DNA from: Nocardioides oleivorans
GTDB taxonomy: Bacteria; Actinomycetota; Actinomycetes; Propionibacteriales; Nocardioidaceae
Reading direction: 5' to 3'
Assembly (NCBI RefSeq): GCF_004137255.1
Contig: NZ_SDWT01000001.1
Location: 2,418,001 to 2,482,000 of the forward strand
Length of the DNA stretch: 64,000 nt
In this document: piece by piece, positions 1 to 64,000 of the stretch
Layout of the letters: each line of letters starts with the position of its first letter
Numbering within the stretch: position 1 is the stretch's first letter
Translations under genes and position numbers: made by a program
The notes under the pieces: generated by a model
What the model was told of the DNA's origin: nothing
The model's input: only the letters and a program-made list of their open reading frames with translations
Database searches by the model: none

Positions 1-551
1 TTGTCCGTCTTGATCGTCTTGTACTTGACGTACTTCTTGCCCTTCTTGATCGTGATCTTGACCTTCTTCTTCTTGTAGTCCGGCTTGACCTTGCCCTTGA
101 CGGTGAGCTTGGCCTTCGCCTGGTCGATCGACACGTTGCGCGCGACGCCGATGGTGAAGGGCGCGGACTCCGCGGCGGCGTAGTTGTTCTGATAGGTCGA
201 GGTGGCGGCGTAGCCGTTGTAGACGACCTTGTAGGCGGTGTTGGCCTTGGGCTTCACGTCGTAGAACGAGCTCGAGGCGTACTGGCCGGTGGCGACCGGG
301 ACCCACGCGGCCGAGCCGGCCTCCATGGCGAAGAGCGTGGAGTTGCCGTAGCTCACGCTGCGGCCGTCGGAGCCCACCAGGTCGACGCTGACGTAGAAGT
401 CGTCACCGTAGGTGACGGCGGTGGAGCTCGGAGTGGCCGTGACCGTGGCGGTCAGGTTCTCCGTGGCGCTGCTGGGCGAAGCGATGGCGATCGGCGTGAG
501 GCCGAGCAGGCCGGCGCTGACCGCGCCGGCGACGAGACGATTGATGCGCAT
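1..551 (-). CDS. Secreted Ig-like domain protein, 3' end outside the window
   Basis: The gene reads leftward from ATG at 551 and runs off the left edge, so only about 183 codons are visible. The first residues (MRINRLVAGAVSAGLLGL) form a signal peptide with a probable cleavage site near SPSSA at residues 26-30. The mature part is rich in Thr, Ser, Val and Tyr and looks like an extracellular beta-sandwich: a segment around TYGDDFYVSVDL is followed by a very Lys-rich stretch at the visible end (KPDYKKKKVKITIKKGKKY). This resembles bacterial Ig-like repeat modules. An AGAGGAA ribosome binding site lies about 12 bases upstream of the start. Its function is unknown; a cell-surface or secreted role is inferred. 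Confidence 0.7.
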   Translation of the reverse strand, partial: MRINRLVAGAVSAGLLGLTPIAIASPSSATENLTATVTATPSSTAVTYGDDFYVSVDLVGSDGRSVSYGNSTLFAMEAGSAAWVPVATGQYASSSFYDVKPKANTAYKVVYNGYAATSTYQNNYAAAESAPFTIGVARNVSIDQAKAKLTVKGKVKPDYKKKKVKITIKKGKKYVKYKTIKTD

Positions 552-590
552 GTGTCCCCGTGTTCCTCTCAGGTGAACGTCTTGGGTCGT

Positions 591-607
591 CGAGTGCCAG
601 GCACTCG
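591..607. promoter_or_regulatory. Palindrome upstream of the secreted protein gene
   Basis: CGAGTGCC-A-GGCACTCG is a perfect 8-bp inverted repeat with a one-base centre. It lies 40 bases upstream of the leftward gene starting at 551, in the divergent region shared with mfd. Its position fits an operator; the protein that would bind it is unknown. Confidence 0.35.
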
Positions 608-777
608 GCGTTGATGTCCTTGCTACCCGCAGGACGTCCGGGACAAACCCCCCGCTTCCGGTGAGTCGCCCCGTCGATTCCCTCGTGCGCCGCTGTCGGA
701 CAGCAGACGTAGACTCTCAAACACCCCCATGCGCCCGGCGTCTGGGGTCGTTCTGCGTGCTCTCGAAGGGAGCCCCG

Positions 778-4404
<3,627 letters not shown>

Positions 4405-4406
4405 CC

Positions 4407-5087
4407 GTGACCAAGCCTCGCCTGATGGCGGCCGCGACGACAGTCGTGGCCGGGCTCCTGCTGACCGGCTGCGGCAGTGCCGCCCCCGGCATCGCGGCCA
4501 GGGTCGGCGACGAGGAGCTCACGGTCCGCCAGGTCGACCAGACCGCGGAGGAGATGTGCACGGCGCTGGGCGACCAGTTCGCCTCCAGCGGCACCGAGCT
4601 GCCGATGGGTTTCATCCGCCAGGGGACCGTGCAGCTGCTGACCCTGCGGGCGCAGGCGATGCAGGTCGCCGACGACTACGGCATCGAGCCCGGCTCGAGC
4701 TACGAGAACGCGGTCGCGCAGGCCCGCGGCACCACGGCGACCATGCCCGAGGACGTGCAGGACACCTACCTCGAGCTCAACACCGCCAACGCGCTCGCGA
4801 CCGACATCGTCAACCAGGTCGGCGCGATCATCCTCGACGAGCAGGGCGTCACCGACCCGACCGAGGAGGAGGTCACCCAGGCCGGCGCCGACGCGTTCAA
4901 CCAGTGGCCCGACGCCAACGGGGTCGAGATCGACCCGCGCTACGGCCTCGAGAGCGTCGACGGCGTGCTGACCCCGGTCGACACGAACACCTCGTTCGCG
5001 GTGAGCGACGTCGCGAAGTCCGGCCTCAGCACCGAGCCGGACGCGTCCTACTCCGCCACGCTCCCGCTGACCCAGCGCTGCGGCTGA
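4407..5087 (+). CDS. SurA N-terminal-like lipoprotein
   Basis: This 226-residue protein has a lipoprotein signal peptide with lipobox LLTGC (Cys near residue 22), so it is probably anchored to the outer face of the membrane. The sequence after the lipobox (RVGDEELTVRQVDQ) resembles the N-terminal helical region of SurA/PrsA-type chaperones, but no parvulin isomerase domain follows. A chaperone role is therefore only suggested. GTG 4407 is preceded by AAGGAG with 5-base spacing; GTG 4401 is an in-frame alternative. It lies between mfd and mazG, only 2 bases after mfd, an order I associate with many actinobacteria. Confidence 0.8.
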   Translation: MTKPRLMAAATTVVAGLLLTGCGSAAPGIAARVGDEELTVRQVDQTAEEMCTALGDQFASSGTELPMGFIRQGTVQLLTLRAQAMQVADDYGIEPGSSYENAVAQARGTTATMPEDVQDTYLELNTANALATDIVNQVGAIILDEQGVTDPTEEEVTQAGADAFNQWPDANGVEIDPRYGLESVDGVLTPVDTNTSFAVSDVAKSGLSTEPDASYSATLPLTQRCG

Positions 5088-5094
5088 CCGGTCC

Positions 5095-5511
5095 ATGCCG
5101 GCCCCCACGCCCCCTCCCTCTCCTGCTCCCCGGGGCGAGTCGCAGCTGGAGGCGTTCGCCGACCAGATGCGGCTGCTCCAGCGCGAGTGCCTCTGGAAGC
5201 GCGAGCAGACCCACACCTCGCTCATCCCCTACGTGCGCGAGGAGGCCGAGGAGGTCGTCGAGGCCATCGAGTCGGGCGATCCTGCGGCGCTGTGCGACGA
5301 GCTGGGCGACCTGCTGCTCCAGGTGGTGATCCACGCCGTCATCGCCGAGGAGGCGGGCGAGTTCACGCTCGACGACGTGGCGCGCGGCGTGATCGCCAAG
5401 ATGGAGCGCCGCAACCCGCACGTCTTCGGCGACGCGACGGCCAGCACGGTCGCCGAGGTGATGGAGCTGTGGAACGCGGCCAAGGCCGCCGAGAAGAACG
5501 CAGCGCCCTGA
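5095..5511 (+). CDS. mazG: MazG-type nucleoside triphosphate pyrophosphohydrolase
   Basis: MazG proteins hydrolyse NTPs or dNTPs to the monophosphate plus pyrophosphate and act in nucleotide sanitation. This 138-residue protein is a single-domain form. It carries the conserved acidic metal-binding helices EEAEEVVEAI (about residues 49-58) and CDELGDLLLQVV (about residues 67-78). The first residues are proline-rich and probably disordered. The gene follows the lipoprotein gene by 7 bases and is probably co-transcribed with mfd, which fits a shared DNA-maintenance function. The E. coli protein has two such domains; this one is about half that length. Confidence 0.92.
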   Translation: MPAPTPPPSPAPRGESQLEAFADQMRLLQRECLWKREQTHTSLIPYVREEAEEVVEAIESGDPAALCDELGDLLLQVVIHAVIAEEAGEFTLDDVARGVIAKMERRNPHVFGDATASTVAEVMELWNAAKAAEKNAAP

Positions 5512-5513
5512 CC

Positions 5514-6008
5514 TCAGACGTCATCGAGGGGCACGACCGTCGGGTCGGCTGAGTACGCCGTCACGTAGGCCGCGGACACCGACGGCGTGTCGTCGTGCGA
5601 GGTGCGCGCCGGCAGCCGGATCCCGTCGGGCGGGTGGAAGTGCACCTCTCCGGGGGCGTCGACCTCCCACATCGTCGGGTCGGCGCGCCACTGCGACGGC
5701 GACGCCCCGAGCTCGCGGCGGAACGCGCGGACGAAGACGTCGTAACCGCGGAAGCCGCACTCGGCCGCGATGTCGCGGAGCGGCCGCCCGGTCTCGCGGG
5801 CCAGCCAGGCCGCCCGCTCGAGCACGAGCCGGTCGCGGAACCTCTCGGGCGACTCGCCCGCCATCGCGACCCGCACACGTGTCGCCGCCGGGTCGCCCGC
5901 CGGGTCGCGGGCGCTCGCCGTCGCGCGGTCGACGTACGCCCTCAGGTGGTCGGCGGGTCCGGGCTCGGGAGGCAGCACCCGCCCGACGGTAGCGGCGCCC
6001 ACGGACAC
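5514..6008 (-). CDS. AraC-type helix-turn-helix protein
   Basis: The protein carries the second helix-turn-helix of the AraC/XylS domain: LVLERAAWLARETGRPLRDIAAECGF followed by YDVFVRAFRRELGASPSQW, the canonical end of that domain. The first AraC helix-turn-helix is weak. No ligand-binding domain is visible apart from a C-terminal tail of about 50 residues. With GTG 6008 it has 164 residues; GTG 5978 (154 residues) is an equally reasonable start, and neither has a strong ribosome binding site. It faces mazG tail to tail with a 2-base gap and diverges from eno. It may regulate a neighbour, but there is no direct evidence. Confidence 0.7.
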   Translation of the reverse strand: MSVGAATVGRVLPPEPGPADHLRAYVDRATASARDPAGDPAATRVRVAMAGESPERFRDRLVLERAAWLARETGRPLRDIAAECGFRGYDVFVRAFRRELGASPSQWRADPTMWEVDAPGEVHFHPPDGIRLPARTSHDDTPSVSAAYVTAYSADPTVVPLDDV

Positions 6009-6035
6009 ACCGGCGACGTCCGCGGCCCACGTGAC

Positions 6036-7361
<1,326 letters not shown>

Positions 7362-7379
7362 GCAGGCACACTGGGAGCC

Positions 7380-8030
7380 ATGCCTTCCCAGCGCCGTACT
7401 CCTCGGGGTGGGCCCGGCGGTGGAGCGCGCGGACCGAGGCAGAGCAGCACGACGCGTCCAGGTGATCGCGGCCCACGGCCGCGCAGCACCACGACGCGTA
7501 CGCCGCTCTCCCCGGCCGGCGCCTCCTCGCGAGACACCGCGACGGGTCCCGACCTCCGGGCACGTCCTGCCTCCCCGAGGAGTGCTGCGCGCCGTCCCCG
7601 CTTCACCGGCCGGGCCGCCGTGCTCGTGCTGGTGCTGGCCGTGCTGACGGTGTCCTACGCGTCGTCGCTGCGGGCCTACCTCCAGCAGCGCGCGCACATC
7701 GGCGACCTGAAGGTCCAGATCGCCGAGCGCGAGGCCAGCATCAACGACCTCGAGCGCGAGAAGAAGCGCTGGGACGACCCGGCCTACGTCAAGGCGCAGG
7801 CGCGCGAGCGGTTCGGCTACCTGATGCCCGGCGAGTCCGGCTTCGAGGTCATCGGCCCCGACGGCAAGCCGCTCGAGGCCCAGGCGAGCCTCAACGACCC
7901 CGACGACGTGATCAAGACCGTGCCCAAGGCGTGGTGGACCGGCGTGTGGGAGTCGGTGGAGCTCGCCGGAAATCCACCACCACCCGAGGAGCAGCCGGCC
8001 GACCTGGTCGACGGCACGAAGAAGCAGTGA
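7380..8030 (+). CDS. FtsB/DivIC-like septum formation initiator
   Basis: FtsB/DivIC proteins are bitopic membrane proteins that join FtsL and FtsQ (DivIB) at the division septum. This 216-residue protein has a long basic, proline/arginine-rich cytoplasmic tail of about 75 residues. One membrane segment follows (AAVLVLVLAVLTVSYASSL, about residues 80-98), then a coiled coil (LKVQIAEREASINDLEREKKRW). The motif DDPAYVKAQARERFGYLMPGE is characteristic of the family. The C-terminal tail is acidic. It lies between eno and DUF501, a gene order common in actinobacteria. Confidence 0.9.
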   Translation: MPSQRRTPRGGPGGGARGPRQSSTTRPGDRGPRPRSTTTRTPLSPAGASSRDTATGPDLRARPASPRSAARRPRFTGRAAVLVLVLAVLTVSYASSLRAYLQQRAHIGDLKVQIAEREASINDLEREKKRWDDPAYVKAQARERFGYLMPGESGFEVIGPDGKPLEAQASLNDPDDVIKTVPKAWWTGVWESVELAGNPPPPEEQPADLVDGTKKQ

Positions 8031-8605
8031 ACGAGACACCGCGCGAGACCCCCCGCGACGACCCCCGCGACAACCCCCGCATCGACGCCGCCGACGAGGC
8101 CGCGATCCGCGCGCAGCTCAAGCGGCGCCCGCGTGGCATCGACTCGATCGGCCACCGCTGTCCGTGCGGCAACCCCGACGTCGTCGCGACCGAGCCGCGC
8201 CTGCCCAACGGGACGCCCTTCCCGACGACCTACTACCTCACCTGTCCGCGGGCCGCGTCGCGCATCGGCACCCTCGAGGGCAACCACGTGATGAAGGAGA
8301 TGCAGGACCGCCTCGCCACCGACGACGACCTCGCCGCGGCCTACCGCGCCGCCCACGAGCGCTACCTCGAGGCGCGCGCCGAGATCGGCGAGCGCGCCGG
8401 GCTCGACGTCCCCGAGATCGAGGGCATCAGCGCCGGCGGCATGCCCGACCGCGTCAAGTGCCTCCACGTGCTGGCCGGCCAGTCCCTGGCCATGGGCCGC
8501 GGGGTGAACCCGCTCGGCGACGAGGTGCTCGACCGCATCGGGGACTGGTGGGCGAAGGGTCCCTGCGTCTCCGTCGACGCCGCGCCCGACGACCAGGCAC
8601 CGTGA
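8027..8605 (+). CDS. DUF501 family protein
   Basis: This 192-residue protein belongs to DUF501, a family of unknown function that usually sits beside ppx and the FtsB-like gene in actinobacteria. Typical features are GHRCPCGNPDVVATEPRLP, the TYYLTCPRA segment, and the cysteine-containing region DRVKCLHVLAGQSLA followed by NPLGDEVL. Three or four Cys/His positions could bind metal, but that is inference. GTG 8027 overlaps the upstream stop by 4 bases (GTGA), so translation is probably coupled. The first 25 residues repeat acidic/arginine/proline units (RETPRDDPRDNPR) and look disordered. Confidence 0.88.
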   Translation: MNETPRETPRDDPRDNPRIDAADEAAIRAQLKRRPRGIDSIGHRCPCGNPDVVATEPRLPNGTPFPTTYYLTCPRAASRIGTLEGNHVMKEMQDRLATDDDLAAAYRAAHERYLEARAEIGERAGLDVPEIEGISAGGMPDRVKCLHVLAGQSLAMGRGVNPLGDEVLDRIGDWWAKGPCVSVDAAPDDQAP

Positions 8606-8609
8606 CCGT

Positions 8610-9587
8610 ATGAGCACCCCGAGCACCGGTCCGAGCACCAGCCCGAGCACCAGCCCGAGCACCATGGCGAGCCCGGTCGCGGCCATCGACTGCGGCACGA
8701 ACTCGATCAAGGTGCTGATCGGCCGGCGCCGTGACGACGGCACCCTCGACGTCCTCGTGCGCGAGTCCCGGGTCGTCCGGCTGGGCCAGGGCGTGGACCG
8801 GACCGGGGTGCTCGCCGACGAGGCCCTCGACCGCACGTTCGCGGCGATCGACGAGCTGGCCGGGATCATCCGCAGCCACGAGGTCCCGCCCGCCCACGTC
8901 CGCTTCTGCGCGACCTCGGCCACCCGCGACGCGAGCAACGCCGACGTCTTCCGTGACGGCGTACGCCGTCGGCTCGGCATCGAGCCCGAGGTGCTCTCCG
9001 GCGACGAGGAGGCGGCGCTGGTGTACGCCGGTGCCATCGCAGCGCAGGTCCCGATGCCGCCCGAGCCGGTGCTCGTCGTCGACATCGGCGGCGGGTCCAC
9101 CGAGCTGGTGCTGGGGGAGGGCGAGGAGCGGCAGTCGGTGTCGATGGACATCGGGTCCGTCCGGCTCCACGAGCGCCACCTCCACAGCGACCCGCCGACC
9201 GCGGCGGAGGTCGCCGCCTGCGTGGTCGACATCGACGCGCACCTCGACGCCTCCGACGTACCCCTCGAGCGCACGCGCACGGTGATCGGCACCTCCGGCA
9301 CCATCAAGACCCTCGCCTGCGGGGTGCTCGACCTCGGGGCCTACGACCGCGACGGGTTCGACCGCGCCGTGCTGTCCAACGCCACGACCGCCGGCTTCGT
9401 CGACCGCCTGGTCGCGATGACGGTCGAGGAGCGGCGCGCGCTGCCCTACATGCACCCCGGCCGCGCCGACGTGATCGACGCGGGAGCCCTGATCTGGAGC
9501 CGGATCCTGGCGCGCGTGCCGGTGCCCGACCACCTCGTCTCCGAGGCCGACATCCTGCACGGCATGGCCGCGGCGATCGAGCCGTGA
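8610..9587 (+). CDS. ppx: Ppx/GppA exopolyphosphatase
   Basis: The enzyme removes phosphate from the ends of polyphosphate chains or hydrolyses pppGpp. The actin-like ATPase fold shows as AAIDCGTNSIKVLIG (phosphate-1 motif), the RESRVVRLGQGV segment, DIGGGSTELVLG (phosphate-2) and GTSGTIKTLA. At 325 residues it is the short actinobacterial type without the C-terminal HD domain. The annotated start ATG 8610 adds an 18-residue Ser/Thr/Pro-rich extension encoded by 12-bp tandem repeats. ATG 8664 directly before SPVAAIDCG is a credible alternative. The gene lies 4 bases after DUF501. Confidence 0.92.
   Translation: MSTPSTGPSTSPSTSPSTMASPVAAIDCGTNSIKVLIGRRRDDGTLDVLVRESRVVRLGQGVDRTGVLADEALDRTFAAIDELAGIIRSHEVPPAHVRFCATSATRDASNADVFRDGVRRRLGIEPEVLSGDEEAALVYAGAIAAQVPMPPEPVLVVDIGGGSTELVLGEGEERQSVSMDIGSVRLHERHLHSDPPTAAEVAACVVDIDAHLDASDVPLERTRTVIGTSGTIKTLACGVLDLGAYDRDGFDRAVLSNATTAGFVDRLVAMTVEERRALPYMHPGRADVIDAGALIWSRILARVPVPDHLVSEADILHGMAAAIEP
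8619..8666 (+). repeat. Four tandem 12-bp units in the ppx 5' end
   Basis: Units of the type CCGAGCACCAGC occur four times with small variations. They encode a Ser-Thr-Pro linker ahead of the conserved domain. The variable copy makes the true start of ppx uncertain. Confidence 0.75.
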
Positions 9588-10414
9588 CGCTCCTGCCGCA
9601 CCCGGTCGTCGGGGGCTCGTTCGCGAGCCCGGTGGCGCCCGGGACCGGTTGGCCGGACGACCCGGCTTCCCCGGACACGCCCGTCGCCCGCACCCCCGCT
9701 GGCGTACGACGACTCGCGCGCGCCGACACCCTCGACGAGCTGACCGCCCGGGTGAGCGTGTGCGCGGCGTGCGACCGGCTGGTCACCTGGCGCGAGGACG
9801 TCGCCCGCGACAAGCGTGCCTCCTTCGCCGACCAGCCCTACTGGGGCCGGCCGATCGCGGGCTGGGGCGACCCTGAGCCGACCCTGCTGGTCGTCGGCCT
9901 CGCGCCGGCCGCCAACGGCGGCAACCGGACCGGACGGATCTTCACCGGTGACCCGAGCGCGGACTGGCTCTTCGCCAGCCTGCACCGCACCGGGTGGGCC
10001 AGCCAGCCGACCAGCGAGCACGCCGGCGACGGGCAGCAGCTCCTCGACGCGCGGATGGTCGCGACCGTGCGGTGCGCGCCGCCGGACAACAAGCCCACGC
10101 CCGCGGAGCGCGACACCTGCGCGCCGTGGATCGCCGCGGAGCTCGCGCTGCTGCCGACCGTGCGCGCCGTGGTCGCGCTCGGGTCGTTCGGCTGGGACGG
10201 CGCGATCCGCTCGCTCGTCGCGGCCGGGGCTCCCGCTCCGGCGCGGAAGCCGAAGTTCGCCCACGCCGCCGAGGTCACGCTCGGCGACGTGACGCTGATC
10301 GGGTGCTACCACCCCTCGCCGCACAACACCTACACCGGACGGCTGACGGCGGAGATGACCGATGCGGTCTTCGAGCGGGCCCGACGGGTGACCGAGACGT
10401 CGCTGACAGACTGA
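9584..10414 (+). CDS. Family 5 uracil-DNA glycosylase (UdgB-like)
   Basis: Uracil-DNA glycosylases of this family excise uracil and related deaminated bases from DNA. The active-site motif GLAPAANGGNRTGR (about residues 105-118) and the C-terminal motif GCYHPSPHNT (about residue 239) are those of family 5. Cysteines at CAAC near the N-terminus, VRCAPP and DTCAPW fit the family's iron-sulfur cluster. The length of 276 residues is normal. GTG 9584 overlaps the ppx stop by 4 bases. Its place at the end of the mfd/mazG neighbourhood fits a repair role, although it is probably co-transcribed with ppx. Confidence 0.92.
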   Translation: MTLLPHPVVGGSFASPVAPGTGWPDDPASPDTPVARTPAGVRRLARADTLDELTARVSVCAACDRLVTWREDVARDKRASFADQPYWGRPIAGWGDPEPTLLVVGLAPAANGGNRTGRIFTGDPSADWLFASLHRTGWASQPTSEHAGDGQQLLDARMVATVRCAPPDNKPTPAERDTCAPWIAAELALLPTVRAVVALGSFGWDGAIRSLVAAGAPAPARKPKFAHAAEVTLGDVTLIGCYHPSPHNTYTGRLTAEMTDAVFERARRVTETSLTD

Positions 10415-10423
10415 GCCCCGACG

Positions 10424-10497
10424 GCCCCGGTATCCCAACCGGTAGAGGAAGCGGTCTTAAAAACCGCGCAGTCTGGGTTCGAACCCCAGCCGGGGCA
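10424..10497 (+). tRNA. tRNA with UAA anticodon (leucine codon UUA) and short variable loop
   Basis: The 74-nt sequence folds as a type I cloverleaf. The acceptor is GCCCCGG/CCGGGGC with discriminator A. The D arm has a 3-bp stem and a G18G19 loop. The anticodon stem GCGGT/ACCGC encloses loop CTTAAAA, which gives anticodon UAA. The variable loop is only 5 nt (GCAGT), and the T arm is CTGGG/CCCAG with loop TTCGAAC. U8, A14 and an A15-U48 Levitt pair are present. CCA is not encoded; CCC follows. The anticodon specifies leucine, but bacterial tRNA-Leu normally has a long variable arm, which this one lacks. The gene ends 3 bases from the stop of the convergent TetM-like gene. Confidence 0.9.
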
Positions 10498-10500
10498 CCC

Positions 10501-12438
10501 TCACCCCCGCCGAACAGGCCCGCGCCCGCGGACCGGCTGGTAGCCGTCGAAGCGTGCGTCCAGCACCCCTTCGCCGCCGGTCAGGTCCGGGAGCCGGTGC
10601 TGGAGGTCGTGCAGCCGCGTCGCCACGACCCGCGCCTCGAGACGGGTGAGGTCGCCGAACGCGGTCTGGCCGGTGATCTCCGTGCCCCAGCGGCCGAGGA
10701 GCTGTTGCAGCTGCGGGGCGACCCGGGTCGGCACCTCGAGGTCGACGCGCAGCACCGGCTCGCAGACCCGGGTCGTCGCACGGGCGAGCGCCTGGCCCAC
10801 GACGAGGGGCGTCAGCTTGCGGAAGTCCAGCGCGGTGGGCACCGGGCCACGCTGGGACGGCGGCCCGTCCCAGGACGCGTAGCCGACCTCGACGAGCGCC
10901 ACCCGGCAGTCGGTGACCTCCCAACCCGAGGGACCGCGCTCGAGCGCGCGCGAGACGTGTTGCCGCATGACCGACGTGAAGTGCTCGACCGACCCGAAGA
11001 GGAACAGCGGCAGGTCGCGCAGCGGGCACTCGAGGTCCAGGGCGACCCCGCTGCCGGGCTCCGCCGGCGTGATGCGGATCCCGATCGTGGCCCAGTAGGG
11101 GTTGGACGGGGTGTTGAAGCGCTCGACGGCCGCTCCGGCCCGGCGCGGCCGCTCGACGTGCAGCACGCTTGCCTCGGAGAACTCCACCTCGATGCCGTGC
11201 TCCTCCGCCAGTGTCGAGGCGATGACCTCCTGCTGCACGCGCCCGTAGAGCGAGAGGGTCGGGTGCCCGGCCACGTCGGTGCGAGCTGCGATGAGCGGGT
11301 CCTGGTCGGCGAGCTGCGCCAGCGCGACGCGCAGCGCGGTGCGCTGCTCGACGGCGCAGGCCTCGACGGACGCCTCCAGGGTCGGCGGCGGGAAGTGGTG
11401 TTCCTCTGCGCGGGCCGACGTGCCGAAGCCGTCGCCCACGCGGACTGCGGTCAGGCCGAGCAGCCGCGCGACCTGGCCCGCACCGACCTCGTCGGCGCGC
11501 TCCCAGTGGCCGTCGCGGAAGAGCTCGATGCTCGCGACCTTGCCGGTCCGGTCGCCGGCGAGCTCGAGCCGCTGGCGGACCCGGAGCGCCCCGGAGAACA
11601 TCCGCACGTAGGCGACCTTCTCGCCCGCTGCGCCGCGGTCGACCTTGAACGCCCGGCCCGAGGCCGGCCCGCCGGGATCGGGGGTGGCAGTGGGCAGGAG
11701 CGAGGCGATGCCCGCCACCAGCTCGGCGATCCCGGCCCCGGTGGCCGCGGACCCCGCGAAGACGGGATGCAACCGGCACGCACCCGTCTGGTCCGCGACC
11801 GAGCCCACGAGCTCCGCAGCCGTGCGGGCGCGGCCGTCCACGTAGGCCGCGAGCAGGTCGTCGTCGTGCTCCGCGAGCGCGACCGCCTCCCGCTCGAGGA
11901 ACGCGGCGTCGTCCGGCGGGAAGGCGACGAACTCCGCGCCACGCGATCCCGTCGCGCGGGTCGTGCCCATGGGCAGCACCGCCGGGGTGAGCCTGGTCCG
12001 CACCGCGGCGAGCACCGCGTCCAGGTCGGCACCCACCCGGTCGACCTTGTTCACGAACAGCAGGGTCGGCACCTTCAGCCGCTGCAAGGCTCGCATCAGG
12101 ATCCGGGTCTGGGGCTGCACGCCTTCGACGGCTGAGAGCACCAGCACGGCGCCGTCGAGCACGCCGAGGACGCGCTCGACCTCGGCGACGAAGTCGGGGT
12201 GCCCAGGGGTGTCGATCACGTTGACGACGAGCCCGTCGAGCGGGAGCGCCACCACGGCGGACTTGATGGTGATGCCGCGACGTCGTTCGAGGTCGAGGCT
12301 GTCGGTCTGCGTCGTGCCGGCGTCCACGGACCCGGGGCGGTCGATGACCCCGCAGTGGTGGAGGAGACGTTCGGTGAGGGTGGTCTTACCGGCGTCGACG
12401 TGGGCGAGGATGCCCAGGTTGAGCGAGCGTGGCTGCAC
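10501..12438 (-). CDS. TetM/TetO-type ribosomal protection GTPase
   Basis: These EF-G-like GTPases release tetracycline from the ribosome. GTP-binding motifs are AHVDAGKTT (residues 12-20), DTPGHPDF (76-83) and NKVD (130-133). EF-G-like domains follow. The domain IV loop [15 protein letters not shown] matches the decoding-centre loop conserved in Tet(M)/Tet(O). The 645-residue length is right for the family. GTG 12438 follows AAGGGA with 6-base spacing. Many soil actinobacteria carry chromosomal relatives, so it may be an intrinsic self-protection or antibiotic-response gene; resistance is inferred. The first part overlaps a possible leader ORF in another frame. Confidence 0.88.
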
Positions 12439-12490
12439 GCGAGGTCCCTTCGAGGAGGTGGATGCGGACGGGTGCGTGCGTTGCTCGCAT
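12386..12490 (-). CDS. Possible leader peptide of the TetM-like gene
   Basis: An ATG at 12490 with an upstream GAGAGAGG site opens a 34-codon frame. It starts [20 protein letters not shown], ends in an arginine run, and terminates 52 bases inside the TetM-like gene in a different frame. Short leader ORFs that control antibiotic-resistance genes by ribosome stalling or attenuation are well known. The arrangement fits such a role, but I see no decisive hairpin, and the evidence is limited to the ribosome site and position. Confidence 0.35.
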
Positions 12491-12725
12491 CTCGGTGCCT
12501 CTCTCGGGATCTCGAGGGTGCCGGCGCTTCCGGCCCACCCACCGTAGGCACCTCCGGCCTGCTCCGGCAACGGATTTGCGCCGGGCCCGGTGGCGCCGGG
12601 CGAGGGCGTCGGCGCCTCCACGAGGCGCACTGTTCATCCGGCGTTCGTCGGTGTGCGCCGATCCATTCCCCGGTCCCGGCTTGAGTTCGCTCGATCATCC
12701 TCCCGAGCGAAGGATCCACCCCCTG

Positions 12726-15347
12726 ATGACGCACCACTCCCTGAGCCGGCGGCTCCTCCGGGCGGGCCTCGCGCTCGCCGTCTCCGCCGGCGCCCTGGCG
12801 ACGTACGCCTCGAGCCCCGCCGTCGCGGTCGCGCTGACGGACGTGAAGGTCAACGAGATCAACTCCAACGGCACCGACTTCATCGAGCTCACCAACATCG
12901 GCACCGCCGACGTGGACCTCTCGAGCTGGGTGCTGGCCGACAACAGCGCCAAGCGCTACCGGATTCCCGCGGGTACGACGCTGCCCGCCGGTGGCTTCGT
13001 CTCCTTCGACGTCGACGACACCACCAACCCGCTCGGTGGCTTCGGCCTCGGCAACGGCGACGACGCCCGGGTGTTCCTCGCGGACGGCACGACGCTCGTC
13101 GACGCGCACACCTACCCGGCGCACGCGACCACCTCGTGGGGCCGCTGCCCCGACGGCACCGGTGCGTTCGTGCAGACCTCGGCCCTGACCCCCGGCGCGG
13201 CCAACTCCTGCCCGTCGGGCTTCGACCCGATGGACGTCCGCCTCAACGAGGTCGAGTCCAACGGTGACACCGTCGCCGACTGGGTCGAGCTCACCAACGT
13301 CGGCGCCACGCCCGCCGACGTGTCCGGCTGGAAGCTCAAGGACGCCGGCGCCACCAACCCGTTCGTCACGATCCCGGCCGGCACCGTCATCCAGCCGGGC
13401 GCCTACGTCGCGATCTACACCGAGACCCCGCCGCCTGGCTTCGGGCTGGGCGTCGACGACACGATCACGCTCTACCGCGCCGACGGCACCTCGAAGGTCG
13501 ACGAGCACAGCTGGTCAGGCGGCCACGCCGCGACGACGTACGGCCGCTGCCCCGACGGCACCGGCACCTGGCAGGTCACCACGGTCCCGACCCGCGGCGC
13601 GGCCAACGCGTGCAGCCCGATCCGGGTCAACGAGATCAGCTCGAACCCGAACCCGGACTGGGTCGAGCTGGTCAACCTCTCCACCGCGCCCGTCGACGTC
13701 ACCGGCTGGGTGGTCAAGGACAGCACCGACGAGAACCCGGCGACCCTGAGCGGCACCGTGCCCGCGAACGGGCGCCTCGTCGTCGAGGGCACCCTCCCCG
13801 GCCTCGGCTCGGCCGACTCGGTGCGGCTCTTCGATCCCACCGCGAAGCTGATCGACTCCTACTCCTGGACCGCCCACGGCGTGCCGACCTACGCCCGCTG
13901 CGCCGACGGCGTGGGTGCCTTCACCACCAGCGCCTCGGCCACCAAGGGTGCGGCCAACGACTGTCCCGGCCTCGAGACTGAGCCGTGGTTCGGCTCGCAG
14001 CAGGTCGTGACCTCCGACCTCGCCGCGACGTTCGTCCAGGACGCCAGCGGCGTGGTCTTCGACCCGGCCGACCCGACCGGGAAGACCCTGTGGGTCGCGC
14101 AGAACAAGGCCGGCACGCTCTGGAAGATGACGAAGAACGGCGCCACGTGGGAGCCCGCCACCGGCTGGTCCGGTGGCCGGAACCCGCGCTACGTCGACGG
14201 CACCGGCGCACCCGACACCGAGGGCATCACGATCGGCCCGGACGGTGCGGTCTACCTCGCCGCCGAGCGCAACAACGACGTCAGCGGAGTCAGCAGGAAC
14301 ACCGTGCTGCGCTACGTGCCGGGCTCGTCGACCAGCGCTGATCCGCTTCGGGCGACCGACGAGTGGAACCTCAACGGCCTGCTCCCGACACTCGGCGCCA
14401 ACCTCGGCCTCGAGGGGATCACCTGGATCCCGGACGGCGCGCTCACCGCCGGCGGCTTCCTCGACCAGGCCACGGGCAAGGCCTACTCACCCGCTGACTA
14501 CCCGAACCACGGCAGTGGCCTGTACGCCGTCGCCGTCGAGGGCACCGGCCTGGTGTACGTCGTCGCGCTGGAGCAGACCGCGGCCGTGCAGGAGTCGGCC
14601 CACCTGGTCGCCACGATCGACCCCGGGCTGATGACCAGGGCCGGCACCCCGTCGGCCATGGACGTGGCCTGGGACCCGGAGACCACCCAGCTGCGCGTCC
14701 TCTGCGACGACAGCTGCGACGGCGTGTCCGTGGCGATGGACCTGACGGGCGGTGAGCTCGGCGTGACCCACGCCTACGACCGCCCGACCACGATGCCCAA
14801 CCTCAACAACGAGGGCATTGCCTTCGCCCCGCAGGCGTCCTGCGCCAACGGGCGCAAGGAGGTCGTGTGGAGCGACGACGGCGACACCGACAGCCACTCG
14901 CTGCGCTCGGGCACCGTCCCGTGCTCGCCGCGCGCCACCGACCCGACCACCCCGAGCCCGGACCCGACGCCGACCCCGGCGCCGACCCCGACTCCCGCCC
15001 CGACCCCGACGCCTGCGCCGGTCCCGGTGCCGACCCTCGCGCCGACCCCGGCCGGCAAGCAGCCGGCCGAGGCCAGCGTGTCGAGGGCCACGGTGCGCGG
15101 GAGCGTGGGCGAGCGGGTCCGGGTCCGGCTCACGATCGCGTCCGGTGACGGAGCGGCCACGGGCCTGGTGAAGGTGAAGGTGAAGGGCACGAAGGGCTCC
15201 TTCAAGGTGCGGCTCACCAGGGGCGAGGCGGCGATCAGGCTGCCGCGCTTCAACCGGGCCGGGACGAAGACCGTCTGGCTGAAGTACCTCGGCGACGCCG
15301 ACACCCGGCGGTCCACGACCACCGTCAAGGCGATCATCACCGCCTGA
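12726..15347 (+). CDS. Secreted protein with three lamin-tail domains and C-terminal Ig-like domain
   Basis: The 873-residue product begins with a signal peptide (about residues 1-36, ending near SSPAVAVA). Three lamin-tail domains follow, each starting with a VNEI/LNEV motif (VNEINSNGTDFIELTN, LNEVESNGDTVADWVELTN, VNEISSNPNPDWVELVN) and ending with a GRCPDGTG-like Cys segment and GAANxC. The middle 400 residues look like a beta-propeller or phytase/esterase-like domain. A proline-rich PTPAPTP linker (about residues 740-780) leads to a Lys-rich Ig-like module. Cys pairs suggest disulphides outside the cell. Function is unknown; adhesion or extracellular hydrolysis is possible. A strong terminator follows. 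Confidence 0.82.
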   Translation: MTHHSLSRRLLRAGLALAVSAGALATYASSPAVAVALTDVKVNEINSNGTDFIELTNIGTADVDLSSWVLADNSAKRYRIPAGTTLPAGGFVSFDVDDTTNPLGGFGLGNGDDARVFLADGTTLVDAHTYPAHATTSWGRCPDGTGAFVQTSALTPGAANSCPSGFDPMDVRLNEVESNGDTVADWVELTNVGATPADVSGWKLKDAGATNPFVTIPAGTVIQPGAYVAIYTETPPPGFGLGVDDTITLYRADGTSKVDEHSWSGGHAATTYGRCPDGTGTWQVTTVPTRGAANACSPIRVNEISSNPNPDWVELVNLSTAPVDVTGWVVKDSTDENPATLSGTVPANGRLVVEGTLPGLGSADSVRLFDPTAKLIDSYSWTAHGVPTYARCADGVGAFTTSASATKGAANDCPGLETEPWFGSQQVVTSDLAATFVQDASGVVFDPADPTGKTLWVAQNKAGTLWKMTKNGATWEPATGWSGGRNPRYVDGTGAPDTEGITIGPDGAVYLAAERNNDVSGVSRNTVLRYVPGSSTSADPLRATDEWNLNGLLPTLGANLGLEGITWIPDGALTAGGFLDQATGKAYSPADYPNHGSGLYAVAVEGTGLVYVVALEQTAAVQESAHLVATIDPGLMTRAGTPSAMDVAWDPETTQLRVLCDDSCDGVSVAMDLTGGELGVTHAYDRPTTMPNLNNEGIAFAPQASCANGRKEVVWSDDGDTDSHSLRSGTVPCSPRATDPTTPSPDPTPTPAPTPTPAPTPTPAPVPVPTLAPTPAGKQPAEASVSRATVRGSVGERVRVRLTIASGDGAATGLVKVKVKGTKGSFKVRLTRGEAAIRLPRFNRAGTKTVWLKYLGDADTRRSTTTVKAIITA
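14940..15055 (+). repeat. Proline/threonine-rich linker repeat
   Basis: Short units of CCGACNCC type encode alternating Pro, Thr and Ala. They separate the middle domain from the C-terminal Ig-like module of the secreted lamin-tail protein and probably form an extended stalk. Confidence 0.7.
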
Positions 15348-15353
15348 ACGCCC

Positions 15354-15397
15354 GCCGCCACCGCTCCGACTGCTACCCCGGGCGGAGCGGTGGCGGC
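15354..15397 (+). terminator. Hairpin after the lamin-tail protein gene
   Basis: A perfect 15-bp stem (GCCGCCACCGCTCCG and its complement) with a 14-nt loop lies 6 bases after the stop. There is no T-run, as is usual for GC-rich actinobacteria. Confidence 0.75.
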
Positions 15398-15576
15398 GCG
15401 CCTCTCCACCTTTGGTAGCAGGCAACCTGAGAAGTTGCTGTGTCGGGAACAGCGACCCGCCCGGGCACGTTTGATCAGGTGTCACCCCGGCTAGAGTGGA
15501 GTGACGCACCAGGCGTCGTCACCGCGACGGCGTCGCACTCTCCGGATCTTCCGGAGGTGGCCTCCAAGGAGAGACC

Positions 15577-16440
15577 ATGAAGAGCAACAACCCCGTTTTC
15601 GCCCGTTCCGAGGAGTTCAACCGCGCCTCGTCGAACACCTACGGAAACCAGACCTACGCCGGTGGCGGCGCGGCCTACCCGGGCTACGGCGACACCACCG
15701 ACCCCTCCACCTGGGGCACCGGCACGCCCGGCCAGGTCGACCGGGGTCGCATGACGATCGACTCGGTGGTCCAGAAGACCGCCATCTCCATCGCCCTCGT
15801 CTTCGTCGCCGCCTTCGCCACCTGGTGGTGGATCGGTGACGTGGTCGTCGACAACTTCGTCGACAACGACGCACTCGCCAAGGCGCAGATGCTGTCCGTG
15901 GTGGGCGCCGGTGGCGCGTTCCTGCTGTCGCTGGTCAACTCCTTCAAGCGGGTCATCAGCCCCGCCCTGGTGATGGCCTTCGCCCTCGCCGAGGGTGTCG
16001 CGCTCGGTGCGATCAGCAAGTACTTCGACGCGGCCTACCCCGGCGTGGTCACGCAGGCCGTGCTCGGCACCTTCGCCGCCTTCGTCGGCACCCTGGCCGC
16101 CTACAAGTTCCTCAACATCAAGGTGGGCGACAAGTTCCGCCGCGGCGTCGTCGCCGGCATGTTCGGCATGGTGGGCCTCGGCCTGATGTCGCTGGTGCTG
16201 AGCTTCTTCGGCATCAACACCGGCCTCTTCGGCATGGGCGGCCTCGGCCTCCTCTTCGCCGTCGCCGGCCTGGTGCTCGGTGTCTTCATGCTGATCCTCG
16301 ACTTCGACTTCGTCGAGAACGGCGTCACCGCCGGTCTCCCGGAGCGCGAGTCGTGGCGGGCGGCCTTCGGCCTGACCGTCAGCCTGGTCTGGATCTACAC
16401 CAACCTGCTCCGGATCCTCGCGATCATGCGTGGCGACTGA
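15577..16440 (+). CDS. Bax inhibitor-1/YccA family membrane protein
   Basis: This 287-residue protein has a Gly/Tyr/Asn-rich soluble N-terminus of about 60 residues and then seven membrane segments. Late acidic residues (LILDFDFVENG) match the di-aspartate region of the YetJ/TMBIM family, whose characterised members are pH-sensitive calcium leak channels. LERESW-like and LTVSLVWIYTNLLRILAI end segments are typical. ATG 15577 follows AAGGAGAG with 3-4 bases spacing. The gene stands alone between two strong terminators, so it is probably monocistronic. The exact role in actinobacteria is unknown. Confidence 0.9.
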   Translation: MKSNNPVFARSEEFNRASSNTYGNQTYAGGGAAYPGYGDTTDPSTWGTGTPGQVDRGRMTIDSVVQKTAISIALVFVAAFATWWWIGDVVVDNFVDNDALAKAQMLSVVGAGGAFLLSLVNSFKRVISPALVMAFALAEGVALGAISKYFDAAYPGVVTQAVLGTFAAFVGTLAAYKFLNIKVGDKFRRGVVAGMFGMVGLGLMSLVLSFFGINTGLFGMGGLGLLFAVAGLVLGVFMLILDFDFVENGVTAGLPERESWRAAFGLTVSLVWIYTNLLRILAIMRGD

Positions 16441-16460
16441 CCGTCCGCCCCGCACAGCTC

Positions 16461-16497
16461 CGCCGGCCCGCCCGAGTCGCACTCGGGCGGGCCGGCG
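16461..16497 (+). terminator. Terminator of the Bax-inhibitor-like gene
   Basis: A perfect 16-bp GC-rich stem with a 5-nt loop (TCGCA) followed by TCATTTCT lies 20 bases after the stop. It can act in both directions. Confidence 0.85.
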
Positions 16498-16520
16498 TCA
16501 TTTCTGCCGGTTGCCCGAGC

Positions 16521-16566
16521 GGTGAGTGAGCCACCTTCCGGATGCCCGGGAGGTGGCTCACTCACC
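16521..16566. terminator. 16-bp hairpin overlapping the SGNH hydrolase stop
   Basis: GGTGAGTGAGCCACCT pairs perfectly with AGGTGGCTCACTCACC around a 14-nt loop. The stop codon of the leftward SGNH gene (16558-16560) is inside the right arm. It probably terminates that gene, back to back with the terminator at 16461-16497. The pattern could also be a dispersed palindromic repeat. Confidence 0.65.
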
Positions 16567-17592
16567 GCCCGCAGCGTCGACGGACTCGTGGTCCTCGTGC
16601 TCGCCCGGCGACTCGGCGTCGGTCGAGGGGCGGCGACGGCGGTGCCGGAGCTCGACCCAGCGGCCGCGGAGGCCGCGCTGGTTGCCGCCGACCTCCGTGC
16701 CGTCTACCTCGGTGCCGGGCGTGCGCGCGGCACGTACGGCGGCGGCCGCGACCGGCAGGATGCCCTCGCGCCGCAGCGGCTCGGGCATCACCTCGTCGTC
16801 GGGCAGCAGGTCGAGCGCGGCCAGGCACGACGGGACGAGCACCGAGGCGAGCTGCTTGTAGCCGTCGGCGGACGGGTGGAAGCGGTCGGGCCCGAAGAGC
16901 AACGCGGGGGCGGCGTAGAACTCGGGCCCGAGGATGTCGCCGAGCGAGACCGAGCGACCGCCGTTCTCGACGACCGTGATGGTCTGCGCGGCCGCGAGCC
17001 GGCGCGACCACTCGCGCGCCACCTGCTTCAGCGGCGGCGGGATCGGCCGGATCGTGCCGAGGTCGGGGCACGTGCCGACGACCACGACGACGCCCTCCTC
17101 GCGCAGGCGGCGTACACCTTCTGCGAGGTGCCGCACCGACGCGGAGGGCAGCACGGAGTGGGTGACGTCGTTGGCGCCGATGAGCACGACGGCGAGGTCG
17201 GGGTGGGTGGTCAGTGCGTGGTCCACCTGCTCGGCCAGCGCGCTCGACTGGGCGCCGACCACGGCGAAGGAGCGCAGGTGGACGCGACGGTCGGCCTGGT
17301 GGGCGAGGCCGCTGGCCAGCTGGGCGCCGGGCGTCTCCTCGACCCGGTCGACTCCGTAGCCCGCGGCGCTGGAGTCGCCGAGCAGGGCGATCCGGATCGC
17401 CGGCGCGGGCCGGCCGCGGCCGTACCAGCCGGTCGCGTCGGGCGGGATGTCCTCGGCGTTGCCGATCGCCTTGCGGGCCACCTTGGCCTCGGCGACCAGC
17501 AGCCCGTAGAGGCCGGCGCCGACGACGGAGAGCCCGCCCCCGCCGAGCGCAGCGGCCGATGCCAGCTTGCGTGCTGCTCCTGTTGCCCCCAC
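16558..17592 (-). CDS. SGNH/GDSL hydrolase, probably secreted or membrane-anchored
   Basis: The 344-residue protein has an N-terminal hydrophobic segment (LGGGGLSVVGAGLYGLL, residues 16-32) that may be a signal anchor. The SGNH blocks follow: IALLGDSSAAGYG with nucleophile Ser74, a Gly in block II, LIGANDVTH (block III) and DRFHPSADGY with the catalytic Asp and His (block V). Family members are esterases or lipases acting on acyl or acetyl esters; the substrate here is unknown. The last 80 residues are charged and low in complexity. GTG 17592 is chosen because the upstream sequence lacks conserved residues. The gene diverges from cystathionine beta-synthase. Confidence 0.87.
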   Translation of the reverse strand: MGATGAARKLASAAALGGGGLSVVGAGLYGLLVAEAKVARKAIGNAEDIPPDATGWYGRGRPAPAIRIALLGDSSAAGYGVDRVEETPGAQLASGLAHQADRRVHLRSFAVVGAQSSALAEQVDHALTTHPDLAVVLIGANDVTHSVLPSASVRHLAEGVRRLREEGVVVVVGTCPDLGTIRPIPPPLKQVAREWSRRLAAAQTITVVENGGRSVSLGDILGPEFYAAPALLFGPDRFHPSADGYKQLASVLVPSCLAALDLLPDDEVMPEPLRREGILPVAAAAVRAARTPGTEVDGTEVGGNQRGLRGRWVELRHRRRRPSTDAESPGEHEDHESVDAAGGE

Positions 17593-17641
17593 GCCCCTGA
17601 GGGTACCCAGCGGCGTTGCAGGTGACGGAGCCCGAGGTCGG

Positions 17642-17647
17642 TACATT
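17642..17647 (+). promoter_or_regulatory. Probable -10 box of a leaderless cbs mRNA
   Basis: TACATT lies 6 bases before GTG 17654, with no clear ribosome binding site. Transcription would begin at or next to the start codon. Confidence 0.5.
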
Positions 17648-17653
17648 GGCCGG

Positions 17654-19048
17654 GTGCAGTACGTGAACTCGCTCCTCGACCTCATCGGCAACACCCCGCT
17701 CGTCCGGCTGGGCCGGACGCTGGACCTCCCGGAGACCGCAGCAGACGGTCCGCTGGTCCTGGCGAAGGTGGAGTACCTCAACCCCGGCGGGTCCGTGAAG
17801 GACCGCATCGCCAGCCGGATGATCGAGGCCGCCGAGGCCTCGGGGGAGCTCCAGCCCGGCGGCACGATCGTCGAGCCGACCTCCGGCAACACCGGCGTCG
17901 GCCTCGCGATGGTGGCCCAGCAGAAGGGCTACAAATGCATCTTCGTGTGCCCCGACAAGGTCAGCGAGGACAAGCGCAACGTGCTCAAGGCCTACGGCGC
18001 CGAGGTCGTCGTGTGCCCGACCGCCGTCGCGCCCGAGCACCCCGACTCCTACTACAACGTGAGCGACCGGCTCTCGAAGCAGCCCGGCGCCTGGAAGCCC
18101 GACCAGTACTCCAACCCCCACAACCCGCGCTCCCACTACGAGACCACCGGTCCGGAGATCTGGGCGCAGACGGAGGGGAGGATCACCCACTTCGTCACCG
18201 GCATGGGCACCGGCGGCACCATCAGCGGCGTCGGGCGCTACCTCAAGGAGCAGAACCCCGACGTGCAGGTCATCGGCGCCGACCCGGCCGGCTCGGTCTA
18301 CTCCGGCGGCACCGGTCGCCCCTACCTCGTCGAGGGCGTCGGTGAGGACTTCTGGCCCGACACCTACGACCGCTCCGTGGCCGACCGCGTCATCGAGGTC
18401 TCCGACGCCGACTCCTTCGCCTTCACCCGCCGCCTCGCCCGCGAGGAGGCGATGCTCGTCGGGGGCTCGGCCGGGATGGCGGCCTTCGCGGCGCGCCAGC
18501 TCGCCCACGAGCTGACCGAGGCCGGCCGGACCGACGCCGTCGTCGTCGTGCTGCTGCCCGACTCCGGTCGCGGCTACCTCACCAAGGTCTTCAACGACGA
18601 GTGGCTCGGCCAGTACGGCTTCGCCACCGGCGCGCAGGCCGACCACCGCACGGTCGGGGAGGTGCTGCGCGGCAAGTCCGGGCAGCTGCCGGACCTGGTC
18701 CACACGCACCCGAGCGAGACCATCGCCGAGGCCGTCCACATCTTCCAGGAGTACGGCGTCAGCCAGATGCCTGTCGTCCGGGCCGAGCCGCCGATCGTGG
18801 CTGCCGAGGTCGCGGGCTCGGTGTCGGTCTCGACGCTCCTCGACGCGCTCTTCGCCGGCACGGCGAAGCTCAACGACCCGGTCGAGGACCACATGTCGCC
18901 GGCCATGCCGACCATCGGCTCCACCGAGGCGGCCGCCGACGCGGTGACGCTGCTCGAGAAGGCCGACGCGGTCCTCGTGCACGAGGACGGCAAGCCCATC
19001 GGCGTGCTCACCCGCCAGGACCTGCTGACCTTCGTGGCGGCCTCGTGA
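17654..19048 (+). CDS. cbs: Cystathionine beta-synthase
   Basis: The enzyme condenses serine (or O-acetylserine) with homocysteine to cystathionine using PLP. The PLP lysine is Lys49 in NPGGSVKDRIA, the phosphate loop and substrate motif are SGNTG (77-81) and GTGGTISGVG, and SDADSF/GGSAG segments complete the fold. Two CBS domains occupy about residues 335-464, a regulatory module absent from plain cysteine synthases. The 464-residue length fits. Together with the MetB-like gene at 49059 it allows homocysteine to be converted to cysteine. GTG 17654 appears leaderless; GTG 17663 is an alternative. The stop overlaps the next start by 4 bases. Confidence 0.93.
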   Translation: MQYVNSLLDLIGNTPLVRLGRTLDLPETAADGPLVLAKVEYLNPGGSVKDRIASRMIEAAEASGELQPGGTIVEPTSGNTGVGLAMVAQQKGYKCIFVCPDKVSEDKRNVLKAYGAEVVVCPTAVAPEHPDSYYNVSDRLSKQPGAWKPDQYSNPHNPRSHYETTGPEIWAQTEGRITHFVTGMGTGGTISGVGRYLKEQNPDVQVIGADPAGSVYSGGTGRPYLVEGVGEDFWPDTYDRSVADRVIEVSDADSFAFTRRLAREEAMLVGGSAGMAAFAARQLAHELTEAGRTDAVVVVLLPDSGRGYLTKVFNDEWLGQYGFATGAQADHRTVGEVLRGKSGQLPDLVHTHPSETIAEAVHIFQEYGVSQMPVVRAEPPIVAAEVAGSVSVSTLLDALFAGTAKLNDPVEDHMSPAMPTIGSTEAAADAVTLLEKADAVLVHEDGKPIGVLTRQDLLTFVAAS

Positions 19049-19509
19049 GCGGCGGCACCACGCTGGTCCGTCGGGCGAGGGGCCTCGCCACGGCCCTGGT
19101 CGTGCTCGCCTGCCTCGGGCTGAGCGCCTGCGGCGGCGACGACGTCGACACCAGCTCCGACCCGGTCGAGGTCGAGGTCGGCTCGGCCTTCTCCTGGGAC
19201 GGCTTCACCGTCGACGACGGGTGGACGCTCGAGGGCATCGACCGCTCCGTCAACGGTGACACCGTCACCACGCCGTCGGTGAAGGGCACGATCACCAACA
19301 CCCTCGACGAGGAGCGGGCGGCGATCTTCGAGATGGTCTTCTCCGCCGACAGCGAGCCCGTCGCGACGATCAGCTGCTCGGCGGCGACGATGGTCAAGGA
19401 CCAGTCGCAGCAGTTCGAGTGCCCGGGCCTGAGCGCCACGATGCCCGACGACTACGACGCCGTGGTGGTGCAGGAGTACGTCCGCGACGACGGCTCCAGC
19501 TCCAGCTGA
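19045..19509 (+). CDS. Small lipoprotein of unknown function
   Basis: This 154-residue protein has a lipoprotein signal with lipobox LSAC followed by GGDD, so it is predicted to be anchored on the outer membrane face. The mature region is acidic and beta-rich (SAFSWDGFTVDDGWTLEG, VKGTITNTLDEERAAIFEMVFS) and resembles FxLYD/DUF4352-like extracellular domains that mediate binding. Two Cys (ISCSAATMV and FECPG) may form a disulphide. GTG 19045 overlaps the cbs stop (GTGA), and the permease gene starts 1 base after its stop, so cbs, this gene and the permease probably form one operon. Confidence 0.8.
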   Translation: MSGGTTLVRRARGLATALVVLACLGLSACGGDDVDTSSDPVEVEVGSAFSWDGFTVDDGWTLEGIDRSVNGDTVTTPSVKGTITNTLDEERAAIFEMVFSADSEPVATISCSAATMVKDQSQQFECPGLSATMPDDYDAVVVQEYVRDDGSSSS

Positions 19510-19510
19510 C

Positions 19511-20290
19511 GTGGCCGACCTGTCCCTCGAGGTCGTCGCCTTCCTGGTCCTCGCCGCGCTCGTCGCGGGCTTCGTCGACGCCGTCGTCGGCGGCGGGGGA
19601 CTGGTCCAGCTCCCCGCACTCCTCATCGGCCTGCCCGGCGCCTCGGTCGTGCAGATCGCGGCCACCAACAAGCTGGCCTCGTTCTGCGGCACCAGCATCA
19701 GCGCAGCGACGTACGTCCGGCGCATCCGTCCCGACCCGCGCACGTTCCTGCCGCTGATGCTCGCCGCCGGCCTCGGGTCGGCGGGTGGCGCGCTGGTCGC
19801 CTCGCTGCTGCCGCGCAGCGCGTTCGACCCGATCATCCTGGGGGTCCTGGTGCTCGTCGGCGGCTACGTCTGGTTCCGGCCGAGCGTCGGCGAGCTGACC
19901 CGGCTGCGGTTCCAGGGAGGACAGCACCTGACGGCCGTAGTGCTGACCGGCCTCACGATCGGCTTCTACGACGGGTCCATCGGCCCGGGCACCGGGTCGT
20001 TCCTGGTCTTCGCGCTCGTCGGCCTGCTCGGCTACAACTTCCTCGAGGCCTCGGCGAAGGCCAAGCTCGCCAACTGGGCGACCAACCTCGCCGCGCTGAT
20101 CGTCTTCATCCCGCAGGGCGCCGTGATCTGGCCGCTCGCGCTGGTGATGGCGGCAGCCAACATCGCCGGGGGCTACCTCGGCGCCCGGCTCGCGATGGCG
20201 CGCGGCGCGAAGTTCGTGCGGGCGTTCTTCCTCGTGGTGGTCTCCGGGTTCGTGGTCCGCATCGGCGGAGGCCTGATCGGCTGGTGGTGA
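19511..20290 (+). CDS. TSUP (TauE/SafE) family permease
   Basis: The 259-residue protein has about eight membrane segments. It carries the family hallmarks AGFVDAVVGGGGLVQLPALL at the N-terminus and IGFYDGSIGPGTGSFLVFALV in the middle. TauE/SafE-like permeases export or import sulfur-containing anions such as sulfite, thiosulfate or sulfoacetate. Its position directly behind cystathionine beta-synthase supports a sulfur-related substrate, but this is inference. The GTG start lies 1 base beyond the preceding stop, which suggests coupled translation. Confidence 0.88.
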   Translation: MADLSLEVVAFLVLAALVAGFVDAVVGGGGLVQLPALLIGLPGASVVQIAATNKLASFCGTSISAATYVRRIRPDPRTFLPLMLAAGLGSAGGALVASLLPRSAFDPIILGVLVLVGGYVWFRPSVGELTRLRFQGGQHLTAVVLTGLTIGFYDGSIGPGTGSFLVFALVGLLGYNFLEASAKAKLANWATNLAALIVFIPQGAVIWPLALVMAAANIAGGYLGARLAMARGAKFVRAFFLVVVSGFVVRIGGGLIGWW

Positions 20291-20313
20291 CAGGTCCAGG
20301 CTGTCGCGACCGG

Positions 20314-20319
20314 TAGCCT
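20314..20319 (+). promoter_or_regulatory. Probable -10 box of a leaderless yihY-like mRNA
   Basis: TAGCCT lies 8 bases before GTG 20328, and no ribosome binding site is visible between them. Confidence 0.5.
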
Positions 20320-20327
20320 TCCCTCTC

Positions 20328-21380
20328 GTGGGAGCGGTCTCGGGAGTCGACAGGTTCCAGCGCCGTCATTCCGTGCTCGGTTTCCCGCTCGCAGTCATCT
20401 ACAAGTACTTCGACGACCAGGGCCCCTACCTCGCCTCGGCGCTGACCTACTACGCCTTCGTCGCGATCTTTCCGCTGATGCTGCTCGGCACCTCGATCCT
20501 GGGCCTCTTCCTCCGCGGCGAGCCGCAGTGGCAGGAGCAGATCCTCAACTCGGCGCTCTCGCAGTTCCCGATCATCGGCGACGAGCTCGGACGCCCCGAG
20601 GGCCTGCAGGGGTCGGTGGCCGGTGTCGTGTTCGGTGCGCTCGCCGCGCTCTACGGCGCGATGGGACTGGGCCAGGCCCTGCAGAACACCCAGCACGTCG
20701 CCTGGTCCGTGCCGCGCAACAGCCGGCCGAACCCGATCTACGCGCGGGTCAAGACGCTCATCCTGCTCGTCACCGCCGGCTTCTCGCTGCTGGCGGTCAC
20801 CGTCGTGACGACGCTGGCCAGCAGCACCGACGTGTTCGGCTCGTTCGTCGCCGACGGCCTCAAGACCTTCCTCCCGCTCATCGCGGTGGCCGTCGTCGGC
20901 ACGTTCCTGACCCTGCTGTTCCGCTTCGCCGCGACCGGCCAGCACTCGTTCTGGCGCGCGGCCCCCGGCGGCTACGCGCTCGCGATCATGTGGCAGGTGC
21001 TCCAGATCGGTGGCGCGGCCTACGTCGACAACGTGCTGGTCGACACCTCCTCGATGACCAAGACCTTCGGGCTCGTCCTCGGTCTGATCGGCTTCCTCTG
21101 GATCGGCGCGGTCATGGCCGTGCTGGCGATGGAGGTCAACGTCGTCGCCGCGCGCAGGCTGTGGCCGCGCGCGCTGCTGACACCGTTCACCGACAACATC
21201 GAGCTCACCGACGCCGACCGCAGGGCCTACGCCCTCTACGCCGGCATGCAGCGGCACAAGGGCTTCGAGAAGGTGTCGGTCGTGTGGGAGCCGAGCCCCG
21301 TCGAGATCAAGGCCGCGGAGGCGGAGTCGCCGGCAGAGCAGCCCTCGCCCGAGCCCGTCGAGGACCACAAGCCGGCGTGA
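20328..21380 (+). CDS. YihY/BrkB family inner membrane protein
   Basis: The 350-residue protein has six predicted membrane segments and the conserved start (FDDQGPYLASALTYYAFVAIFPLMLL), which contains the Ala-Leu-Thr-Tyr-Tyr core typical of YihY/BrkB. A C-terminal acidic, proline-rich tail of about 60 residues is cytoplasmic. The older label ribonuclease BN for this family is incorrect; function remains unknown. GTG 20328 appears leaderless. The YigZ gene follows with a 4-base overlap. Confidence 0.9.
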   Translation: MGAVSGVDRFQRRHSVLGFPLAVIYKYFDDQGPYLASALTYYAFVAIFPLMLLGTSILGLFLRGEPQWQEQILNSALSQFPIIGDELGRPEGLQGSVAGVVFGALAALYGAMGLGQALQNTQHVAWSVPRNSRPNPIYARVKTLILLVTAGFSLLAVTVVTTLASSTDVFGSFVADGLKTFLPLIAVAVVGTFLTLLFRFAATGQHSFWRAAPGGYALAIMWQVLQIGGAAYVDNVLVDTSSMTKTFGLVLGLIGFLWIGAVMAVLAMEVNVVAARRLWPRALLTPFTDNIELTDADRRAYALYAGMQRHKGFEKVSVVWEPSPVEIKAAEAESPAEQPSPEPVEDHKPA

Positions 21381-22003
21381 CGTCGTACGCCACCGTGGCG
21401 CGCGCCGCGACCGGCGAGGTCGAGGACCGCGGGTCCCGCTTCCTCGGGACCGTGCGTCGGGTCGCCGACGAGGACGAGGCGCGAGCCCTGGTCGCCGCCC
21501 TGCGCCGCGCGCACCCCGACGCGCGGCACCACTGCTCGGCCTTCGTCATCGGCCCGCGTGGCGAGGTGCAGCGCTCGTCCGACGACGGCGAGCCTGCCGG
21601 CACGGCCGGGGCCCCGATGCTCGACGTGCTGCGCGGCGCCGGGGTGAGCGACGTCGCGGCCGTCGTGACGCGGTGGTTCGGCGGGACGCTGCTCGGGGCC
21701 GGGGGACTGGTCCGTGCCTACGGCGACGCCGTCCGTGCCGCCCTCGCCGAGGCCGGCACGCTCCGCCGGTCGCTGCTCACCGAGCTGGCGCTCGAGCTGG
21801 ACCACGCCGACGCCGGCCGGGTCGAGGGAGAGCTCCGCTCGCGCGGGGTGAGCGTCCTCGAGGTGTCGTACGACGCCCGCGTCCGGCTGCTCCTCGCCGC
21901 ACCTGCCTCGGAGGTGGACCGGGTCGGCGAGATCGTCGCCGCCGCGACGGGCGGCCTCGCCGGGCCCGCGCCGGTCGGCGAGCGCTGGGTCGACCTCAGG
22001 TGA
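21377..22003 (+). CDS. YigZ/IMPACT family protein
   Basis: The 208-residue protein shows the UPF0029 motif set: DRGSRFLGTVRRV near the N-terminus, then AHPDARHHCSAFVIG, SDDGEPAGTAGAPML, and VVTRWFGGTLLGAGGLVRAYGDAV. The C-terminal part is the DUF1949 region. IMPACT proteins are linked to translation control in eukaryotes; the bacterial function is unclear. GTG 21377 overlaps the YihY-like stop by 4 bases. Its 3' end overlaps that of the convergent SEC-C gene by 8 bases. Confidence 0.9.
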   Translation: MTSYATVARAATGEVEDRGSRFLGTVRRVADEDEARALVAALRRAHPDARHHCSAFVIGPRGEVQRSSDDGEPAGTAGAPMLDVLRGAGVSDVAAVVTRWFGGTLLGAGGLVRAYGDAVRAALAEAGTLRRSLLTELALELDHADAGRVEGELRSRGVSVLEVSYDARVRLLLAAPASEVDRVGEIVAAATGGLAGPAPVGERWVDLR

Positions 22004-22346
22004 CGTCGCCGTCGACGTAGACCCAGCGCCCGGCGCGCTGCTCGAACCGGCTGACCTCGTGCATCGAGCCGCCCTCCCACGACGCCACGAACTCGACGGT
22101 GTCGCCCTCGGCCGCGACGACCTCGAGCCCGGTCCAGCGGGTCGCCGGGTCGGGCGTGACGTCGTCGGGGCGGGTCCGCGGGTGCCAGGTCCGGAACAGG
22201 TGGTTGCCGTCGCCCACGACGTGGGCCGTGTAGCGCGAGCGCATCAGCCGCTCGGGCGAGGAGGCCTGCTCACGGTTGGCCAGCAGCGGTCCGCAGCAGG
22301 CGTCGTACGACGCTCCGGTCCCGCACGGGCAGGAGGGTGTCAGCAC
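21996..22346 (-). CDS. YchJ family SEC-C zinc-binding protein
   Basis: This 116-residue protein starts with a SEC-C zinc finger (CPCGTGASYDACCGPLL, residues 6-22), followed by the YchJ NTF2-like domain (SPERLMRSRYTAHVVGDGNHLFRTWHP) ending in ASWEGGSMHEVSRFEQRAGRWVYVDG. It belongs to UPF0225. The zinc finger may contact other proteins or RNA, but the function is not known. GTG 22346 places the SEC-C motif near the N-terminus as in relatives. It diverges from the coiled-coil gene, with a 41-base promoter region between the two. Confidence 0.88.
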   Translation of the reverse strand: MLTPSCPCGTGASYDACCGPLLANREQASSPERLMRSRYTAHVVGDGNHLFRTWHPRTRPDDVTPDPATRWTGLEVVAAEGDTVEFVASWEGGSMHEVSRFEQRAGRWVYVDGDVT

Positions 22347-22375
22347 GCCGCCGAGGCTATCGGCTGCCCGATGGC

Positions 22376-22381
22376 TAGCCT
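22376..22381 (+). promoter_or_regulatory. Probable -10 box of the coiled-coil gene
   Basis: TAGCCT lies 6 bases before ATG 22388, consistent with a leaderless mRNA. Confidence 0.5.
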
Positions 22382-22387
22382 CCGGGC

Positions 22388-23341
22388 ATGACCGACGACG
22401 GGGGAACACCAGCACTGGACGCACTGGCCGAGCTCGCCCGGGAGCAGGCCGAGCACGACGCCGCGGCGGCTCGGCTCGGGCCCGCCCGAGCGAGGTTGGC
22501 GGCAGCGACCGATCGCAGCGAGAGCGCCTCGTCCGACCTGGCCGGTGAGCTCGAGGACGTGGCGCGGCTGGAGCAGCTGTCCCTCACCCGCATCCTCCCC
22601 ACGCTGCGAGGCCGTCGTGACCTCGACCTGGATCGTGAGAAGGCCGAGGCGCAGGCGGCGCAGTACGTCGCCGCGGAGGCCGAGGCGCGGCGGGAGGCCG
22701 CCCAGGCGGACGTCGACTCGCTGGTCGCGCAGCTGGCGAGGTCCGGAGACCTCGCGGCCCGACGCGCTGACCTCCTGGTCGCTCGCGAGGCCGAGGTCGC
22801 CGCCGACCCGTCCCGTCGCGAGACCGCCGCGCAGCTCGACTCGCTGGCGACCGAGCTCGGCCGCCACCGGGCCCGACGGACCCAGCTGGAGGAAGCGATC
22901 TCGGCGACGCACGCTGCCGCGCGGACGCTGGACGAGGCCGCGCGCCACCTCGGCGGTGCCGACGACTGGGCGAGCGTCGACACGTTCCTGGGCGGCGGCC
23001 TGTTCACCGACATGGTGAAGTACCACCGCATCGACGACGCGGCTGCCCGGATGCGCGAGGCGGACGCCGCGCTCGGGCACCTCGCCACCGAGCTGGCCGA
23101 CGTCGGCATGTCGGCCGTCGGCGGCATCGAGGTCACGGACCTGACGACGTTCTTCGACGTCTGGTTCGACAACATCTTCAGCGACTGGGCCGTGCGGAAC
23201 CGGGTCCGCGAGGCGGCCGCTCGCGTCGCGCAGGCACGTCTCGGTGTGGAGCAGACCGGCACGGTCCTCGGCACCCGGCTCACGGAGTGCACCTCGGAGA
23301 TCGAGGTGCTGGAGCAGCGGCGGGAATCTCTCTTGGCGTAA
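22388..23341 (+). CDS. Coiled-coil protein of unknown function
   Basis: I do not recognise this 317-residue protein. It is dominated by long Ala/Glu/Arg-rich helices with heptad patterns (for example about residues 80-180), broken by a short globular segment around GGLFTDMVKYHRIDD. A more hydrophobic aromatic stretch, LTTFFDVWFDNIFSDWAVRN, follows near residue 250. There is no signal peptide or membrane segment, so it is probably cytoplasmic. The start appears leaderless. A region of unusually low GC follows the TAA stop and serves as promoter of the next gene. A structural or scaffold role is possible but unsupported. Confidence 0.75.
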   Translation: MTDDGGTPALDALAELAREQAEHDAAAARLGPARARLAAATDRSESASSDLAGELEDVARLEQLSLTRILPTLRGRRDLDLDREKAEAQAAQYVAAEAEARREAAQADVDSLVAQLARSGDLAARRADLLVAREAEVAADPSRRETAAQLDSLATELGRHRARRTQLEEAISATHAAARTLDEAARHLGGADDWASVDTFLGGGLFTDMVKYHRIDDAAARMREADAALGHLATELADVGMSAVGGIEVTDLTTFFDVWFDNIFSDWAVRNRVREAAARVAQARLGVEQTGTVLGTRLTECTSEIEVLEQRRESLLA

Positions 23342-23353
23342 TGGTGTTGTCAG

Positions 23354-23366
23354 TGTAATCATGTAA
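23354..23366 (+). promoter_or_regulatory. TGTAA direct repeat before the Arg/Gly-rich gene
   Basis: TGTAATCATGTAA contains TGTAA twice, 8 bases apart, in an AT-rich island 24 bases before the next gene. It could combine a -10 element (TGTAAT) with a binding site for a ribbon-helix-helix type regulator, perhaps the gene's own product. Confidence 0.35.
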
Positions 23367-23389
23367 GCAATGCAAGAAGGAGAATGCTC

Positions 23390-24067
23390 ATGATGACCGA
23401 AGACACCTACGAAGAGAGCCGCGGACGACGCGGTGAGGGCCGCGGCCGACGCGGCGAGCGACCCGAGCGAGGCGAACGCGGCGAACGCGGCGAACGCCGT
23501 GGACCTAGCGGAGAAGGACGGGGCGAGCGCGGCGAGGGCCGCGGTCGCCGGGGCGGTTGGCAGGTCGCCGACCTCCCGCCGGCCGACGACGCTGCCGACT
23601 GGTTCCGCGGGCGACTGCCCGAGGGCTGGTTCAGCGAGATCGACGTGACCGCCGACCGTGAGGAGATCACGGTGGTCGGGACCCTGGCCGACAGCCAGGC
23701 CAGTGGCGCCGATGGTGCCGAGGCGGAGGGCCGCATCGGCCGCTTCCGGTCCGAGACCAAGGCCGAGCGGATCGAGATCGCCCTGGAGGCGCAGTCGCGC
23801 TACCAGCGCAAGGTGTCGTGGGGGGTGCGGCTCGGCGAGACCGAGGCGCTGTTCACCCACGTCGCCGCCCCCGTGATGACCCGGCTGCGCCAGCCCGAGC
23901 GGCAGGTGCTCGACACCCTCGTCGACGCCGGCGTCGCCCGGTCCCGGTCCGACGCCCTCGTGTGGTCGGTCCGTCTCGTCGGCGAGCACGCCGAGGAGTG
24001 GCTGGGCCAGCTGCGCGACGCGATGGCCGAGGTGGACAAGCTGCGCGGCGAGGGCCCGACCCTCTGA
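23390..24067 (+). CDS. Arg/Gly/Glu-rich protein with ribbon-helix-helix-like C-terminus
   Basis: The 225-residue product starts with about 45 residues of RGE/RGG low-complexity sequence, partly encoded by 9-bp tandem repeats near 23472-23498. A conserved-looking globular part follows: WQVADLPPADDAADWFRGRLPEGWF, DREEITVVGTL, a KAERIEIALEAQSRYQRKVSWGVRLG segment, and a C-terminal ARSRSDALVWSVRLVGEHAEEWLGQLRDAM that resembles a ribbon-helix-helix dimerisation motif. I think related proteins occur in other actinobacteria, but I cannot name the family. The RG-rich tail suggests nucleic-acid binding. AGAAGGAGA lies before ATG 23390; ATG 23384 and 23393 are also possible. Confidence 0.75.
   Translation: MMTEDTYEESRGRRGEGRGRRGERPERGERGERGERRGPSGEGRGERGEGRGRRGGWQVADLPPADDAADWFRGRLPEGWFSEIDVTADREEITVVGTLADSQASGADGAEAEGRIGRFRSETKAERIEIALEAQSRYQRKVSWGVRLGETEALFTHVAAPVMTRLRQPERQVLDTLVDAGVARSRSDALVWSVRLVGEHAEEWLGQLRDAMAEVDKLRGEGPTL
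23472..23498 (+). repeat. Three tandem 9-bp units
   Basis: GCGAACGCG is repeated three times and encodes the Gly-Glu-Arg repeats of the disordered N-terminus. Confidence 0.7.
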
Positions 24068-24101
24068 CCGCAGCCCCCGCGCGGAGACGCGCGGACATCC
24101 C

Positions 24102-24137
24102 CCGGGCCGTCCCGCTCCTGTGAGCGGGGCGGCCCGG
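24102..24137 (+). terminator. Terminator after the Arg/Gly-rich gene
   Basis: A 16-bp stem with one G-T pair and a CTGT loop begins 35 bases after the stop. Confidence 0.75.
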
Positions 24138-24171
24138 ACCTCTCCCAGGTGAGGTCCGCGCGTCCACGCAC

Positions 24172-24177
24172 TAGGTT
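24172..24177 (+). promoter_or_regulatory. Probable -10 box of the DinB-like gene
   Basis: TAGGTT lies 7 bases before ATG 24185, consistent with a leaderless mRNA. Confidence 0.5.
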
Positions 24178-24184
24178 CACCGAC

Positions 24185-24721
24185 ATGACGATCGAGCGCC
24201 CGTCCCCGTCCTACAGCGACACCGAGGTCGGGATGCTCCGCTCCTTCCTCGACCACTTCCGGGCCACGGTCCGGCTGCAGGCGAGCGGCCTCACCGCCCG
24301 GCAGCTCGACCAGACGCTGCCGCCGAGCGACCTCACCCTGGGCGGGATGCTCAAGCACCTCGCCTTCGTGGAGGACTACTGGTTCTCCTACAACCTCGGC
24401 GCCCGCGAGCCGTCCGCGCCGTGGGACACCGCGCCCTGGGACGAGGACGCCGACTGGGACTGGCACAGCGCCGCCGGCGCCGACCTCGCCGAGCTCGACG
24501 CCCTGCTGGTCGCCGCCATCGCGCACTCCGACGCCTGCCTCGACGCGGCGCTGGCCGCCGACCCGGACCTCGGGCGCCCGGTCGCCCGTCCGCGCGACCC
24601 GGCGAAGGGCGAGACCGCCACCCTCCGATGGGTGCTGGTGCACATGGTCGAGGAGTACGCCCGCCACGCCGGTCACGCAGACCTGATCCGCCAGTCGATC
24701 GACGGCGCGACGGACGTCTGA
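24185..24721 (+). CDS. DinB superfamily (DUF664) protein
   Basis: The 178-residue protein has the four-helix DinB/DUF664 layout. It starts FLDHFRATVRLQASGLTARQLDQTL, followed by LGGMLKHLAFVEDYWF with the first conserved His, then ETATLRWVLVHMVEEYARHAGHADLIRQSIDG with the His pairs that bind divalent metal. Members include thiol-dependent S-transferases, some using mycothiol, which would fit this organism, but the substrate is unknown. The start is leaderless by position. A new promoter follows for the next gene, so it is probably monocistronic. Confidence 0.88.
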   Translation: MTIERPSPSYSDTEVGMLRSFLDHFRATVRLQASGLTARQLDQTLPPSDLTLGGMLKHLAFVEDYWFSYNLGAREPSAPWDTAPWDEDADWDWHSAAGADLAELDALLVAAIAHSDACLDAALAADPDLGRPVARPRDPAKGETATLRWVLVHMVEEYARHAGHADLIRQSIDGATDV

Positions 24722-24768
24722 GCCGTTCGCGCGCATCTTCGAGCGCACTCCACGTTGACGGGCAGGTC

Positions 24769-24774
24769 TAGCGT
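24769..24774 (+). promoter_or_regulatory. Probable -10 box of the ATPase-GNAT-VWA cassette
   Basis: TAGCGT lies 7 bases before GTG 24782. TTGACG at 24754-24759 is too close to be a standard -35 partner. Confidence 0.4.
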
Positions 24775-24781
24775 GGAAGAC

Positions 24782-26194
24782 GTGACCCAGCAGCAGAACG
24801 ACCAGCGCAGCGCGCACCCCGATGCCAGCACCGTCGGCCAGCTCCGCGAGAGCGGCCACCAGCTCAAGACGCTCCGCCAGGAGCTCCGCGACAACCTCCT
24901 GACCCGGCTCGCCGCCGGCGAGGACCCGTGGCCGGGCCTCCACGGCTTCTCCGAGACCGTCATACCGCAGGTCGAGCGCGCCCTGCTCGCCGGGCACGAC
25001 ATCGTGCTCCTCGGCGAGCGTGGCCAGGGCAAGACCCGGCTGCTGCGCTCGCTGGTGGCCCTCCTCGACGAGTGGACGCCGGTGATCTCCGGCTCCGAGC
25101 TCGGCGAGCACCCCTACGAGCCGATCACCGTCACCTCGCAGCAGGCGGCGGCCACCTACGGCGACGACCTCCGCATCTCGTGGAAGCACCGCGACGAGCG
25201 GTACGCCGAGAAGCTGGCGACGCCGGACACGTCGGTCGCCGACCTCATCGGTGACGTCGACCCGATGAAGGTGGCCGAGGGTCGCCACCTCGGCGACCCG
25301 GAGACCATCCACTTCGGGCTGATCCCGCGCAGCCACCGCGGCATCGTCGCGATCAACGAGCTCCCCGACCTCGCCGAGCGGATCCAGGTCGCGATGCTCA
25401 ACGTGATGGAGGAGCGCGACATCCAGATCCGCGGCTACATCCTGCGGCTGCCGCTCGACGTGCTCGTCGTGGCCAGCGCCAACCCGGAGGACTACACCAA
25501 CCGCGGCCGCATCATCACCCCGCTGAAGGACCGCTTCGGCGCCGAGATCCGCACCCACTACCCGCGCCAGGTGGAGGAGGAGATCGCCGTCATCGAGCAG
25601 GAGGCCGACCTCGTCGCCGAGGTGCCGGCGTACCTCCTCGAGGTGCTCGCCCGCTTCACCCGCCACCTGCGCGACTCGCAGTCGGTCGACCAGCGCTCGG
25701 GCGTCAGCGCCCGCTTCGCGATCGCCGGTGCGGAGACCATCGCGGCCGCCGCCCTGCACCGCGCGACCACCCAGGGCGAGGAGCAGGCCGTGGCCCGCGT
25801 CGTCGACCTCGAGACCGCGGTCGACGTGCTCGGCGGCAAGATCGAGTTCGAGACCGGCGAGGAGGGACGCGAGTCCGAGATCCTCACCCACCTGCTCCGC
25901 ACCGCGGTCGCCGAGGCCGTGCGCGCGCACCTGGCCGGCATCGACCTGCGGCTGCTCGTCGAGGCGATCGAGGAGGGCGCCATGGTGAGCACCGGCGCCC
26001 GCGTCGGTGCCCGTGACTTCCTGGCCGGCCTGCCCGTGCTGGGCGAGTCCGACCTCTACGACGAGGTCTGCGACCGGTTGGGCGCGACCAACGACGGCGA
26101 GCGCGCGGCCGCGCTGGAGCTCGCGCTGGAGGGGCTCTACCTCGCGCGCAAGATCGGCAAGGACACCGACGCCGGTGAGACCGTCTATGGCTAG
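24782..26194 (+). CDS. MoxR/magnesium-chelatase-type AAA+ ATPase
   Basis: The 470-residue AAA+ protein has Walker A GERGQGKTR with Lys84, a Walker B-like segment HRGIVAINELPDL, a sensor region VASANPEDYTNRGRIITPLKDRFG, and a C-terminal lid domain. It resembles the ChlI/BchI and MoxR group, which work with VWA partner proteins as metal-insertion or remodelling machines. A VWA protein is encoded two genes downstream, which supports a paired function. The 3' end overlaps the GNAT start by 8 bases. The substrate of the pair is unknown. GTG 24782 appears leaderless. Confidence 0.88.
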   Translation: MTQQQNDQRSAHPDASTVGQLRESGHQLKTLRQELRDNLLTRLAAGEDPWPGLHGFSETVIPQVERALLAGHDIVLLGERGQGKTRLLRSLVALLDEWTPVISGSELGEHPYEPITVTSQQAAATYGDDLRISWKHRDERYAEKLATPDTSVADLIGDVDPMKVAEGRHLGDPETIHFGLIPRSHRGIVAINELPDLAERIQVAMLNVMEERDIQIRGYILRLPLDVLVVASANPEDYTNRGRIITPLKDRFGAEIRTHYPRQVEEEIAVIEQEADLVAEVPAYLLEVLARFTRHLRDSQSVDQRSGVSARFAIAGAETIAAAALHRATTQGEEQAVARVVDLETAVDVLGGKIEFETGEEGRESEILTHLLRTAVAEAVRAHLAGIDLRLLVEAIEEGAMVSTGARVGARDFLAGLPVLGESDLYDEVCDRLGATNDGERAAALELALEGLYLARKIGKDTDAGETVYG

Positions 26195-26711
26195 GTCTGC
26201 TGCTGGGGGCTCCGTCATCACGCTGCGCCCGGGCACCGTCGAGGACATCCCGTCGTTCGTCGAGCTCGGCCGCGCCGTCGTGCCGCCGACCTACGGCCCC
26301 ATCGACGAGGCCTACGCCCAGCGGATGCTCGACGAGTGGTGGATCCCGGCCGTCTTCGAGAAGTCGCTGGCCCGCAACCGGCACCTCGTGGCCGAGCGCG
26401 ACGGCGAGGTCGCCGCGCTGGCCACCTTCGGTCGGCTCACCGAGTCCTACCGCGACTTCCCCGACGTCACCGGGGAGCGAGAGGTGATGTGGAAGCTCTA
26501 CGTCCACCCCGCCCACCAGGGCCTCGGCATCGGCAGCCGGCTGCTCGCGGAGATCGAGGCACTGGTCGAGGGCGACGAGCTGTGGCTCGAGGTCGTCGAC
26601 GGCAACGACCGGGCGGTCGGGTTCTACGAGGCGCACGGCTTCACCGAGGCCGAGCGGTCGGCGGATCCCCGCTGGCCGGACGACGTGTGGTTCAAGAAGG
26701 TGCTCGGATGA
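26187..26711 (+). CDS. GNAT family N-acetyltransferase
   Basis: GNAT enzymes move an acyl group from acyl-CoA to an amine. This 174-residue protein has ITLRPGTVEDIPSFVELG at the start, the acetyl-CoA loop VHPAHQGLGIGSRLLAEIE (motif A), and WLEVVDGNDRAVGFYEAHGFTEAE at the end. The start ATG 26187 lies inside the ATPase gene (8-base overlap) and its stop overlaps the VWA gene by 4 bases (ATGA). It is therefore built into the operon between two partner genes, which suggests that it may modify one of them; this is inference. Confidence 0.87.
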   Translation: MARSAAGGSVITLRPGTVEDIPSFVELGRAVVPPTYGPIDEAYAQRMLDEWWIPAVFEKSLARNRHLVAERDGEVAALATFGRLTESYRDFPDVTGEREVMWKLYVHPAHQGLGIGSRLLAEIEALVEGDELWLEVVDGNDRAVGFYEAHGFTEAERSADPRWPDDVWFKKVLG

Positions 26712-28705
26712 GCCGGTTCCAGAAGTACGACGGTGGCGACCCGCTGGCGCCCCCGGTCGACCTCGCCGAGGCGCTCGACGCCATCGGCCAGGACGTGATG
26801 GCCGGCTACTCGCCGGAGCGCGCGATGCGGGAGTTCCTGCGGCGTGGGAGCAGCGACCAGGCCGGGCTCGACGAGCTCGCCCGCCGGGTCGCGGAGAAGC
26901 GGCGCGAGATCCTCCAGCGCAACAACCTCGACGGCACCATGCAGGAGGTCGAGCAGCTGCTCGAGAAGGCCGTCCTCGCCGAGCGCGGGCAGCTCGCCCG
27001 CGACATCACGATGGACGACGCCGACCGCGACTTCCGCGAGATGGTCCTGGACAACCTGCCGACCTCCACGCCGGCCGCGGTGAGCGAGCTGGCGTCGTAC
27101 GACTGGCAGTCCTCCGAGGCCCGCGAGGCCTACGAGCAGATCAAGGACCTGCTCGGCCGCGAGCTGCTCGACCAGCGCTTCGCCGGGATGAAGCAGGCGC
27201 TGGAGGGCGCGACCGAGGAGGACCGGCAGGCCGTCTCGGAGATGCTCTCCGACCTCAACGACCTGCTCGAGAAGCACGCGTCCGAGGGGGTCAGCGACGA
27301 GGAGTTCGCCGACTTCATGGACAAGCACGGCGACTTCTTCCCCGACGCACCGCAGGACATGGACGAGCTGCTCGACCAGCTCGCCCAGCGCGCCGCCGCG
27401 GCCCAGCGGATGATGAACTCGATGACGCCCGAGCAGCGCCAGGAGCTGATGGAGCTCTCGCAGCAGGCGTTCGGCTCCCCGCAGCTGATGGAGCAGCTCG
27501 CCCGGATGGACGCGAACCTCCAGTCGCTCCGGCCCGGCGAGGACTGGTCGGGATCGGAGAGCTTCGAGGGCGAGCAGGGAATGGGGCTCGGTGACGGCAC
27601 CGGCGCCCTGCAGGACCTCGCCCAGCTCGACGCGCTCGCCGACCAGCTCGCCCAGTCGCACCACGGCGCCCGGATGGACGACGTCGACCTCGACGCGCTG
27701 GCCGACCAGCTCGGCCAGGACGCCGCCGTGTCGGCGAGGACGCTGCAGGAGCTCGAGCGCGCGCTGCGCGACAGCGGCTACCTCAAGCGGGGGTCCGACG
27801 GTGAGCTCCGGCTCTCCCCGAAGGCCATGCGGCAGCTCGGCAAGGCCCTGCTGCGTGACGTCGCGGACCGGATGAGCGGCCGCAGCGGCGCCCGCGAGAC
27901 GCGGACCACGGGCCTGGCCGGCGAGCCGTCCGGCGCCAGCCGGCGCTGGGAGTTCGGCAGCACCGAGCCGTGGGACGTGCCACGCACGATCACCAACGCG
28001 GTCCTGCGCCAGGGCGGCGTCGCCCCCGTGCGCATCGCGGTCGACGACATCGAGGTGACCGAGACCGAGGCCCGCACCCAGGCGGCGGTCGCGCTGCTCG
28101 TGGACACGTCGTTCTCGATGGCGATGGACGGTCGGTGGGTGCCGATGAAGCGCACCGCGCTGGCGCTGCACCAGTTGATCCGCTCCCGCTTCCGCGGCGA
28201 CGACCTCCAGCTGATCGCCTTCGGTCGGCACGCGCAGGTGATGGAGATCGAGGAGCTCACCGCGCTCGACGCTCGGTGGGACAAGGGCACCAACCTCCAC
28301 CACGGGCTGCTGCTCGCCAACCGGTTCTTCCGCAAGCACCCCAACGCCCAACCGGTGCTCCTGATCGTCACCGACGGAGAGCCGACGGCCCACCTCGAGC
28401 AGGACGGCGAGGTCTGGTTCGCCTACCCGCCGCACCCGCTGACGATCGCCCAGTCGGTCAAGGAGCTCGACGCCTCCGCACGGCTCGGCGCCCAGGTCAC
28501 GTTCTTCCGGCTCGGTGAGGACCCCGGCCTGGCCCGCTTCATCGACTCGATGGCCCGTCGGGTCGACGGCCGGATGGTCAGCCCCGAGCTCGACGACCTC
28601 GGGGCCGCGGTCGTCGGGTCCTACCTCGGCTCGCGCGGTCCGGCGTCGTCGTACCGCGAGCAGTTCGGTGACTGGTACGGCGGCGGGCGCGGGTTCTGGG
28701 TGTGA
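26708..28705 (+). CDS. VWA domain protein, partner of the AAA+ ATPase
   Basis: The 665-residue protein has a long helical, acidic N-terminal region (about residues 1-400). It is rich in Gln, Glu and Leu, with charged repeats such as LDALADQLGQD. A C-terminal VWA domain follows, with MIDAS motif DTSFS (Asp466), a later Thr in KGTNLHHGL and an Asp in VTDGEPT. Proteins with this organisation (CoxE/ChlD-like) act with MoxR-type ATPases. No membrane segment is visible, so the complex is probably cytoplasmic. ATG 26708 overlaps the GNAT stop by 4 bases. Confidence 0.88.
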   Translation: MSRFQKYDGGDPLAPPVDLAEALDAIGQDVMAGYSPERAMREFLRRGSSDQAGLDELARRVAEKRREILQRNNLDGTMQEVEQLLEKAVLAERGQLARDITMDDADRDFREMVLDNLPTSTPAAVSELASYDWQSSEAREAYEQIKDLLGRELLDQRFAGMKQALEGATEEDRQAVSEMLSDLNDLLEKHASEGVSDEEFADFMDKHGDFFPDAPQDMDELLDQLAQRAAAAQRMMNSMTPEQRQELMELSQQAFGSPQLMEQLARMDANLQSLRPGEDWSGSESFEGEQGMGLGDGTGALQDLAQLDALADQLAQSHHGARMDDVDLDALADQLGQDAAVSARTLQELERALRDSGYLKRGSDGELRLSPKAMRQLGKALLRDVADRMSGRSGARETRTTGLAGEPSGASRRWEFGSTEPWDVPRTITNAVLRQGGVAPVRIAVDDIEVTETEARTQAAVALLVDTSFSMAMDGRWVPMKRTALALHQLIRSRFRGDDLQLIAFGRHAQVMEIEELTALDARWDKGTNLHHGLLLANRFFRKHPNAQPVLLIVTDGEPTAHLEQDGEVWFAYPPHPLTIAQSVKELDASARLGAQVTFFRLGEDPGLARFIDSMARRVDGRMVSPELDDLGAAVVGSYLGSRGPASSYREQFGDWYGGGRGFWV

Positions 28706-28730
28706 CGCGGGCGCGTGCTCGGGTGGTGGC

Positions 28731-29207
28731 ATGACCGACCAGCTGACCGCGCGCCGCTTCATCGAGGCCGAGCCTGCGGCGATCTTCGCCGCGCTGTGCG
28801 ATCCCGAGTGCCACGTCGACATCGACTCCTCGGGGATGCTGCAGTCGGCGGAGGGCGACCACGTCGCGGCGGTCGGCGACCGCTTCACGGTGCACATGGA
28901 CCGTGAGTCGAAGGGCGACTTCCCGATGGGCCGCTACGACGTCGAGGTCGTCATCGACCGGTTCGAGCCCGATCGCGAGATCTCGTGGTGGATCGAGGGC
29001 ACGATCAAGCCACCGATCGGCCACACCTACGGCTACCTGCTCGAGGCCGGCGAGGTCGAGGGACGCCCGGGCACCTGGGTGACGTCGGTCTACGACTGGT
29101 CGCAGGTCGGCGACAGGTGGCGGCCGATCTTCCCGGTCAACGACGAGTCGGCGCTGCGCGCGACCCTCGGCATCCTCGACCGGGTCGTGCGCCGTCGGGG
29201 TCAGTGA
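28731..29207 (+). CDS. SRPBCC (START-like) family protein
   Basis: The 158-residue protein has the polyketide cyclase/START-like fold pattern. LTARRFIEAEPAAIFAALCDPE starts helix 1, a beta region VGDRFTVHMDRES follows, then VEVVIDRFEPDREISWWIEG and the ending TWVTSVYDWSQV. Such proteins bind hydrophobic ligands in a cavity; here the ligand is unknown. It starts 25 bases after the VWA gene and could be part of that operon. Its end overlaps the convergent SnoaL-like gene by 7 bases. Confidence 0.82.
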   Translation: MTDQLTARRFIEAEPAAIFAALCDPECHVDIDSSGMLQSAEGDHVAAVGDRFTVHMDRESKGDFPMGRYDVEVVIDRFEPDREISWWIEGTIKPPIGHTYGYLLEAGEVEGRPGTWVTSVYDWSQVGDRWRPIFPVNDESALRATLGILDRVVRRRGQ

Positions 29208-29614
29208 CCGGCGGCCTCGAGCATCCGCAGCAGCTCGGCTCCCATGTGCTCGATGACGGCGTCGAGGGCCTTCTTCGGGCGCACCATGACGGTGAAGTCG
29301 ACGATCTGGCCGTCGGCGTCCCACGTGATCATGTCGATCCCCGAGACGTCGAGGCCGCCGACCTCGGACCGGAACTGCAGGACCGCTGAGTCGTCGCCGA
29401 GCCACTCGCGCTCGTAGGCCAGGTGCGGGCCGAGGACGGTGAAGGCGGCGGTGAGGTAGCCGACGACCGTGTCGCGTCCCTCCTGCGGCGTGTGCACGGC
29501 CGGGCTGCGGAAGACCGCGTCCTCGGCGACCAGTGCGGGCAGGCCGGCCGCGTCGCGGCTGTCGACGACGGCGTGCCAGCGGGCGAGGGCGGCTGCAGCA
29601 TCCATGTCCGTCAT
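29201..29614 (-). CDS. SnoaL-like/NTF2-like protein
   Basis: The 137-residue protein fits the SnoaL-like NTF2 fold: LARWHAVVDSRDAAGLPALVAEDAVFRSPAVHTPQEGRDTVVGYLTAA, then a beta-rich part VLQFRSEVGGLDVSGIDMITWDADGQIVDFTVMVRPKKAL. Members range from enzymes to binding proteins, so the activity cannot be assigned. ATG 29614 is chosen; ATG 29605 is possible. It is convergent with the SRPBCC gene and diverges from the MFS transporter. Confidence 0.82.
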   Translation of the reverse strand: MTDMDAAAALARWHAVVDSRDAAGLPALVAEDAVFRSPAVHTPQEGRDTVVGYLTAAFTVLGPHLAYEREWLGDDSAVLQFRSEVGGLDVSGIDMITWDADGQIVDFTVMVRPKKALDAVIEHMGAELLRMLEAAGH

Positions 29615-29652
29615 CGTGCCACCCACGGCTCTCGGTCTGACAGGCTCGTGCC

Positions 29653-30837
29653 GTGGACCTGCGAGACCTGCCCCGCGTCGTGTGGGCGCTGGCCCTCGCG
29701 CGGTTCGTGTCGTCGGCGTCGTCGTTCACGATGCTCTTCCTCACGCTCTACCTCACCGGTCCGCGCGACCTGTCGACCACGACCGCCGGCCTGCTCGCCG
29801 GGTCCGTCGGCGTCGGCATGCTGGCGGGCTACTTCACCGGCGGGCGCTGGGGTGACCGGTTCGGTCACCGGCGCGTGCTGCTCACGGCGAGCTCGGCCGG
29901 AGGGCTGATGCTCGTGGCCGTCCCGTTCGTCCCGCTCTGGGTGCTCTGGGTGCTGCTGCCGGTCCAGAGCTACCTCGCGGCGACCGGCGGCGTGTCGTCC
30001 GGAGCGCTGTCCGCGCTCGCGGTGCCGCGCGGTGGGCGTCGTACGTCGGTCGCGGTCGGACGCGCGGCCTCCAACGCCGGGTTCGTGCTGGGGCCGCCGA
30101 TCGGTGCGTTGCTCGTGACGTGGAGCTACGACGCGATGTTCGTCGTCGACGGCCTCGCCGTGATCGTCGTACGACTCGCGCTGAGCCGGGTGCTGCCGAA
30201 GGACGCTCCCGACGTGGTGGACCACGACGCACCCCGCGGCGGGTTCCTCCGGGCGGTCCGCGCCGACCGGGCGCTGCTCGTGCTGATGGTCGGGGTGGTG
30301 CTGGTCGACCTCGTCTACCGCCAGCTCTACTCCACCCTCCCGCTCCACCTGCGCGACGAGGGCCAGCCGGTCTGGCTCTACGCGACGGTCATCGCGGTCG
30401 GCTCCGGACTGATCCTGGTGCTGGAGATCCCGGTGACGCAGTGGCTGCAGGGGAGGGCGGCGTACGGCGTCATCGCGCTCGGCTACGCGCTCGTCGGTGT
30501 CGGGGCGGCGATGTTCGCGCTGCCGGTCTCGGTCGTGACCGTGCTGCTCGCGATGGTGGTGCTGACGGCCGGGGAGATCCTCTACAAGACCACCGCGACC
30601 GCCCACGTGCTCGACCAGGCGCCCGACCACCTCGTCGGTCAGTACCAGGGCCTCTACACCGGCGCCGCCACCAGCGGGACGCTCCTCGCGGCACCGGTCG
30701 GCACGGCCGTCTACGCCGCCGCGCCCGGCCTGCTCTGGCCGGTCATGGCCGCGCTCGCCCTCGCCGCGTCGGCGTTCGTGCTGCTGTCGCGCCGGGTCGC
30801 GCTCGACCACCCCGGCAGGACCGCCAGGACGCAGTAG
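29653..30837 (+). CDS. Major facilitator superfamily transporter
   Basis: The 394-residue protein has 12 predicted membrane segments and the MFS signature between helices 2 and 3 (GGRWGDRFGHRRVLLTAS). A long central loop (LPKDAPDVVDHDAPRGG) separates the halves. It resembles drug or small-molecule efflux permeases of the MdtG/YfcJ type, but the substrate is unknown. It is transcribed away from the SnoaL-like gene and ends 27 bases from the convergent ABC1 kinase gene. Confidence 0.88.
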   Translation: MDLRDLPRVVWALALARFVSSASSFTMLFLTLYLTGPRDLSTTTAGLLAGSVGVGMLAGYFTGGRWGDRFGHRRVLLTASSAGGLMLVAVPFVPLWVLWVLLPVQSYLAATGGVSSGALSALAVPRGGRRTSVAVGRAASNAGFVLGPPIGALLVTWSYDAMFVVDGLAVIVVRLALSRVLPKDAPDVVDHDAPRGGFLRAVRADRALLVLMVGVVLVDLVYRQLYSTLPLHLRDEGQPVWLYATVIAVGSGLILVLEIPVTQWLQGRAAYGVIALGYALVGVGAAMFALPVSVVTVLLAMVVLTAGEILYKTTATAHVLDQAPDHLVGQYQGLYTGAATSGTLLAAPVGTAVYAAAPGLLWPVMAALALAASAFVLLSRRVALDHPGRTARTQ

Positions 30838-30864
30838 GACTACCGCGGGGGGAGGAGGGGTGCG

Positions 30865-32208
30865 TCAATCGGCGAAGCCGGGCAGCGACTCCTCGAGGAT
30901 CTCCCGGAAGGGGGCCGTGGCGCCGAGCTGGCTCAGCAGGCCGATGCCGCCCAGCCAGGTGCGGTGGATGAGGAGGTACGACGTCGGCAGGTTGAGCTTG
31001 GTGGCGAGGGTGAAGGTCTCCGCGCGCGGGTCGTTGACCCGCTCGAACTGCTCGCGCATCCACTCACGGGTGAAGGTGAAGCGGGTCTCGCCGAGCGGCT
31101 CGACGAACGGCGAGAGGTAGTTGAGCACCATCGCCGGGTCGACCTCGATGCGCTCCTTGATGAAGCCCTCGGCGCGCAGGCCGGCGACGAGGGACTCCTC
31201 GTCGGAGTCGAGCGCGATCCGCATCAGCCTCCCCATCGCGGTGGGCAGCCGGCCGTCGGCGAGCCGTGCCACGGCGCCGAAGTCGAGCACGCCGAGTCGC
31301 CCGAGGCCGCCGTCGGGGGCGGGTAGCACCCGGAAGTTGCCGGGGTGGGGGTCGGCGTGGAGCATCCCGGTGCGCTGGGGGCCCTCGAAGAGGAACCGCA
31401 CGAACAGCTCGCCGTAGTGGTCGCGCTCGGCCTGGGTGCCCTCGCGGATGATGTGCGCCAAGGAGTGCGGCGAGTCCATCCACTCGGTCACCAGCACCTG
31501 GCCGCCGACGGCCACGACGGCCGGGACGACGATGTGCGGGTCGTCGGCGAACGCCTCGGCGTAGGCGGCCTGGGCCTCGGCCTCGAGCTGGTAGTCGAGC
31601 TCGTCGGCGGCCCGGTCCTGCAGCTCGGCGACCAGTGGCTTGATGTCGATCCCGGGGAAGACCGGGGCGACGCCGCGCGCGACCCGCGCGATCTGGCGCA
31701 GGTCGCCCATCAGCGCGTCACCGGCGCCGGGGTACTGCACCTTGACGGCGACCTCGCGCTCACCGGAGCTCCCGTCGTCCCACCGCCCGCGGTGGACCTG
31801 GCCGATGGAGGCCGCGGCCGTGGGCGCGCCGTCGAGCCAGACCAGCCGGTCCTTCCAGTCGGCGCCGAGGTGCGCGGTGAGCTGCTCGCGCACCGTGGCG
31901 GTCGGCATCGGGGGAGCGGAGTCCTGCAGTGCCGTGAGGTGCTCGCGATAGGGCGCGGCCAGGTCCTCGGGCAGCGCGGCCTCCAGCACGCTCAGCGCCT
32001 GGCCGAACTTCATGGCCCCGCCCTTGAGGTCGCCGAGCGTGCGGAACAGCTGCTCGGCCGTGCGCTGCTGGAGCTCGCTCGCGACCGCCTCGGCGGGCTT
32101 CCCGCCCAGGCGCTTGCCGAGGCCCATCGCCTGGCGGCCGGCGTAGCCGAGGGGTAGTGCTGCCAACCGCGCGGTACGCGCAGCGGCCTTGCGGGGCAGC
32201 TCGGTCAT
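30865..32208 (-). CDS. ABC1/UbiB family atypical kinase
   Basis: The 447-residue protein has the family motifs in order. The KxGQ segment KGGAMKFGQALS precedes the Ala-rich loop AAASIGQVHRG. AVKVQYPG carries the ATP-binding Lys, VTEWMD lies in the hinge, HADPHPGNFRV is the catalytic loop, and LDFGAVA is the metal-binding motif. ABC1/UbiB proteins are ATPase-like regulators linked to lipid or quinone metabolism. The N-terminus lacks a signal peptide. It stands alone, and a role in menaquinone metabolism is only a guess. Confidence 0.92.
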   Translation of the reverse strand: MTELPRKAAARTARLAALPLGYAGRQAMGLGKRLGGKPAEAVASELQQRTAEQLFRTLGDLKGGAMKFGQALSVLEAALPEDLAAPYREHLTALQDSAPPMPTATVREQLTAHLGADWKDRLVWLDGAPTAAASIGQVHRGRWDDGSSGEREVAVKVQYPGAGDALMGDLRQIARVARGVAPVFPGIDIKPLVAELQDRAADELDYQLEAEAQAAYAEAFADDPHIVVPAVVAVGGQVLVTEWMDSPHSLAHIIREGTQAERDHYGELFVRFLFEGPQRTGMLHADPHPGNFRVLPAPDGGLGRLGVLDFGAVARLADGRLPTAMGRLMRIALDSDEESLVAGLRAEGFIKERIEVDPAMVLNYLSPFVEPLGETRFTFTREWMREQFERVNDPRAETFTLATKLNLPTSYLLIHRTWLGGIGLLSQLGATAPFREILEESLPGFAD

Positions 32209-32352
32209 GCCCCCATTGTCCCCCCGGAGGCAACACCGGACGATCCGGCGGTCCCACAGGTCGGCGAGCCGACACCGGAAGGCGTGACCCCGGGAGCCGT
32301 ACGTCGTTGAGGGTGCGACGAACACCGACCTCGGGAACCTCGGGAGACCACC

Positions 32353-33816
32353 GTGAACCTCAAGCCCCTGCTCGCCTGCGCGGCGAGCGTGCTGGCCGCA
32401 TCGGCCACGTTCGCCGGCGCCGGCACCGCCCAGGCGGCTCCCGACGCGGCGGCTCCGGCCAACCTCAGCACCTTCCTGGCCCAGCAGCTGACCGGCCTGA
32501 CCGGCAGGACCACGGTGATGGTCCACGGCAGCTCGATCACCGCCGCCCGCCAGGCCGTCGTGGCGTCGGGCATGCGGAGGACCGGTGAGTTCACGGGCAT
32601 CGGTGTCGTCGTCGCCAACGCCACGAAGTCCCAGATCCAGTCCGTCCGCAGCGCACCCGGCGTGACCTACGTCGAGGGCGGCGCGCAGCCCATCACCTTC
32701 GCCCAGGAGACCTCGAACACCGCGACCCGCGGCGCCGAGGCCGCCTCCACCCTCACCGGCGCCGACGGCAGCGCGCTGACCGGCAAGGGCGTCAGCGTCG
32801 CCGTGATCGACTCCGGCATCGACCCGACCCACCCCTACTTCAAGGAGGCCGACGGCTCCAGCGCCGTCGTGGCCAACCTCAAGGCGCTGTGCGAGCCGCT
32901 GACCGAGACCTGCTCGGTCCAGCGGCTGCCGAACATCGTCGACACCGACACGCTGTCGGTCGGCGGCCACGGCACCCACGTCAACGGCATCGTCGCCGGT
33001 CGCCCGACCACGCTGAGCGACGGCGGCACGCTCCAGGGCGCGGCCCCGGGCGCCAAACTGGTCTCCCTCTCGACCGGTGCCGGCATCGTCATCCTGGGAG
33101 CCGACTCGGCCCTCAACTGGGTGCTCGAGAACCACGCCGCACCGTGCGGGGCCGGCGTACCCGCCTCCACGTGCCCGCCGATCAAGGTCACCAACAACTC
33201 CTACGGCCCGACCGGTGGCGGCGCGTTCGACCCCGAGTCGGCCACGGTGAAGCTCCAGCGGGCGCTCGCGGCTGAGGGAGTCGTGACGGTCTGGGCAGCC
33301 GGCAACGACGGGGGCGACGGGTCGACGAGCCTCACGAACCCGCCCGGCCAGGACCCGACGGGCGGCATCTTGTCGGTCGCGTCCTACGACGACCAGGACA
33401 CCGGCACCCGTGACGGAGTCGTCTCCGAGTTCAGCTCGCGCGGCCTGTCCTCCGACGCCTCGACGTGGCCGGACATCTCCGCACCGGGGGAGAACATCAC
33501 CTCGTCGTGCCGGCTCTACCTCGTCATCTGCGCCACCGGGCTAGACCCGCAGAACGGTCCCGGCGCGCTCGACATCGGCACCTTCAACACGATCAGCGGC
33601 ACGTCGATGGCCGCCCCGCACATCGCGGGCATCGTCGCCCAGCTGTTCCAGGCCAGGCCCGGCGCGACCCCCGCCGAGATCGAGCAGGCGCTGAAGGTCT
33701 CGGCCCACAAGTACACGGACGGGGCTGCCTACCAGTCCGGTCCGCTCGGCACCACGTCGTACGACAAGGGCTACGGCCTCGTCGACGTCGTGGCTGCGGT
33801 CGCGGCGCTGGGGTGA
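32353..33816 (+). CDS. Secreted S8 subtilisin-like serine protease
   Basis: The 487-residue preproprotein has a signal peptide (about residues 1-29, ending AQAAP). An inhibitor_I9-like propeptide follows (about 40-115, with VMVHGSSITAARQAVVASG). The S8 domain carries catalytic Asp153 (VAVIDSGID), His206 (GGHGTHVNGI), oxyanion Asn318 (AAGNDG) and Ser418 (SGTSMAAPHIAG). Extra Cys pairs (for example CEPLTETC and CGAGVPASTC) probably form disulphides. It is predicted to be exported and self-processed. A GTG start with an upstream GGGAGA site is used. A strong terminator follows, so the gene is monocistronic. Confidence 0.93.
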   Translation: MNLKPLLACAASVLAASATFAGAGTAQAAPDAAAPANLSTFLAQQLTGLTGRTTVMVHGSSITAARQAVVASGMRRTGEFTGIGVVVANATKSQIQSVRSAPGVTYVEGGAQPITFAQETSNTATRGAEAASTLTGADGSALTGKGVSVAVIDSGIDPTHPYFKEADGSSAVVANLKALCEPLTETCSVQRLPNIVDTDTLSVGGHGTHVNGIVAGRPTTLSDGGTLQGAAPGAKLVSLSTGAGIVILGADSALNWVLENHAAPCGAGVPASTCPPIKVTNNSYGPTGGGAFDPESATVKLQRALAAEGVVTVWAAGNDGGDGSTSLTNPPGQDPTGGILSVASYDDQDTGTRDGVVSEFSSRGLSSDASTWPDISAPGENITSSCRLYLVICATGLDPQNGPGALDIGTFNTISGTSMAAPHIAGIVAQLFQARPGATPAEIEQALKVSAHKYTDGAAYQSGPLGTTSYDKGYGLVDVVAAVAALG

Positions 33817-33881
33817 TCGACCGGCGCTGAGCGAGCTTCCCTCTCCAGGGGGAACCACCGTGCAACAGGGGCGCGGTGGAG

Positions 33882-33916
33882 GGACGGGCAGGAGTCACAG
33901 GGGCTCCTGCCCGTCC
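33882..33916 (+). terminator. Terminator of the subtilase gene
   Basis: A perfect 13-bp stem (GGACGGGCAGGAG) with a 9-nt loop lies 65 bases after the stop. Confidence 0.75.
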
Positions 33917-33964
33917 TGACATTCGGCTGACGTGTCCTCCGCGCGCATCTGGGAAGGTGGCGGG

Positions 33965-34252
33965 ATGGAGATCGAGTTCGACGGCGAGGTCGTCGAGTGG
34001 CGTGGACCGGCGCCGTTCTACTTCGTCGTCCTCCCGCTCGACGCCGCCGACCTCGTCGACGAGGTCAAGGCCGAGGTCGTCTACTGGGGCGTGGTCCCGG
34101 TGCGCGCGCAGATCGGCGAGACGGAGTTCGAGACCGCGATGTTCCCCCGCGAGGAGACCTGGTTCCTGCCGGTGAAGGCGGCCGTGCGCAAGGCCGAGGC
34201 CTTCGGGCTCGGCGACGTCGTCGCGGTGCGGATCGACGTCGGCCGGGACTGA
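33965..34252 (+). CDS. DUF1905 domain protein
   Basis: The 95-residue protein fits DUF1905. It starts with a strand (EIEFDGEVVEWRGPAPFYFVVLP), continues with YWGVVPVRAQIGETEFETAMFPREETWFLPVKAAVRKAEAF, and ends GDVVAVRIDV. This fold is a small beta-barrel of unknown function. A GGAAGG sequence lies about 9 bases upstream of ATG 33965. Its stop lies 21 bases before the convergent secreted protein gene. Confidence 0.85.
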   Translation: MEIEFDGEVVEWRGPAPFYFVVLPLDAADLVDEVKAEVVYWGVVPVRAQIGETEFETAMFPREETWFLPVKAAVRKAEAFGLGDVVAVRIDVGRD

Positions 34253-34273
34253 CCCGGCCGACGTGGAGCCACC

Positions 34274-34834
34274 TCAGCTAGAGGCGACCCAGTCGGTGAA
34301 GCTGCGCGGGGCACCGAGCCAGTCGACCTTGGTGTCCTTGCCGTTGGGCTTGGTGCCGGCGACGCGGACGGCCACCCGGACCTCGTCGGGGTCGCCGAGG
34401 ACAGCACGCGAGATCCGGAACCGCACGGTCTCCTTCTCGTAGTCCACCTTCATCCGGTACGACCCCTCGACCGGCTCGCCCCACGCGGACGTGGCGAACC
34501 CGTCGGTGGTGAGCAGGTTGTAGTCGGTGCCGACGAAGAAGCCGCCGACGAAGACGTACTCCGGGCCGGCGTCGTCGGGGTCGGTGTCCAGGAAGACCGC
34601 GCCGGACGAGCCGCTCGTGAACGACTCGACCAGGTCGGTGTGCGTCGTGGTGACCACGACGTTCTTCGCACCGTGGTCGACGGTCACCGAGCGGAGGTCG
34701 ACCCCGTGCTTGAGGTCCTTGGCGTCGGAGACGCCGATGCCGTCCGCGCTCGCCGGGGCGACCTGCGTGAGGGTGAGGGCTGCGACCGCGAGTCCGGCGG
34801 CGCCCAGGATGGTGGTGCGCGTGGTGGTGTTCAT
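34274..34834 (-). CDS. Secreted protein of unknown function
   Basis: This 186-residue protein has a clear signal peptide (MNTTTRTTILGAAGLAVAAL, cleavage near ASADG at about residue 30). The mature domain is beta-rich with acidic patches (FLDTDPDDAGPEYVFVGG, VDYEKETVRFRISRAVLGDPDEVRVAVRV) and no cysteine. I do not recognise the family with confidence; related secreted actinobacterial proteins appear with the same layout. The gene is followed on the same strand side by the YCII gene upstream (51-base gap). The role is unknown. Confidence 0.75.
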   Translation of the reverse strand: MNTTTRTTILGAAGLAVAALTLTQVAPASADGIGVSDAKDLKHGVDLRSVTVDHGAKNVVVTTTHTDLVESFTSGSSGAVFLDTDPDDAGPEYVFVGGFFVGTDYNLLTTDGFATSAWGEPVEGSYRMKVDYEKETVRFRISRAVLGDPDEVRVAVRVAGTKPNGKDTKVDWLGAPRSFTDWVASS

Positions 34835-34884
34835 GTCAGGGAGACGCGCCACCGCCCGTGGAGGTTGCCTCGGGTTCGCGACCA

Positions 34885-35226
34885 CTACTTGACGACGCGG
34901 ACCTCTTGCGGCCAGCCGCAGCCCTCGGCGATCTTCGCAGCCCACTCCTTGGCCTCCTCGAGGGTCTCGACCTCGATGATGGTGATGCCACCGAGGTACT
35001 CCGTGACCTCGGTGTAGGGGCCGTCGGTCACGAGCATCTCGCCGCTCGTGCCGTCGGCGCTGAACGCCTCCGCCATGTCCTCGACGAGCCCACCGGCGAA
35101 CACCAGCACCCCGGCCGCCTCCATCTCGGCGACCACGGCGGTGGACGGCTCGACGCGGGACATGAACCACTCCATCGGGTGGTCACCGACCCACTGCTGG
35201 TGGAAGTAGATGGCGTACTTCGTCAT
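34885..35226 (-). CDS. YCII-related (DGPF) domain protein
   Basis: The 113-residue protein has the YCII/DGPF fold: MTKYAIYFHQQWVGDHPMEWFMSRVEP at the start, LVTDGPYTEVTEYLGGITIIEVETLEEAKEWAAK in the middle. The DGPY motif is the family hallmark; some relatives are 3-oxoadipate or muconate-type enzymes, and others are fused to sigma factors. Activity is not predictable. A strong GGAGGAG site lies upstream of ATG 35226. Confidence 0.85.
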   Translation of the reverse strand: MTKYAIYFHQQWVGDHPMEWFMSRVEPSTAVVAEMEAAGVLVFAGGLVEDMAEAFSADGTSGEMLVTDGPYTEVTEYLGGITIIEVETLEEAKEWAAKIAEGCGWPQEVRVVK

Positions 35227-35311
35227 GGAGGCTCCTCCGTCGCGGGCCGCCCGGTGCGGCCCTCCACCACTGTGACGGACGAGCGAGCCGACAATCGACA
35301 GGCCGAGGAGA

Positions 35312-35317
35312 CAGAAT
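35312..35317 (+). promoter_or_regulatory. Possible -10 box of the DUF1272 gene
   Basis: CAGAAT lies 6 bases before GTG 35324, which would make the mRNA leaderless. Confidence 0.35.
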
Positions 35318-35323
35318 GTCCGC

Positions 35324-35551
35324 GTGATGGAGCTGCGACCCAACTGCGAGCAGTGCGACCGCGACCTGCCGCCGGAGTCACCGGACGCGCGGATCTGCAC
35401 CTACGAGTGCACCTTCTGCGCCGACTGCGTCCGCGACGTCCTGCACGGCGTGTGCCCCAACTGCGGTGGTGGCTTCGAGCGGCGCCCCGTCCGTCCGCCG
35501 GCGCAGCTGGCCAGGCACCCGGCCTCGACGACCCGGGTGCTCCGCGCCTGA
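35324..35551 (+). CDS. DUF1272 cysteine-rich small protein
   Basis: The 75-residue protein contains NCEQCDRDLPP, CTYECTFCADCVRDVLHGVCPNCGG, a cysteine arrangement that fits two zinc-binding knuckles and matches DUF1272. It ends with a Pro/Arg tail. Function is unknown; zinc ribbons of this size often bind nucleic acid or proteins. GTG 35324 is chosen because of the leaderless-type promoter; ATG 35327 one codon later is equally possible. Confidence 0.85.
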   Translation: MMELRPNCEQCDRDLPPESPDARICTYECTFCADCVRDVLHGVCPNCGGGFERRPVRPPAQLARHPASTTRVLRA

Positions 35552-35649
35552 GCGTGGGCCTCCTTGGCTAGGCTCCCGCTCGAGGGGCCCTCCCGATCCG
35601 GTGAGGCCGCACGCCCCGGGCGACACGGCCGTCGGCCGAGGAGTGGGAC

Positions 35650-36603
35650 GTGAGCAGCAACAAGCAGCGGAAGTCCAGGCAGGACGCCGAGCGCCAGCAG
35701 CTCGAGCGCGAGCAGCAGCGCCTGGCAGCGGTACGCCGTCGGCGTACGGCCCTGCTCAGCATCCTGTCCGCCGTGGTCGGCGTCGTCGTGGTCGTCGGAC
35801 TGCTGGCGATCCTGACGCGGGGCGGTGACGAGCCCGACGAGGGCACGCAGCCGCCCCAGGTCCAGGACACCTCGATGCTCGAGGAGGAGGCGGCCGGCGA
35901 GGCCCAGGGGGCCGCGGTCAACGAGGCGATGGCCGCCGGCGAGGTCGTCGCCGAGGACTTCACCGTCGAGCCCGGCACGGCCGTCGACAGCGGGATCAAG
36001 CCGCCGCGCGACGACCGACCCGTGGCCTGCGGCGCGAAGGCGCCCGCCAACGCGCGCGCCACCCGCCCGCGCTTCCCCGGAGGTCCGGCGCAGGTGCTCG
36101 AGGGCGGCGTCGACTACGTCGCACGGATCACGACGTCCTGCGGGCCGATCGTCATCGACCTGCTGGAGAAGGACGCACCGGTCGCAGTGAACTCCTTCGT
36201 CTTCCTCGCCCGGCAGGGGTTCTACGACGGGCTCGAGGTCTTCCGCGACTACGGCGCGATCGCGGCCGTCGAGGCCGGGAGCGGCGACAACACCGTCGGG
36301 TGGGACGCCGGCTACCAGCTGCCCGACGAGCTCGACCTCGCCGAGCGTGAGGGCTACCCGGTCGGCACCGTGACCACGGCCGGGCTCGGCCAGCCGTACA
36401 CCGCCGGGAGCGGGTTCTTCATCGCCTACGGCAAGGAGTTCGACTCCGGCTTCGCGACCAACCGCGTGCAGACGAGCTTCGGCCGGGTGCTCTCCGGGAT
36501 GGACGTGATCGCCACCATGACGGCGATGGAGCGCCTCGGCATGGGCGGGGAGTCCTTCGCGAAGCGCCTGTTCCTGGAGAAGGTCGTGATCGAGGAACGA
36601 TGA
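35650..36603 (+). CDS. Membrane-anchored cyclophilin-like protein
   Basis: The 317-residue protein has a basic coiled N-terminus (residues 1-35), one membrane segment (TALLSILSAVVGVVVVVGLLAIL), an acidic linker and an extracytoplasmic cyclophilin domain (VDYVARITTSCGPIVIDLLEKDAPVAVNSFVFLARQGFYDGLEVFRD). The usual active-site segment GFMIQGGD is replaced by AIAAVEAGSGD, so the Phe, Met and Gln expected there are missing and isomerase activity is doubtful. The GTG start is preceded by GAGGAG. The stop overlaps the ankyrin gene by 4 bases. Confidence 0.85.
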   Translation: MSSNKQRKSRQDAERQQLEREQQRLAAVRRRRTALLSILSAVVGVVVVVGLLAILTRGGDEPDEGTQPPQVQDTSMLEEEAAGEAQGAAVNEAMAAGEVVAEDFTVEPGTAVDSGIKPPRDDRPVACGAKAPANARATRPRFPGGPAQVLEGGVDYVARITTSCGPIVIDLLEKDAPVAVNSFVFLARQGFYDGLEVFRDYGAIAAVEAGSGDNTVGWDAGYQLPDELDLAEREGYPVGTVTTAGLGQPYTAGSGFFIAYGKEFDSGFATNRVQTSFGRVLSGMDVIATMTAMERLGMGGESFAKRLFLEKVVIEER

Positions 36604-37340
36604 GCACGATCAGCACTCTCGACCCGCGTGCCGTCGCCGTCACGCGCGCGATCCACGTCGGCGACGTCGAGGGCCTGCGCCGGCTGCTGGAGGACGACCC
36701 CGGCCTGGCCGTCGTACGGCTCGGCGACGACGACCCCGGCGGGATGAGCCGACCGCTCCTCCACGTGGCCACCGACTGGCCCGGCCACTTCCCCCGGGTC
36801 GCCGAGACCATCGCCGTCCTCGTCGCTGCGGGCGCCGACGTGGACGCCCGGTTCCGCGGACCTCACGAGGAGACCGCCCTCCACTGGGCGGCCAGCTCGG
36901 ACGACGTCGAGGCGCTCCACGCGCTGCTCGACGCCGGGGCGGACATCGAGGCCGACGGCGCCGTCATCGCCGGGGGTACGCCGCTGACGGACGCCACGGC
37001 GTTCGGGCAGTGGGGGGCCGCCCGCGCCCTCGTCGCGCGAGGCGCCCGGGCCGGCCTCTTCGACCTCGCCGCGCTCGGGATGACCTCCGAGCTCCTGTCG
37101 GCGCTGGAGTCCTCCGGTCGTGCCGGGGACGAGGTCGACCACGCCTTCTGGTCCGCCTGCCACGGCAACCGGCTCGACACCGCGCAGGCACTGGTCGAGC
37201 TGGGCGCCGACGTGGACTGGCTGCCTCCGTGGGAGGACGCCACGCCCCTCGACATCGCCGCCCGGGTCGGTGCCCACGACGTCGTCCGCTGGCTCCACGG
37301 CCTCGGCGCGCGGTCGTGCGAGGACCTCGGTCAGCCGTAG
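36600..37340 (+). CDS. Ankyrin repeat protein
   Basis: The 246-residue protein consists of ankyrin-like repeats. The consensus is visible in LLHVATDWPGHFPRVAETIAVLVAAGADVDAR, ALHWAASSDDVEALHALLDAGADIEAD, FWSACHGNRLDTAQALVELGADVDWLP and TPLDIAARVGAHDVVRWLHGLGA. Ankyrin repeats mediate protein binding, so an interaction partner is likely, perhaps the cyclophilin-like protein whose gene overlaps by 4 bases. No signal peptide is visible. Confidence 0.88.
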   Translation: MSTISTLDPRAVAVTRAIHVGDVEGLRRLLEDDPGLAVVRLGDDDPGGMSRPLLHVATDWPGHFPRVAETIAVLVAAGADVDARFRGPHEETALHWAASSDDVEALHALLDAGADIEADGAVIAGGTPLTDATAFGQWGAARALVARGARAGLFDLAALGMTSELLSALESSGRAGDEVDHAFWSACHGNRLDTAQALVELGADVDWLPPWEDATPLDIAARVGAHDVVRWLHGLGARSCEDLGQP

Positions 37341-37356
37341 GGACCTGCCGCCGCAC

Positions 37357-37379
37357 CAGACATCGACGTCTGTCAATAT
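37357..37379 (+). promoter_or_regulatory. ars operator/promoter region
   Basis: CAGAC-N6-GTCTG (37357-37372) is an inverted repeat directly in front of a -10-like CAATAT (37374-37379). The ATG at 37386 follows after 6 bases. Repressor binding there would block RNA polymerase; the mRNA would be leaderless. Confidence 0.45.
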
Positions 37380-37385
37380 TCACGC

Positions 37386-37745
37386 ATGTCGAAGTCCTTG
37401 CTCGAGCTGACGCCCGTCGAGGCAGTCGCGTGCTGCTCACCGGTGACTCGTGAGCCGATGTCGGCCGACGCCGCCGAGCGCATCGCTCCGTTGCTGAAGG
37501 CGATCGCCGACCCGGTGCGCCTCCGGCTGCTCTCGCTGGTCGCCTCCCACGCCGACGGCGAGGCGTGCGTGTGCGACCTCAACGACGCCTTCGACCTCTC
37601 CCAGCCGACCGTCAGCCACCACCTCAAGCTGCTCCACGGGGCCGGTCTGCTCGACCGCGAGAAGCGCGGCGTCTGGGTCTACTACCGGGTGAACCCGACC
37701 GCGCTCGCCGACCTCGCCGCGCTGCTCGGCGGCGTCACCGCGTGA
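37386..37745 (+). CDS. arsR: ArsR family arsenic-responsive repressor
   Basis: The 119-residue winged-helix protein has the ArsR DNA-binding motif (LSQPTVSHHLKLLHGAGLLDREKRGVWVYYRV). Cysteines lie at positions 16-17 (VACCSPV) and 61 and 63 (CVCDL). Cys pairs in these places fit As(III) sensing, and the two following genes encode arsenic functions, so it is most likely the operon repressor. The stop overlaps the aquaporin-type gene by 4 bases. Confidence 0.9.
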   Translation: MSKSLLELTPVEAVACCSPVTREPMSADAAERIAPLLKAIADPVRLRLLSLVASHADGEACVCDLNDAFDLSQPTVSHHLKLLHGAGLLDREKRGVWVYYRVNPTALADLAALLGGVTA

Positions 37746-38422
37746 GCCACGACGTCGTACGCCGTGTCGTCGCGGAGGCGCTCGGCACCGCCCTCCTCGT
37801 GTGCGCCGTGGTCGGCTCCGGCATCGCCGCGCAACGGTTGTCACCCGATGACGTCGGCCTCCAGCTGCTGCAGAACAGCATCGCGACCGGGGCAGCGCTG
37901 GTCGCCCTGATCCTGGCCTTCCAGCCCGTGTCGGCGTCCTTCAACCCCGTCGTCACGGCGGTCGAGGCGGTGCTCGGGCGACTCCCCGTGTCCGTCGCAG
38001 CCGTCATGGTCGCGGCACAGCTGGCCGGTGGCCTCCTCGGCGCGGTCGTCGCGAACGTCATGTTCGAGCTCGACCCGGTCTCGATCTCCACCCACGCCCG
38101 AGGCGGCAGCGGGCAGCTGGTCGGCGAGGTGGTCGCCACCCTCGGTCTCGTCCTGGTGGTGTTCGGTGCGCTGCGGTCGCCGCGGGTCGACACCGTCGCC
38201 TTCGCCGTCGGTGGCTGGATCACGGCTGCCTACTGGTTCACCAGCTCGACGAGCTTCGCCAATCCCGCCGTGACCGTCGCTCGCACGCTCTCCGACACGT
38301 TCGCGGGCATCGCACCCGGCTCGGCCCCGGCCTTCGTCCTCATGCAGGTCGTCGGCGGCGCCCTCGCCCTCGGTGTCCTGCGCCTGCTGCACCCTCGCCC
38401 CGCCACGACCCAGGAGACCTGA
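37742..38422 (+). CDS. Aquaporin-type channel, probably for arsenite (AqpS-like)
   Basis: The 226-residue protein is an MIP/aquaporin family channel with six membrane segments. The first pore motif is FNPVVTAVE (NPV instead of NPA) and the second ANPAVTVARTLSDTFAGI. Located between arsR and arsC, it probably replaces the usual ArsB/Acr3 pump: arsenite formed by ArsC could leave through the channel down its gradient. This arrangement is known from Sinorhizobium meliloti (AqpS); transport here is inferred from context. The gene begins GTGA on the arsR stop and ends exactly before the next ATG. Confidence 0.85.
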   Translation: MSHDVVRRVVAEALGTALLVCAVVGSGIAAQRLSPDDVGLQLLQNSIATGAALVALILAFQPVSASFNPVVTAVEAVLGRLPVSVAAVMVAAQLAGGLLGAVVANVMFELDPVSISTHARGGSGQLVGEVVATLGLVLVVFGALRSPRVDTVAFAVGGWITAAYWFTSSTSFANPAVTVARTLSDTFAGIAPGSAPAFVLMQVVGGALALGVLRLLHPRPATTQET

Positions 38423-38830
38423 ATGTCCGAGCGTCCCACTGTCCTGTTCGTCTGCGTCCACAACGCGGGTCGCTCCCAGATGGCCGCCGGCTACCTCCAG
38501 CACCTCGCGGGCGACCGCGTGCAGGTGCTGTCCGCGGGATCGCAGCCCGGCAACCGGATCAATCCCGTGGCGGTCGCGGCGATGGCCGAGGAGGGGATCG
38601 ACATCGCGGCCAACGAGCCGAAGCTGCTCACCGACAGTGCGGTGCGGGAGGCCGACGTCGTGATCACCATGGGCTGCGGCGACGAGTGCCCGTTCCACCC
38701 CGGCAGGCGCTACGAGGACTGGGCCCTCGACGACCCCGCCGGTCAGGGCATCGACGCCGTCCGCCCCATCCGCGACGACATCCGGTCGCGGGTCACCGCA
38801 CTGGTCCACGAGCTCGTGCGGCCGGACTGA
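38423..38830 (+). CDS. arsC: Arsenate reductase, low-molecular-weight phosphatase type
   Basis: ArsC reduces arsenate to arsenite. This 135-residue protein has the P-loop CVHNAGRS with Cys11 and Arg17, further Cys85 and Cys89 in MGCGDECP, and the acid residue in WALDDPAG. The three cysteines match the thioredoxin-coupled family, although actinobacterial enzymes of this fold can also use mycothiol and mycoredoxin; I cannot decide between them. The gene abuts the channel gene. Confidence 0.92.
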   Translation: MSERPTVLFVCVHNAGRSQMAAGYLQHLAGDRVQVLSAGSQPGNRINPVAVAAMAEEGIDIAANEPKLLTDSAVREADVVITMGCGDECPFHPGRRYEDWALDDPAGQGIDAVRPIRDDIRSRVTALVHELVRPD

Positions 38831-38884
38831 CCGTCCCCGCAGAATCGCGGTGGATCTGCGGGTTCTCCTCCGCAGTCGAGGGGA

Positions 38885-38890
38885 TAGAGT
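38885..38890 (+). promoter_or_regulatory. Probable -10 box of the molybdate operon
   Basis: TAGAGT lies 7 bases before GTG 38898, consistent with a leaderless first gene. Confidence 0.45.
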
Positions 38891-38897
38891 GCTCCAC

Positions 38898-39302
38898 GTG
38901 CCGCAGATGAGGATCCGAGACGCTGCCGCCTACCTCGGCGTGAGCGACGACACCGTGCGCCGGTGGATCGACCGCGGGCTCCTGAGCGCCACGGCCGACG
39001 AGTCCGGGCGCAAGGTCGTCGACGGGTTCGAGGTCGCCCAGGTGGCCCGCCAGCACGCCTCGCTCCCCGGGCTGCCAGACGGGCTGGCCAGCTCGGCCCG
39101 CAACCGGTTCGTCGGCCTGGTCACGGACATCGTCGTCGACAAGGTGATGGCCCAGGTCGAGCTCCAGTGCGGACCGTTCCGCGTCGTGTCGCTCATGAGC
39201 AGCGAAGCCGTGCGCGACCTCCAGCTCGAGCTCGGATCCGTCGCCGTGGCGGTCATCAAGTCCACCGCAGTCGTCGTGGAAGCCCCCCAAGGAGAGTCAT
39301 GA
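38898..39302 (+). CDS. HTH-Mop molybdate-responsive regulator
   Basis: The 134-residue protein joins a MerR/excisionase-like helix-turn-helix (MRIRDAAAYLGVSDDTVRRWIDRGLL) to one Mop/TOBE domain (SARNRFVGLVTDIVVDKVMAQVELQ, VSLMSSEAVRDL, AVIKSTAVVVE), which binds molybdate or tungstate. It starts the modABC operon and presumably regulates it in response to molybdate, in place of ModE. GTG 38898 fits the leaderless promoter; GTG 38889 and ATG 38907 are alternatives. The stop overlaps modA by 4 bases. Confidence 0.88.
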   Translation: MPQMRIRDAAAYLGVSDDTVRRWIDRGLLSATADESGRKVVDGFEVAQVARQHASLPGLPDGLASSARNRFVGLVTDIVVDKVMAQVELQCGPFRVVSLMSSEAVRDLQLELGSVAVAVIKSTAVVVEAPQGES

Positions 39303-40084
39303 AGCGCACGATCCCCCTCGCCCTCACCGCCGTCCTGCTGTCCACTGCGCTCGCCGGCTGCGGTGGCGACGACGAGCCCGCCTCGGGCGACGGGGGCGAC
39401 GCAGGCGAGACGACGCTGGTCGTCTACGCCGCGGCCTCGTTGACCTCCACGTTCGAGGACATCGCCGACGAGTTCGAGTCGACCCACGACGGGGTCACGG
39501 TGCAGTTCAACTTCCAGGGCTCCTCGGACCTGGTCGCCCAGCTGCAGGAGGGTGCGCCCGCCGACGTGTTCGCGTCCGCGGACGAGGCCAACATGGACAA
39601 GCTCACGGCGGACGACCTCCAGGGCTCGGAGCCCGAGCTGTTCGCCTCGAACACCCTCGAGATCGCGGTGCCGCCGGGCAACCCGGCCGGCGTCGAGTCT
39701 TTCCAGGACCTCGCCGAGGACGGGCTGAACCTGGTCGTCTGCGCGCCGGAGGTGCCGTGCGGGGCCGCCACCCAGAAGGTCGCGGAGTCGGCAGGGGTGG
39801 AGCTCGCGCCGGTGAGTGAGGAGCAGTCGGTGACCGACGTGCTCGCCAAGGTCACCACGGGTGAGGCCGACGCCGGCCTGGTCTACGTCACCGACGTGCT
39901 CGTCGCCGGCGACGACGTCGAGGGCGTGGAGTTCCCCGAGTCGTCGGCCGCGGTCAACCTCTACCCGATCGCCACCCTCGGCGAGAGCGAGAACCCCGAC
40001 CTGGCGCAGGAGTTCGTCGACCTGGTCCTGGGGCAGACCGGGCAGTCGATCCTCGGGGACGCCGGCTTCGCACCCGCTCCCTGA
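39299..40084 (+). CDS. modA: Molybdate ABC transporter substrate-binding lipoprotein
   Basis: ModA binds molybdate outside the membrane. The 261-residue precursor has lipobox LAGC (Cys21), then [20 protein letters not shown], the binding-site segment [33 protein letters not shown], and [17 protein letters not shown]. These are typical of the family. It is preceded by GGAGAG and overlaps the regulator stop (ATGA). Next in order come modB and modC, so the whole ABC importer is encoded here. Confidence 0.94.
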
Positions 40085-40086
40085 CC

Positions 40087-40881
40087 GTGACCGGCTCCCG
40101 CGGCCGGGTCGGCGTACCGACCTGGATCTTCCTGCCCGCCCTGGCGGGAGCGTGCTTCGTGCTCCTGCCATTGCTGGCGATCGTGCTGCGCACGCCGTGG
40201 AGCAGGTTCTTCGAGCTGGTCACGTCCGAGGCGTCCCGGGAGGCGCTCCAGCTGAGCCTGCGCACCTCCGCCACGAGCACGGTGCTGTGCCTGGTGCTCG
40301 GGATCCCGATGGCGCTCGTCCTCGCCCGGACCGAGTTCCGCGGCCAGGGCCTGCTGCGTTCCTTGGTCCTGCTTCCCCTGGTCCTGCCGCCGGTGGTGGG
40401 CGGCATCGCGTTGCTCTACACCTTCGGCCGGCGCGGACTGCTGGGGGAGTCGTTCGAGGTCCTGGGCGTGCAGGTCGCGTTCTCCACCACGGCCGTGGTG
40501 CTCGCCCAGACCTTCGTCGCGCTGCCCTTCCTCGTGGTCAGCTTCGAGGGGGCGCTGCGGACCGCCGGCCAGAAGTACGAGGTGGTGGCCGCGTCGCTGG
40601 GCGCACGTCCCACCACGGTCCTGCGCCGCGTCACCCTCCCGCTGGTCCTGCCGGGCCTGGTGTCCGGCACCGTCCTGGCGTTCGCCCGGTCGCTGGGCGA
40701 GTTCGGCGCCACGATCACCTTCGCGGGCAGCCTGCAGGGGGTCACCCGCACGCTCCCGCTCGAGATCTACCTGCGCCGCGAGACCGACGCCGAGGCGGCG
40801 GTCGCCCTCTCCCTGGTGCTGGTCCTGGTCGCCGTGCTGGTCATCGGGTTCGCACGGCAGGGCAGGGGGAGCAGCCTGTGA
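40087..40881 (+). CDS. modB: Molybdate ABC transporter permease
   Basis: The 264-residue protein has six membrane segments and the EAA coupling loop ([25 protein letters not shown]) that contacts ModC, plus [15 protein letters not shown] near the C-terminus typical of ModB/CysT permeases. GTG 40087 lies 2 bases after the modA stop, and its stop overlaps modC by 4 bases. Confidence 0.93.
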
Positions 40882-41933
40882 GCCTCCACTTCGACGCAGC
40901 CGTGCTCGAGCGGTCCGTCGACGTCTCCCTCGAGGTCGGGAACGGCGAGACGGTCGCGCTGCTGGGGCCCAACGGGGCGGGGAAGTCCACCGTGCTCGCA
41001 GTCGCCGCCGGACTGCTGCGTCCCGACCGGGGCCGGGTCAGCCTCGACGGTCGCCCGCTGACCGTGCGGGGGCACCCGGAGCGGGACGTCGACGTACCTC
41101 CGCACGACCGGCACGTGTCCCTGCTCGCCCAGGAGCCGCTGCTCTTCCCGCACCTCAGCGTCCTCGACAACGTCGCCTTCGGCCCCCGGAGCCGAGGGCG
41201 GTCGCGCGCGGCGTCCCGGGAGGCAGCTTCCCACTGGATCGCGGAGGTCGGCATCGAGGAGCTGGCGGCCCGCAAGCCCGCCCAGCTCTCCGGTGGGCAG
41301 GCCCAGCGCGCCGCTGTCGCGCGCGCCCTGGCCTCCGACCCCGGCCTCCTGCTCCTCGACGAGCCGATGGCCGCACTCGACGTCGCCGTCACGCCGGCCC
41401 TGCGCCAGACCCTGCGACGCGTGCTCGAGGACCGGACCGTCCTGCTGGTCACCCACGACCCGCTCGACGCCCTCGTGCTGGCGGACCGGGTGGTGGTGAT
41501 CCACGACGGCAAGGTCGTCGAGCACGGTCCGTCCTCGGAGGTCCTGGCCCGTCCGCGCAGCACGTTCACCGCCCAGCTCGCCGGTCTCAACATGCTCAGC
41601 GGCACCTGGGTGGACGGTGGCGTGGACACGCCGTCCGGGCACCGCCTCGAGGGTCGCGTCGCCGGCGCGCAGCCGGAGGACGGGAGGCCCGTCGTCGCGG
41701 TCTTCCCGCCCCACGCGGTGAGCATCTTCCTCGAGCGTCCCGGCGGGAGCCCGCGCAACGCGCTCGACGTGACGATCACCCACCTCGAACCCCACAGCGG
41801 GCAGATCCGCGCCCGGACCGACGAGGTCACCGCCGACGTCACGCCGCAGTCGGCCGCCGAGCTCGACCTCGTGCCGGGGTCACGGGTCTACTTCACCGTC
41901 AAGGCCAACGAGGTCCTCGTCTACGCCATCTGA
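40878..41933 (+). CDS. modC: Molybdate ABC transporter ATP-binding protein
   Basis: The 351-residue ATPase has Walker [10 protein letters not shown] (about residues 33-41), Q-loop, ABC signature [15 protein letters not shown], Walker [13 protein letters not shown] and H-loop [15 protein letters not shown]-terminal Mop/TOBE-like domain (about residue 290 onward) is usual for ModC and may sense molybdate. The last 54 bases overlap the convergent cation transporter gene. Confidence 0.93.
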
Positions 41934-42710
41934 CGGCCTCCGGACCCGGACGACACTGCCGACCTGCAGCAGCGGCGACGCACCGCCGGCCTCCGCCGAG
42001 ACGTCGTACGCACCGGTCTGCGAGCAGCAGTCGTCGCCGCACCCGCACGCGTCCTGCGCGCCACCCGTGCCGCCCGTTCCGCCCGTTCCGATGGCCCCGC
42101 AGCAACCCTCGCCGCGCCAGGCCGCGCGCCCCTCCTTGACGGCGACGGCCGCGATCACCAGCCCCGCGACCGGATCGGCCCAGGACCACCCGAGCGTTGC
42201 GTTGAGCACCAGCCCGACCAGGAGGACGGCCGAGAGGTAGGTGCAGAGCAGGGTCTGCGTCGAGTCCGCCACGACCGCGTTCGACCCGAGCGCCCTCCCG
42301 GTGCGTCGTTGCGCCCAGGAGAGGAACGGCATGATCGCCAGCGAGGCGATCGCCAGGCCGATGCCGACGGGGGAGTGCTCCGGGTCGTGGTCGCTCAGCA
42401 GCGCCCGCACCGACTCGAGGGACACGTAGGCGGCGAGGGCGAAGAACGAGAACGCCATCAGCCGTAAGGCGAGGCGCTCGCGCGTCTCCGGGAGCCGGTG
42501 GCGGAACTGCCACAGGATGATGAGGCCGCTCGAGACCTCGACGATGGAGTCGAGGCCGAAGCCGACCAGCGCCACGGATCCGGCGACCACGCCGGCGGTG
42601 ATCGCGATGACCGCCTCGACGAGGTTGTACGCCACCGACGCCGCGGCCAGCAGCTGCGCCCGTCGGCCGAGCCGCGCCCGATCGGCGACCGAGACGGTCG
42701 AGCTGCTCAT
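41880..42710 (-). CDS. Cation transporter with Cys-rich C-terminal tail
   Basis: The 276-residue protein has about five to six membrane segments with VGFGLDSIVEVSSGLIILWQFRHRL, a cation diffusion-type segment with acidic metal-binding residues. The C-terminal tail contains GEGCCGAIG, a GTGGTGGTGG linker and CGCGDDCC, which could bind thiophilic metals such as Cd, Zn or Cu. It is translated from an ATG overlapping the stop of an ArsR-family gene, so it is probably a metal-efflux protein controlled by that repressor. The final 18 residues lie in sequence shared with the modC 3' end on the other strand, and the tail may be an extension. Confidence 0.82.
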   Translation of the reverse strand: MSSSTVSVADRARLGRRAQLLAAASVAYNLVEAVIAITAGVVAGSVALVGFGLDSIVEVSSGLIILWQFRHRLPETRERLALRLMAFSFFALAAYVSLESVRALLSDHDPEHSPVGIGLAIASLAIMPFLSWAQRRTGRALGSNAVVADSTQTLLCTYLSAVLLVGLVLNATLGWSWADPVAGLVIAAVAVKEGRAAWRGEGCCGAIGTGGTGGTGGAQDACGCGDDCCSQTGAYDVSAEAGGASPLLQVGSVVRVRRPSDGVDEDLVGLDGEVDP

Positions 42711-43081
42711 CGGGTGGCGGCCTCGACGCCGTAGGTCCCGCAGAGGGTCACCGCGTCGCCCGTCAGGGCCAGCATCTTCTCCGCGCCAGACAGCATCTCC
42801 ATGGTCGCCTCCGGGTGTGCGAGCGAGTAGAGGGACGCCCGGCCCTGCGGTCGCACCTGAGCGATGCCGCAGTCGACGAGGCAGGCCAGGTGCTGCGACA
42901 CGGTCGACTGGGCGAGCCCCAGGTGGCGCACCAGGTCGACCACCCGGTGCTCGCCCAGCACGAGGTGCTGCACGATCGCCAGCCGGGACCGGTCGCTGAA
43001 CCCGTGGAACAGGCACGCGGCCGCGGTCAGCGCGCTGGTCTCGGCCCGTCGGTCATCGGCAAGCACCTCTGTCATCGGCAT
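42707..43081 (-). CDS. ArsR/SmtB family metal-responsive repressor
   Basis: The 124-residue winged-helix protein has the recognition helix in LGLAQSTVSQHLACLVDCGIAQVRPQGRASLYSL. Cysteines near CLFHGF (N-terminal), ACLVDCG (mid) and TLCGTYG (C-terminal) resemble CmtR-type Cd/Pb sensors, although I cannot assign the metal. It precedes and overlaps (ATGA) the cation transporter gene, a usual repressor-transporter pair. ATG 43081 and 43075 are both possible starts, and a palindrome covers them. Confidence 0.88.
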   Translation of the reverse strand: MPMTEVLADDRRAETSALTAAACLFHGFSDRSRLAIVQHLVLGEHRVVDLVRHLGLAQSTVSQHLACLVDCGIAQVRPQGRASLYSLAHPEATMEMLSGAEKMLALTGDAVTLCGTYGVEAATR

Positions 43082-43090
43082 TCGCCGATG
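43073..43090. promoter_or_regulatory. Operator-like palindrome at the ArsR start codon
   Basis: CATCGGC-ATTC-GCCGATG is a perfect 7-bp inverted repeat overlapping the start of the ArsR-type gene. A repressor bound here would block both transcription start and translation start. Confidence 0.5.
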
Positions 43091-43123
43091 TTGTCACACG
43101 GATGCGGACCGCGCCACCACGTC

Positions 43124-44209
<1,086 letters not shown>

Positions 44210-44884
44210 TCAGCCGTACGTGGGGTACTGGGGCCAGCCCTCGGGGCTGTCCTCCCAGTCCTGCTGCCGTCCGTAGACGGTGCGGTCCATGATGTGGGCG
44301 GTCGGCAGGATCGCCTCCGTGCCGCGTGCGGTGGTCATGTAGGTGAGGTAGGGCGTGCCGTCCTTCAGCAGGTAGTAGGAGTAGCCCGGCAGCTGGCCCT
44401 CGTTGCCCTCGTCGTCGGTCCGGGTCCAGCCCCAGTCGTAGTGGTAGGTGGTGTCGTACGACGACACCCAGGTGTGGTCCCAGCCGCGTTCCGCGCGCCA
44501 GGCCTCCAGCTTGTCGATCGGAGCCTGCGCGACCATCGCGAAGGCGATCCCCTCGTCGGCGACCCGGTCCATGTCGGCGGGGAGGTTGTCGACGGCCCAG
44601 GTGCAGCTCGGGCAGCCAGCGTCCCAGGACGGGTCGAACATGACGTTCTGGACCATCAGCAGGTAGCGGCCGTCGAACAGGTCTGTGAGCCTCACGGGCC
44701 CGTCGGGACCGGTGAACGTGTAGTCGTCGACCTCGACCATCGGCAGCCGCCGTCGCGCGGCGGAGACCCGGTCGTCGAGCCGGGTGACCTCCTTCTCGCG
44801 GGCGACCTGCTCGGCGAGCGCTGCGTCGAAGGTGGAGCGGTCGGCCACCGGGGGCGCGGCGGCGGGCTGGTCGAGCTTGTCCAT
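44210..44884 (-). CDS. DUF899 thioredoxin-like protein
   Basis: The 224-residue protein belongs to the DUF899 thioredoxin-like family: LAEQVAREKEVTRLDDRVSAARRRLPMVEV, FDGRYLLMVQNVMFDPSWDAGCPSCTWAVDNLP with a CPSC motif, VAQAPIDKLEAWRAERGW and YYLLKDGTPYLTYMTTARGTE. The Cys pair suggests a thiol-redox function, but the physiological role is unknown. A GGAGGAG site precedes ATG 44884. Neighbours on the same strand are oxidoreductases (aldo/keto reductase, SDR). Confidence 0.9.
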   Translation of the reverse strand: MDKLDQPAAAPPVADRSTFDAALAEQVAREKEVTRLDDRVSAARRRLPMVEVDDYTFTGPDGPVRLTDLFDGRYLLMVQNVMFDPSWDAGCPSCTWAVDNLPADMDRVADEGIAFAMVAQAPIDKLEAWRAERGWDHTWVSSYDTTYHYDWGWTRTDDEGNEGQLPGYSYYLLKDGTPYLTYMTTARGTEAILPTAHIMDRTVYGRQQDWEDSPEGWPQYPTYG

Positions 44885-45009
44885 GAGGTCTCCTCCGTGA
44901 CGTGGGGCGTGGGGCGTGGACCTCGAGCCTCCCGCGGTGCTGCATGGAGGGGAAGACCCCTGGGGCGGTGGTGGGCCGCCCGCCGATCGGCCCTCTCCGA
45001 GCCCCTGCG

Positions 45010-45930
45010 TCAGGCCAGGACCGGGTGCCCGATGATCTCCTCGGCCCGCTCCCACAGCCAGGCGCCGAGGTGCGGGTCCGCGGTCGAGGGCACGGGCTGG
45101 GCCAGGACGGGCCGGCCGACGGCGGTCCGGTGCGGACCGACGTAGGCCAGGCGCGGCAGCGAGGTGGCGGCGACTGCAGCCGCCGCCGGACGGGCCGCGC
45201 GGTCCTTGCCGTGGACGATCGGAGCGACCACGGGGCCGAGCGCCGTCGCGAGCCTGCGGACGACGGGCCCGCGGTGGTGGATGCCCTCCCTGTCGGGGGT
45301 GAGGACGTCGATGGCGCTGCCGGGGTGGGCGACGACGGACGTCACTGCCGATCCGAGGGCCGCCAGGCGGCGGCCGAGCTCGAAGCCGAGGATCTCTGCC
45401 ACGTGTCGGGACATCGCGTAGGCCGTCCGCGGCTCGTAGGCACGCTGGCCCAGCCAGTTGGCACGGTCGAAGGAGATCCGGCGGGTGAGGAGGCTGCCGG
45501 TGCTGACCACGCGCGCGGTCCCGGCGCGCTCCAGCGCGGGCATCGCCGGGCCGAGCAGCTCGAGGTGCGCGAGGGCGTTGACGGCCACGGTCCACTCCAC
45601 GCCGTACGGCCCCGTGGTCCGGGCGCGGGGTGCGTCGATCACTCCCGCGTTGAGGACCAGCGCGTGGAGCGATGCCTCCTGGCCGAGAGTCGTCCCAGCG
45701 CTGCGCACGGACGCGGCGTCGGTCAGGTCCATCGTCAGGATCCGGTGCGTGTCGGGACGGGGGAGCAGCGCGCGAGCGGTGCGCGCGCGTGCCGCGGACC
45801 GCGCCACCAGCACGATCCGCGCCCCTCGCCACGCAAGGTCCTCCGCCACGAAGTAGCCGATGCCGGACGCGCCACCGGTCACGGCGACGGTTCGTCCGGT
45901 GAGGGAGTCGTGCAGGGTGATCTCTGACAT
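45010..45930 (-). CDS. Short-chain dehydrogenase/reductase with altered catalytic Lys
   Basis: The 306-residue Rossmann protein has the cofactor motif TVAVTGGASGIGYFVAEDL, the LVLNAG segment (Asn), and VVSTGSLL (catalytic Ser). The active-site Tyr lies in TAYAMSRHVAEI, where the YxxxK motif has Arg instead of Lys. This could alter catalysis or signify a modified mechanism. The N-terminus and the C-terminal tail fit the atypical SDR/retinol dehydrogenase-like group. It diverges from a MarR gene over an AT-rich region with two palindromes, so it is probably the MarR target. Confidence 0.85.
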   Translation of the reverse strand: MSEITLHDSLTGRTVAVTGGASGIGYFVAEDLAWRGARIVLVARSAARARTARALLPRPDTHRILTMDLTDAASVRSAGTTLGQEASLHALVLNAGVIDAPRARTTGPYGVEWTVAVNALAHLELLGPAMPALERAGTARVVSTGSLLTRRISFDRANWLGQRAYEPRTAYAMSRHVAEILGFELGRRLAALGSAVTSVVAHPGSAIDVLTPDREGIHHRGPVVRRLATALGPVVAPIVHGKDRAARPAAAAVAATSLPRLAYVGPHRTAVGRPVLAQPVPSTADPHLGAWLWERAEEIIGHPVLA

Positions 45931-45932
45931 GT

Positions 45933-45975
45933 TTCAAATATTGAAGGAAAACACGAGAAACTTCAAGTCGTGAAG
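45933..45975. promoter_or_regulatory. Two MarR-type palindromes between SDR and marR
   Basis: TTCAA-ATA-TTGAA (45933-45945) and CTTCA-AGTCG-TGAAG (45961-45975) share a TTCA/TGAA half-site pattern. They lie in the AT-rich divergent promoter region. They are likely operator sites for the MarR protein encoded next. Confidence 0.6.
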
Positions 45976-45983
45976 CATCGAGG

Positions 45984-45989
45984 TAGGCT
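45984..45989 (+). promoter_or_regulatory. Probable -10 box of the MarR gene
   Basis: TAGGCT lies 8 bases before ATG 45998, consistent with a leaderless mRNA. Confidence 0.5.
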
Positions 45990-45997
45990 GCCGGACC

Positions 45998-46426
45998 ATG
46001 GGACGGTCACGACGCGAGCGACAGGCCGAGGTCCTGCTCGCCATGCACGACGTCGTCGCGCGCACCGACGCTGCGGTGGCCCCGCTCCTCGTCAAGCACG
46101 GCCTGACCCCTGCCACCGCACACCTGCTGTGGCTGGTCGATCCGGCCGCGGCGCCGCCGTCGATGAAGGCGCTGGCAGAGCAGCTGGGGTGCGCACCCTC
46201 CAACGTGACCTTCCTCAGCCAGCACCTGGAGACCCGCGGCCTCGCGTTCCGCACCCGGTCGACGGCCGATCGGCGCCAGCGTGTCCTCGGCCTGACCGAC
46301 GCCGGCGTCGCCGCGCGTGCTGCCGTCGTCGAGCAGGTCGCCCGTCACTCCCCGTTGGCCGACCTCGACGACGCGGCGCTCGACGCCGTCCTCGACGCGC
46401 TCCGAGCAGGTCGAGGCGCGCCGTGA
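45998..46426 (+). CDS. MarR family transcriptional regulator
   Basis: The 142-residue protein has the MarR winged helix: LTPATAHLLWLVDP, then MKALAEQLGCAPSNVTFLSQHLETRGLAFRTRSTADRRQRVLGLTDAG, with a C-terminal dimerisation helix. It diverges from the SDR gene, and palindromes between the genes support autoregulation and control of the SDR. The stop overlaps the ribokinase-like gene by 4 bases, so both may respond to the same signal. Confidence 0.9.
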   Translation: MGRSRRERQAEVLLAMHDVVARTDAAVAPLLVKHGLTPATAHLLWLVDPAAAPPSMKALAEQLGCAPSNVTFLSQHLETRGLAFRTRSTADRRQRVLGLTDAGVAARAAVVEQVARHSPLADLDDAALDAVLDALRAGRGAP

Positions 46427-47289
46427 CCGACGTGCTGGTGATCGGGTCGATCAATGCCGACGTGACCTTCCGCAGCGCCCACTTCGCCGCTCCCGGGGAG
46501 ACCGTGGTCGCCGAGCAGATCACGCACGCCACCGGCGGCAAGGGAGCCAACCAGGCCGTCGCCGTGGCGCGCGCCGGCGCCGCGGCGAGGCTCGTCGGTG
46601 CGGTGGGCGAGGATCCCGCGGGTCGCACCCAGGTGGAGGCGCTCGCGGCCGAGGGCGTCGACACGGACGCGATCACGGTGAGCGGCGTCGCGCCGACCGG
46701 CACGGCCTTCGTGGTGGTGGTGTCGTCGGGCGAGAACTCCATCGTCGTGGGCAGGGGAGCCAACGCCACCCTCGACCCCGAGCGTGTCCGAGCCGAGGTG
46801 AGCACCACGACCGCGTCCGTCCTCCTGCTGTCGTCGGAGGCCGGCGAGGCCATCGTCGACGCTGCTGCCGGTGCAGCGGCAGACGCCGGCACTCCCCGCG
46901 TGGTGGTCAACAACGGTCCGTGGCTCCCGCTCGCGCCTCGGAGCCTCGCCGTGGCCGATCCCCTCGTGGTCAACGAGCACGAGGCGCGCCACGCCTGCCC
47001 GGAGGCCGCCGAGCTGTCGGGCACCGACCTCGCCGACGCCGTGCGGCACGCGCACGGATCGAGGTCGGTCGTGGTCACGCACGGCTCGGACGGAGTCGCG
47101 CTGAGCGGGGACCTGACGCGGTGGTTCGACGCGGTGCCGGCGTCCGTCGTCGCCGACACCACCGGTGCGGGTGACGCCTTCGTCGGGACGCTTGCGGCAG
47201 CACTGGCGAGAGGAACGACGCTCGAGCAGGCCGTCCGGCTCGGCCAGGAGGCGGGCGCGCGAGCGGTGTCGAGGCACGGTGCTCGGTGA
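46423..47289 (+). CDS. PfkB family sugar kinase, ribokinase-like
   Basis: The 288-residue protein has the PfkB signatures: VIGSINADVTFRSAHFAAPGETV, HATGGKGANQAVAVARAGA (signature 1) and ADTTGAGDAFVGTLAAAL (signature 2 with the catalytic Asp). Ribokinase phosphorylates D-ribose at C5; the sugar here is not established. The gene follows MarR with GTGA overlap. It has no adjacent ribose transporter. Confidence 0.9.
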   Translation: MTDVLVIGSINADVTFRSAHFAAPGETVVAEQITHATGGKGANQAVAVARAGAAARLVGAVGEDPAGRTQVEALAAEGVDTDAITVSGVAPTGTAFVVVVSSGENSIVVGRGANATLDPERVRAEVSTTTASVLLLSSEAGEAIVDAAAGAAADAGTPRVVVNNGPWLPLAPRSLAVADPLVVNEHEARHACPEAAELSGTDLADAVRHAHGSRSVVVTHGSDGVALSGDLTRWFDAVPASVVADTTGAGDAFVGTLAAALARGTTLEQAVRLGQEAGARAVSRHGAR

Positions 47290-47319
47290 CGCAGACGCGA
47301 CCGACCCGTCAGGCACCGG

Positions 47320-47418
47320 TCAGTCCGGGCTGACCACGAGCTCCGTGGTCGTGGCGATCGCGAAGGCCCGGCCGTGGGAGAGCGTGTGGCGCCCACGGGC
47401 CACCCCCGCACCTGTCAC
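47320..47418 (-). CDS. Small ORF coupled to msrA, possible gene remnant
   Basis: GTG at 47418 overlaps the msrA stop (GTGA) and opens 32 codons whose third positions are almost all G or C, as in coding DNA. The peptide ([20 protein letters not shown] and 12 more residues) has no recognisable domain. It could be a real small protein or the 3' end of a lost gene. Confidence 0.3.
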
Positions 47419-48065
47419 GACATCGCGGGGAACTTGACTCCCGTGTTCGCGTGGCAGCGGTAGCCGAAGGGGTTCTTGGCGAGGTACTGCTGGTGCGGGT
47501 CCTCTGCGTAGAAGTACGGCGTCTCGGAGGCGGGGCGGATCTCGGTGGTGATCTCGCCGAGGCCGCGGCGGGCGAGCTCGTCGCCGTACACCTTGGTCAG
47601 CTCGCGCGCGGTCTGCTCCTGCTCGGGCGTGGTCCAGTAGATCGCGGAGCGGTACTGGGTGCCGACGTCGTTGCCCTGGCGCATGCCTTGGGTCGGGTCG
47701 TGGATCTCGAAGAACTTCTTGAGCAGGTCGGCGTAGGACACCACGGACGGGTCGAAGACCACGCGGACCGCCTCGGTGTGCCCGGTGCGACCGCTGCACA
47801 CCTCCTCGTAGGTCGGGTTCGGCGTGCTGCCGCCGGCGTAGCCGACCGACGTCGACCACACGCCCGGCACCTGCCAGTAGATCTCCTCCGCGCCCCAGAA
47901 GCAGCCGAGGCCGAGGATGGCGACCTCGTGGCCGGCGGGGGCGTCGGGCGTGATCACGGGTGCGTCGAGGACGACGTGGTCGCCCAGGCTCCACATCGAC
48001 TCCGAGCGGCCGGGCAGGGCCTCGGAGGCGGTGGGCAGGGTGGTGGGCTTGCCGAATCCGAACAT
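47415..48065 (-). CDS. msrA: Peptide methionine-S-sulfoxide reductase
   Basis: MsrA repairs methionine-S-sulfoxide in oxidised proteins. The 216-residue protein has the active-site motif LGCFWGAEE with the catalytic Cys, [25 protein letters not shown], the [21 protein letters not shown] segment and a C-terminal GYRCHANTG carrying a resolving Cys. ATG 48065 is the start; it has about 45 residues before the core, as in relatives. It is transcribed towards the ribokinase gene. Confidence 0.95.
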
Positions 48066-48094
48066 GCCTCCATTGTCGCTCGCCACGCAAGAGG

Positions 48095-48113
48095 CCTACG
48101 TAGAACTACGTGG
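48095..48113. promoter_or_regulatory. ACTACGT-type repeat in the intergenic region
   Basis: CCTACGTAGAACTACGTGG includes the palindrome CTACGTAG and a second CTACGT. It lies between the msrA start and the secreted repeat protein and may serve as a shared operator. No binding protein is known. Confidence 0.3.
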
Positions 48114-48211
48114 ACTAGACGTCGTGCTGTCACCGATGTGCTCCCCGTCACAGGGGAGGAGCCTCATCCCTGCGTGCCCACCTCGGGCCGCGCGGGGAAA
48201 GGAAACGCACC

Positions 48212-48973
48212 ATGTCTTCACGTCGATCGGCCCGGCAGCTCATCGTGGCCGTCATGCTCGGAGTGCTCGTCGGGGGTGGCCTGATGGCCATCACGCCGGC
48301 CGGGGCACAGGTCAACCAGGCGCTCGAGACGAACTGGAAGAAGATCTGGAAGAAGGAGCTCAAGCCGCTCGCGAACAAGAGCTACTACAAGAAGTCCGAG
48401 ACGGACGCGAAGTACCAGGCCAAGGGCAGCTACGAGACCGCAGGTTCGGGCTACAGCAAGGCCGAGACCTACTCGAAGGCAGAGGCCGACGCGAAGTACG
48501 CCGGCGCGGGATCGTCGTACACCAAGGCGGAGACCGACGCGAAGTACGCCGTCAAGCCGCAGGTGATCCGGGGCATCTTCTCGATGCGCACCACGGCTGC
48601 CGCGGCGGGGGCGCTCGTGAGCAACCAGATCAGCTTCGGTCACACGCTGACCACGCCGCCGACCGCGCACCTGATCGACGTGGGTGACCCGGTGCCGGCT
48701 GGCTGCAGCGGCACCTCGGCTGCACCGAGCGCGTCGCCCGGACACCTCTGCGTCTTCGTCACCCTCAACAACAACGGTGGATCGCCGCAGATCTACAACG
48801 TGGGCGGAGCCGCCAACGCGTCCTCGCCCTTCGGCGCCTACATCGGCAGCGCAGCGGGGGCGGCGGGCAACGTGTTCCTCTACGGGAGCTGGGCGGTAGG
48901 CGTCTCGACCCTCGCTTCCGGCGGGGCGGGCTTCGCGCCGGGCAAGGCCCAGGGCGCCGTCGACGGCCGCTGA
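48212..48973 (+). CDS. Secreted protein with YxKAExDAKY repeats
   Basis: The 253-residue protein has a signal peptide (residues 1-32, ending TPAGAQ). A basic Trp-Lys segment follows (NWKKIWKKELKP). Three decapeptide repeats come next: YKKSETDAKY (59-68), YSKAEADAKY (87-96) and YTKAETDAKY (103-112), with a half repeat at 81-86. Such repeats recall trimeric tail-fibre or adhesin stalks. The C-terminal 130 residues form a separate domain with two Cys (VPAGCSGT and GHLCVF). GGAAAGGAAAC precedes ATG 48212. Function is unknown; the protein is probably displayed or secreted. Confidence 0.78.
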   Translation: MSSRRSARQLIVAVMLGVLVGGGLMAITPAGAQVNQALETNWKKIWKKELKPLANKSYYKKSETDAKYQAKGSYETAGSGYSKAETYSKAEADAKYAGAGSSYTKAETDAKYAVKPQVIRGIFSMRTTAAAAGALVSNQISFGHTLTTPPTAHLIDVGDPVPAGCSGTSAAPSASPGHLCVFVTLNNNGGSPQIYNVGGAANASSPFGAYIGSAAGAAGNVFLYGSWAVGVSTLASGGAGFAPGKAQGAVDGR

Positions 48974-48990
48974 CCAGCACACCTGCACGG

Positions 48991-49023
48991 AACGGCCGCC
49001 GCGCCCCATACGCGGCGGCCGTT
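48991..49023 (+). terminator. Terminator after the secreted repeat protein
   Basis: A perfect 13-bp stem (AACGGCCGCCGCG) with a 7-nt loop lies 17 bases after the stop. Confidence 0.8.
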
Positions 49024-49046
49024 CTGGCGCTCGCGAGCCCGGGGTC

Positions 49047-49052
49047 TACCCT
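49047..49052 (+). promoter_or_regulatory. Probable -10 box of the MetB-like gene
   Basis: TACCCT lies 6 bases before GTG 49059, consistent with a leaderless mRNA. Confidence 0.45.
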
Positions 49053-49058
49053 CGCCAC

Positions 49059-50219
49059 GTGACCCAGGAACGCGCCAACAAGACCGGGTTCGAGACGCGT
49101 GCGATCCACGCCGGCTACGAGCCCGACGCGATGACCGGGGCGGTCAACCCGCCCATCTACGCCAGCAGCACCTACAAGCAGGACGGTGTCGGTGGCCTGC
49201 GCGGCGGCTACGAGTACAGCCGCTCGGGCAACCCCACGCGTACGGCGCTCGAGGGCGCGCTCGCGGCGGTCGAGGACGGCGAGCGCGGGTTCGCCTTCGC
49301 GTCCGGACTGGCTGCCGAGGACGCGATCATCCGCGCCCTCACCGCACCCGGCGACCACGTCGTCATCCCGGACGACGCCTACGGTGGCACCTTCCGACTC
49401 TTCGACAAGGTCGCCAAGCTCTGGGGCACCGCCTACAGCGCCGCTCCGGTCGCCGACACCGAGGCGGTCGCCGCGGCGATCGAGCCCGGTCGCACCAAGC
49501 TCGTGTGGGTCGAGACGCCGACCAACCCGATGCTCACCATCGGCGACATCGAGGCGCTGGCCTCGGTCGCCCACGACGCCGGCGCGCTGCTCGTCGTCGA
49601 CAACACCTTCGCCTCGCCCTACCTCCAGCAGCCGCTCACGCTCGGCGCCGACGTGGTCGTGCACTCGACGACCAAGTACGTCGGTGGGCACAGCGACGTC
49701 GTCGGGGGAGCGGTGGTCGTGCGCGACCTCGACCTCGCCGACAAGGTCGGCTTCCACCAGAACGCCATGGGTGCCGTCGCCGGACCGTTCGACGCGTTCC
49801 TCACCCACCGCGGCCTCAAGACCCTCGGCGTGCGCATGGACCGCCACTGCGACAACGCCGAGACGGTCGTCGCCTTCCTCGACGGCGACCCGCGCGTCAC
49901 CGAGGTGATCTACCCCGGCCTCGCCGCGCACCCCGGACACGAGGTCGCCGCCCGGCAGATGAAGCGCTTCGGCGGGATGATCTCCTTCCGTGTCGCCGGC
50001 GGCGTCGAGCGCGCGCTCGCGGTGTGCGAGCGGGCAGAGGTCTTCACCCTCGGCGAGTCGCTCGGCGGGGTCGAGTCGCTCATCGAGCACCCGGGCCGGA
50101 TGACGCACGCCAGCGTTGCCGGCACCGACCTCGAGGTCCCCGACGACCTGATCCGGCTCAGCGTCGGCATCGAGACCGCCGACGACCTCGTCGCCGACCT
50201 CGACCGCGCGCTCGGCTGA
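49059..50219 (+). CDS. metB: Cystathionine gamma-synthase/lyase (MetB-like)
   Basis: This 386-residue PLP enzyme belongs to the Cys/Met metabolism family. The motifs are TRAIHAGYEPD, YEYSRSGNPTR, SGLAAEDAI, VWVETPTNPML, the PLP-lysine region HSTTKYVGGHSDVVGG and the C-terminal ESLGGVESLIEHPGRMTHAS. It could make cystathionine from O-acyl-homoserine and cysteine, or cleave it to cysteine; sequence alone does not separate the two. With cbs at 17654 it could complete a transsulfuration route. GTG 49059 appears leaderless. Confidence 0.93.
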   Translation: MTQERANKTGFETRAIHAGYEPDAMTGAVNPPIYASSTYKQDGVGGLRGGYEYSRSGNPTRTALEGALAAVEDGERGFAFASGLAAEDAIIRALTAPGDHVVIPDDAYGGTFRLFDKVAKLWGTAYSAAPVADTEAVAAAIEPGRTKLVWVETPTNPMLTIGDIEALASVAHDAGALLVVDNTFASPYLQQPLTLGADVVVHSTTKYVGGHSDVVGGAVVVRDLDLADKVGFHQNAMGAVAGPFDAFLTHRGLKTLGVRMDRHCDNAETVVAFLDGDPRVTEVIYPGLAAHPGHEVAARQMKRFGGMISFRVAGGVERALAVCERAEVFTLGESLGGVESLIEHPGRMTHASVAGTDLEVPDDLIRLSVGIETADDLVADLDRALG

Positions 50220-50261
50220 CAGGCGTTGCGTATCACCGGCGTCGAGGTGAGAGGCTGAGCC

Positions 50262-50585
50262 GTGGCCGCTCCCCAGAACACCGACATCCGGTTCTCGCTC
50301 GCCAACGAGCGCACGTTCCTCGCCTACGAGCGGACGGCCATCGGCCTGGTCGCGGCATCGCTCGCGGTGTTCCACCTGCTCGACCCGTCGTGGCCCCAGA
50401 AGCTCCTCGGGCTGCTGCTCGTCGCGTCCGGGGTGATCGCCTCGGCGGGTGGCTGGCTGCGCTACCGCCAGGCCGAGCGGGCGATCCGTGAGGGCCATGA
50501 CCTGCCCACGGGCAACACCGTGCACGTGATGGCCGCCGCCGTGATCGTGGTGATCATCGCCGCCGGCATCTCGGTGGTCGTGTGA
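50262..50585 (+). CDS. DUF202 (YidH family) membrane protein
   Basis: The 107-residue protein has the DUF202 start (DIRFSLANERTFLAYERTAIGLV) and three membrane segments. Function is unknown. The stop overlaps the MutL-like gene by 4 bases, so it shares a transcript with it. Confidence 0.88.
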   Translation: MAAPQNTDIRFSLANERTFLAYERTAIGLVAASLAVFHLLDPSWPQKLLGLLLVASGVIASAGGWLRYRQAERAIREGHDLPTGNTVHVMAAAVIVVIIAAGISVVV

Positions 50586-51982
50586 GCGGCTCTTCCTGCG
50601 TGGTGTGCGTCGACTTCGGGTCGACCTTCACCAAGGCGGCGCTGGTCGACCTCGCGAGCGGTGACCTCCTCGCCACCGCCAGCCACCCGACCACGCTCCC
50701 GGACGCCGGCGGCCACGGCGACGTGCTCGACGGGTACGACGCCTGCGTCGCCGTGCTGGTCGCCCAGGACGTCCGGGCCGAGGACGCCGACGTGCTCGCC
50801 TGCTCGTCGGCCGGCGGCGGGCTCCGGATCGCCGTGGTCGGCAACGAGGAGCTCGTCACCGCGGAGGCCGGCCGTCGGGTCGCGCTGTCGAGCGGCGGGA
50901 AGGTCGTGCTGGTGCTGTTCGGCGGCCTGGACGACGCCAAGCTCGCCGACCTCCGGGCCGCCGAGCCCGACGTCGTGCTGCTCGTCGGCGGGACCGACGG
51001 CGGCAACGCCGAGGTCCTCGAGGGCGATGCGGCGTTCCTCGCCCGCGTGCCGTGGGCCGGGCCGGTGGTGGTCGCCGGCAACATCGAGTCGCAGCCGCTG
51101 GTCGCCGACCTGCTCGCCGGCTCGGGCACGCCGCACGTGCTGGCCGACAACGTCGTGCCCCGCATCGGCGTGCTCGCCCCCGACAGCGCGCGCCGCGCGA
51201 TCCGCGAGATCTTCCTCAGCCACGTGATCGGCGGCAAGCACCTCAGCAGCCGCACCGACGCGTACGGGAGGTCGTTCACCGAGCTGGTCCGCGGCGCGAC
51301 CCCCGACATCGTGCTGACCGGCGTCGAGCTGCTCGCCCGGGGCCTCGACGACCAGCACCCGGGCGCGGGCGACGTGGTCGTCGTCGACGTCGGCGGTGCC
51401 ACCACCGACGTGCACAGCGTGGTCGAGCTCGACCCCGAGGACTCGGGCCTGGCGCGCGAGGTCGTCGCCACCACGCCCGTCACCCGCACCGTCGAGGGCG
51501 ACCTCGGCATGCGGTGGTCGGCGATCTCGACGGTCGAGGCCGCGGGTCGCGACGACCTGCACGCGGCCGCCGTACGACGCCGGGCTGACCCGGACTACCT
51601 GCCCGACTCGGCCGAGGAGCAGGACGCGGACCTCGAGATCGCGGCCGCCGCGGTCCGGATCGCGCTGGAGCGGCACGCCGGTCGCAGCAAGGTCGTGGTC
51701 AGCCCCGAGGGGCGCGTGGTGGAGCGCAGCGGCAAGGACCTCCGCGAGGTCGACCTGCTGGTCGGCTCGGGTGGGGTGCTGCGCCACGGCGGTCCCGATG
51801 CCGTGCGCCGGGTGCTGCTTCCGGCGACGGGCGACGCCTTCGAGGGCGGGTGGCAGCTGCCGCGCGACCCGAAGGTCGTCGTCGACGTCGACTACGTGCT
51901 GGCCGCCGCGGGGCTGCTCGCGCACGACCACGGCGTGACGGCACACAGGCTGGTGCGAAGGCTCGGTCACCGGGACGGCTAA
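50582..51982 (+). CDS. Glutamate mutase MutL family protein
   Basis: The 466-residue actin/hexokinase-fold ATPase has VCVDFGSTFTKAALVDL (phosphate 1), CSSAGGGLRIAVVGNE, LLVGGTDGGNAEVL, and VVVVDVGGATTDVHSV (phosphate 2). This matches the MutL protein of the coenzyme B12-dependent glutamate mutase complex, thought to act as a repair or reactivation factor. No mutase subunits or B12 genes are encoded nearby, so the partner is not evident here. GTG 50582 overlaps the DUF202 stop; the product ends 9 bases before the next gene. Confidence 0.86.
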   Translation: MSGSSCVVCVDFGSTFTKAALVDLASGDLLATASHPTTLPDAGGHGDVLDGYDACVAVLVAQDVRAEDADVLACSSAGGGLRIAVVGNEELVTAEAGRRVALSSGGKVVLVLFGGLDDAKLADLRAAEPDVVLLVGGTDGGNAEVLEGDAAFLARVPWAGPVVVAGNIESQPLVADLLAGSGTPHVLADNVVPRIGVLAPDSARRAIREIFLSHVIGGKHLSSRTDAYGRSFTELVRGATPDIVLTGVELLARGLDDQHPGAGDVVVVDVGGATTDVHSVVELDPEDSGLAREVVATTPVTRTVEGDLGMRWSAISTVEAAGRDDLHAAAVRRRADPDYLPDSAEEQDADLEIAAAAVRIALERHAGRSKVVVSPEGRVVERSGKDLREVDLLVGSGGVLRHGGPDAVRRVLLPATGDAFEGGWQLPRDPKVVVDVDYVLAAAGLLAHDHGVTAHRLVRRLGHRDG

Positions 51983-51985
51983 CGT
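51980..51985 (+). promoter_or_regulatory. Probable -10 box of the AI-2E family gene
   Basis: TAACGT lies 6 bases before GTG 51992, overlapping the end of the MutL-like gene. A leaderless mRNA is possible. Confidence 0.45.
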
Positions 51986-51991
51986 GGGCGG

Positions 51992-53374
51992 GTGAGCGAC
52001 GAGCGCACTCCGGATCCGGAGCAGGCCACCCCATCCGACGAGGAGACGGGGCGGCGACGGATCTTCGACCTGATCGGTCGCGGCGACGTCGACGAGGACC
52101 GGCTCACCGAGCGCATCGTCGCGCAGTGGGCACAGATGCGCGCCGAGCGCCGCGTCGAGCAGCCGACGACCTTCACCACCGGTCCGTCGAACTTCAGCCG
52201 CGCCCAGGTGCCGTGGGGTCTCGACCTCGCCGCCGCCTGGTCCTGGCGCCTGATCATCATCGCGGCCGCGGCCTACGGGGTGCTGTGGCTGCTGGCCTAC
52301 TTCGCGGTCATCACGTTCCCGATCGCGATCGCCCTGCTGATCGCCGCGCTCTGCACGCCGCTGGTCAACGCGTTGCGCGGTGCCGGGCTGCCGCGTGGTC
52401 CGGCCACCGGTGTGGTGATGATCGTCGGCATCGCCTCGGTGGCGCTGCTGCTCACCTTCGTCGGCCAGCAGGTCGCGCAGGGCGCCAACGACCTCGCCGA
52501 CTCCGTCGTGCAGGGCCTGGGCCAGGTCCGCGACTGGCTGCGCAACGGGCCCCTCTCGATCTCCGACTCGCAGCTCGACGGCTACATCAAGCAGGTGCAG
52601 GGCGCGATCACCGAGAGCACGGGCACCGACGGTGTGGTGACCCGGGTGACCGAGGTCGGCACGGCGCTCGGCCACGTGGTCGCCGGCTTCTTCATCGTGC
52701 TCTTCTCCACCTACTTCTTCCTCGCCGACGGTGAGCGCATCTGGTCGTGGATGGTGCGCATCGCCCCGCGCGCCGGCCGCGAGCGGGTCGACGCCTCGGG
52801 CCGCGTGGCCTGGCGCTCGCTCACCCAGTTCGTCCGCGCGACGGTCATCGTCGCGCTGGCCGACGCGATCGGCATCATGATCGTCGCGGCGATCCTCGGT
52901 GTTCCGTTCGTCGTCGCGATCGGCGTGCTGGTGTTCCTCGGCGCCTTCGTGCCGATGATCGGTGCCACCGTCGCCGGGTCGGTCGCCATCCTGGTCGCGC
53001 TGGTCGACCAGGGCCCGTTCACCGCCCTGCTGATGTTCGGTGGCGTGATCCTGGTCCAGCAGATCGAGGGCCACATCCTCCAGCCGTTCCTGATGGGCCG
53101 CTTCGTGTCCCTGCACCCGCTCGGTGTGATCGTGGCGATCGGCTGCGGCGTGCTCGTGGCGGGCGTCGCGGGCGCGCTCATCGCCGTACCCCTCGCGGCG
53201 GCCGGCAACGCCGTCGCCCAGCACCTCGCGAGCTACACCTCCATCGGCGAGGAGGACCACGAGGAGGCGCTCGAGGAGGACATCGCGCCACCTCCCACTG
53301 AGGGCGACCTGATCCCCGAGGACGACAGCCCGCTGGCCGGCCCGGCCGCGCCGGAGGAGGAGGACGAGAAGTGA
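51992..53374 (+). CDS. AI-2E transporter family (PerM/YdiK-like) membrane protein
   Basis: The 460-residue protein has an acidic cytoplasmic N-terminus of about 80 residues and about eight membrane segments. The family motifs include GFFIVLFSTYFFLADGERIW, FVPMIGATVAGSVAILVALV and QQIEGHILQPFLMGRFVSLHPLGVI. Family members export or leak small molecules, or act in sodium/proton exchange; the substrate is unknown. The C-terminus is strongly acidic. The stop overlaps ilvA by 4 bases. Confidence 0.9.
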   Translation: MSDERTPDPEQATPSDEETGRRRIFDLIGRGDVDEDRLTERIVAQWAQMRAERRVEQPTTFTTGPSNFSRAQVPWGLDLAAAWSWRLIIIAAAAYGVLWLLAYFAVITFPIAIALLIAALCTPLVNALRGAGLPRGPATGVVMIVGIASVALLLTFVGQQVAQGANDLADSVVQGLGQVRDWLRNGPLSISDSQLDGYIKQVQGAITESTGTDGVVTRVTEVGTALGHVVAGFFIVLFSTYFFLADGERIWSWMVRIAPRAGRERVDASGRVAWRSLTQFVRATVIVALADAIGIMIVAAILGVPFVVAIGVLVFLGAFVPMIGATVAGSVAILVALVDQGPFTALLMFGGVILVQQIEGHILQPFLMGRFVSLHPLGVIVAIGCGVLVAGVAGALIAVPLAAAGNAVAQHLASYTSIGEEDHEEALEEDIAPPPTEGDLIPEDDSPLAGPAAPEEEDEK

Positions 53375-54588
53375 CCGAGGCGGTGACCGAGGCGGTGACG
53401 CTCGCCGACATCATGGCCGCCCGCGAGGTGCTGGGCGACCACGTCGTGACGACGCCCATCGAGAGCTCGCGGTGGCTCTCGGCCCTCGTCGGCGGCCCGG
53501 TGTCGCTCAAGTGCGAGAACCTCCAGCGCACCGGTTCCTTCAAGTCACGCGGTGCGTTCGTCCGCATCTCGCGGCTCACGCCGGAGGAGCGGGCGCACGG
53601 CGTCGTCGCGGCCTCCGCGGGCAACCACGCGCAGGGGGTCGCCCTCGCCGCGACCACGCTGGGCATCAGGTCGACGGTGTTCATGCCCGAGGGTGCGCCG
53701 ATCCCCAAGGAGAAGGCGACCCGCGGCTACGGCGCCGACGTCGTCTTCCACGGCCGCTACCTCGAGGACTCGCTCGCCGCCGCCCGTGCCTTCGCCGAGG
53801 AGACCGGCGCCGTCCTGATCCACCCCTTCGACCACGTCGACGTCGTCGCGGGCCAGGGCACGCTCGGGCTCGAGGTCCTCGAGCAGTGCCCGGACGTCCG
53901 CACCGTGCTCGTCCCCACCGGCGGAGGCGGGCTGCTGGCCGGGGTGGCGATCGCGATCAAGGCGTTGCGCCCCGACGTACGCGTCGTGGGGGTGCAGGCC
54001 GAGGCGGCCGCCGCGTTCCCCGGCTCGCTCGCGGCCGGTCAGCCCGTGCCGCTGGAGTCGATGAGCACGATGGCCGACGGCATCGCGGTCGGCCGTCCCG
54101 GCGACATCACCTTCGCGGCCGTGCGCGACCACGTCGACGAGGTCGTGACGGTCTCGGAGGAGTCGCTGTCGGTCGCCCTGCTGGCGCTGGTCGAGCGGGC
54201 CAAGCAGGTCGTCGAGCCCGCCGGCGCCGCCGCGGTGGCCGCCCTCCTCGACGACCCGACCGGCTTCGAGACCCCGGCCGTCGCGGTGCTGTCGGGCGGC
54301 AACATCGACCCGCTGCTGCTCAGCAAGGTGATCCGCCACGGGCTGTCCGCCGCCGGGCGCTACCTCTACCTCCGCGTCCTCATCCCCGACCTCCCCGGCG
54401 GCCTGGCCGCTCTGCTGACCGACGTCAGCGAGACCGGCGCCAACGTGCTCGAGGTCGCCCACGAGCGGATCTCGCCCACCCTGACCCTCAACGAGGTCGA
54501 GGTGCGGATCCAGCTCGAGACCCGCGGCGAGCCGCACGCCGAGCAGGTGCTCGCCCGGCTCCGCGAGCGCGGCTACCGCGTCGACTGA
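53371..54588 (+). CDS. ilvA: Threonine ammonia-lyase
   Basis: The enzyme deaminates threonine to 2-oxobutanoate for isoleucine synthesis. The 405-residue PLP protein has the lysine motif LQRTGSFKSRGAF, AASAGNHAQGVALAA, PTGGGGLLAGVAIA, and a C-terminal ACT-like regulatory domain (LRVLIPDLPGGLAALLTDVSETGANVLEVAHER). Serine deamination is also possible in this TdcB-like class. GTG 53371 overlaps the preceding stop. Confidence 0.93.
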   Translation: MTEAVTEAVTLADIMAAREVLGDHVVTTPIESSRWLSALVGGPVSLKCENLQRTGSFKSRGAFVRISRLTPEERAHGVVAASAGNHAQGVALAATTLGIRSTVFMPEGAPIPKEKATRGYGADVVFHGRYLEDSLAAARAFAEETGAVLIHPFDHVDVVAGQGTLGLEVLEQCPDVRTVLVPTGGGGLLAGVAIAIKALRPDVRVVGVQAEAAAAFPGSLAAGQPVPLESMSTMADGIAVGRPGDITFAAVRDHVDEVVTVSEESLSVALLALVERAKQVVEPAGAAAVAALLDDPTGFETPAVAVLSGGNIDPLLLSKVIRHGLSAAGRYLYLRVLIPDLPGGLAALLTDVSETGANVLEVAHERISPTLTLNEVEVRIQLETRGEPHAEQVLARLRERGYRVD

Positions 54589-54624
54589 GGCGTCGTGCTC
54601 CTGCTCTGTCGGGAAATGCGGAGA

Positions 54625-54676
54625 AGCGGTGCATGAAACGGATTCCCGCGTCGGGGAGTCCTCCTCACGCACCGCT
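54625..54676. terminator. Bidirectional hairpin between ilvA and greA
   Basis: AGCGGTGC and GCACCGCT close a larger loop that contains an inner imperfect stem (GATTCCC/GGGAGTC). The structure lies between the convergent stops of ilvA and greA and probably ends both transcripts. Confidence 0.5.
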
Positions 54677-54696
54677 CCGGGGAGCGAGCCGGGCGC

Positions 54697-55188
54697 TCAG
54701 GCCCGGTAGGGCTCCGCGTCGACGATCTCGACCGAGAACTCCTTGCCGGTGGGCGCGGTGTAGGAGACCGTGTCGCCCTTCGACTTGCCGTTGATCGCGG
54801 CGCCGAGCGCCGTCTGGGGGGAGTAGACGTCGAGCTCGTCGCCCTCGGAGAGGTTCTCGCGGGCCCCGAGGAGGAACTTCTCCTCGTCGCCGCCGGCGAT
54901 GCGCGCCGTGACGACCATGCCGGGCTCGACGATGCCGTCGTTGGCCGGCGTCTCGCCGACCTCCGCGCGCCGGAGCATGTCCTCGAGCTGGCGGACGCGG
55001 GCCTCCTGCTTGCCCTGGTCGTCCTTGGCGGCGTGGTAGCCGCTGTTCTCCTTGAGGTCGCCCTCGTCGCGCGCGGCCGCGATCTTCTCGATGATCTCCT
55101 GGCGCTTGGGGCCCCGGAGGTCGTCGAGCTCGGCCTGCAGCTTGTCGTAGGCCTCCTGGGTCAGCCAGATGGTGCCCTGGTCGGTCAT
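54697..55188 (-). CDS. greA: Transcription elongation factor GreA
   Basis: GreA stimulates transcript cleavage by stalled RNA polymerase. The 163-residue protein has the N-terminal coiled coil (WLTQEAYDKLQAELDDLRGPKRQEIIEKIAAARDEGDLKENSGYHAAKDDQ) with the acidic DEGDLKEN tip that enters the secondary channel, and a C-terminal FKBP-like domain (ISPQTALG-like VYSPQTALGAAINGK). AGGAGT precedes ATG 55188. Its neighbours DUF4307 and mca are the usual actinobacterial ones. Confidence 0.96.
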   Translation of the reverse strand: MTDQGTIWLTQEAYDKLQAELDDLRGPKRQEIIEKIAAARDEGDLKENSGYHAAKDDQGKQEARVRQLEDMLRRAEVGETPANDGIVEPGMVVTARIAGGDEEKFLLGARENLSEGDELDVYSPQTALGAAINGKSKGDTVSYTAPTGKEFSVEIVDAEPYRA

Positions 55189-55326
55189 GTCAGTACTCCT
55201 GCTTCACGTGCGCCTGCGCTGGGGATGTGCCTCAGCGCAACCGCATCCGGTCGGTGGATCTCTTCCGTCCGATCAGGGTCAGCGCGGCGCAGACGTGGGC
55301 CAGCGCTGCCGGACGGGCAGATGAAC

Positions 55327-55332
55327 AGGCTA
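55327..55332 (-). promoter_or_regulatory. Probable greA -10 box
   Basis: On the minus strand TAGCCT lies 139 bases before ATG 55188, which would leave a leader of about 130 nt. The leader may have a regulatory function, as noted for other greA genes, but I see no clear fold. Confidence 0.35.
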
Positions 55333-55385
55333 GCAACAGCAGCCGAAAAGCGCAGGTCGAGCGCTCTCCCGGGTGTGTACGACGC

Positions 55386-55775
55386 TCAGCGGGGGCGGGG
55401 CTGGTCGGGTGTCGTGCAGCCGAGCTTCTCCACCGCGGTGGCCTCGCGCTCGGTGCGGATCACCACGTCGTTGTTGCCGTTGGTGGGGGTGAAGGCGACC
55501 TCGCCGACGGCCGTCTTGTCCGCGGCGAGCGCCCGCAGCCGGCAGGTGGCCTGCACGTCGCCCTCGAGGCGCACGTCGACGCGTGCGGTGGTCTCGCTGC
55601 TGCTGACGATGTCGAACGAGACGAGCTCCGAACGCACCTCGGGGGAGCCGTGGAAGAACGCCGCCCACGCGAGCCACACGAGACCCACGACGGCCAGCAC
55701 TGCGGTGGCGCCGATGGCCACGGGCCGGCGCCAGGGCGCGGGCGCGCCGTAGCGGTCGGCGAGGTCGGTGGTCAC
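55386..55775 (-). CDS. DUF4307 membrane protein
   Basis: The 129-residue protein has a short cytoplasmic N-terminus, one membrane segment (PVAIGATAVLAVVGLVWLAWAAF) and an external domain beginning SPEVRSELVSFDIVSSSETTARVDVRLE, as in DUF4307 proteins of actinobacteria. It usually sits between greA and mca, as here. Function is unknown. The GTG start lies opposite the divergent mca promoter. Confidence 0.87.
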   Translation of the reverse strand: MTTDLADRYGAPAPWRRPVAIGATAVLAVVGLVWLAWAAFFHGSPEVRSELVSFDIVSSSETTARVDVRLEGDVQATCRLRALAADKTAVGEVAFTPTNGNNDVVIRTEREATAVEKLGCTTPDQPRPR

Positions 55776-55799
55776 CGGTGAAGCCTAAGTCGCACGTCC

Positions 55800-55805
55800 T
55801 AGGAT
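55800..55805 (+). promoter_or_regulatory. Probable -10 box of mca
   Basis: TAGGAT lies 7 bases before ATG 55813, consistent with a leaderless mRNA. It also argues against GTG 55807 as the start. Confidence 0.5.
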
Positions 55806-55812
55806 CGTGCAC

Positions 55813-56712
55813 ATGCCCCAGCCCCCCGTCGACCGTTCCACCGACGGTCTCCGACTCATGCACGTCCACGCCCACCCCGACGACGAGTCGAGCAAGGGGG
55901 CGGCGTCGACGGCGATGTACGTCGCCGAGGGCGTCGACGTCCACGTCGTCACGTGCACGGGCGGCGAGCGCGGCTCGGTCCTCAACGCCAAGATGGACCG
56001 CCCCGAGGTCTGGGAGAACATCAGCGAGATCCGCCGCGAGGAGATGCACCGCGCCCGCGACATCCTCGGCATCCGCCAGGACTGGCTCGGCTTCGTCGAT
56101 TCCGGGTGGCCGGAGGGCGACCCCAAGCCCCCGCTCCCGGAGGGCTGCTTCGCGCTGGTCCCGCTCGAGGAGTCGACCGAGCGCCTGGTGCGGCTGATCC
56201 GCGAGTTCCGCCCGCACGTGATGACGACGTACGACGAGCGCGGCGGCTACCCCCACCCCGACCACATCCGTTGCCACGAGGTCTCCGTCGCCGCCTACCA
56301 CGCGGCCGGCGACCCGGAGCGGTTCCCCGACGCGGGCGAGCCGTGGCAGCCGATGAAGCTCTACTACCACCACGGCTGGAGCTGGGAGAAGACCAACGCC
56401 CTGCACCAGGCCATGGTCGACCACGGCCTGGAGTCGCCCTACGCCGAGCGACTCGAGAAGTGGGAGCGCGAGCCTGAATGGGACGACCGGATCACCACCA
56501 AGGTGCCGTGCGGAGACTTCTTCGGCGTCCGCGACCAGGCCCTGCTGGCCCACGCGACGCAGATCGATCCCGACGGCATGTGGTTCGCCATCCCGCGGGA
56601 GATCCAGCAGCGGGTGTGGCCCACCGAGGACTACGAGCTGGTCGAGTCGACCGTGCAGAGCACGCTGCCGGAGGACGACCTGTTCGCCGGGATCGCGACC
56701 CCCGCACCCTGA
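55813..56712 (+). CDS. mca: Mycothiol S-conjugate amidase
   Basis: Mca cleaves mycothiol conjugates of toxic electrophiles into glucosaminyl-inositol and mercapturic acids, so this organism is expected to make mycothiol. The 299-residue zinc hydrolase has the metal motif [18 protein letters not shown], the [14 protein letters not shown] helix, [22 protein letters not shown] and [12 protein letters not shown]. These residues fit Mca better than MshB. ATG 55813 fits the leaderless promoter. Confidence 0.94.
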
Positions 56713-56749
56713 CATCCCACGACGTGGTCCGAGGTGGGAGACTGGCCCC

Positions 56750-56992
56750 ATGCTCGACCTGCTGATCGTCCTCGCCGTCGACGACCCGACGCCCGCCGAC
56801 AACGACGTCGTCGCCGGACCGATCGCGTTCGCGATCTGGATCGGCATGATCCTCGCCGTCGTCGTGATCGGCTTCAGCCTCGTCAAGCAGCTGCGCAAGG
56901 CCCAGGCCGCGAAGGACGCCGGCGTCTACGGCGACGAGCCGGTCGACACCACGGGGACGAGCGAGAGGGCCGACACCGCCGACGAGCGGTGA
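56750..56992 (+). CDS. Small membrane protein downstream of mca
   Basis: The 80-residue protein has one strong membrane segment (AFAIWIGMILAVVVIGFSLVKQL, residues about 30-52), a short external N-terminus and an acidic, Thr-rich cytoplasmic tail. A protein of this kind often follows mca in actinobacteria. Function is unknown. The gap to mca is 37 bases. Confidence 0.75.
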   Translation: MLDLLIVLAVDDPTPADNDVVAGPIAFAIWIGMILAVVVIGFSLVKQLRKAQAAKDAGVYGDEPVDTTGTSERADTADER

Positions 56993-57009
56993 GCCCGGAC
57001 GCGCGCCGC

Positions 57010-59136
57010 TCAGACGGCGTGCACCCGCAGCACCCGCGCCTCCTCCGGGTGGAGGACCGGCAGCGCGACGCCGGCGACGGCCAGCACCCGACCGGTGAGC
57101 GTGGCACCGGAGGCTGACCAGCCGTCGGTGAGGTCGGCGCCACCGGCGACGGGGGGCAGCTCCTCGGTGAGGCGGTAGTGGCGGTCCGGGTCGAGCCCGG
57201 TCAGCCGCAGCGCCGCGGGGTGCTGGGTGTCGGTGGAGGCGACGGTCGCGACGACGTACCACCCCTCGCTGCGGTCCGCGGCGACGACGCCGGTGACGAG
57301 CACGGCGGGGTCGGCGTGGTCCGGGTGCACCAGGGTGCCGGTGCCGATGAGGGGCCGGACGCGCTTGTGCAGCTCGATCCACGACGCCAGCTCGGCCAGG
57401 GCCGTCGCGTCGAGCCCGGTCATGTCCCACTCGATCCCGAAGTGGTGCAGCAGGGCGGTGGCCGCGCGGTAGCGCAGGGTGTGCGTCCGCTCGGTGGTGT
57501 GCGAGGTCGGAGGTCCGACGTGCGCGCCCACCAGCTCCGGCGGCACCAGGAGCGAGGTCCAGCGCTGGAGGTGCTGGCGCTCGAGGGGGTCGTTGGTGTC
57601 GCTGGCCCAGACCCGGTCGGTGCGCGCCAGCACGCCGGCGTCGACCCGGGCACCGCCCGACGAGCACGACTCGATCTCGAGCGTGGGGTGGGCCGCGCGC
57701 AGCTCGTCGAGCAGCGCGTAGGTCGCCAGGGTCTGGCCGTGGACCGCCGGCCGTCCGTCGTGGGTGACGTCGGTGAGGTCGCGGTTGTGGTCCCACTTGA
57801 GGTAGGCGATGTCGAGGTCGCCGAGCAGCGCCAGGAGCGCGTCGCGCAGGTCGGCGTACGCCGCCTCGTCCTGGAGGTCGAGCACCTGCTGGCGCCGCCA
57901 GGCGGGTGGCGCGGCCGCTCGCCCGCGGAGCACCCGCTCGGGGTGCTGTCGCGCGGTCTCGGAGTCGGGGCTGACCATCTCCGGCTCGACCCAGAGGCCG
58001 AACTGCATGCCGCGCCCGGTGACGTGCTCGACCAGGGGCCCGAGGCCCCGGGGCCACACGTCGGGGTCGACGGTCCAGTCGCCGAGCGCCGTGGTGTCGT
58101 CGCGCCGGCCGAGGAACCAGCCGTCGTCGAGCACGAACCGCTCCACGCCGACGGACGCCGCGACGTCGGCGAGCTCGGCGAGGCGCTCGAGGGACTGGTC
58201 GAAGTAGACCGCCTCCCAGGTGTTGGCGATGACGGGTCGCTCCGTGCGGGCGCGCGGCGTGATCGCGCGGAGGTGGGCGTGGAAGCGGTGGCTGAGCGGG
58301 TCGAGGCCCGACGGCGACCAGGAACCGAGCAGCTCGGGCGAGCGGTAGGTCTCGCCGGGTGCGAGGACGACCTCCCCGGGCGCCAGCAGCTCGCCGCCAC
58401 CGAGCAGGCAGTCGCCCTCGGGCGTGCGCTCGGCGTAGTGGGTGTGGTTGCCGCTCCACGCGGTGTGGACGGCCCACGTCTCGCCGGCGCCGAAGGAGAA
58501 GCCGGGCGTGCCGGCGACCAGGAGCAGGGTGGCGTCGTGGCCCGTACGACCGTGGCGGGCGTCGCGTCGGTGGGTGCCCTGCACCCACCGGTGCCGCTGC
58601 GGGGTCCGTTCCTTGCACCAGCGACCGGTGAGGTCGAGGAGCTCGGTGGCGTGGGCACCCACCGGGAGCGCGGTGAGGACGGCGGACAGGTGCAGGTGGC
58701 CGTCGGCGGTGTTGGTCACGCTCGTGCGGGCGTGCAGGAGGCCACCCTCGTCGAGGGCCAGGTCGACGTCGACGCGCCACCCGGCCTCCTCGTCCGTCGA
58801 GCTGCAGCTGAGGGTGTCGCCCTCGGGCTCGACGGTCCACCCGACCAGGCTGGGGGCCGCCGCGGGGGCGTCGCCGCCGACGCGGTGGCCGGCCAGGCCG
58901 GGGGTGCCGGTGAACCCGCGTGTGCCGTCGGGGACGAGCCCGGTGCGGCGGGAGAGGTCGTACGACGATCGCGAGACGCCCGGTCGGCGCGCGGTCTCGA
59001 GCGCGACCAGCGTGGCGTCGTCGACGTCGCCGAGGCCCGCGCCCCAGTGGAGGACCACCGGGATGCCGGAGTCGTCCCGACCGACGACGAGGCTGACGCC
59101 CGACCGTGAGAGGTGCAGGGGGACCGACGCGCTCAT
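57010..59136 (-). CDS. GH36 alpha-galactosidase
   Basis: The 708-residue enzyme has the GH36 architecture: an N-terminal beta domain, a barrel with WEAVYFDQSLERLAELAD, FVLDDGWFLGRRDDTTALGDW, and the nucleophile region YLKWDHNRDLTD (catalytic Asp). SSGGARVD and ASDTND follow, with the acid/base Asp. A C-terminal beta domain completes the protein. It should release terminal alpha-galactose from raffinose-type or other galactosides. It is the third gene of a GH42-DeoR-GH36 operon, starting with an ATGA overlap on the DeoR stop. No signal peptide is visible, so it acts inside the cell on imported sugars. Confidence 0.92.
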   Translation of the reverse strand: MSASVPLHLSRSGVSLVVGRDDSGIPVVLHWGAGLGDVDDATLVALETARRPGVSRSSYDLSRRTGLVPDGTRGFTGTPGLAGHRVGGDAPAAAPSLVGWTVEPEGDTLSCSSTDEEAGWRVDVDLALDEGGLLHARTSVTNTADGHLHLSAVLTALPVGAHATELLDLTGRWCKERTPQRHRWVQGTHRRDARHGRTGHDATLLLVAGTPGFSFGAGETWAVHTAWSGNHTHYAERTPEGDCLLGGGELLAPGEVVLAPGETYRSPELLGSWSPSGLDPLSHRFHAHLRAITPRARTERPVIANTWEAVYFDQSLERLAELADVAASVGVERFVLDDGWFLGRRDDTTALGDWTVDPDVWPRGLGPLVEHVTGRGMQFGLWVEPEMVSPDSETARQHPERVLRGRAAAPPAWRRQQVLDLQDEAAYADLRDALLALLGDLDIAYLKWDHNRDLTDVTHDGRPAVHGQTLATYALLDELRAAHPTLEIESCSSGGARVDAGVLARTDRVWASDTNDPLERQHLQRWTSLLVPPELVGAHVGPPTSHTTERTHTLRYRAATALLHHFGIEWDMTGLDATALAELASWIELHKRVRPLIGTGTLVHPDHADPAVLVTGVVAADRSEGWYVVATVASTDTQHPAALRLTGLDPDRHYRLTEELPPVAGGADLTDGWSASGATLTGRVLAVAGVALPVLHPEEARVLRVHAV

Positions 59137-59942
59137 GCGTCCTCCACGGTGTCGAGGTCGTCCATGTCGGCGGGGTCGACGACCACCAGCTCGCCGACGT
59201 GGTCGGCGAGCGCGCCGCTGGCGTGCGCCGAGAGCCCGGAGTCGGTGACCAGCACGGCTGCCTCCGAGAGCCCGGCCATGCTGCTGAGCCCGACGACCCC
59301 CCACTTGCTGGAGTCGGCGAGCACGATGAGCCGGCGTGAGCGCTCGATCATCGCGCGGTTGGTCTCGCTCTCCAGGAGGTTGGGGGTGCTGAACCCCGCG
59401 CGCAGGTCCATGCCGTGCACCCCCATGAAGAACGCGTCGACGTGCAGGGTGCGCAGCGACGAGACCGCCACCGGACCGACCAGTGCGTCCGAGGGGGTGC
59501 GGAGCCCGCCGGTGAGCAGCACCGAGGTGGTGGCGTCGCCGGTGCGGTGCAGCACGTCGGCGACCCACACGGAGTTGGTGACGACCGTGAGGTTCGGGAT
59601 GCGGGCGATGTGCTCGGTGAGTGCGTGGGTCGTGGTGCCGGCGGAGACGGCGATGGCCATGCCGGTGTGCACGAGCGACGCTGCGGCGGCGGCGATCGCC
59701 TCCTTCTCCTGGCGCAGCTGCACGGACTTGGCGGCGAACCCCGGCTCGGACGACGACGGCTCGGCCACGGCGAGCGCCCCGCCGTGGACCTTCTCGAGCA
59801 GGCCGTCGCGGTGCAGCGCGACGAGGTCGCGGCGCACGGTCATGTCGGAGACCCCGAGCAGCTCGACGAGGTCGGTGACCCGCACGGTGCCGTCGCGGCT
59901 GAGCTCGGCCAGGATCCGGCTCCGCCTCTGCGCGGCGAGCAT
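59133..59942 (-). CDS. DeoR family sugar-responsive repressor
   Basis: The 269-residue protein has the DeoR helix-turn-helix (RRSRILAELSRDGTVRVTDLVELLGVSDMTVRRDLVALHRDGLLEKVHGGAL) and a DeoRC domain with VSAGTTTHALTEHI and a phosphosugar-sensing region. It is encoded between two galactosidase genes with 1-base and 4-base overlaps. It therefore probably regulates the galactoside genes and the divergent transporter. The effector is unknown but likely a galactose-related phosphosugar. Confidence 0.92.
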   Translation of the reverse strand: MLAAQRRSRILAELSRDGTVRVTDLVELLGVSDMTVRRDLVALHRDGLLEKVHGGALAVAEPSSSEPGFAAKSVQLRQEKEAIAAAAASLVHTGMAIAVSAGTTTHALTEHIARIPNLTVVTNSVWVADVLHRTGDATTSVLLTGGLRTPSDALVGPVAVSSLRTLHVDAFFMGVHGMDLRAGFSTPNLLESETNRAMIERSRRLIVLADSSKWGVVGLSSMAGLSEAAVLVTDSGLSAHASGALADHVGELVVVDPADMDDLDTVEDA

Positions 59943-61963
59943 CAGGCGCTCCGACCAGGCGTGGCGACCTCGCGGACCACGGCGACACCACCGGCCGGCA
60001 CGACCAGGTCGCCCGCCGCCTCCTGCCCGCTGACGAGCTCGACGCCGTGGACCGGGACGGAGGCCGGACCGGTGTCGTGGTTGATCACGAAGAGCCAGCT
60101 CGCCTCCTCACCCACGCGGCGGGTGACCTCGACCGTGGCGGACGCCCCGGGCAGCCGCTCGAGCCCGGCCTCGGCGACCACCTGCGCCACGAGCCGGTCG
60201 GTGCCGGACTCGTCGAGGCGGGTGGCGACGTACCACGCGGCGCCGGAGCCGACGGTGCGCCGGGTGATGGCAGGCACGCCCGCCGCGGGCCCGTCGACGT
60301 ACGACGCCACCGCCTCCGCACCCGTCAGCTCGAGGTCCTCGGCCCACACGTCGGCGACGACCGCGCCGTCGCCCAGGCCCTCGACGCGGACCTGCTCGCC
60401 CTCCATCAGCGGGAGGAACTCGGTGCTGCGCACGCCGAGCAGGTCGCGGAAACCGCCGGGATATCCGCCGAGGCGGATGTGGTCGTGCTCGTCGACGATC
60501 CCGCTGAAGTAGGTGATCACGACCGTCGCCCCGGCCTCGGCCGCCGCCGTGATGGCGGCGACGGTCGCGTCGGAGGCGAGGTAGAGGGTCGGCACGACGA
60601 CGAGGTCGTAGCCCGTCAGGTCGGTGCTGGGGTGGACGACGTCGACCCCGACCCCGTGGGCCGAGAGCGAGCGGTGCAGGTCCTCGGCGCGGTCGCGGTA
60701 GCGCACGTCGACGCTGGGGTGCGAGTCGAGCTCGCAGCCCCACCAGGCCTCGTAGTCGAAGAGGATCGCGGCCCGGTTGCGCGCAGTGCTGCCCGCGACC
60801 TCCTCGATCGCGTCGAGGGTGCGTGACAGCTCGACGACCTCGCGCCACTGGCGGGTGTCGGTGCCGGCGTGGGGGAGCAGCCCGGAGTGGAACTTCTCGG
60901 CCCCGGCGCGCGAGGCACGCCACTGGAAGAACAGGACGGCATCGGCGCCTCGGGCGACGTGGGTCATCGAGTTGCGGATCATCTCGCCGTCCACCTTGGC
61001 CCGGTTGCGCGGCTGCCAGTTCACCGCGCTGGTCGAGTGCTCCATCAGCAGCCACGGCTTCCCGTCGGCCGTGCCCCGGGTGAGGTCGGCGCTGAAGGCC
61101 AGCTCACGGTGGCCGGTCGGCTCCGCGGAGATCAGGTAGTGGTCGTTGGACACGATGTCGAGCTCGCGTCCCCAGCGCAGGTAGTCCATCTCCATCGTCT
61201 GGCGCATGACCATGAAGTTGGTCGTCACCGGCACGCCGGGGGAGAGGCGGTGCAGCACGTCGCGCTCGACGACGAAGTTGTCGAGCAGCTGGTCGGAGGA
61301 GAAGCGCAGGAAGTCGAGCTGCTGGGTGGGGTTGGCGTGGGTCGGGGCCGACCGGGGCGGCAGCACCTGCTCGAAGTCGTCGTAGCGCTGCGACCAGAAG
61401 GCGGTGCCCCAGGCGTCGTTGAGGCGTGCCACGTCGTCGTCGTACGTCCGGCGCAGCCAGGTGCGGAACGCCGCCGCGCTCACGTCGCAGTAGCAGCGGG
61501 CGTTGTGGCAGCCGAGCTCGTTGGAGACGTGCCACAGAGCCAGTGCGGGGTGGTCGCGGTAGCGCTCGGCGAGTGCGGTGCACAGCGCCAGCGCGTGCTC
61601 GCGGTAGACCGGGGAGCTGGGGCAGAAGGCCTGCCGGCCGCCCGGCCACAAGGTGGTGCCGTCGTGCGTCACCGGGAGGATCTCCGGGTGCCGGCGGGCC
61701 AGCCACGGGGGCGGGGACGCTGTCGCGGTGGCGAGGTCCACCCGGACGCCGGCCGCGTGCAGCTCGTCCATCTGCTCGTCGAGCCAGCCGAAGTCCCACT
61801 GGTCCGGCCCGGGTTGCAGCCAGGCCCACGAGAAGACGCCGAGGGTGACGAGGTCGACGCCCGCGTCCCGCATCAGGGCGCGGTCCTCGACATGGGCCTC
61901 GCGGGACCACTGCTCGGGGTTGTAGTCGCCACCGAAGGCCAGCGCTGGCAGGGGAGTCGGCAT
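59942..61963 (-). CDS. GH42 beta-galactosidase
   Basis: The 673-residue enzyme has FGGDYNPEQWSREAHVEDRALMRDAG at the start, the acid/base Glu149 (LWHVSNELGCH) and the nucleophile Glu308 (PWLLMEHSTSAVNWQ). Four cysteines (114, 152, 157, 159) match the zinc site of many GH42 enzymes. Trimerisation and C-terminal beta domains follow. It should release beta-linked galactose intracellularly. It is the promoter-proximal gene of the operon; its stop overlaps the DeoR start (TGATG). ATG 61963 is chosen over an upstream ATG at 61999. Confidence 0.94.
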   Translation of the reverse strand: MPTPLPALAFGGDYNPEQWSREAHVEDRALMRDAGVDLVTLGVFSWAWLQPGPDQWDFGWLDEQMDELHAAGVRVDLATATASPPPWLARRHPEILPVTHDGTTLWPGGRQAFCPSSPVYREHALALCTALAERYRDHPALALWHVSNELGCHNARCYCDVSAAAFRTWLRRTYDDDVARLNDAWGTAFWSQRYDDFEQVLPPRSAPTHANPTQQLDFLRFSSDQLLDNFVVERDVLHRLSPGVPVTTNFMVMRQTMEMDYLRWGRELDIVSNDHYLISAEPTGHRELAFSADLTRGTADGKPWLLMEHSTSAVNWQPRNRAKVDGEMIRNSMTHVARGADAVLFFQWRASRAGAEKFHSGLLPHAGTDTRQWREVVELSRTLDAIEEVAGSTARNRAAILFDYEAWWGCELDSHPSVDVRYRDRAEDLHRSLSAHGVGVDVVHPSTDLTGYDLVVVPTLYLASDATVAAITAAAEAGATVVITYFSGIVDEHDHIRLGGYPGGFRDLLGVRSTEFLPLMEGEQVRVEGLGDGAVVADVWAEDLELTGAEAVASYVDGPAAGVPAITRRTVGSGAAWYVATRLDESGTDRLVAQVVAEAGLERLPGASATVEVTRRVGEEASWLFVINHDTGPASVPVHGVELVSGQEAAGDLVVPAGGVAVVREVATPGRSA

Positions 61964-62020
61964 GCCGCAACTGTGGCGACCCTCACACGACAAAGTCAAC
62001 GGCCAGAGGGTGGAAAAGAG

Positions 62021-62058
62021 TTCGGAAGTGTTCGATCTGGTCCGAAATGTGACCGAAC
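62021..62058. promoter_or_regulatory. Inverted-repeat cluster in the divergent galactoside promoter
   Basis: TTCGGA (62021-62026), TTCG (62031), TCCGAA (62041-62046) and CCGAAC (62053-62058) form overlapping inverted repeats of the TTCGG/CCGAA type. They lie between the GH42 start and the transporter gene. They are good candidates for DeoR operators that control both directions. Confidence 0.6.
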
Positions 62059-62063
62059 GAGGC

Positions 62064-62093
62064 TTGACGGGGCTGTGTTGATCGTCACATGCT
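62064..62093 (+). promoter_or_regulatory. Possible promoter of the sugar ABC transporter
   Basis: TTGACG (62064-62069) and CATGCT (62088-62093), spaced 18 bases apart, are -35 and -10 candidates. They are just downstream of the inverted-repeat cluster. The leader would be about 30 nt, with GGAGG at 62121-62125. Confidence 0.45.
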
Positions 62094-62130
62094 GTCGGTC
62101 CCTGTTGGTTTTTGTCCTCTGGAGGCCCTC

Positions 62131-63459
62131 GTGTCCCGTTCTCGTTCCAGCGCCGTTCCCCGGTCCACCGTGGCCACCATGTCGGCGACGCGTCGCTCGG
62201 TGATGCGCGGCATGGCGCTCAGCGGCCTCGCCGTCGGAGGCGCCAACCTGCTCGCCGCATGCGGTGGCGACGAGGGCGGCGCGGCGTCCGGTGCGGGGGC
62301 ATCGGTGAAGTTCGGCATCAACGAGGCGGAGGGGACCGGTGCCGCCTACGACCGCCTCAAGGCGATCGGCGAGGCCTACGCGAAGGAGTCCGGCACCAAG
62401 GTCGCGCTCAACGCGGTCGACCACAACACGTTCCAGGAGAGCATCAACACCTACCTCCAGGGCACGCCCGACGACGTCTTCACCTGGTTCGCCGGCTTCC
62501 GGATGTCGCAGTTCGCCGAGAACGGGCTGATCACCGACCTCAGCGAGGAGTGGCCGATCGACGGGCTCGGCGACTCGTTCAAGCAGGCGGCCACCGCGTC
62601 GGACGGCAAGCAGTACTTCGTGCCGATCAGCTACTACCCGTGGGCGGTCTTCTACCGCAAGTCGGTCTTCGAGAAGAACGGCTGGACCGCGCCGACCACC
62701 AACGACGACTTCATGGCCCTGATGGACGACATGCAGGGCAAGGGCGTCACCCCGTTCGCCTTCGGCGACAAGGACGGGTGGCCCGCGATGGGCACCTTCG
62801 ACATCCTCAACATGCGGCTCAACGGCTTCGACTTCCACATGAGCCTGATGGCCGGGGACGAGGCCTGGGACGGCGACGAGGTCAAGGGCGTCTTCGACAC
62901 CTGGCGCAAGCTGCTGCCCTACCACCAGGAGGACCCGCTGGGCCGCACCTGGCAGGAGGCCGCGACCTCGATGGGCAAGGGCGAGTGCGGGATGTACCTC
63001 CTCGGCACCTTCGTGGTGGACGCCCTCGGTGAGAACGGCGAGGACCTCGACTTCTTCACCTTCCCCGAGCTCGACTCCTCGATCGGGTCCGACGCGCTCG
63101 ACGCACCCATCGACGGCTTCTGCGTCGCCGCGGCCGGCAAGAACCAGGAGGCCGGCAAGGCGATGGCGAAGTGGCTCGGCAGCGCCGCCGCCGCCGACGC
63201 GGGCAACAACAACGCGGACGCGCCGTTCATCGCCGCCAACGACGGCGCCAGCACCTCGACCTACAGCGACCTGCAGAAGAAGTCCGCGGAGGTCGTGGGT
63301 GCTGCGGCCAACATCGCCCAGTTCATGGATCGCGACACCAACGCCGACTTCGCCAACACGGTGATGATCCCGTCCATCCAGGCCTTCCTGAAGGACCCCG
63401 ACGACATCGACGGGGTCACCTCCAGCATCCAGGAGCAGGCCAACTCGATCTTCGGCTGA
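62131..63459 (+). CDS. Sugar ABC transporter substrate-binding lipoprotein
   Basis: The 442-residue precursor has a signal with lipobox LLAAC (Cys44), preceded by a twin-arginine-like ATRRSVMRG. The mature part fits the group 1 sugar-binding family: VKFGINEAEGTGAAYDRLKAIGEAY, NTYLQGTPDDVFTWFAGFRMSQFAENGLITDLSEEW, YYPWAVFYRKSVFEKNGWTAPTT. The substrate is probably a galactoside because of the divergent galactosidases. GTG 62131 follows GGAGG with 5-base spacing. A permease gene follows after 3 bases. Confidence 0.92.
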   Translation: MSRSRSSAVPRSTVATMSATRRSVMRGMALSGLAVGGANLLAACGGDEGGAASGAGASVKFGINEAEGTGAAYDRLKAIGEAYAKESGTKVALNAVDHNTFQESINTYLQGTPDDVFTWFAGFRMSQFAENGLITDLSEEWPIDGLGDSFKQAATASDGKQYFVPISYYPWAVFYRKSVFEKNGWTAPTTNDDFMALMDDMQGKGVTPFAFGDKDGWPAMGTFDILNMRLNGFDFHMSLMAGDEAWDGDEVKGVFDTWRKLLPYHQEDPLGRTWQEAATSMGKGECGMYLLGTFVVDALGENGEDLDFFTFPELDSSIGSDALDAPIDGFCVAAAGKNQEAGKAMAKWLGSAAAADAGNNNADAPFIAANDGASTSTYSDLQKKSAEVVGAAANIAQFMDRDTNADFANTVMIPSIQAFLKDPDDIDGVTSSIQEQANSIFG

Positions 63460-63462
63460 GCC

Positions 63463-64000
63463 ATGACCCACATCGACGAGGCGCCACGGCCGGCGACGGC
63501 CGTGGCGCCGGCCCAGGGCCGGGCGAAGAAGCTCCCGGGGCGCGACCGCGCGACGGTCATCATCATGGTGACGATCCCGCTGGTCCTGGTGGTCCTGCTG
63601 GTCTGGGTGCCGGCCCTGCTCTCGGTCGTGCTGTCGTTCGGCAAGTGGAACGGGTTCGGTGACCTCGACACGATCGAGTGGGTCGGCGTCCAGAACTACC
63701 AGGACATCTTCACCATCTACCCGGCCTTCTGGCCGGCCGTGCAGCACAACCTGATCTGGCTCGGCTTCCTGTTCGTCTTCCCCACTGTCCTGGGCATGCT
63801 CCTCGCCGTGGTGCTCGACCGGGAGATGAAGGGCAGCCGGTTCTACCAGACGGCGTTCTACATGCCGGTCGTCCTGTCGCTGGCCCTCATCGGCTTCATC
63901 TGGCAGCTCTTCTACTCCCGCGACCAGGGGCTCATCAACCAGGTCTTCCACTCGCAGGTGGACTGGTACGGCGACCCCGACATCAACCTGTGGGCGGTGC
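63463..64000 (+). CDS. Sugar ABC transporter permease, 3' end outside the window
   Basis: About 179 codons are visible. A cytoplasmic proline/alanine-rich start is followed by membrane segments VIIMVTIPLVLVVLLVWVPALLSVVLSF, LIWLGFLFVFPTVLGMLLAVVLD and TAFYMPVVLSLALIGFIWQLFY. The YMPVVLS region and WNGFGD loop match MalF/UgpA-type permeases of sugar importers. It follows the binding-protein gene by 3 bases and is part of the same operon; the second permease probably lies beyond the window. Confidence 0.9.
   Translation, partial: MTHIDEAPRPATAVAPAQGRAKKLPGRDRATVIIMVTIPLVLVVLLVWVPALLSVVLSFGKWNGFGDLDTIEWVGVQNYQDIFTIYPAFWPAVQHNLIWLGFLFVFPTVLGMLLAVVLDREMKGSRFYQTAFYMPVVLSLALIGFIWQLFYSRDQGLINQVFHSQVDWYGDPDINLWAV

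Follow-up and report, generated by a model that had tools for sequence, protein, structure and literature searches.

The UUA-reading leucine tRNA of bacteria, tRNA-Leu(UAA), is canonically a long-armed tRNA of class II, the bldA tRNA of Streptomyces included. Class II has been defined by a variable region of at least 10 nt, and tRNA-Leu is put in this class in the available part of a review on non-canonical tRNA structures, in whose main text the terms 'actinobacteria' and 'short variable' are absent (PMC7609411). According to the accessible portion of a 2023 review, tRNA-Leu keeps its long arm everywhere but in animal mitochondria. The leucine identity elements given in the available text of PMC9976931 are A73, the A15-U48 Levitt pair, A20a, U8-A14 and G18G19. 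According to the same text, E. coli tRNA-Leu variants are still active when the long arm is missing, and the tRNA-Leu(UUR) of human mitochondria, likewise devoid of it, is recognised essentially via A73 and A14. Hence, the long arm is not a requirement of LeuRS. Animal mitochondrial tRNA-Leu(UUR) is armless like the tRNA described here, although it is organellar and served by a LeuRS of its own, and the animal mitochondrial and the actinobacterial armless leucine tRNAs are probably of independent origin. Within actinobacteria, a likewise short-loop leucine isoacceptor, tRNA-Leu(TAG), was reported from a tRNA gene cluster in type strains of the M. mucogenicum clade (PMC6582537). As far as the available text of that paper goes, it is an accessory cluster gene beside a normal long TAG gene, whereas the UAA gene described below is the only one of its genome, and TAA is not discussed. 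Leucine tRNAs of M. tuberculosis appear in a study of the MenT3 toxin, the accessible part of which carries no remark on their shortness or anticodon (PMC11541572). In the mainly open-access papers surveyed, in the portions available, no class-wide short-armed tRNA-Leu is described, and short mycobacterial ones occur only in passing. Our best guess is that short tRNA-Leu(TAA) genes are present in tRNA databases and have hardly been remarked on.

Here, a tRNA gene with anticodon UAA and a short variable loop is described from Nocardioides oleivorans. It lies in a window of 64,000 nucleotides, by which the whole stretch of DNA analysed is meant (Table 1); G and L numbers below are our labels for genomes and loci.

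Table 1 Positions of the tRNA gene, its structural parts and the other genes discussed, counted from the first letter of the window
Feature	Position	Strand	Basis
Gene of the uracil-DNA glycosylase (UDG) superfamily, its end 9 bases upstream of the tRNA	9584..10414	+	Pfam PF03167
tRNA-Leu(UAA), type I, 74 nt without CCA	10424..10497	+	ARAGORN; Rfam RF00005, 54.7 bits
Leucine-type D arm with a stem of 3 bp (U10-A25, C11-G24, C12-G23), then C13·A22	10433..10449	+	sequence; position tally
Anticodon UAA (loop CUUAAAA at 10456-10462)	10458..10460	+	ARAGORN
Variable loop GCAGU, 5 nt, where the long arm would be	10468..10472	+	sequence
Discriminator A73; CCA not encoded	10497	+	sequence
Otr(A)/TetM-like translation GTPase gene, converging from downstream	10501-12630	-	NCBIfam
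Cation-efflux-type gene with the only credible UUA of the 1.26 Mb sampled (codon 57, 42465-42467)	41880..42635	-	

ARAGORN calls a tRNA-Leu(taa) at 10424-10499 with the anticodon at gene position 35. In agreement with this call, the tRNA model RF00005 matches across its full length at 10424-10497 (E = 5e-9 in the window) and with a score above the gathering threshold of 29, which places the gene among genuine tRNAs. Read directly from the sequence, the acceptor stem is GCCCCGG/CCGGGGC, the anticodon stem GCGGU/ACCGC and the T stem CUGGG/CCCAG, and the D loop runs A14 A15 C C G18 G19 U A20a G21, with U48 able to make the A15-U48 Levitt pair. A73 is followed by CC at 10498-10499 and then by C, so that no CCA is encoded. 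With its variable loop of 5 nt the tRNA falls outside class II. Thus, ARAGORN, RF00005 and the sequence agree with the preliminary description, which had pointed to a UAA tRNA whose short variable loop runs against the long-arm rule, and the 5-nt loop, the 3-bp D stem with a C-A mismatch and the missing CCA that it listed all hold. The single-molecule minimum free energy fold is more stable than those of shuffled sequences (z = -2.41, 3 of 200 shuffles being equally stable) but is not a full cloverleaf, the D arm being misfolded; the cloverleaf assignment therefore relies on the covariance model and on comparison across relatives. In Nocardioides pini STR2 (L181), the UAA tRNA differs from that of the window by one base. 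Shared with the canonical long tRNA-Leu(UAA) are the anticodon, A73 and, mostly, U8-A14, A15-U48, G18G19 and A20a as well as a D stem of 3 bp with a mismatch at A22 after it, while the variable loop measures 5 nt in the short form as compared to 13-18 nt in the long one.

In 11 of 16 genus mates, the 3 kb upstream of the UAA tRNA contain a UDG homologue, and the UDG gene and the tRNA of the window may be co-transcribed; neither a sigma-70-like promoter nor a terminator was found by consensus near the tRNA gene. The converging GTPase resembles tetracycline ribosomal protection proteins, its best NCBIfam match, Otr(A), scoring 638.8 bits and thus below the curated cut-off of 900. No homologue of it occurs within 3 kb of the UAA tRNA in the 16 genus mates, and a link between the two is rejected on this ground.

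The own genome (G000; 4.48 Mb in nine contigs, completeness 99.99%) yields 45 tRNA matches, all of which were typed with ARAGORN. Its leucine set comprises five tRNAs, namely the long-armed CAA (84 nt), CAG (87 nt) and GAG (87 nt) and the short UAA and UAG, the latter with the variable loop CCAGU. A long-armed tRNA-Leu(UAA) or tRNA-Leu(UAG) is absent from these 45 typed tRNAs, and the window tRNA is the sole UUA reader found in the genome. The same survey brought up an odd tRNA of another kind, the sole tRNA-Gln(UUG) of the genome (L043, G000:C1:2367495-2367573; 80 nt by ARAGORN), in which our parsing gives a variable loop of 9 nt and U at position 14, and whose Rfam score is the lowest among the 45 tRNAs (40.1 bits).

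Leucine identity was scored over the 45 tRNAs by seven marks, U8, A14, A15, U48, A20a, A22 and A73. All seven coincide in exactly the five leucine tRNAs, and the other 40 reach at most five, with the reservation that U8 and A14 occur almost universally and have no discriminating power and that A22 was added after inspection of the own long leucine tRNAs. When A22 is omitted, the five leucine tRNAs still score six of six and the remaining 40 at most five of six. Of the published elements, A73, U8-A14, A15-U48, G18G19 and A20a are all found in the window tRNA. Statements on the D arm in relatives are based on 30 distinct short UAA tRNAs retrieved with a pattern that is blind to this arm; U8, A14, A15, G18, G19, A22, U48 and A73 are present in every one of them, and A20a is replaced by C in six, so this mark is not strict.

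The meaning of UUA was read from rpoB, collected from the own genome and 19 relatives with each UUA masked as X. Eighteen sequences were aligned (G217 gave no rpoB, and G299 was left out since its frame motif was not found); G270, which is among them and has a long UAA tRNA, supplies no UUA codon. Eight genomes contribute 69 UUA codons, and each of the eight has a short UAA tRNA by the class pattern search. Of the 69, 61 fall at columns in which the other genomes most often have leucine, the remaining eight at columns of valine (4), arginine, cysteine, alanine and isoleucine (1 each); where columns are at least 90% conserved, UUA coincides with leucine in 48 of 49. One relative, G306, with 44% GC over its rpoB locus, alone carries 40 of the codons, 34 of them at leucine columns. 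All 38 of its tRNAs were typed, and they include short UAA and CAA, long GAG and UAG and no long UAA; the other seven genomes have their short UAA tRNA by pattern, some together with a few extra, untyped matches that look like chance. In the window itself, the UUA at codon 57 of the cation-efflux-type gene faces leucine in 17 of 17 homologous stretches from 15 genus mates, these being the best 17 of 25 such stretches outside the own genome. As judged from these alignments, UUA specifies leucine in genomes with the short UAA tRNA. It is thus very improbable that the window tRNA reads UUA but carries phenylalanine, isoleucine, valine or lysine, UUA being recoded. A short variable loop and A73 are indeed common to several own type I tRNAs, but no own non-leucine tRNA approaches the full set of marks seen here, and both the rpoB columns, with valine a distant second, and codon 57 speak for leucine. 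The other charging identity considered in the preliminary description is hence rejected on identity marks and codon alignment together.

UUA is exceedingly scarce in the own genome, as had been supposed beforehand: over 1.26 Mb sampled, the 365,692 codons of 1,130 predicted genes contain two called UUA, against 394 UUG and 20,279 CUC, though the tRNA for UUA is kept. In this count gene starts are trimmed, and 6 kb from contig 6 enter two times. Moreover, the gene caller favours GC-rich codon usage, so that atypical genes, the likeliest UUA carriers, are under-counted. One of the two codons is codon 4 of a gene with a doubtful start. At such rarity, the UAA tRNA can do little work. Scarcity of this order is typical where UUA marks regulated genes and would suit an extra, specialised reader, perhaps regulatory in the manner of bldA, beside a long-armed one; yet the 'second' UUA reader envisaged in the preliminary description is ruled out by the typing of all 45 tRNAs, and barring a gene missed by the 99.99% complete assembly, nothing remains for the window tRNA to be extra to, which makes this reading scarcely tenable. 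The broader developmental significance of bldA may, according to the available part of PMC4255298, not even reach beyond the Streptomycineae.

The near-absence of UUA from the sample and the missing consensus promoter would equally fit a decaying gene which has lost its arm and become superfluous. This explanation is hardly credible in view of the relatives. All stems of the window tRNA are intact. When 98 distinct short UAA tRNAs are compared, 1656 of 1666 cells in the acceptor, anticodon and T stems are paired, and 16 of 17 stem pairs show two-sided changes, which argues that the short UAA genes are under constraint and not chance cloverleaves. In the genus (78 genomes), each of the 47 UAA genes matched is short, as tallied by string length and letters, mostly without tRNA typing, and low-GC relatives in which UUA is frequent, such as the one with 40 codons in a single rpoB, have the short form as well. 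On covariation and distribution, a pseudogene is thus rejected. Neither is C13·A22 a trace of decay, as it is found in 30 of the 30 D-arm-blind short UAA tRNAs.

The short form also has a core of its own. C12-G23 occurs in 30 of the 30 D-arm-blind sequences, and A9 in 26. In contrast, of 26 long UAA tRNAs 25 have G9, 24 have G12-C23 and none has C12-G23; at the place of C13·A22, G13·A22 is found in the long leucine tRNAs of the own genome. The variable loop is 5 nt long in 85 of the 98 distinct short UAA tRNAs and ends in AGU in 80. Because positions 9, 12-23 and 13·22 differ, the short and the long form represent two architectures, and the short one is not simply a long tRNA whose arm was trimmed. 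The core packing of class II is probably replaced by rearranged 9-12-23 and 13-22-46 contacts. In a genus mate (G236), tRNA-Leu(UAA) combines an unusual D arm with a variable loop of 9 nt (L467), possibly as an intermediate between the two architectures.

A UAA pattern search of 128 genomes of the class matched 102, of which 65 were assigned to the short form (one with a loop of 9 nt) and 37 to the long form by the length and letters of the matched strings, mostly without tRNA typing; the 26 unmatched genomes may have a T arm or D loop outside the pattern. Known misses of the patterns are the own UAG gene in the class UAG search and the own UAA gene in the genus search. A second UAA pattern, applied to named genomes, ignores the variable loop and requires a short-type D arm, most positions of which it fixes, so that conservation of the D arm in its loci is by construction. 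It returned at least 119 stretches from at least 80 loci. Among the matches listed, ARAGORN calls tRNA-Leu(taa) in 79 of 80 loci, and the remaining one (L166) looks like a chance match; once repeats are removed, the listed loci contribute 67 further sequences, none of them long, and their variable loop measures 5 nt in 66 cases and 6 nt in one. Record titles listed for short UAA genes name Nocardioides, Mycobacterium, Nocardia, Rhodococcus, Gordonia, Corynebacterium, Dietzia, Microbacterium, Arthrobacter, Amycolatopsis, Streptosporangium and Actinomadura. Both searches bear out the tentative mention, in the preliminary description, of short UAA tRNAs in other actinobacteria, and the short actinobacterial leucine tRNAs contradict the long-arm statement of the 2023 review. 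In one family (f3) the UAA form is long, yet CAA is short, as typed in G023 and G107.

Short leucine tRNAs were also met in other settings. A contig labelled as a Chloroflexaceae MAG holds 26 tRNA genes in an 8-kb locus (L162), with short tRNA-Leu(UAA) and tRNA-Leu(CAA) beside long tRNA-Leu(GAG) and tRNA-Leu(CAG), and a genome of the class has short tRNA-Leu(CAG) and tRNA-Leu(GAG) about 1.2 kb apart (L122). It may be that tandem tRNA arrays pass short leucine tRNAs from one bacterium to another. Short tRNA-Leu(UAA) genes of the same type stand on contigs with Planctomycetota, Rokuibacteriota and Deltaproteobacteria MAG labels (L141, L144, L163), where transfer, array genes or mis-binning may account for them.

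Short and long forms can be compared most closely at the UAG isoacceptor of the genus. Tallied in the same way as the UAA genes, UAG is short in 31 and long in 37 of the 78 genomes and present in both forms in none, with no UAG match in the remaining 10. From the 68 matched genomes, nine with a short and nine with a long UAG gene were chosen for synteny. Both flanks of the own UAG gene, downstream of which lies an RNase PH gene (Pfam PF01138), have homologues in 14 of the 17 other genomes, seven short and seven long; thus, both UAG forms occupy one locus. Trees were built mainly from RNase PH (13 genomes) and from UDG plus Ppx (16 genomes), with two starred branches each and weak support overall. 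On these trees the UAG states are mixed, requiring four and five parsimony changes, respectively, of which at least two are forced by well-supported branches. The two states cluster no better than labels assigned at random (for the short state, 226 and 236 of 500 shuffles give values as low), and a single clade of short forms is rejected by the AU test with p = 0.0003 on both weakly supported trees. As an alternative to swapping, an ancestor may have had both UAG genes, followed by differential loss. A recent copy of the UAA gene of the genus is an unlikely source of short UAG, since the UAA genes displayed have U10-A25 as opposed to G10-C25 in the short UAG genes. For CAA, the own genome has the long form and two genus mates (G251, G264) the short one.

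No LeuRS form that strictly follows the short arm emerged from ten genomes of the class. One bacterial LeuRS gene scores over the cut-off in each of them (loci L317-L335 overall), and two layouts of the match can be told apart. The N-terminal part is unbroken in five genomes, all with short UAA; in the other five the match is split near model position 142, with frames of 971-1009 aa. The split layout accompanies long UAA in G023, G193 and G207 and short UAA in G074 and G062. Hence, the short arm is compatible with either layout, although a partial link between layout and arm may exist among these ten genomes.

Taken together, the window tRNA is almost certainly a normal, leucine-charged tRNA and the sole reader of UUA, which does without the long variable arm. 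Its charging by LeuRS and its expression are to be expected. LeuRS would recognise A73 and the corner of D loop and T loop (U8-A14, A15-U48, G18 G19, A20a), and as these elements are all kept in the window tRNA, the long arm would be dispensable. SerRS, on the other hand, needs a long arm, so that a short one could mean still stronger avoidance of this enzyme. Loss of the arm would have been accompanied by a change of the core from mostly G9, G12-C23 and mostly G13·A22 to mostly A9, C12-G23 and C13·A22. The short forms presumably share common descent, as an inherited tRNA-Leu lineage of the Actinomycetota that serves UAA, CAA and UAG and, for a given isoacceptor, would be able to take over the locus of the long form. 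More tentatively, and as a reading we hold possible rather than probable, the Actinomycetota may have a second, type I tRNA-Leu lineage with a core of its own which has repeatedly displaced long isoacceptors in place, at UAA in much of the class, at CAA in several families and at UAG more than once in one genus.

The tRNA of N. oleivorans is accordingly neither a second UUA reader nor the bearer of a new identity, but a regular part of the translation machinery in a form that has been little described and that breaks a rule stated as exceptionless for bacteria. The long arm has been treated as fixed in bacterial leucine tRNAs, and it is absent from the UAA tRNA in a large part of the sampled Actinomycetes, including mycobacteria and corynebacteria. 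Related species which use the same isoacceptor with and without the arm, even at one locus, offer a natural experiment on the function of the arm. This is relevant for isotype classifiers that go by arm length, for the design of orthogonal tRNAs and for toxins that select tRNAs by their arm. If the wider proposal of a second lineage is true, the long arm of bacterial tRNA-Leu would be optional in nature, and mobile tRNA arrays or the escape from enzymes or toxins that grip the arm could be what drives the exchange.
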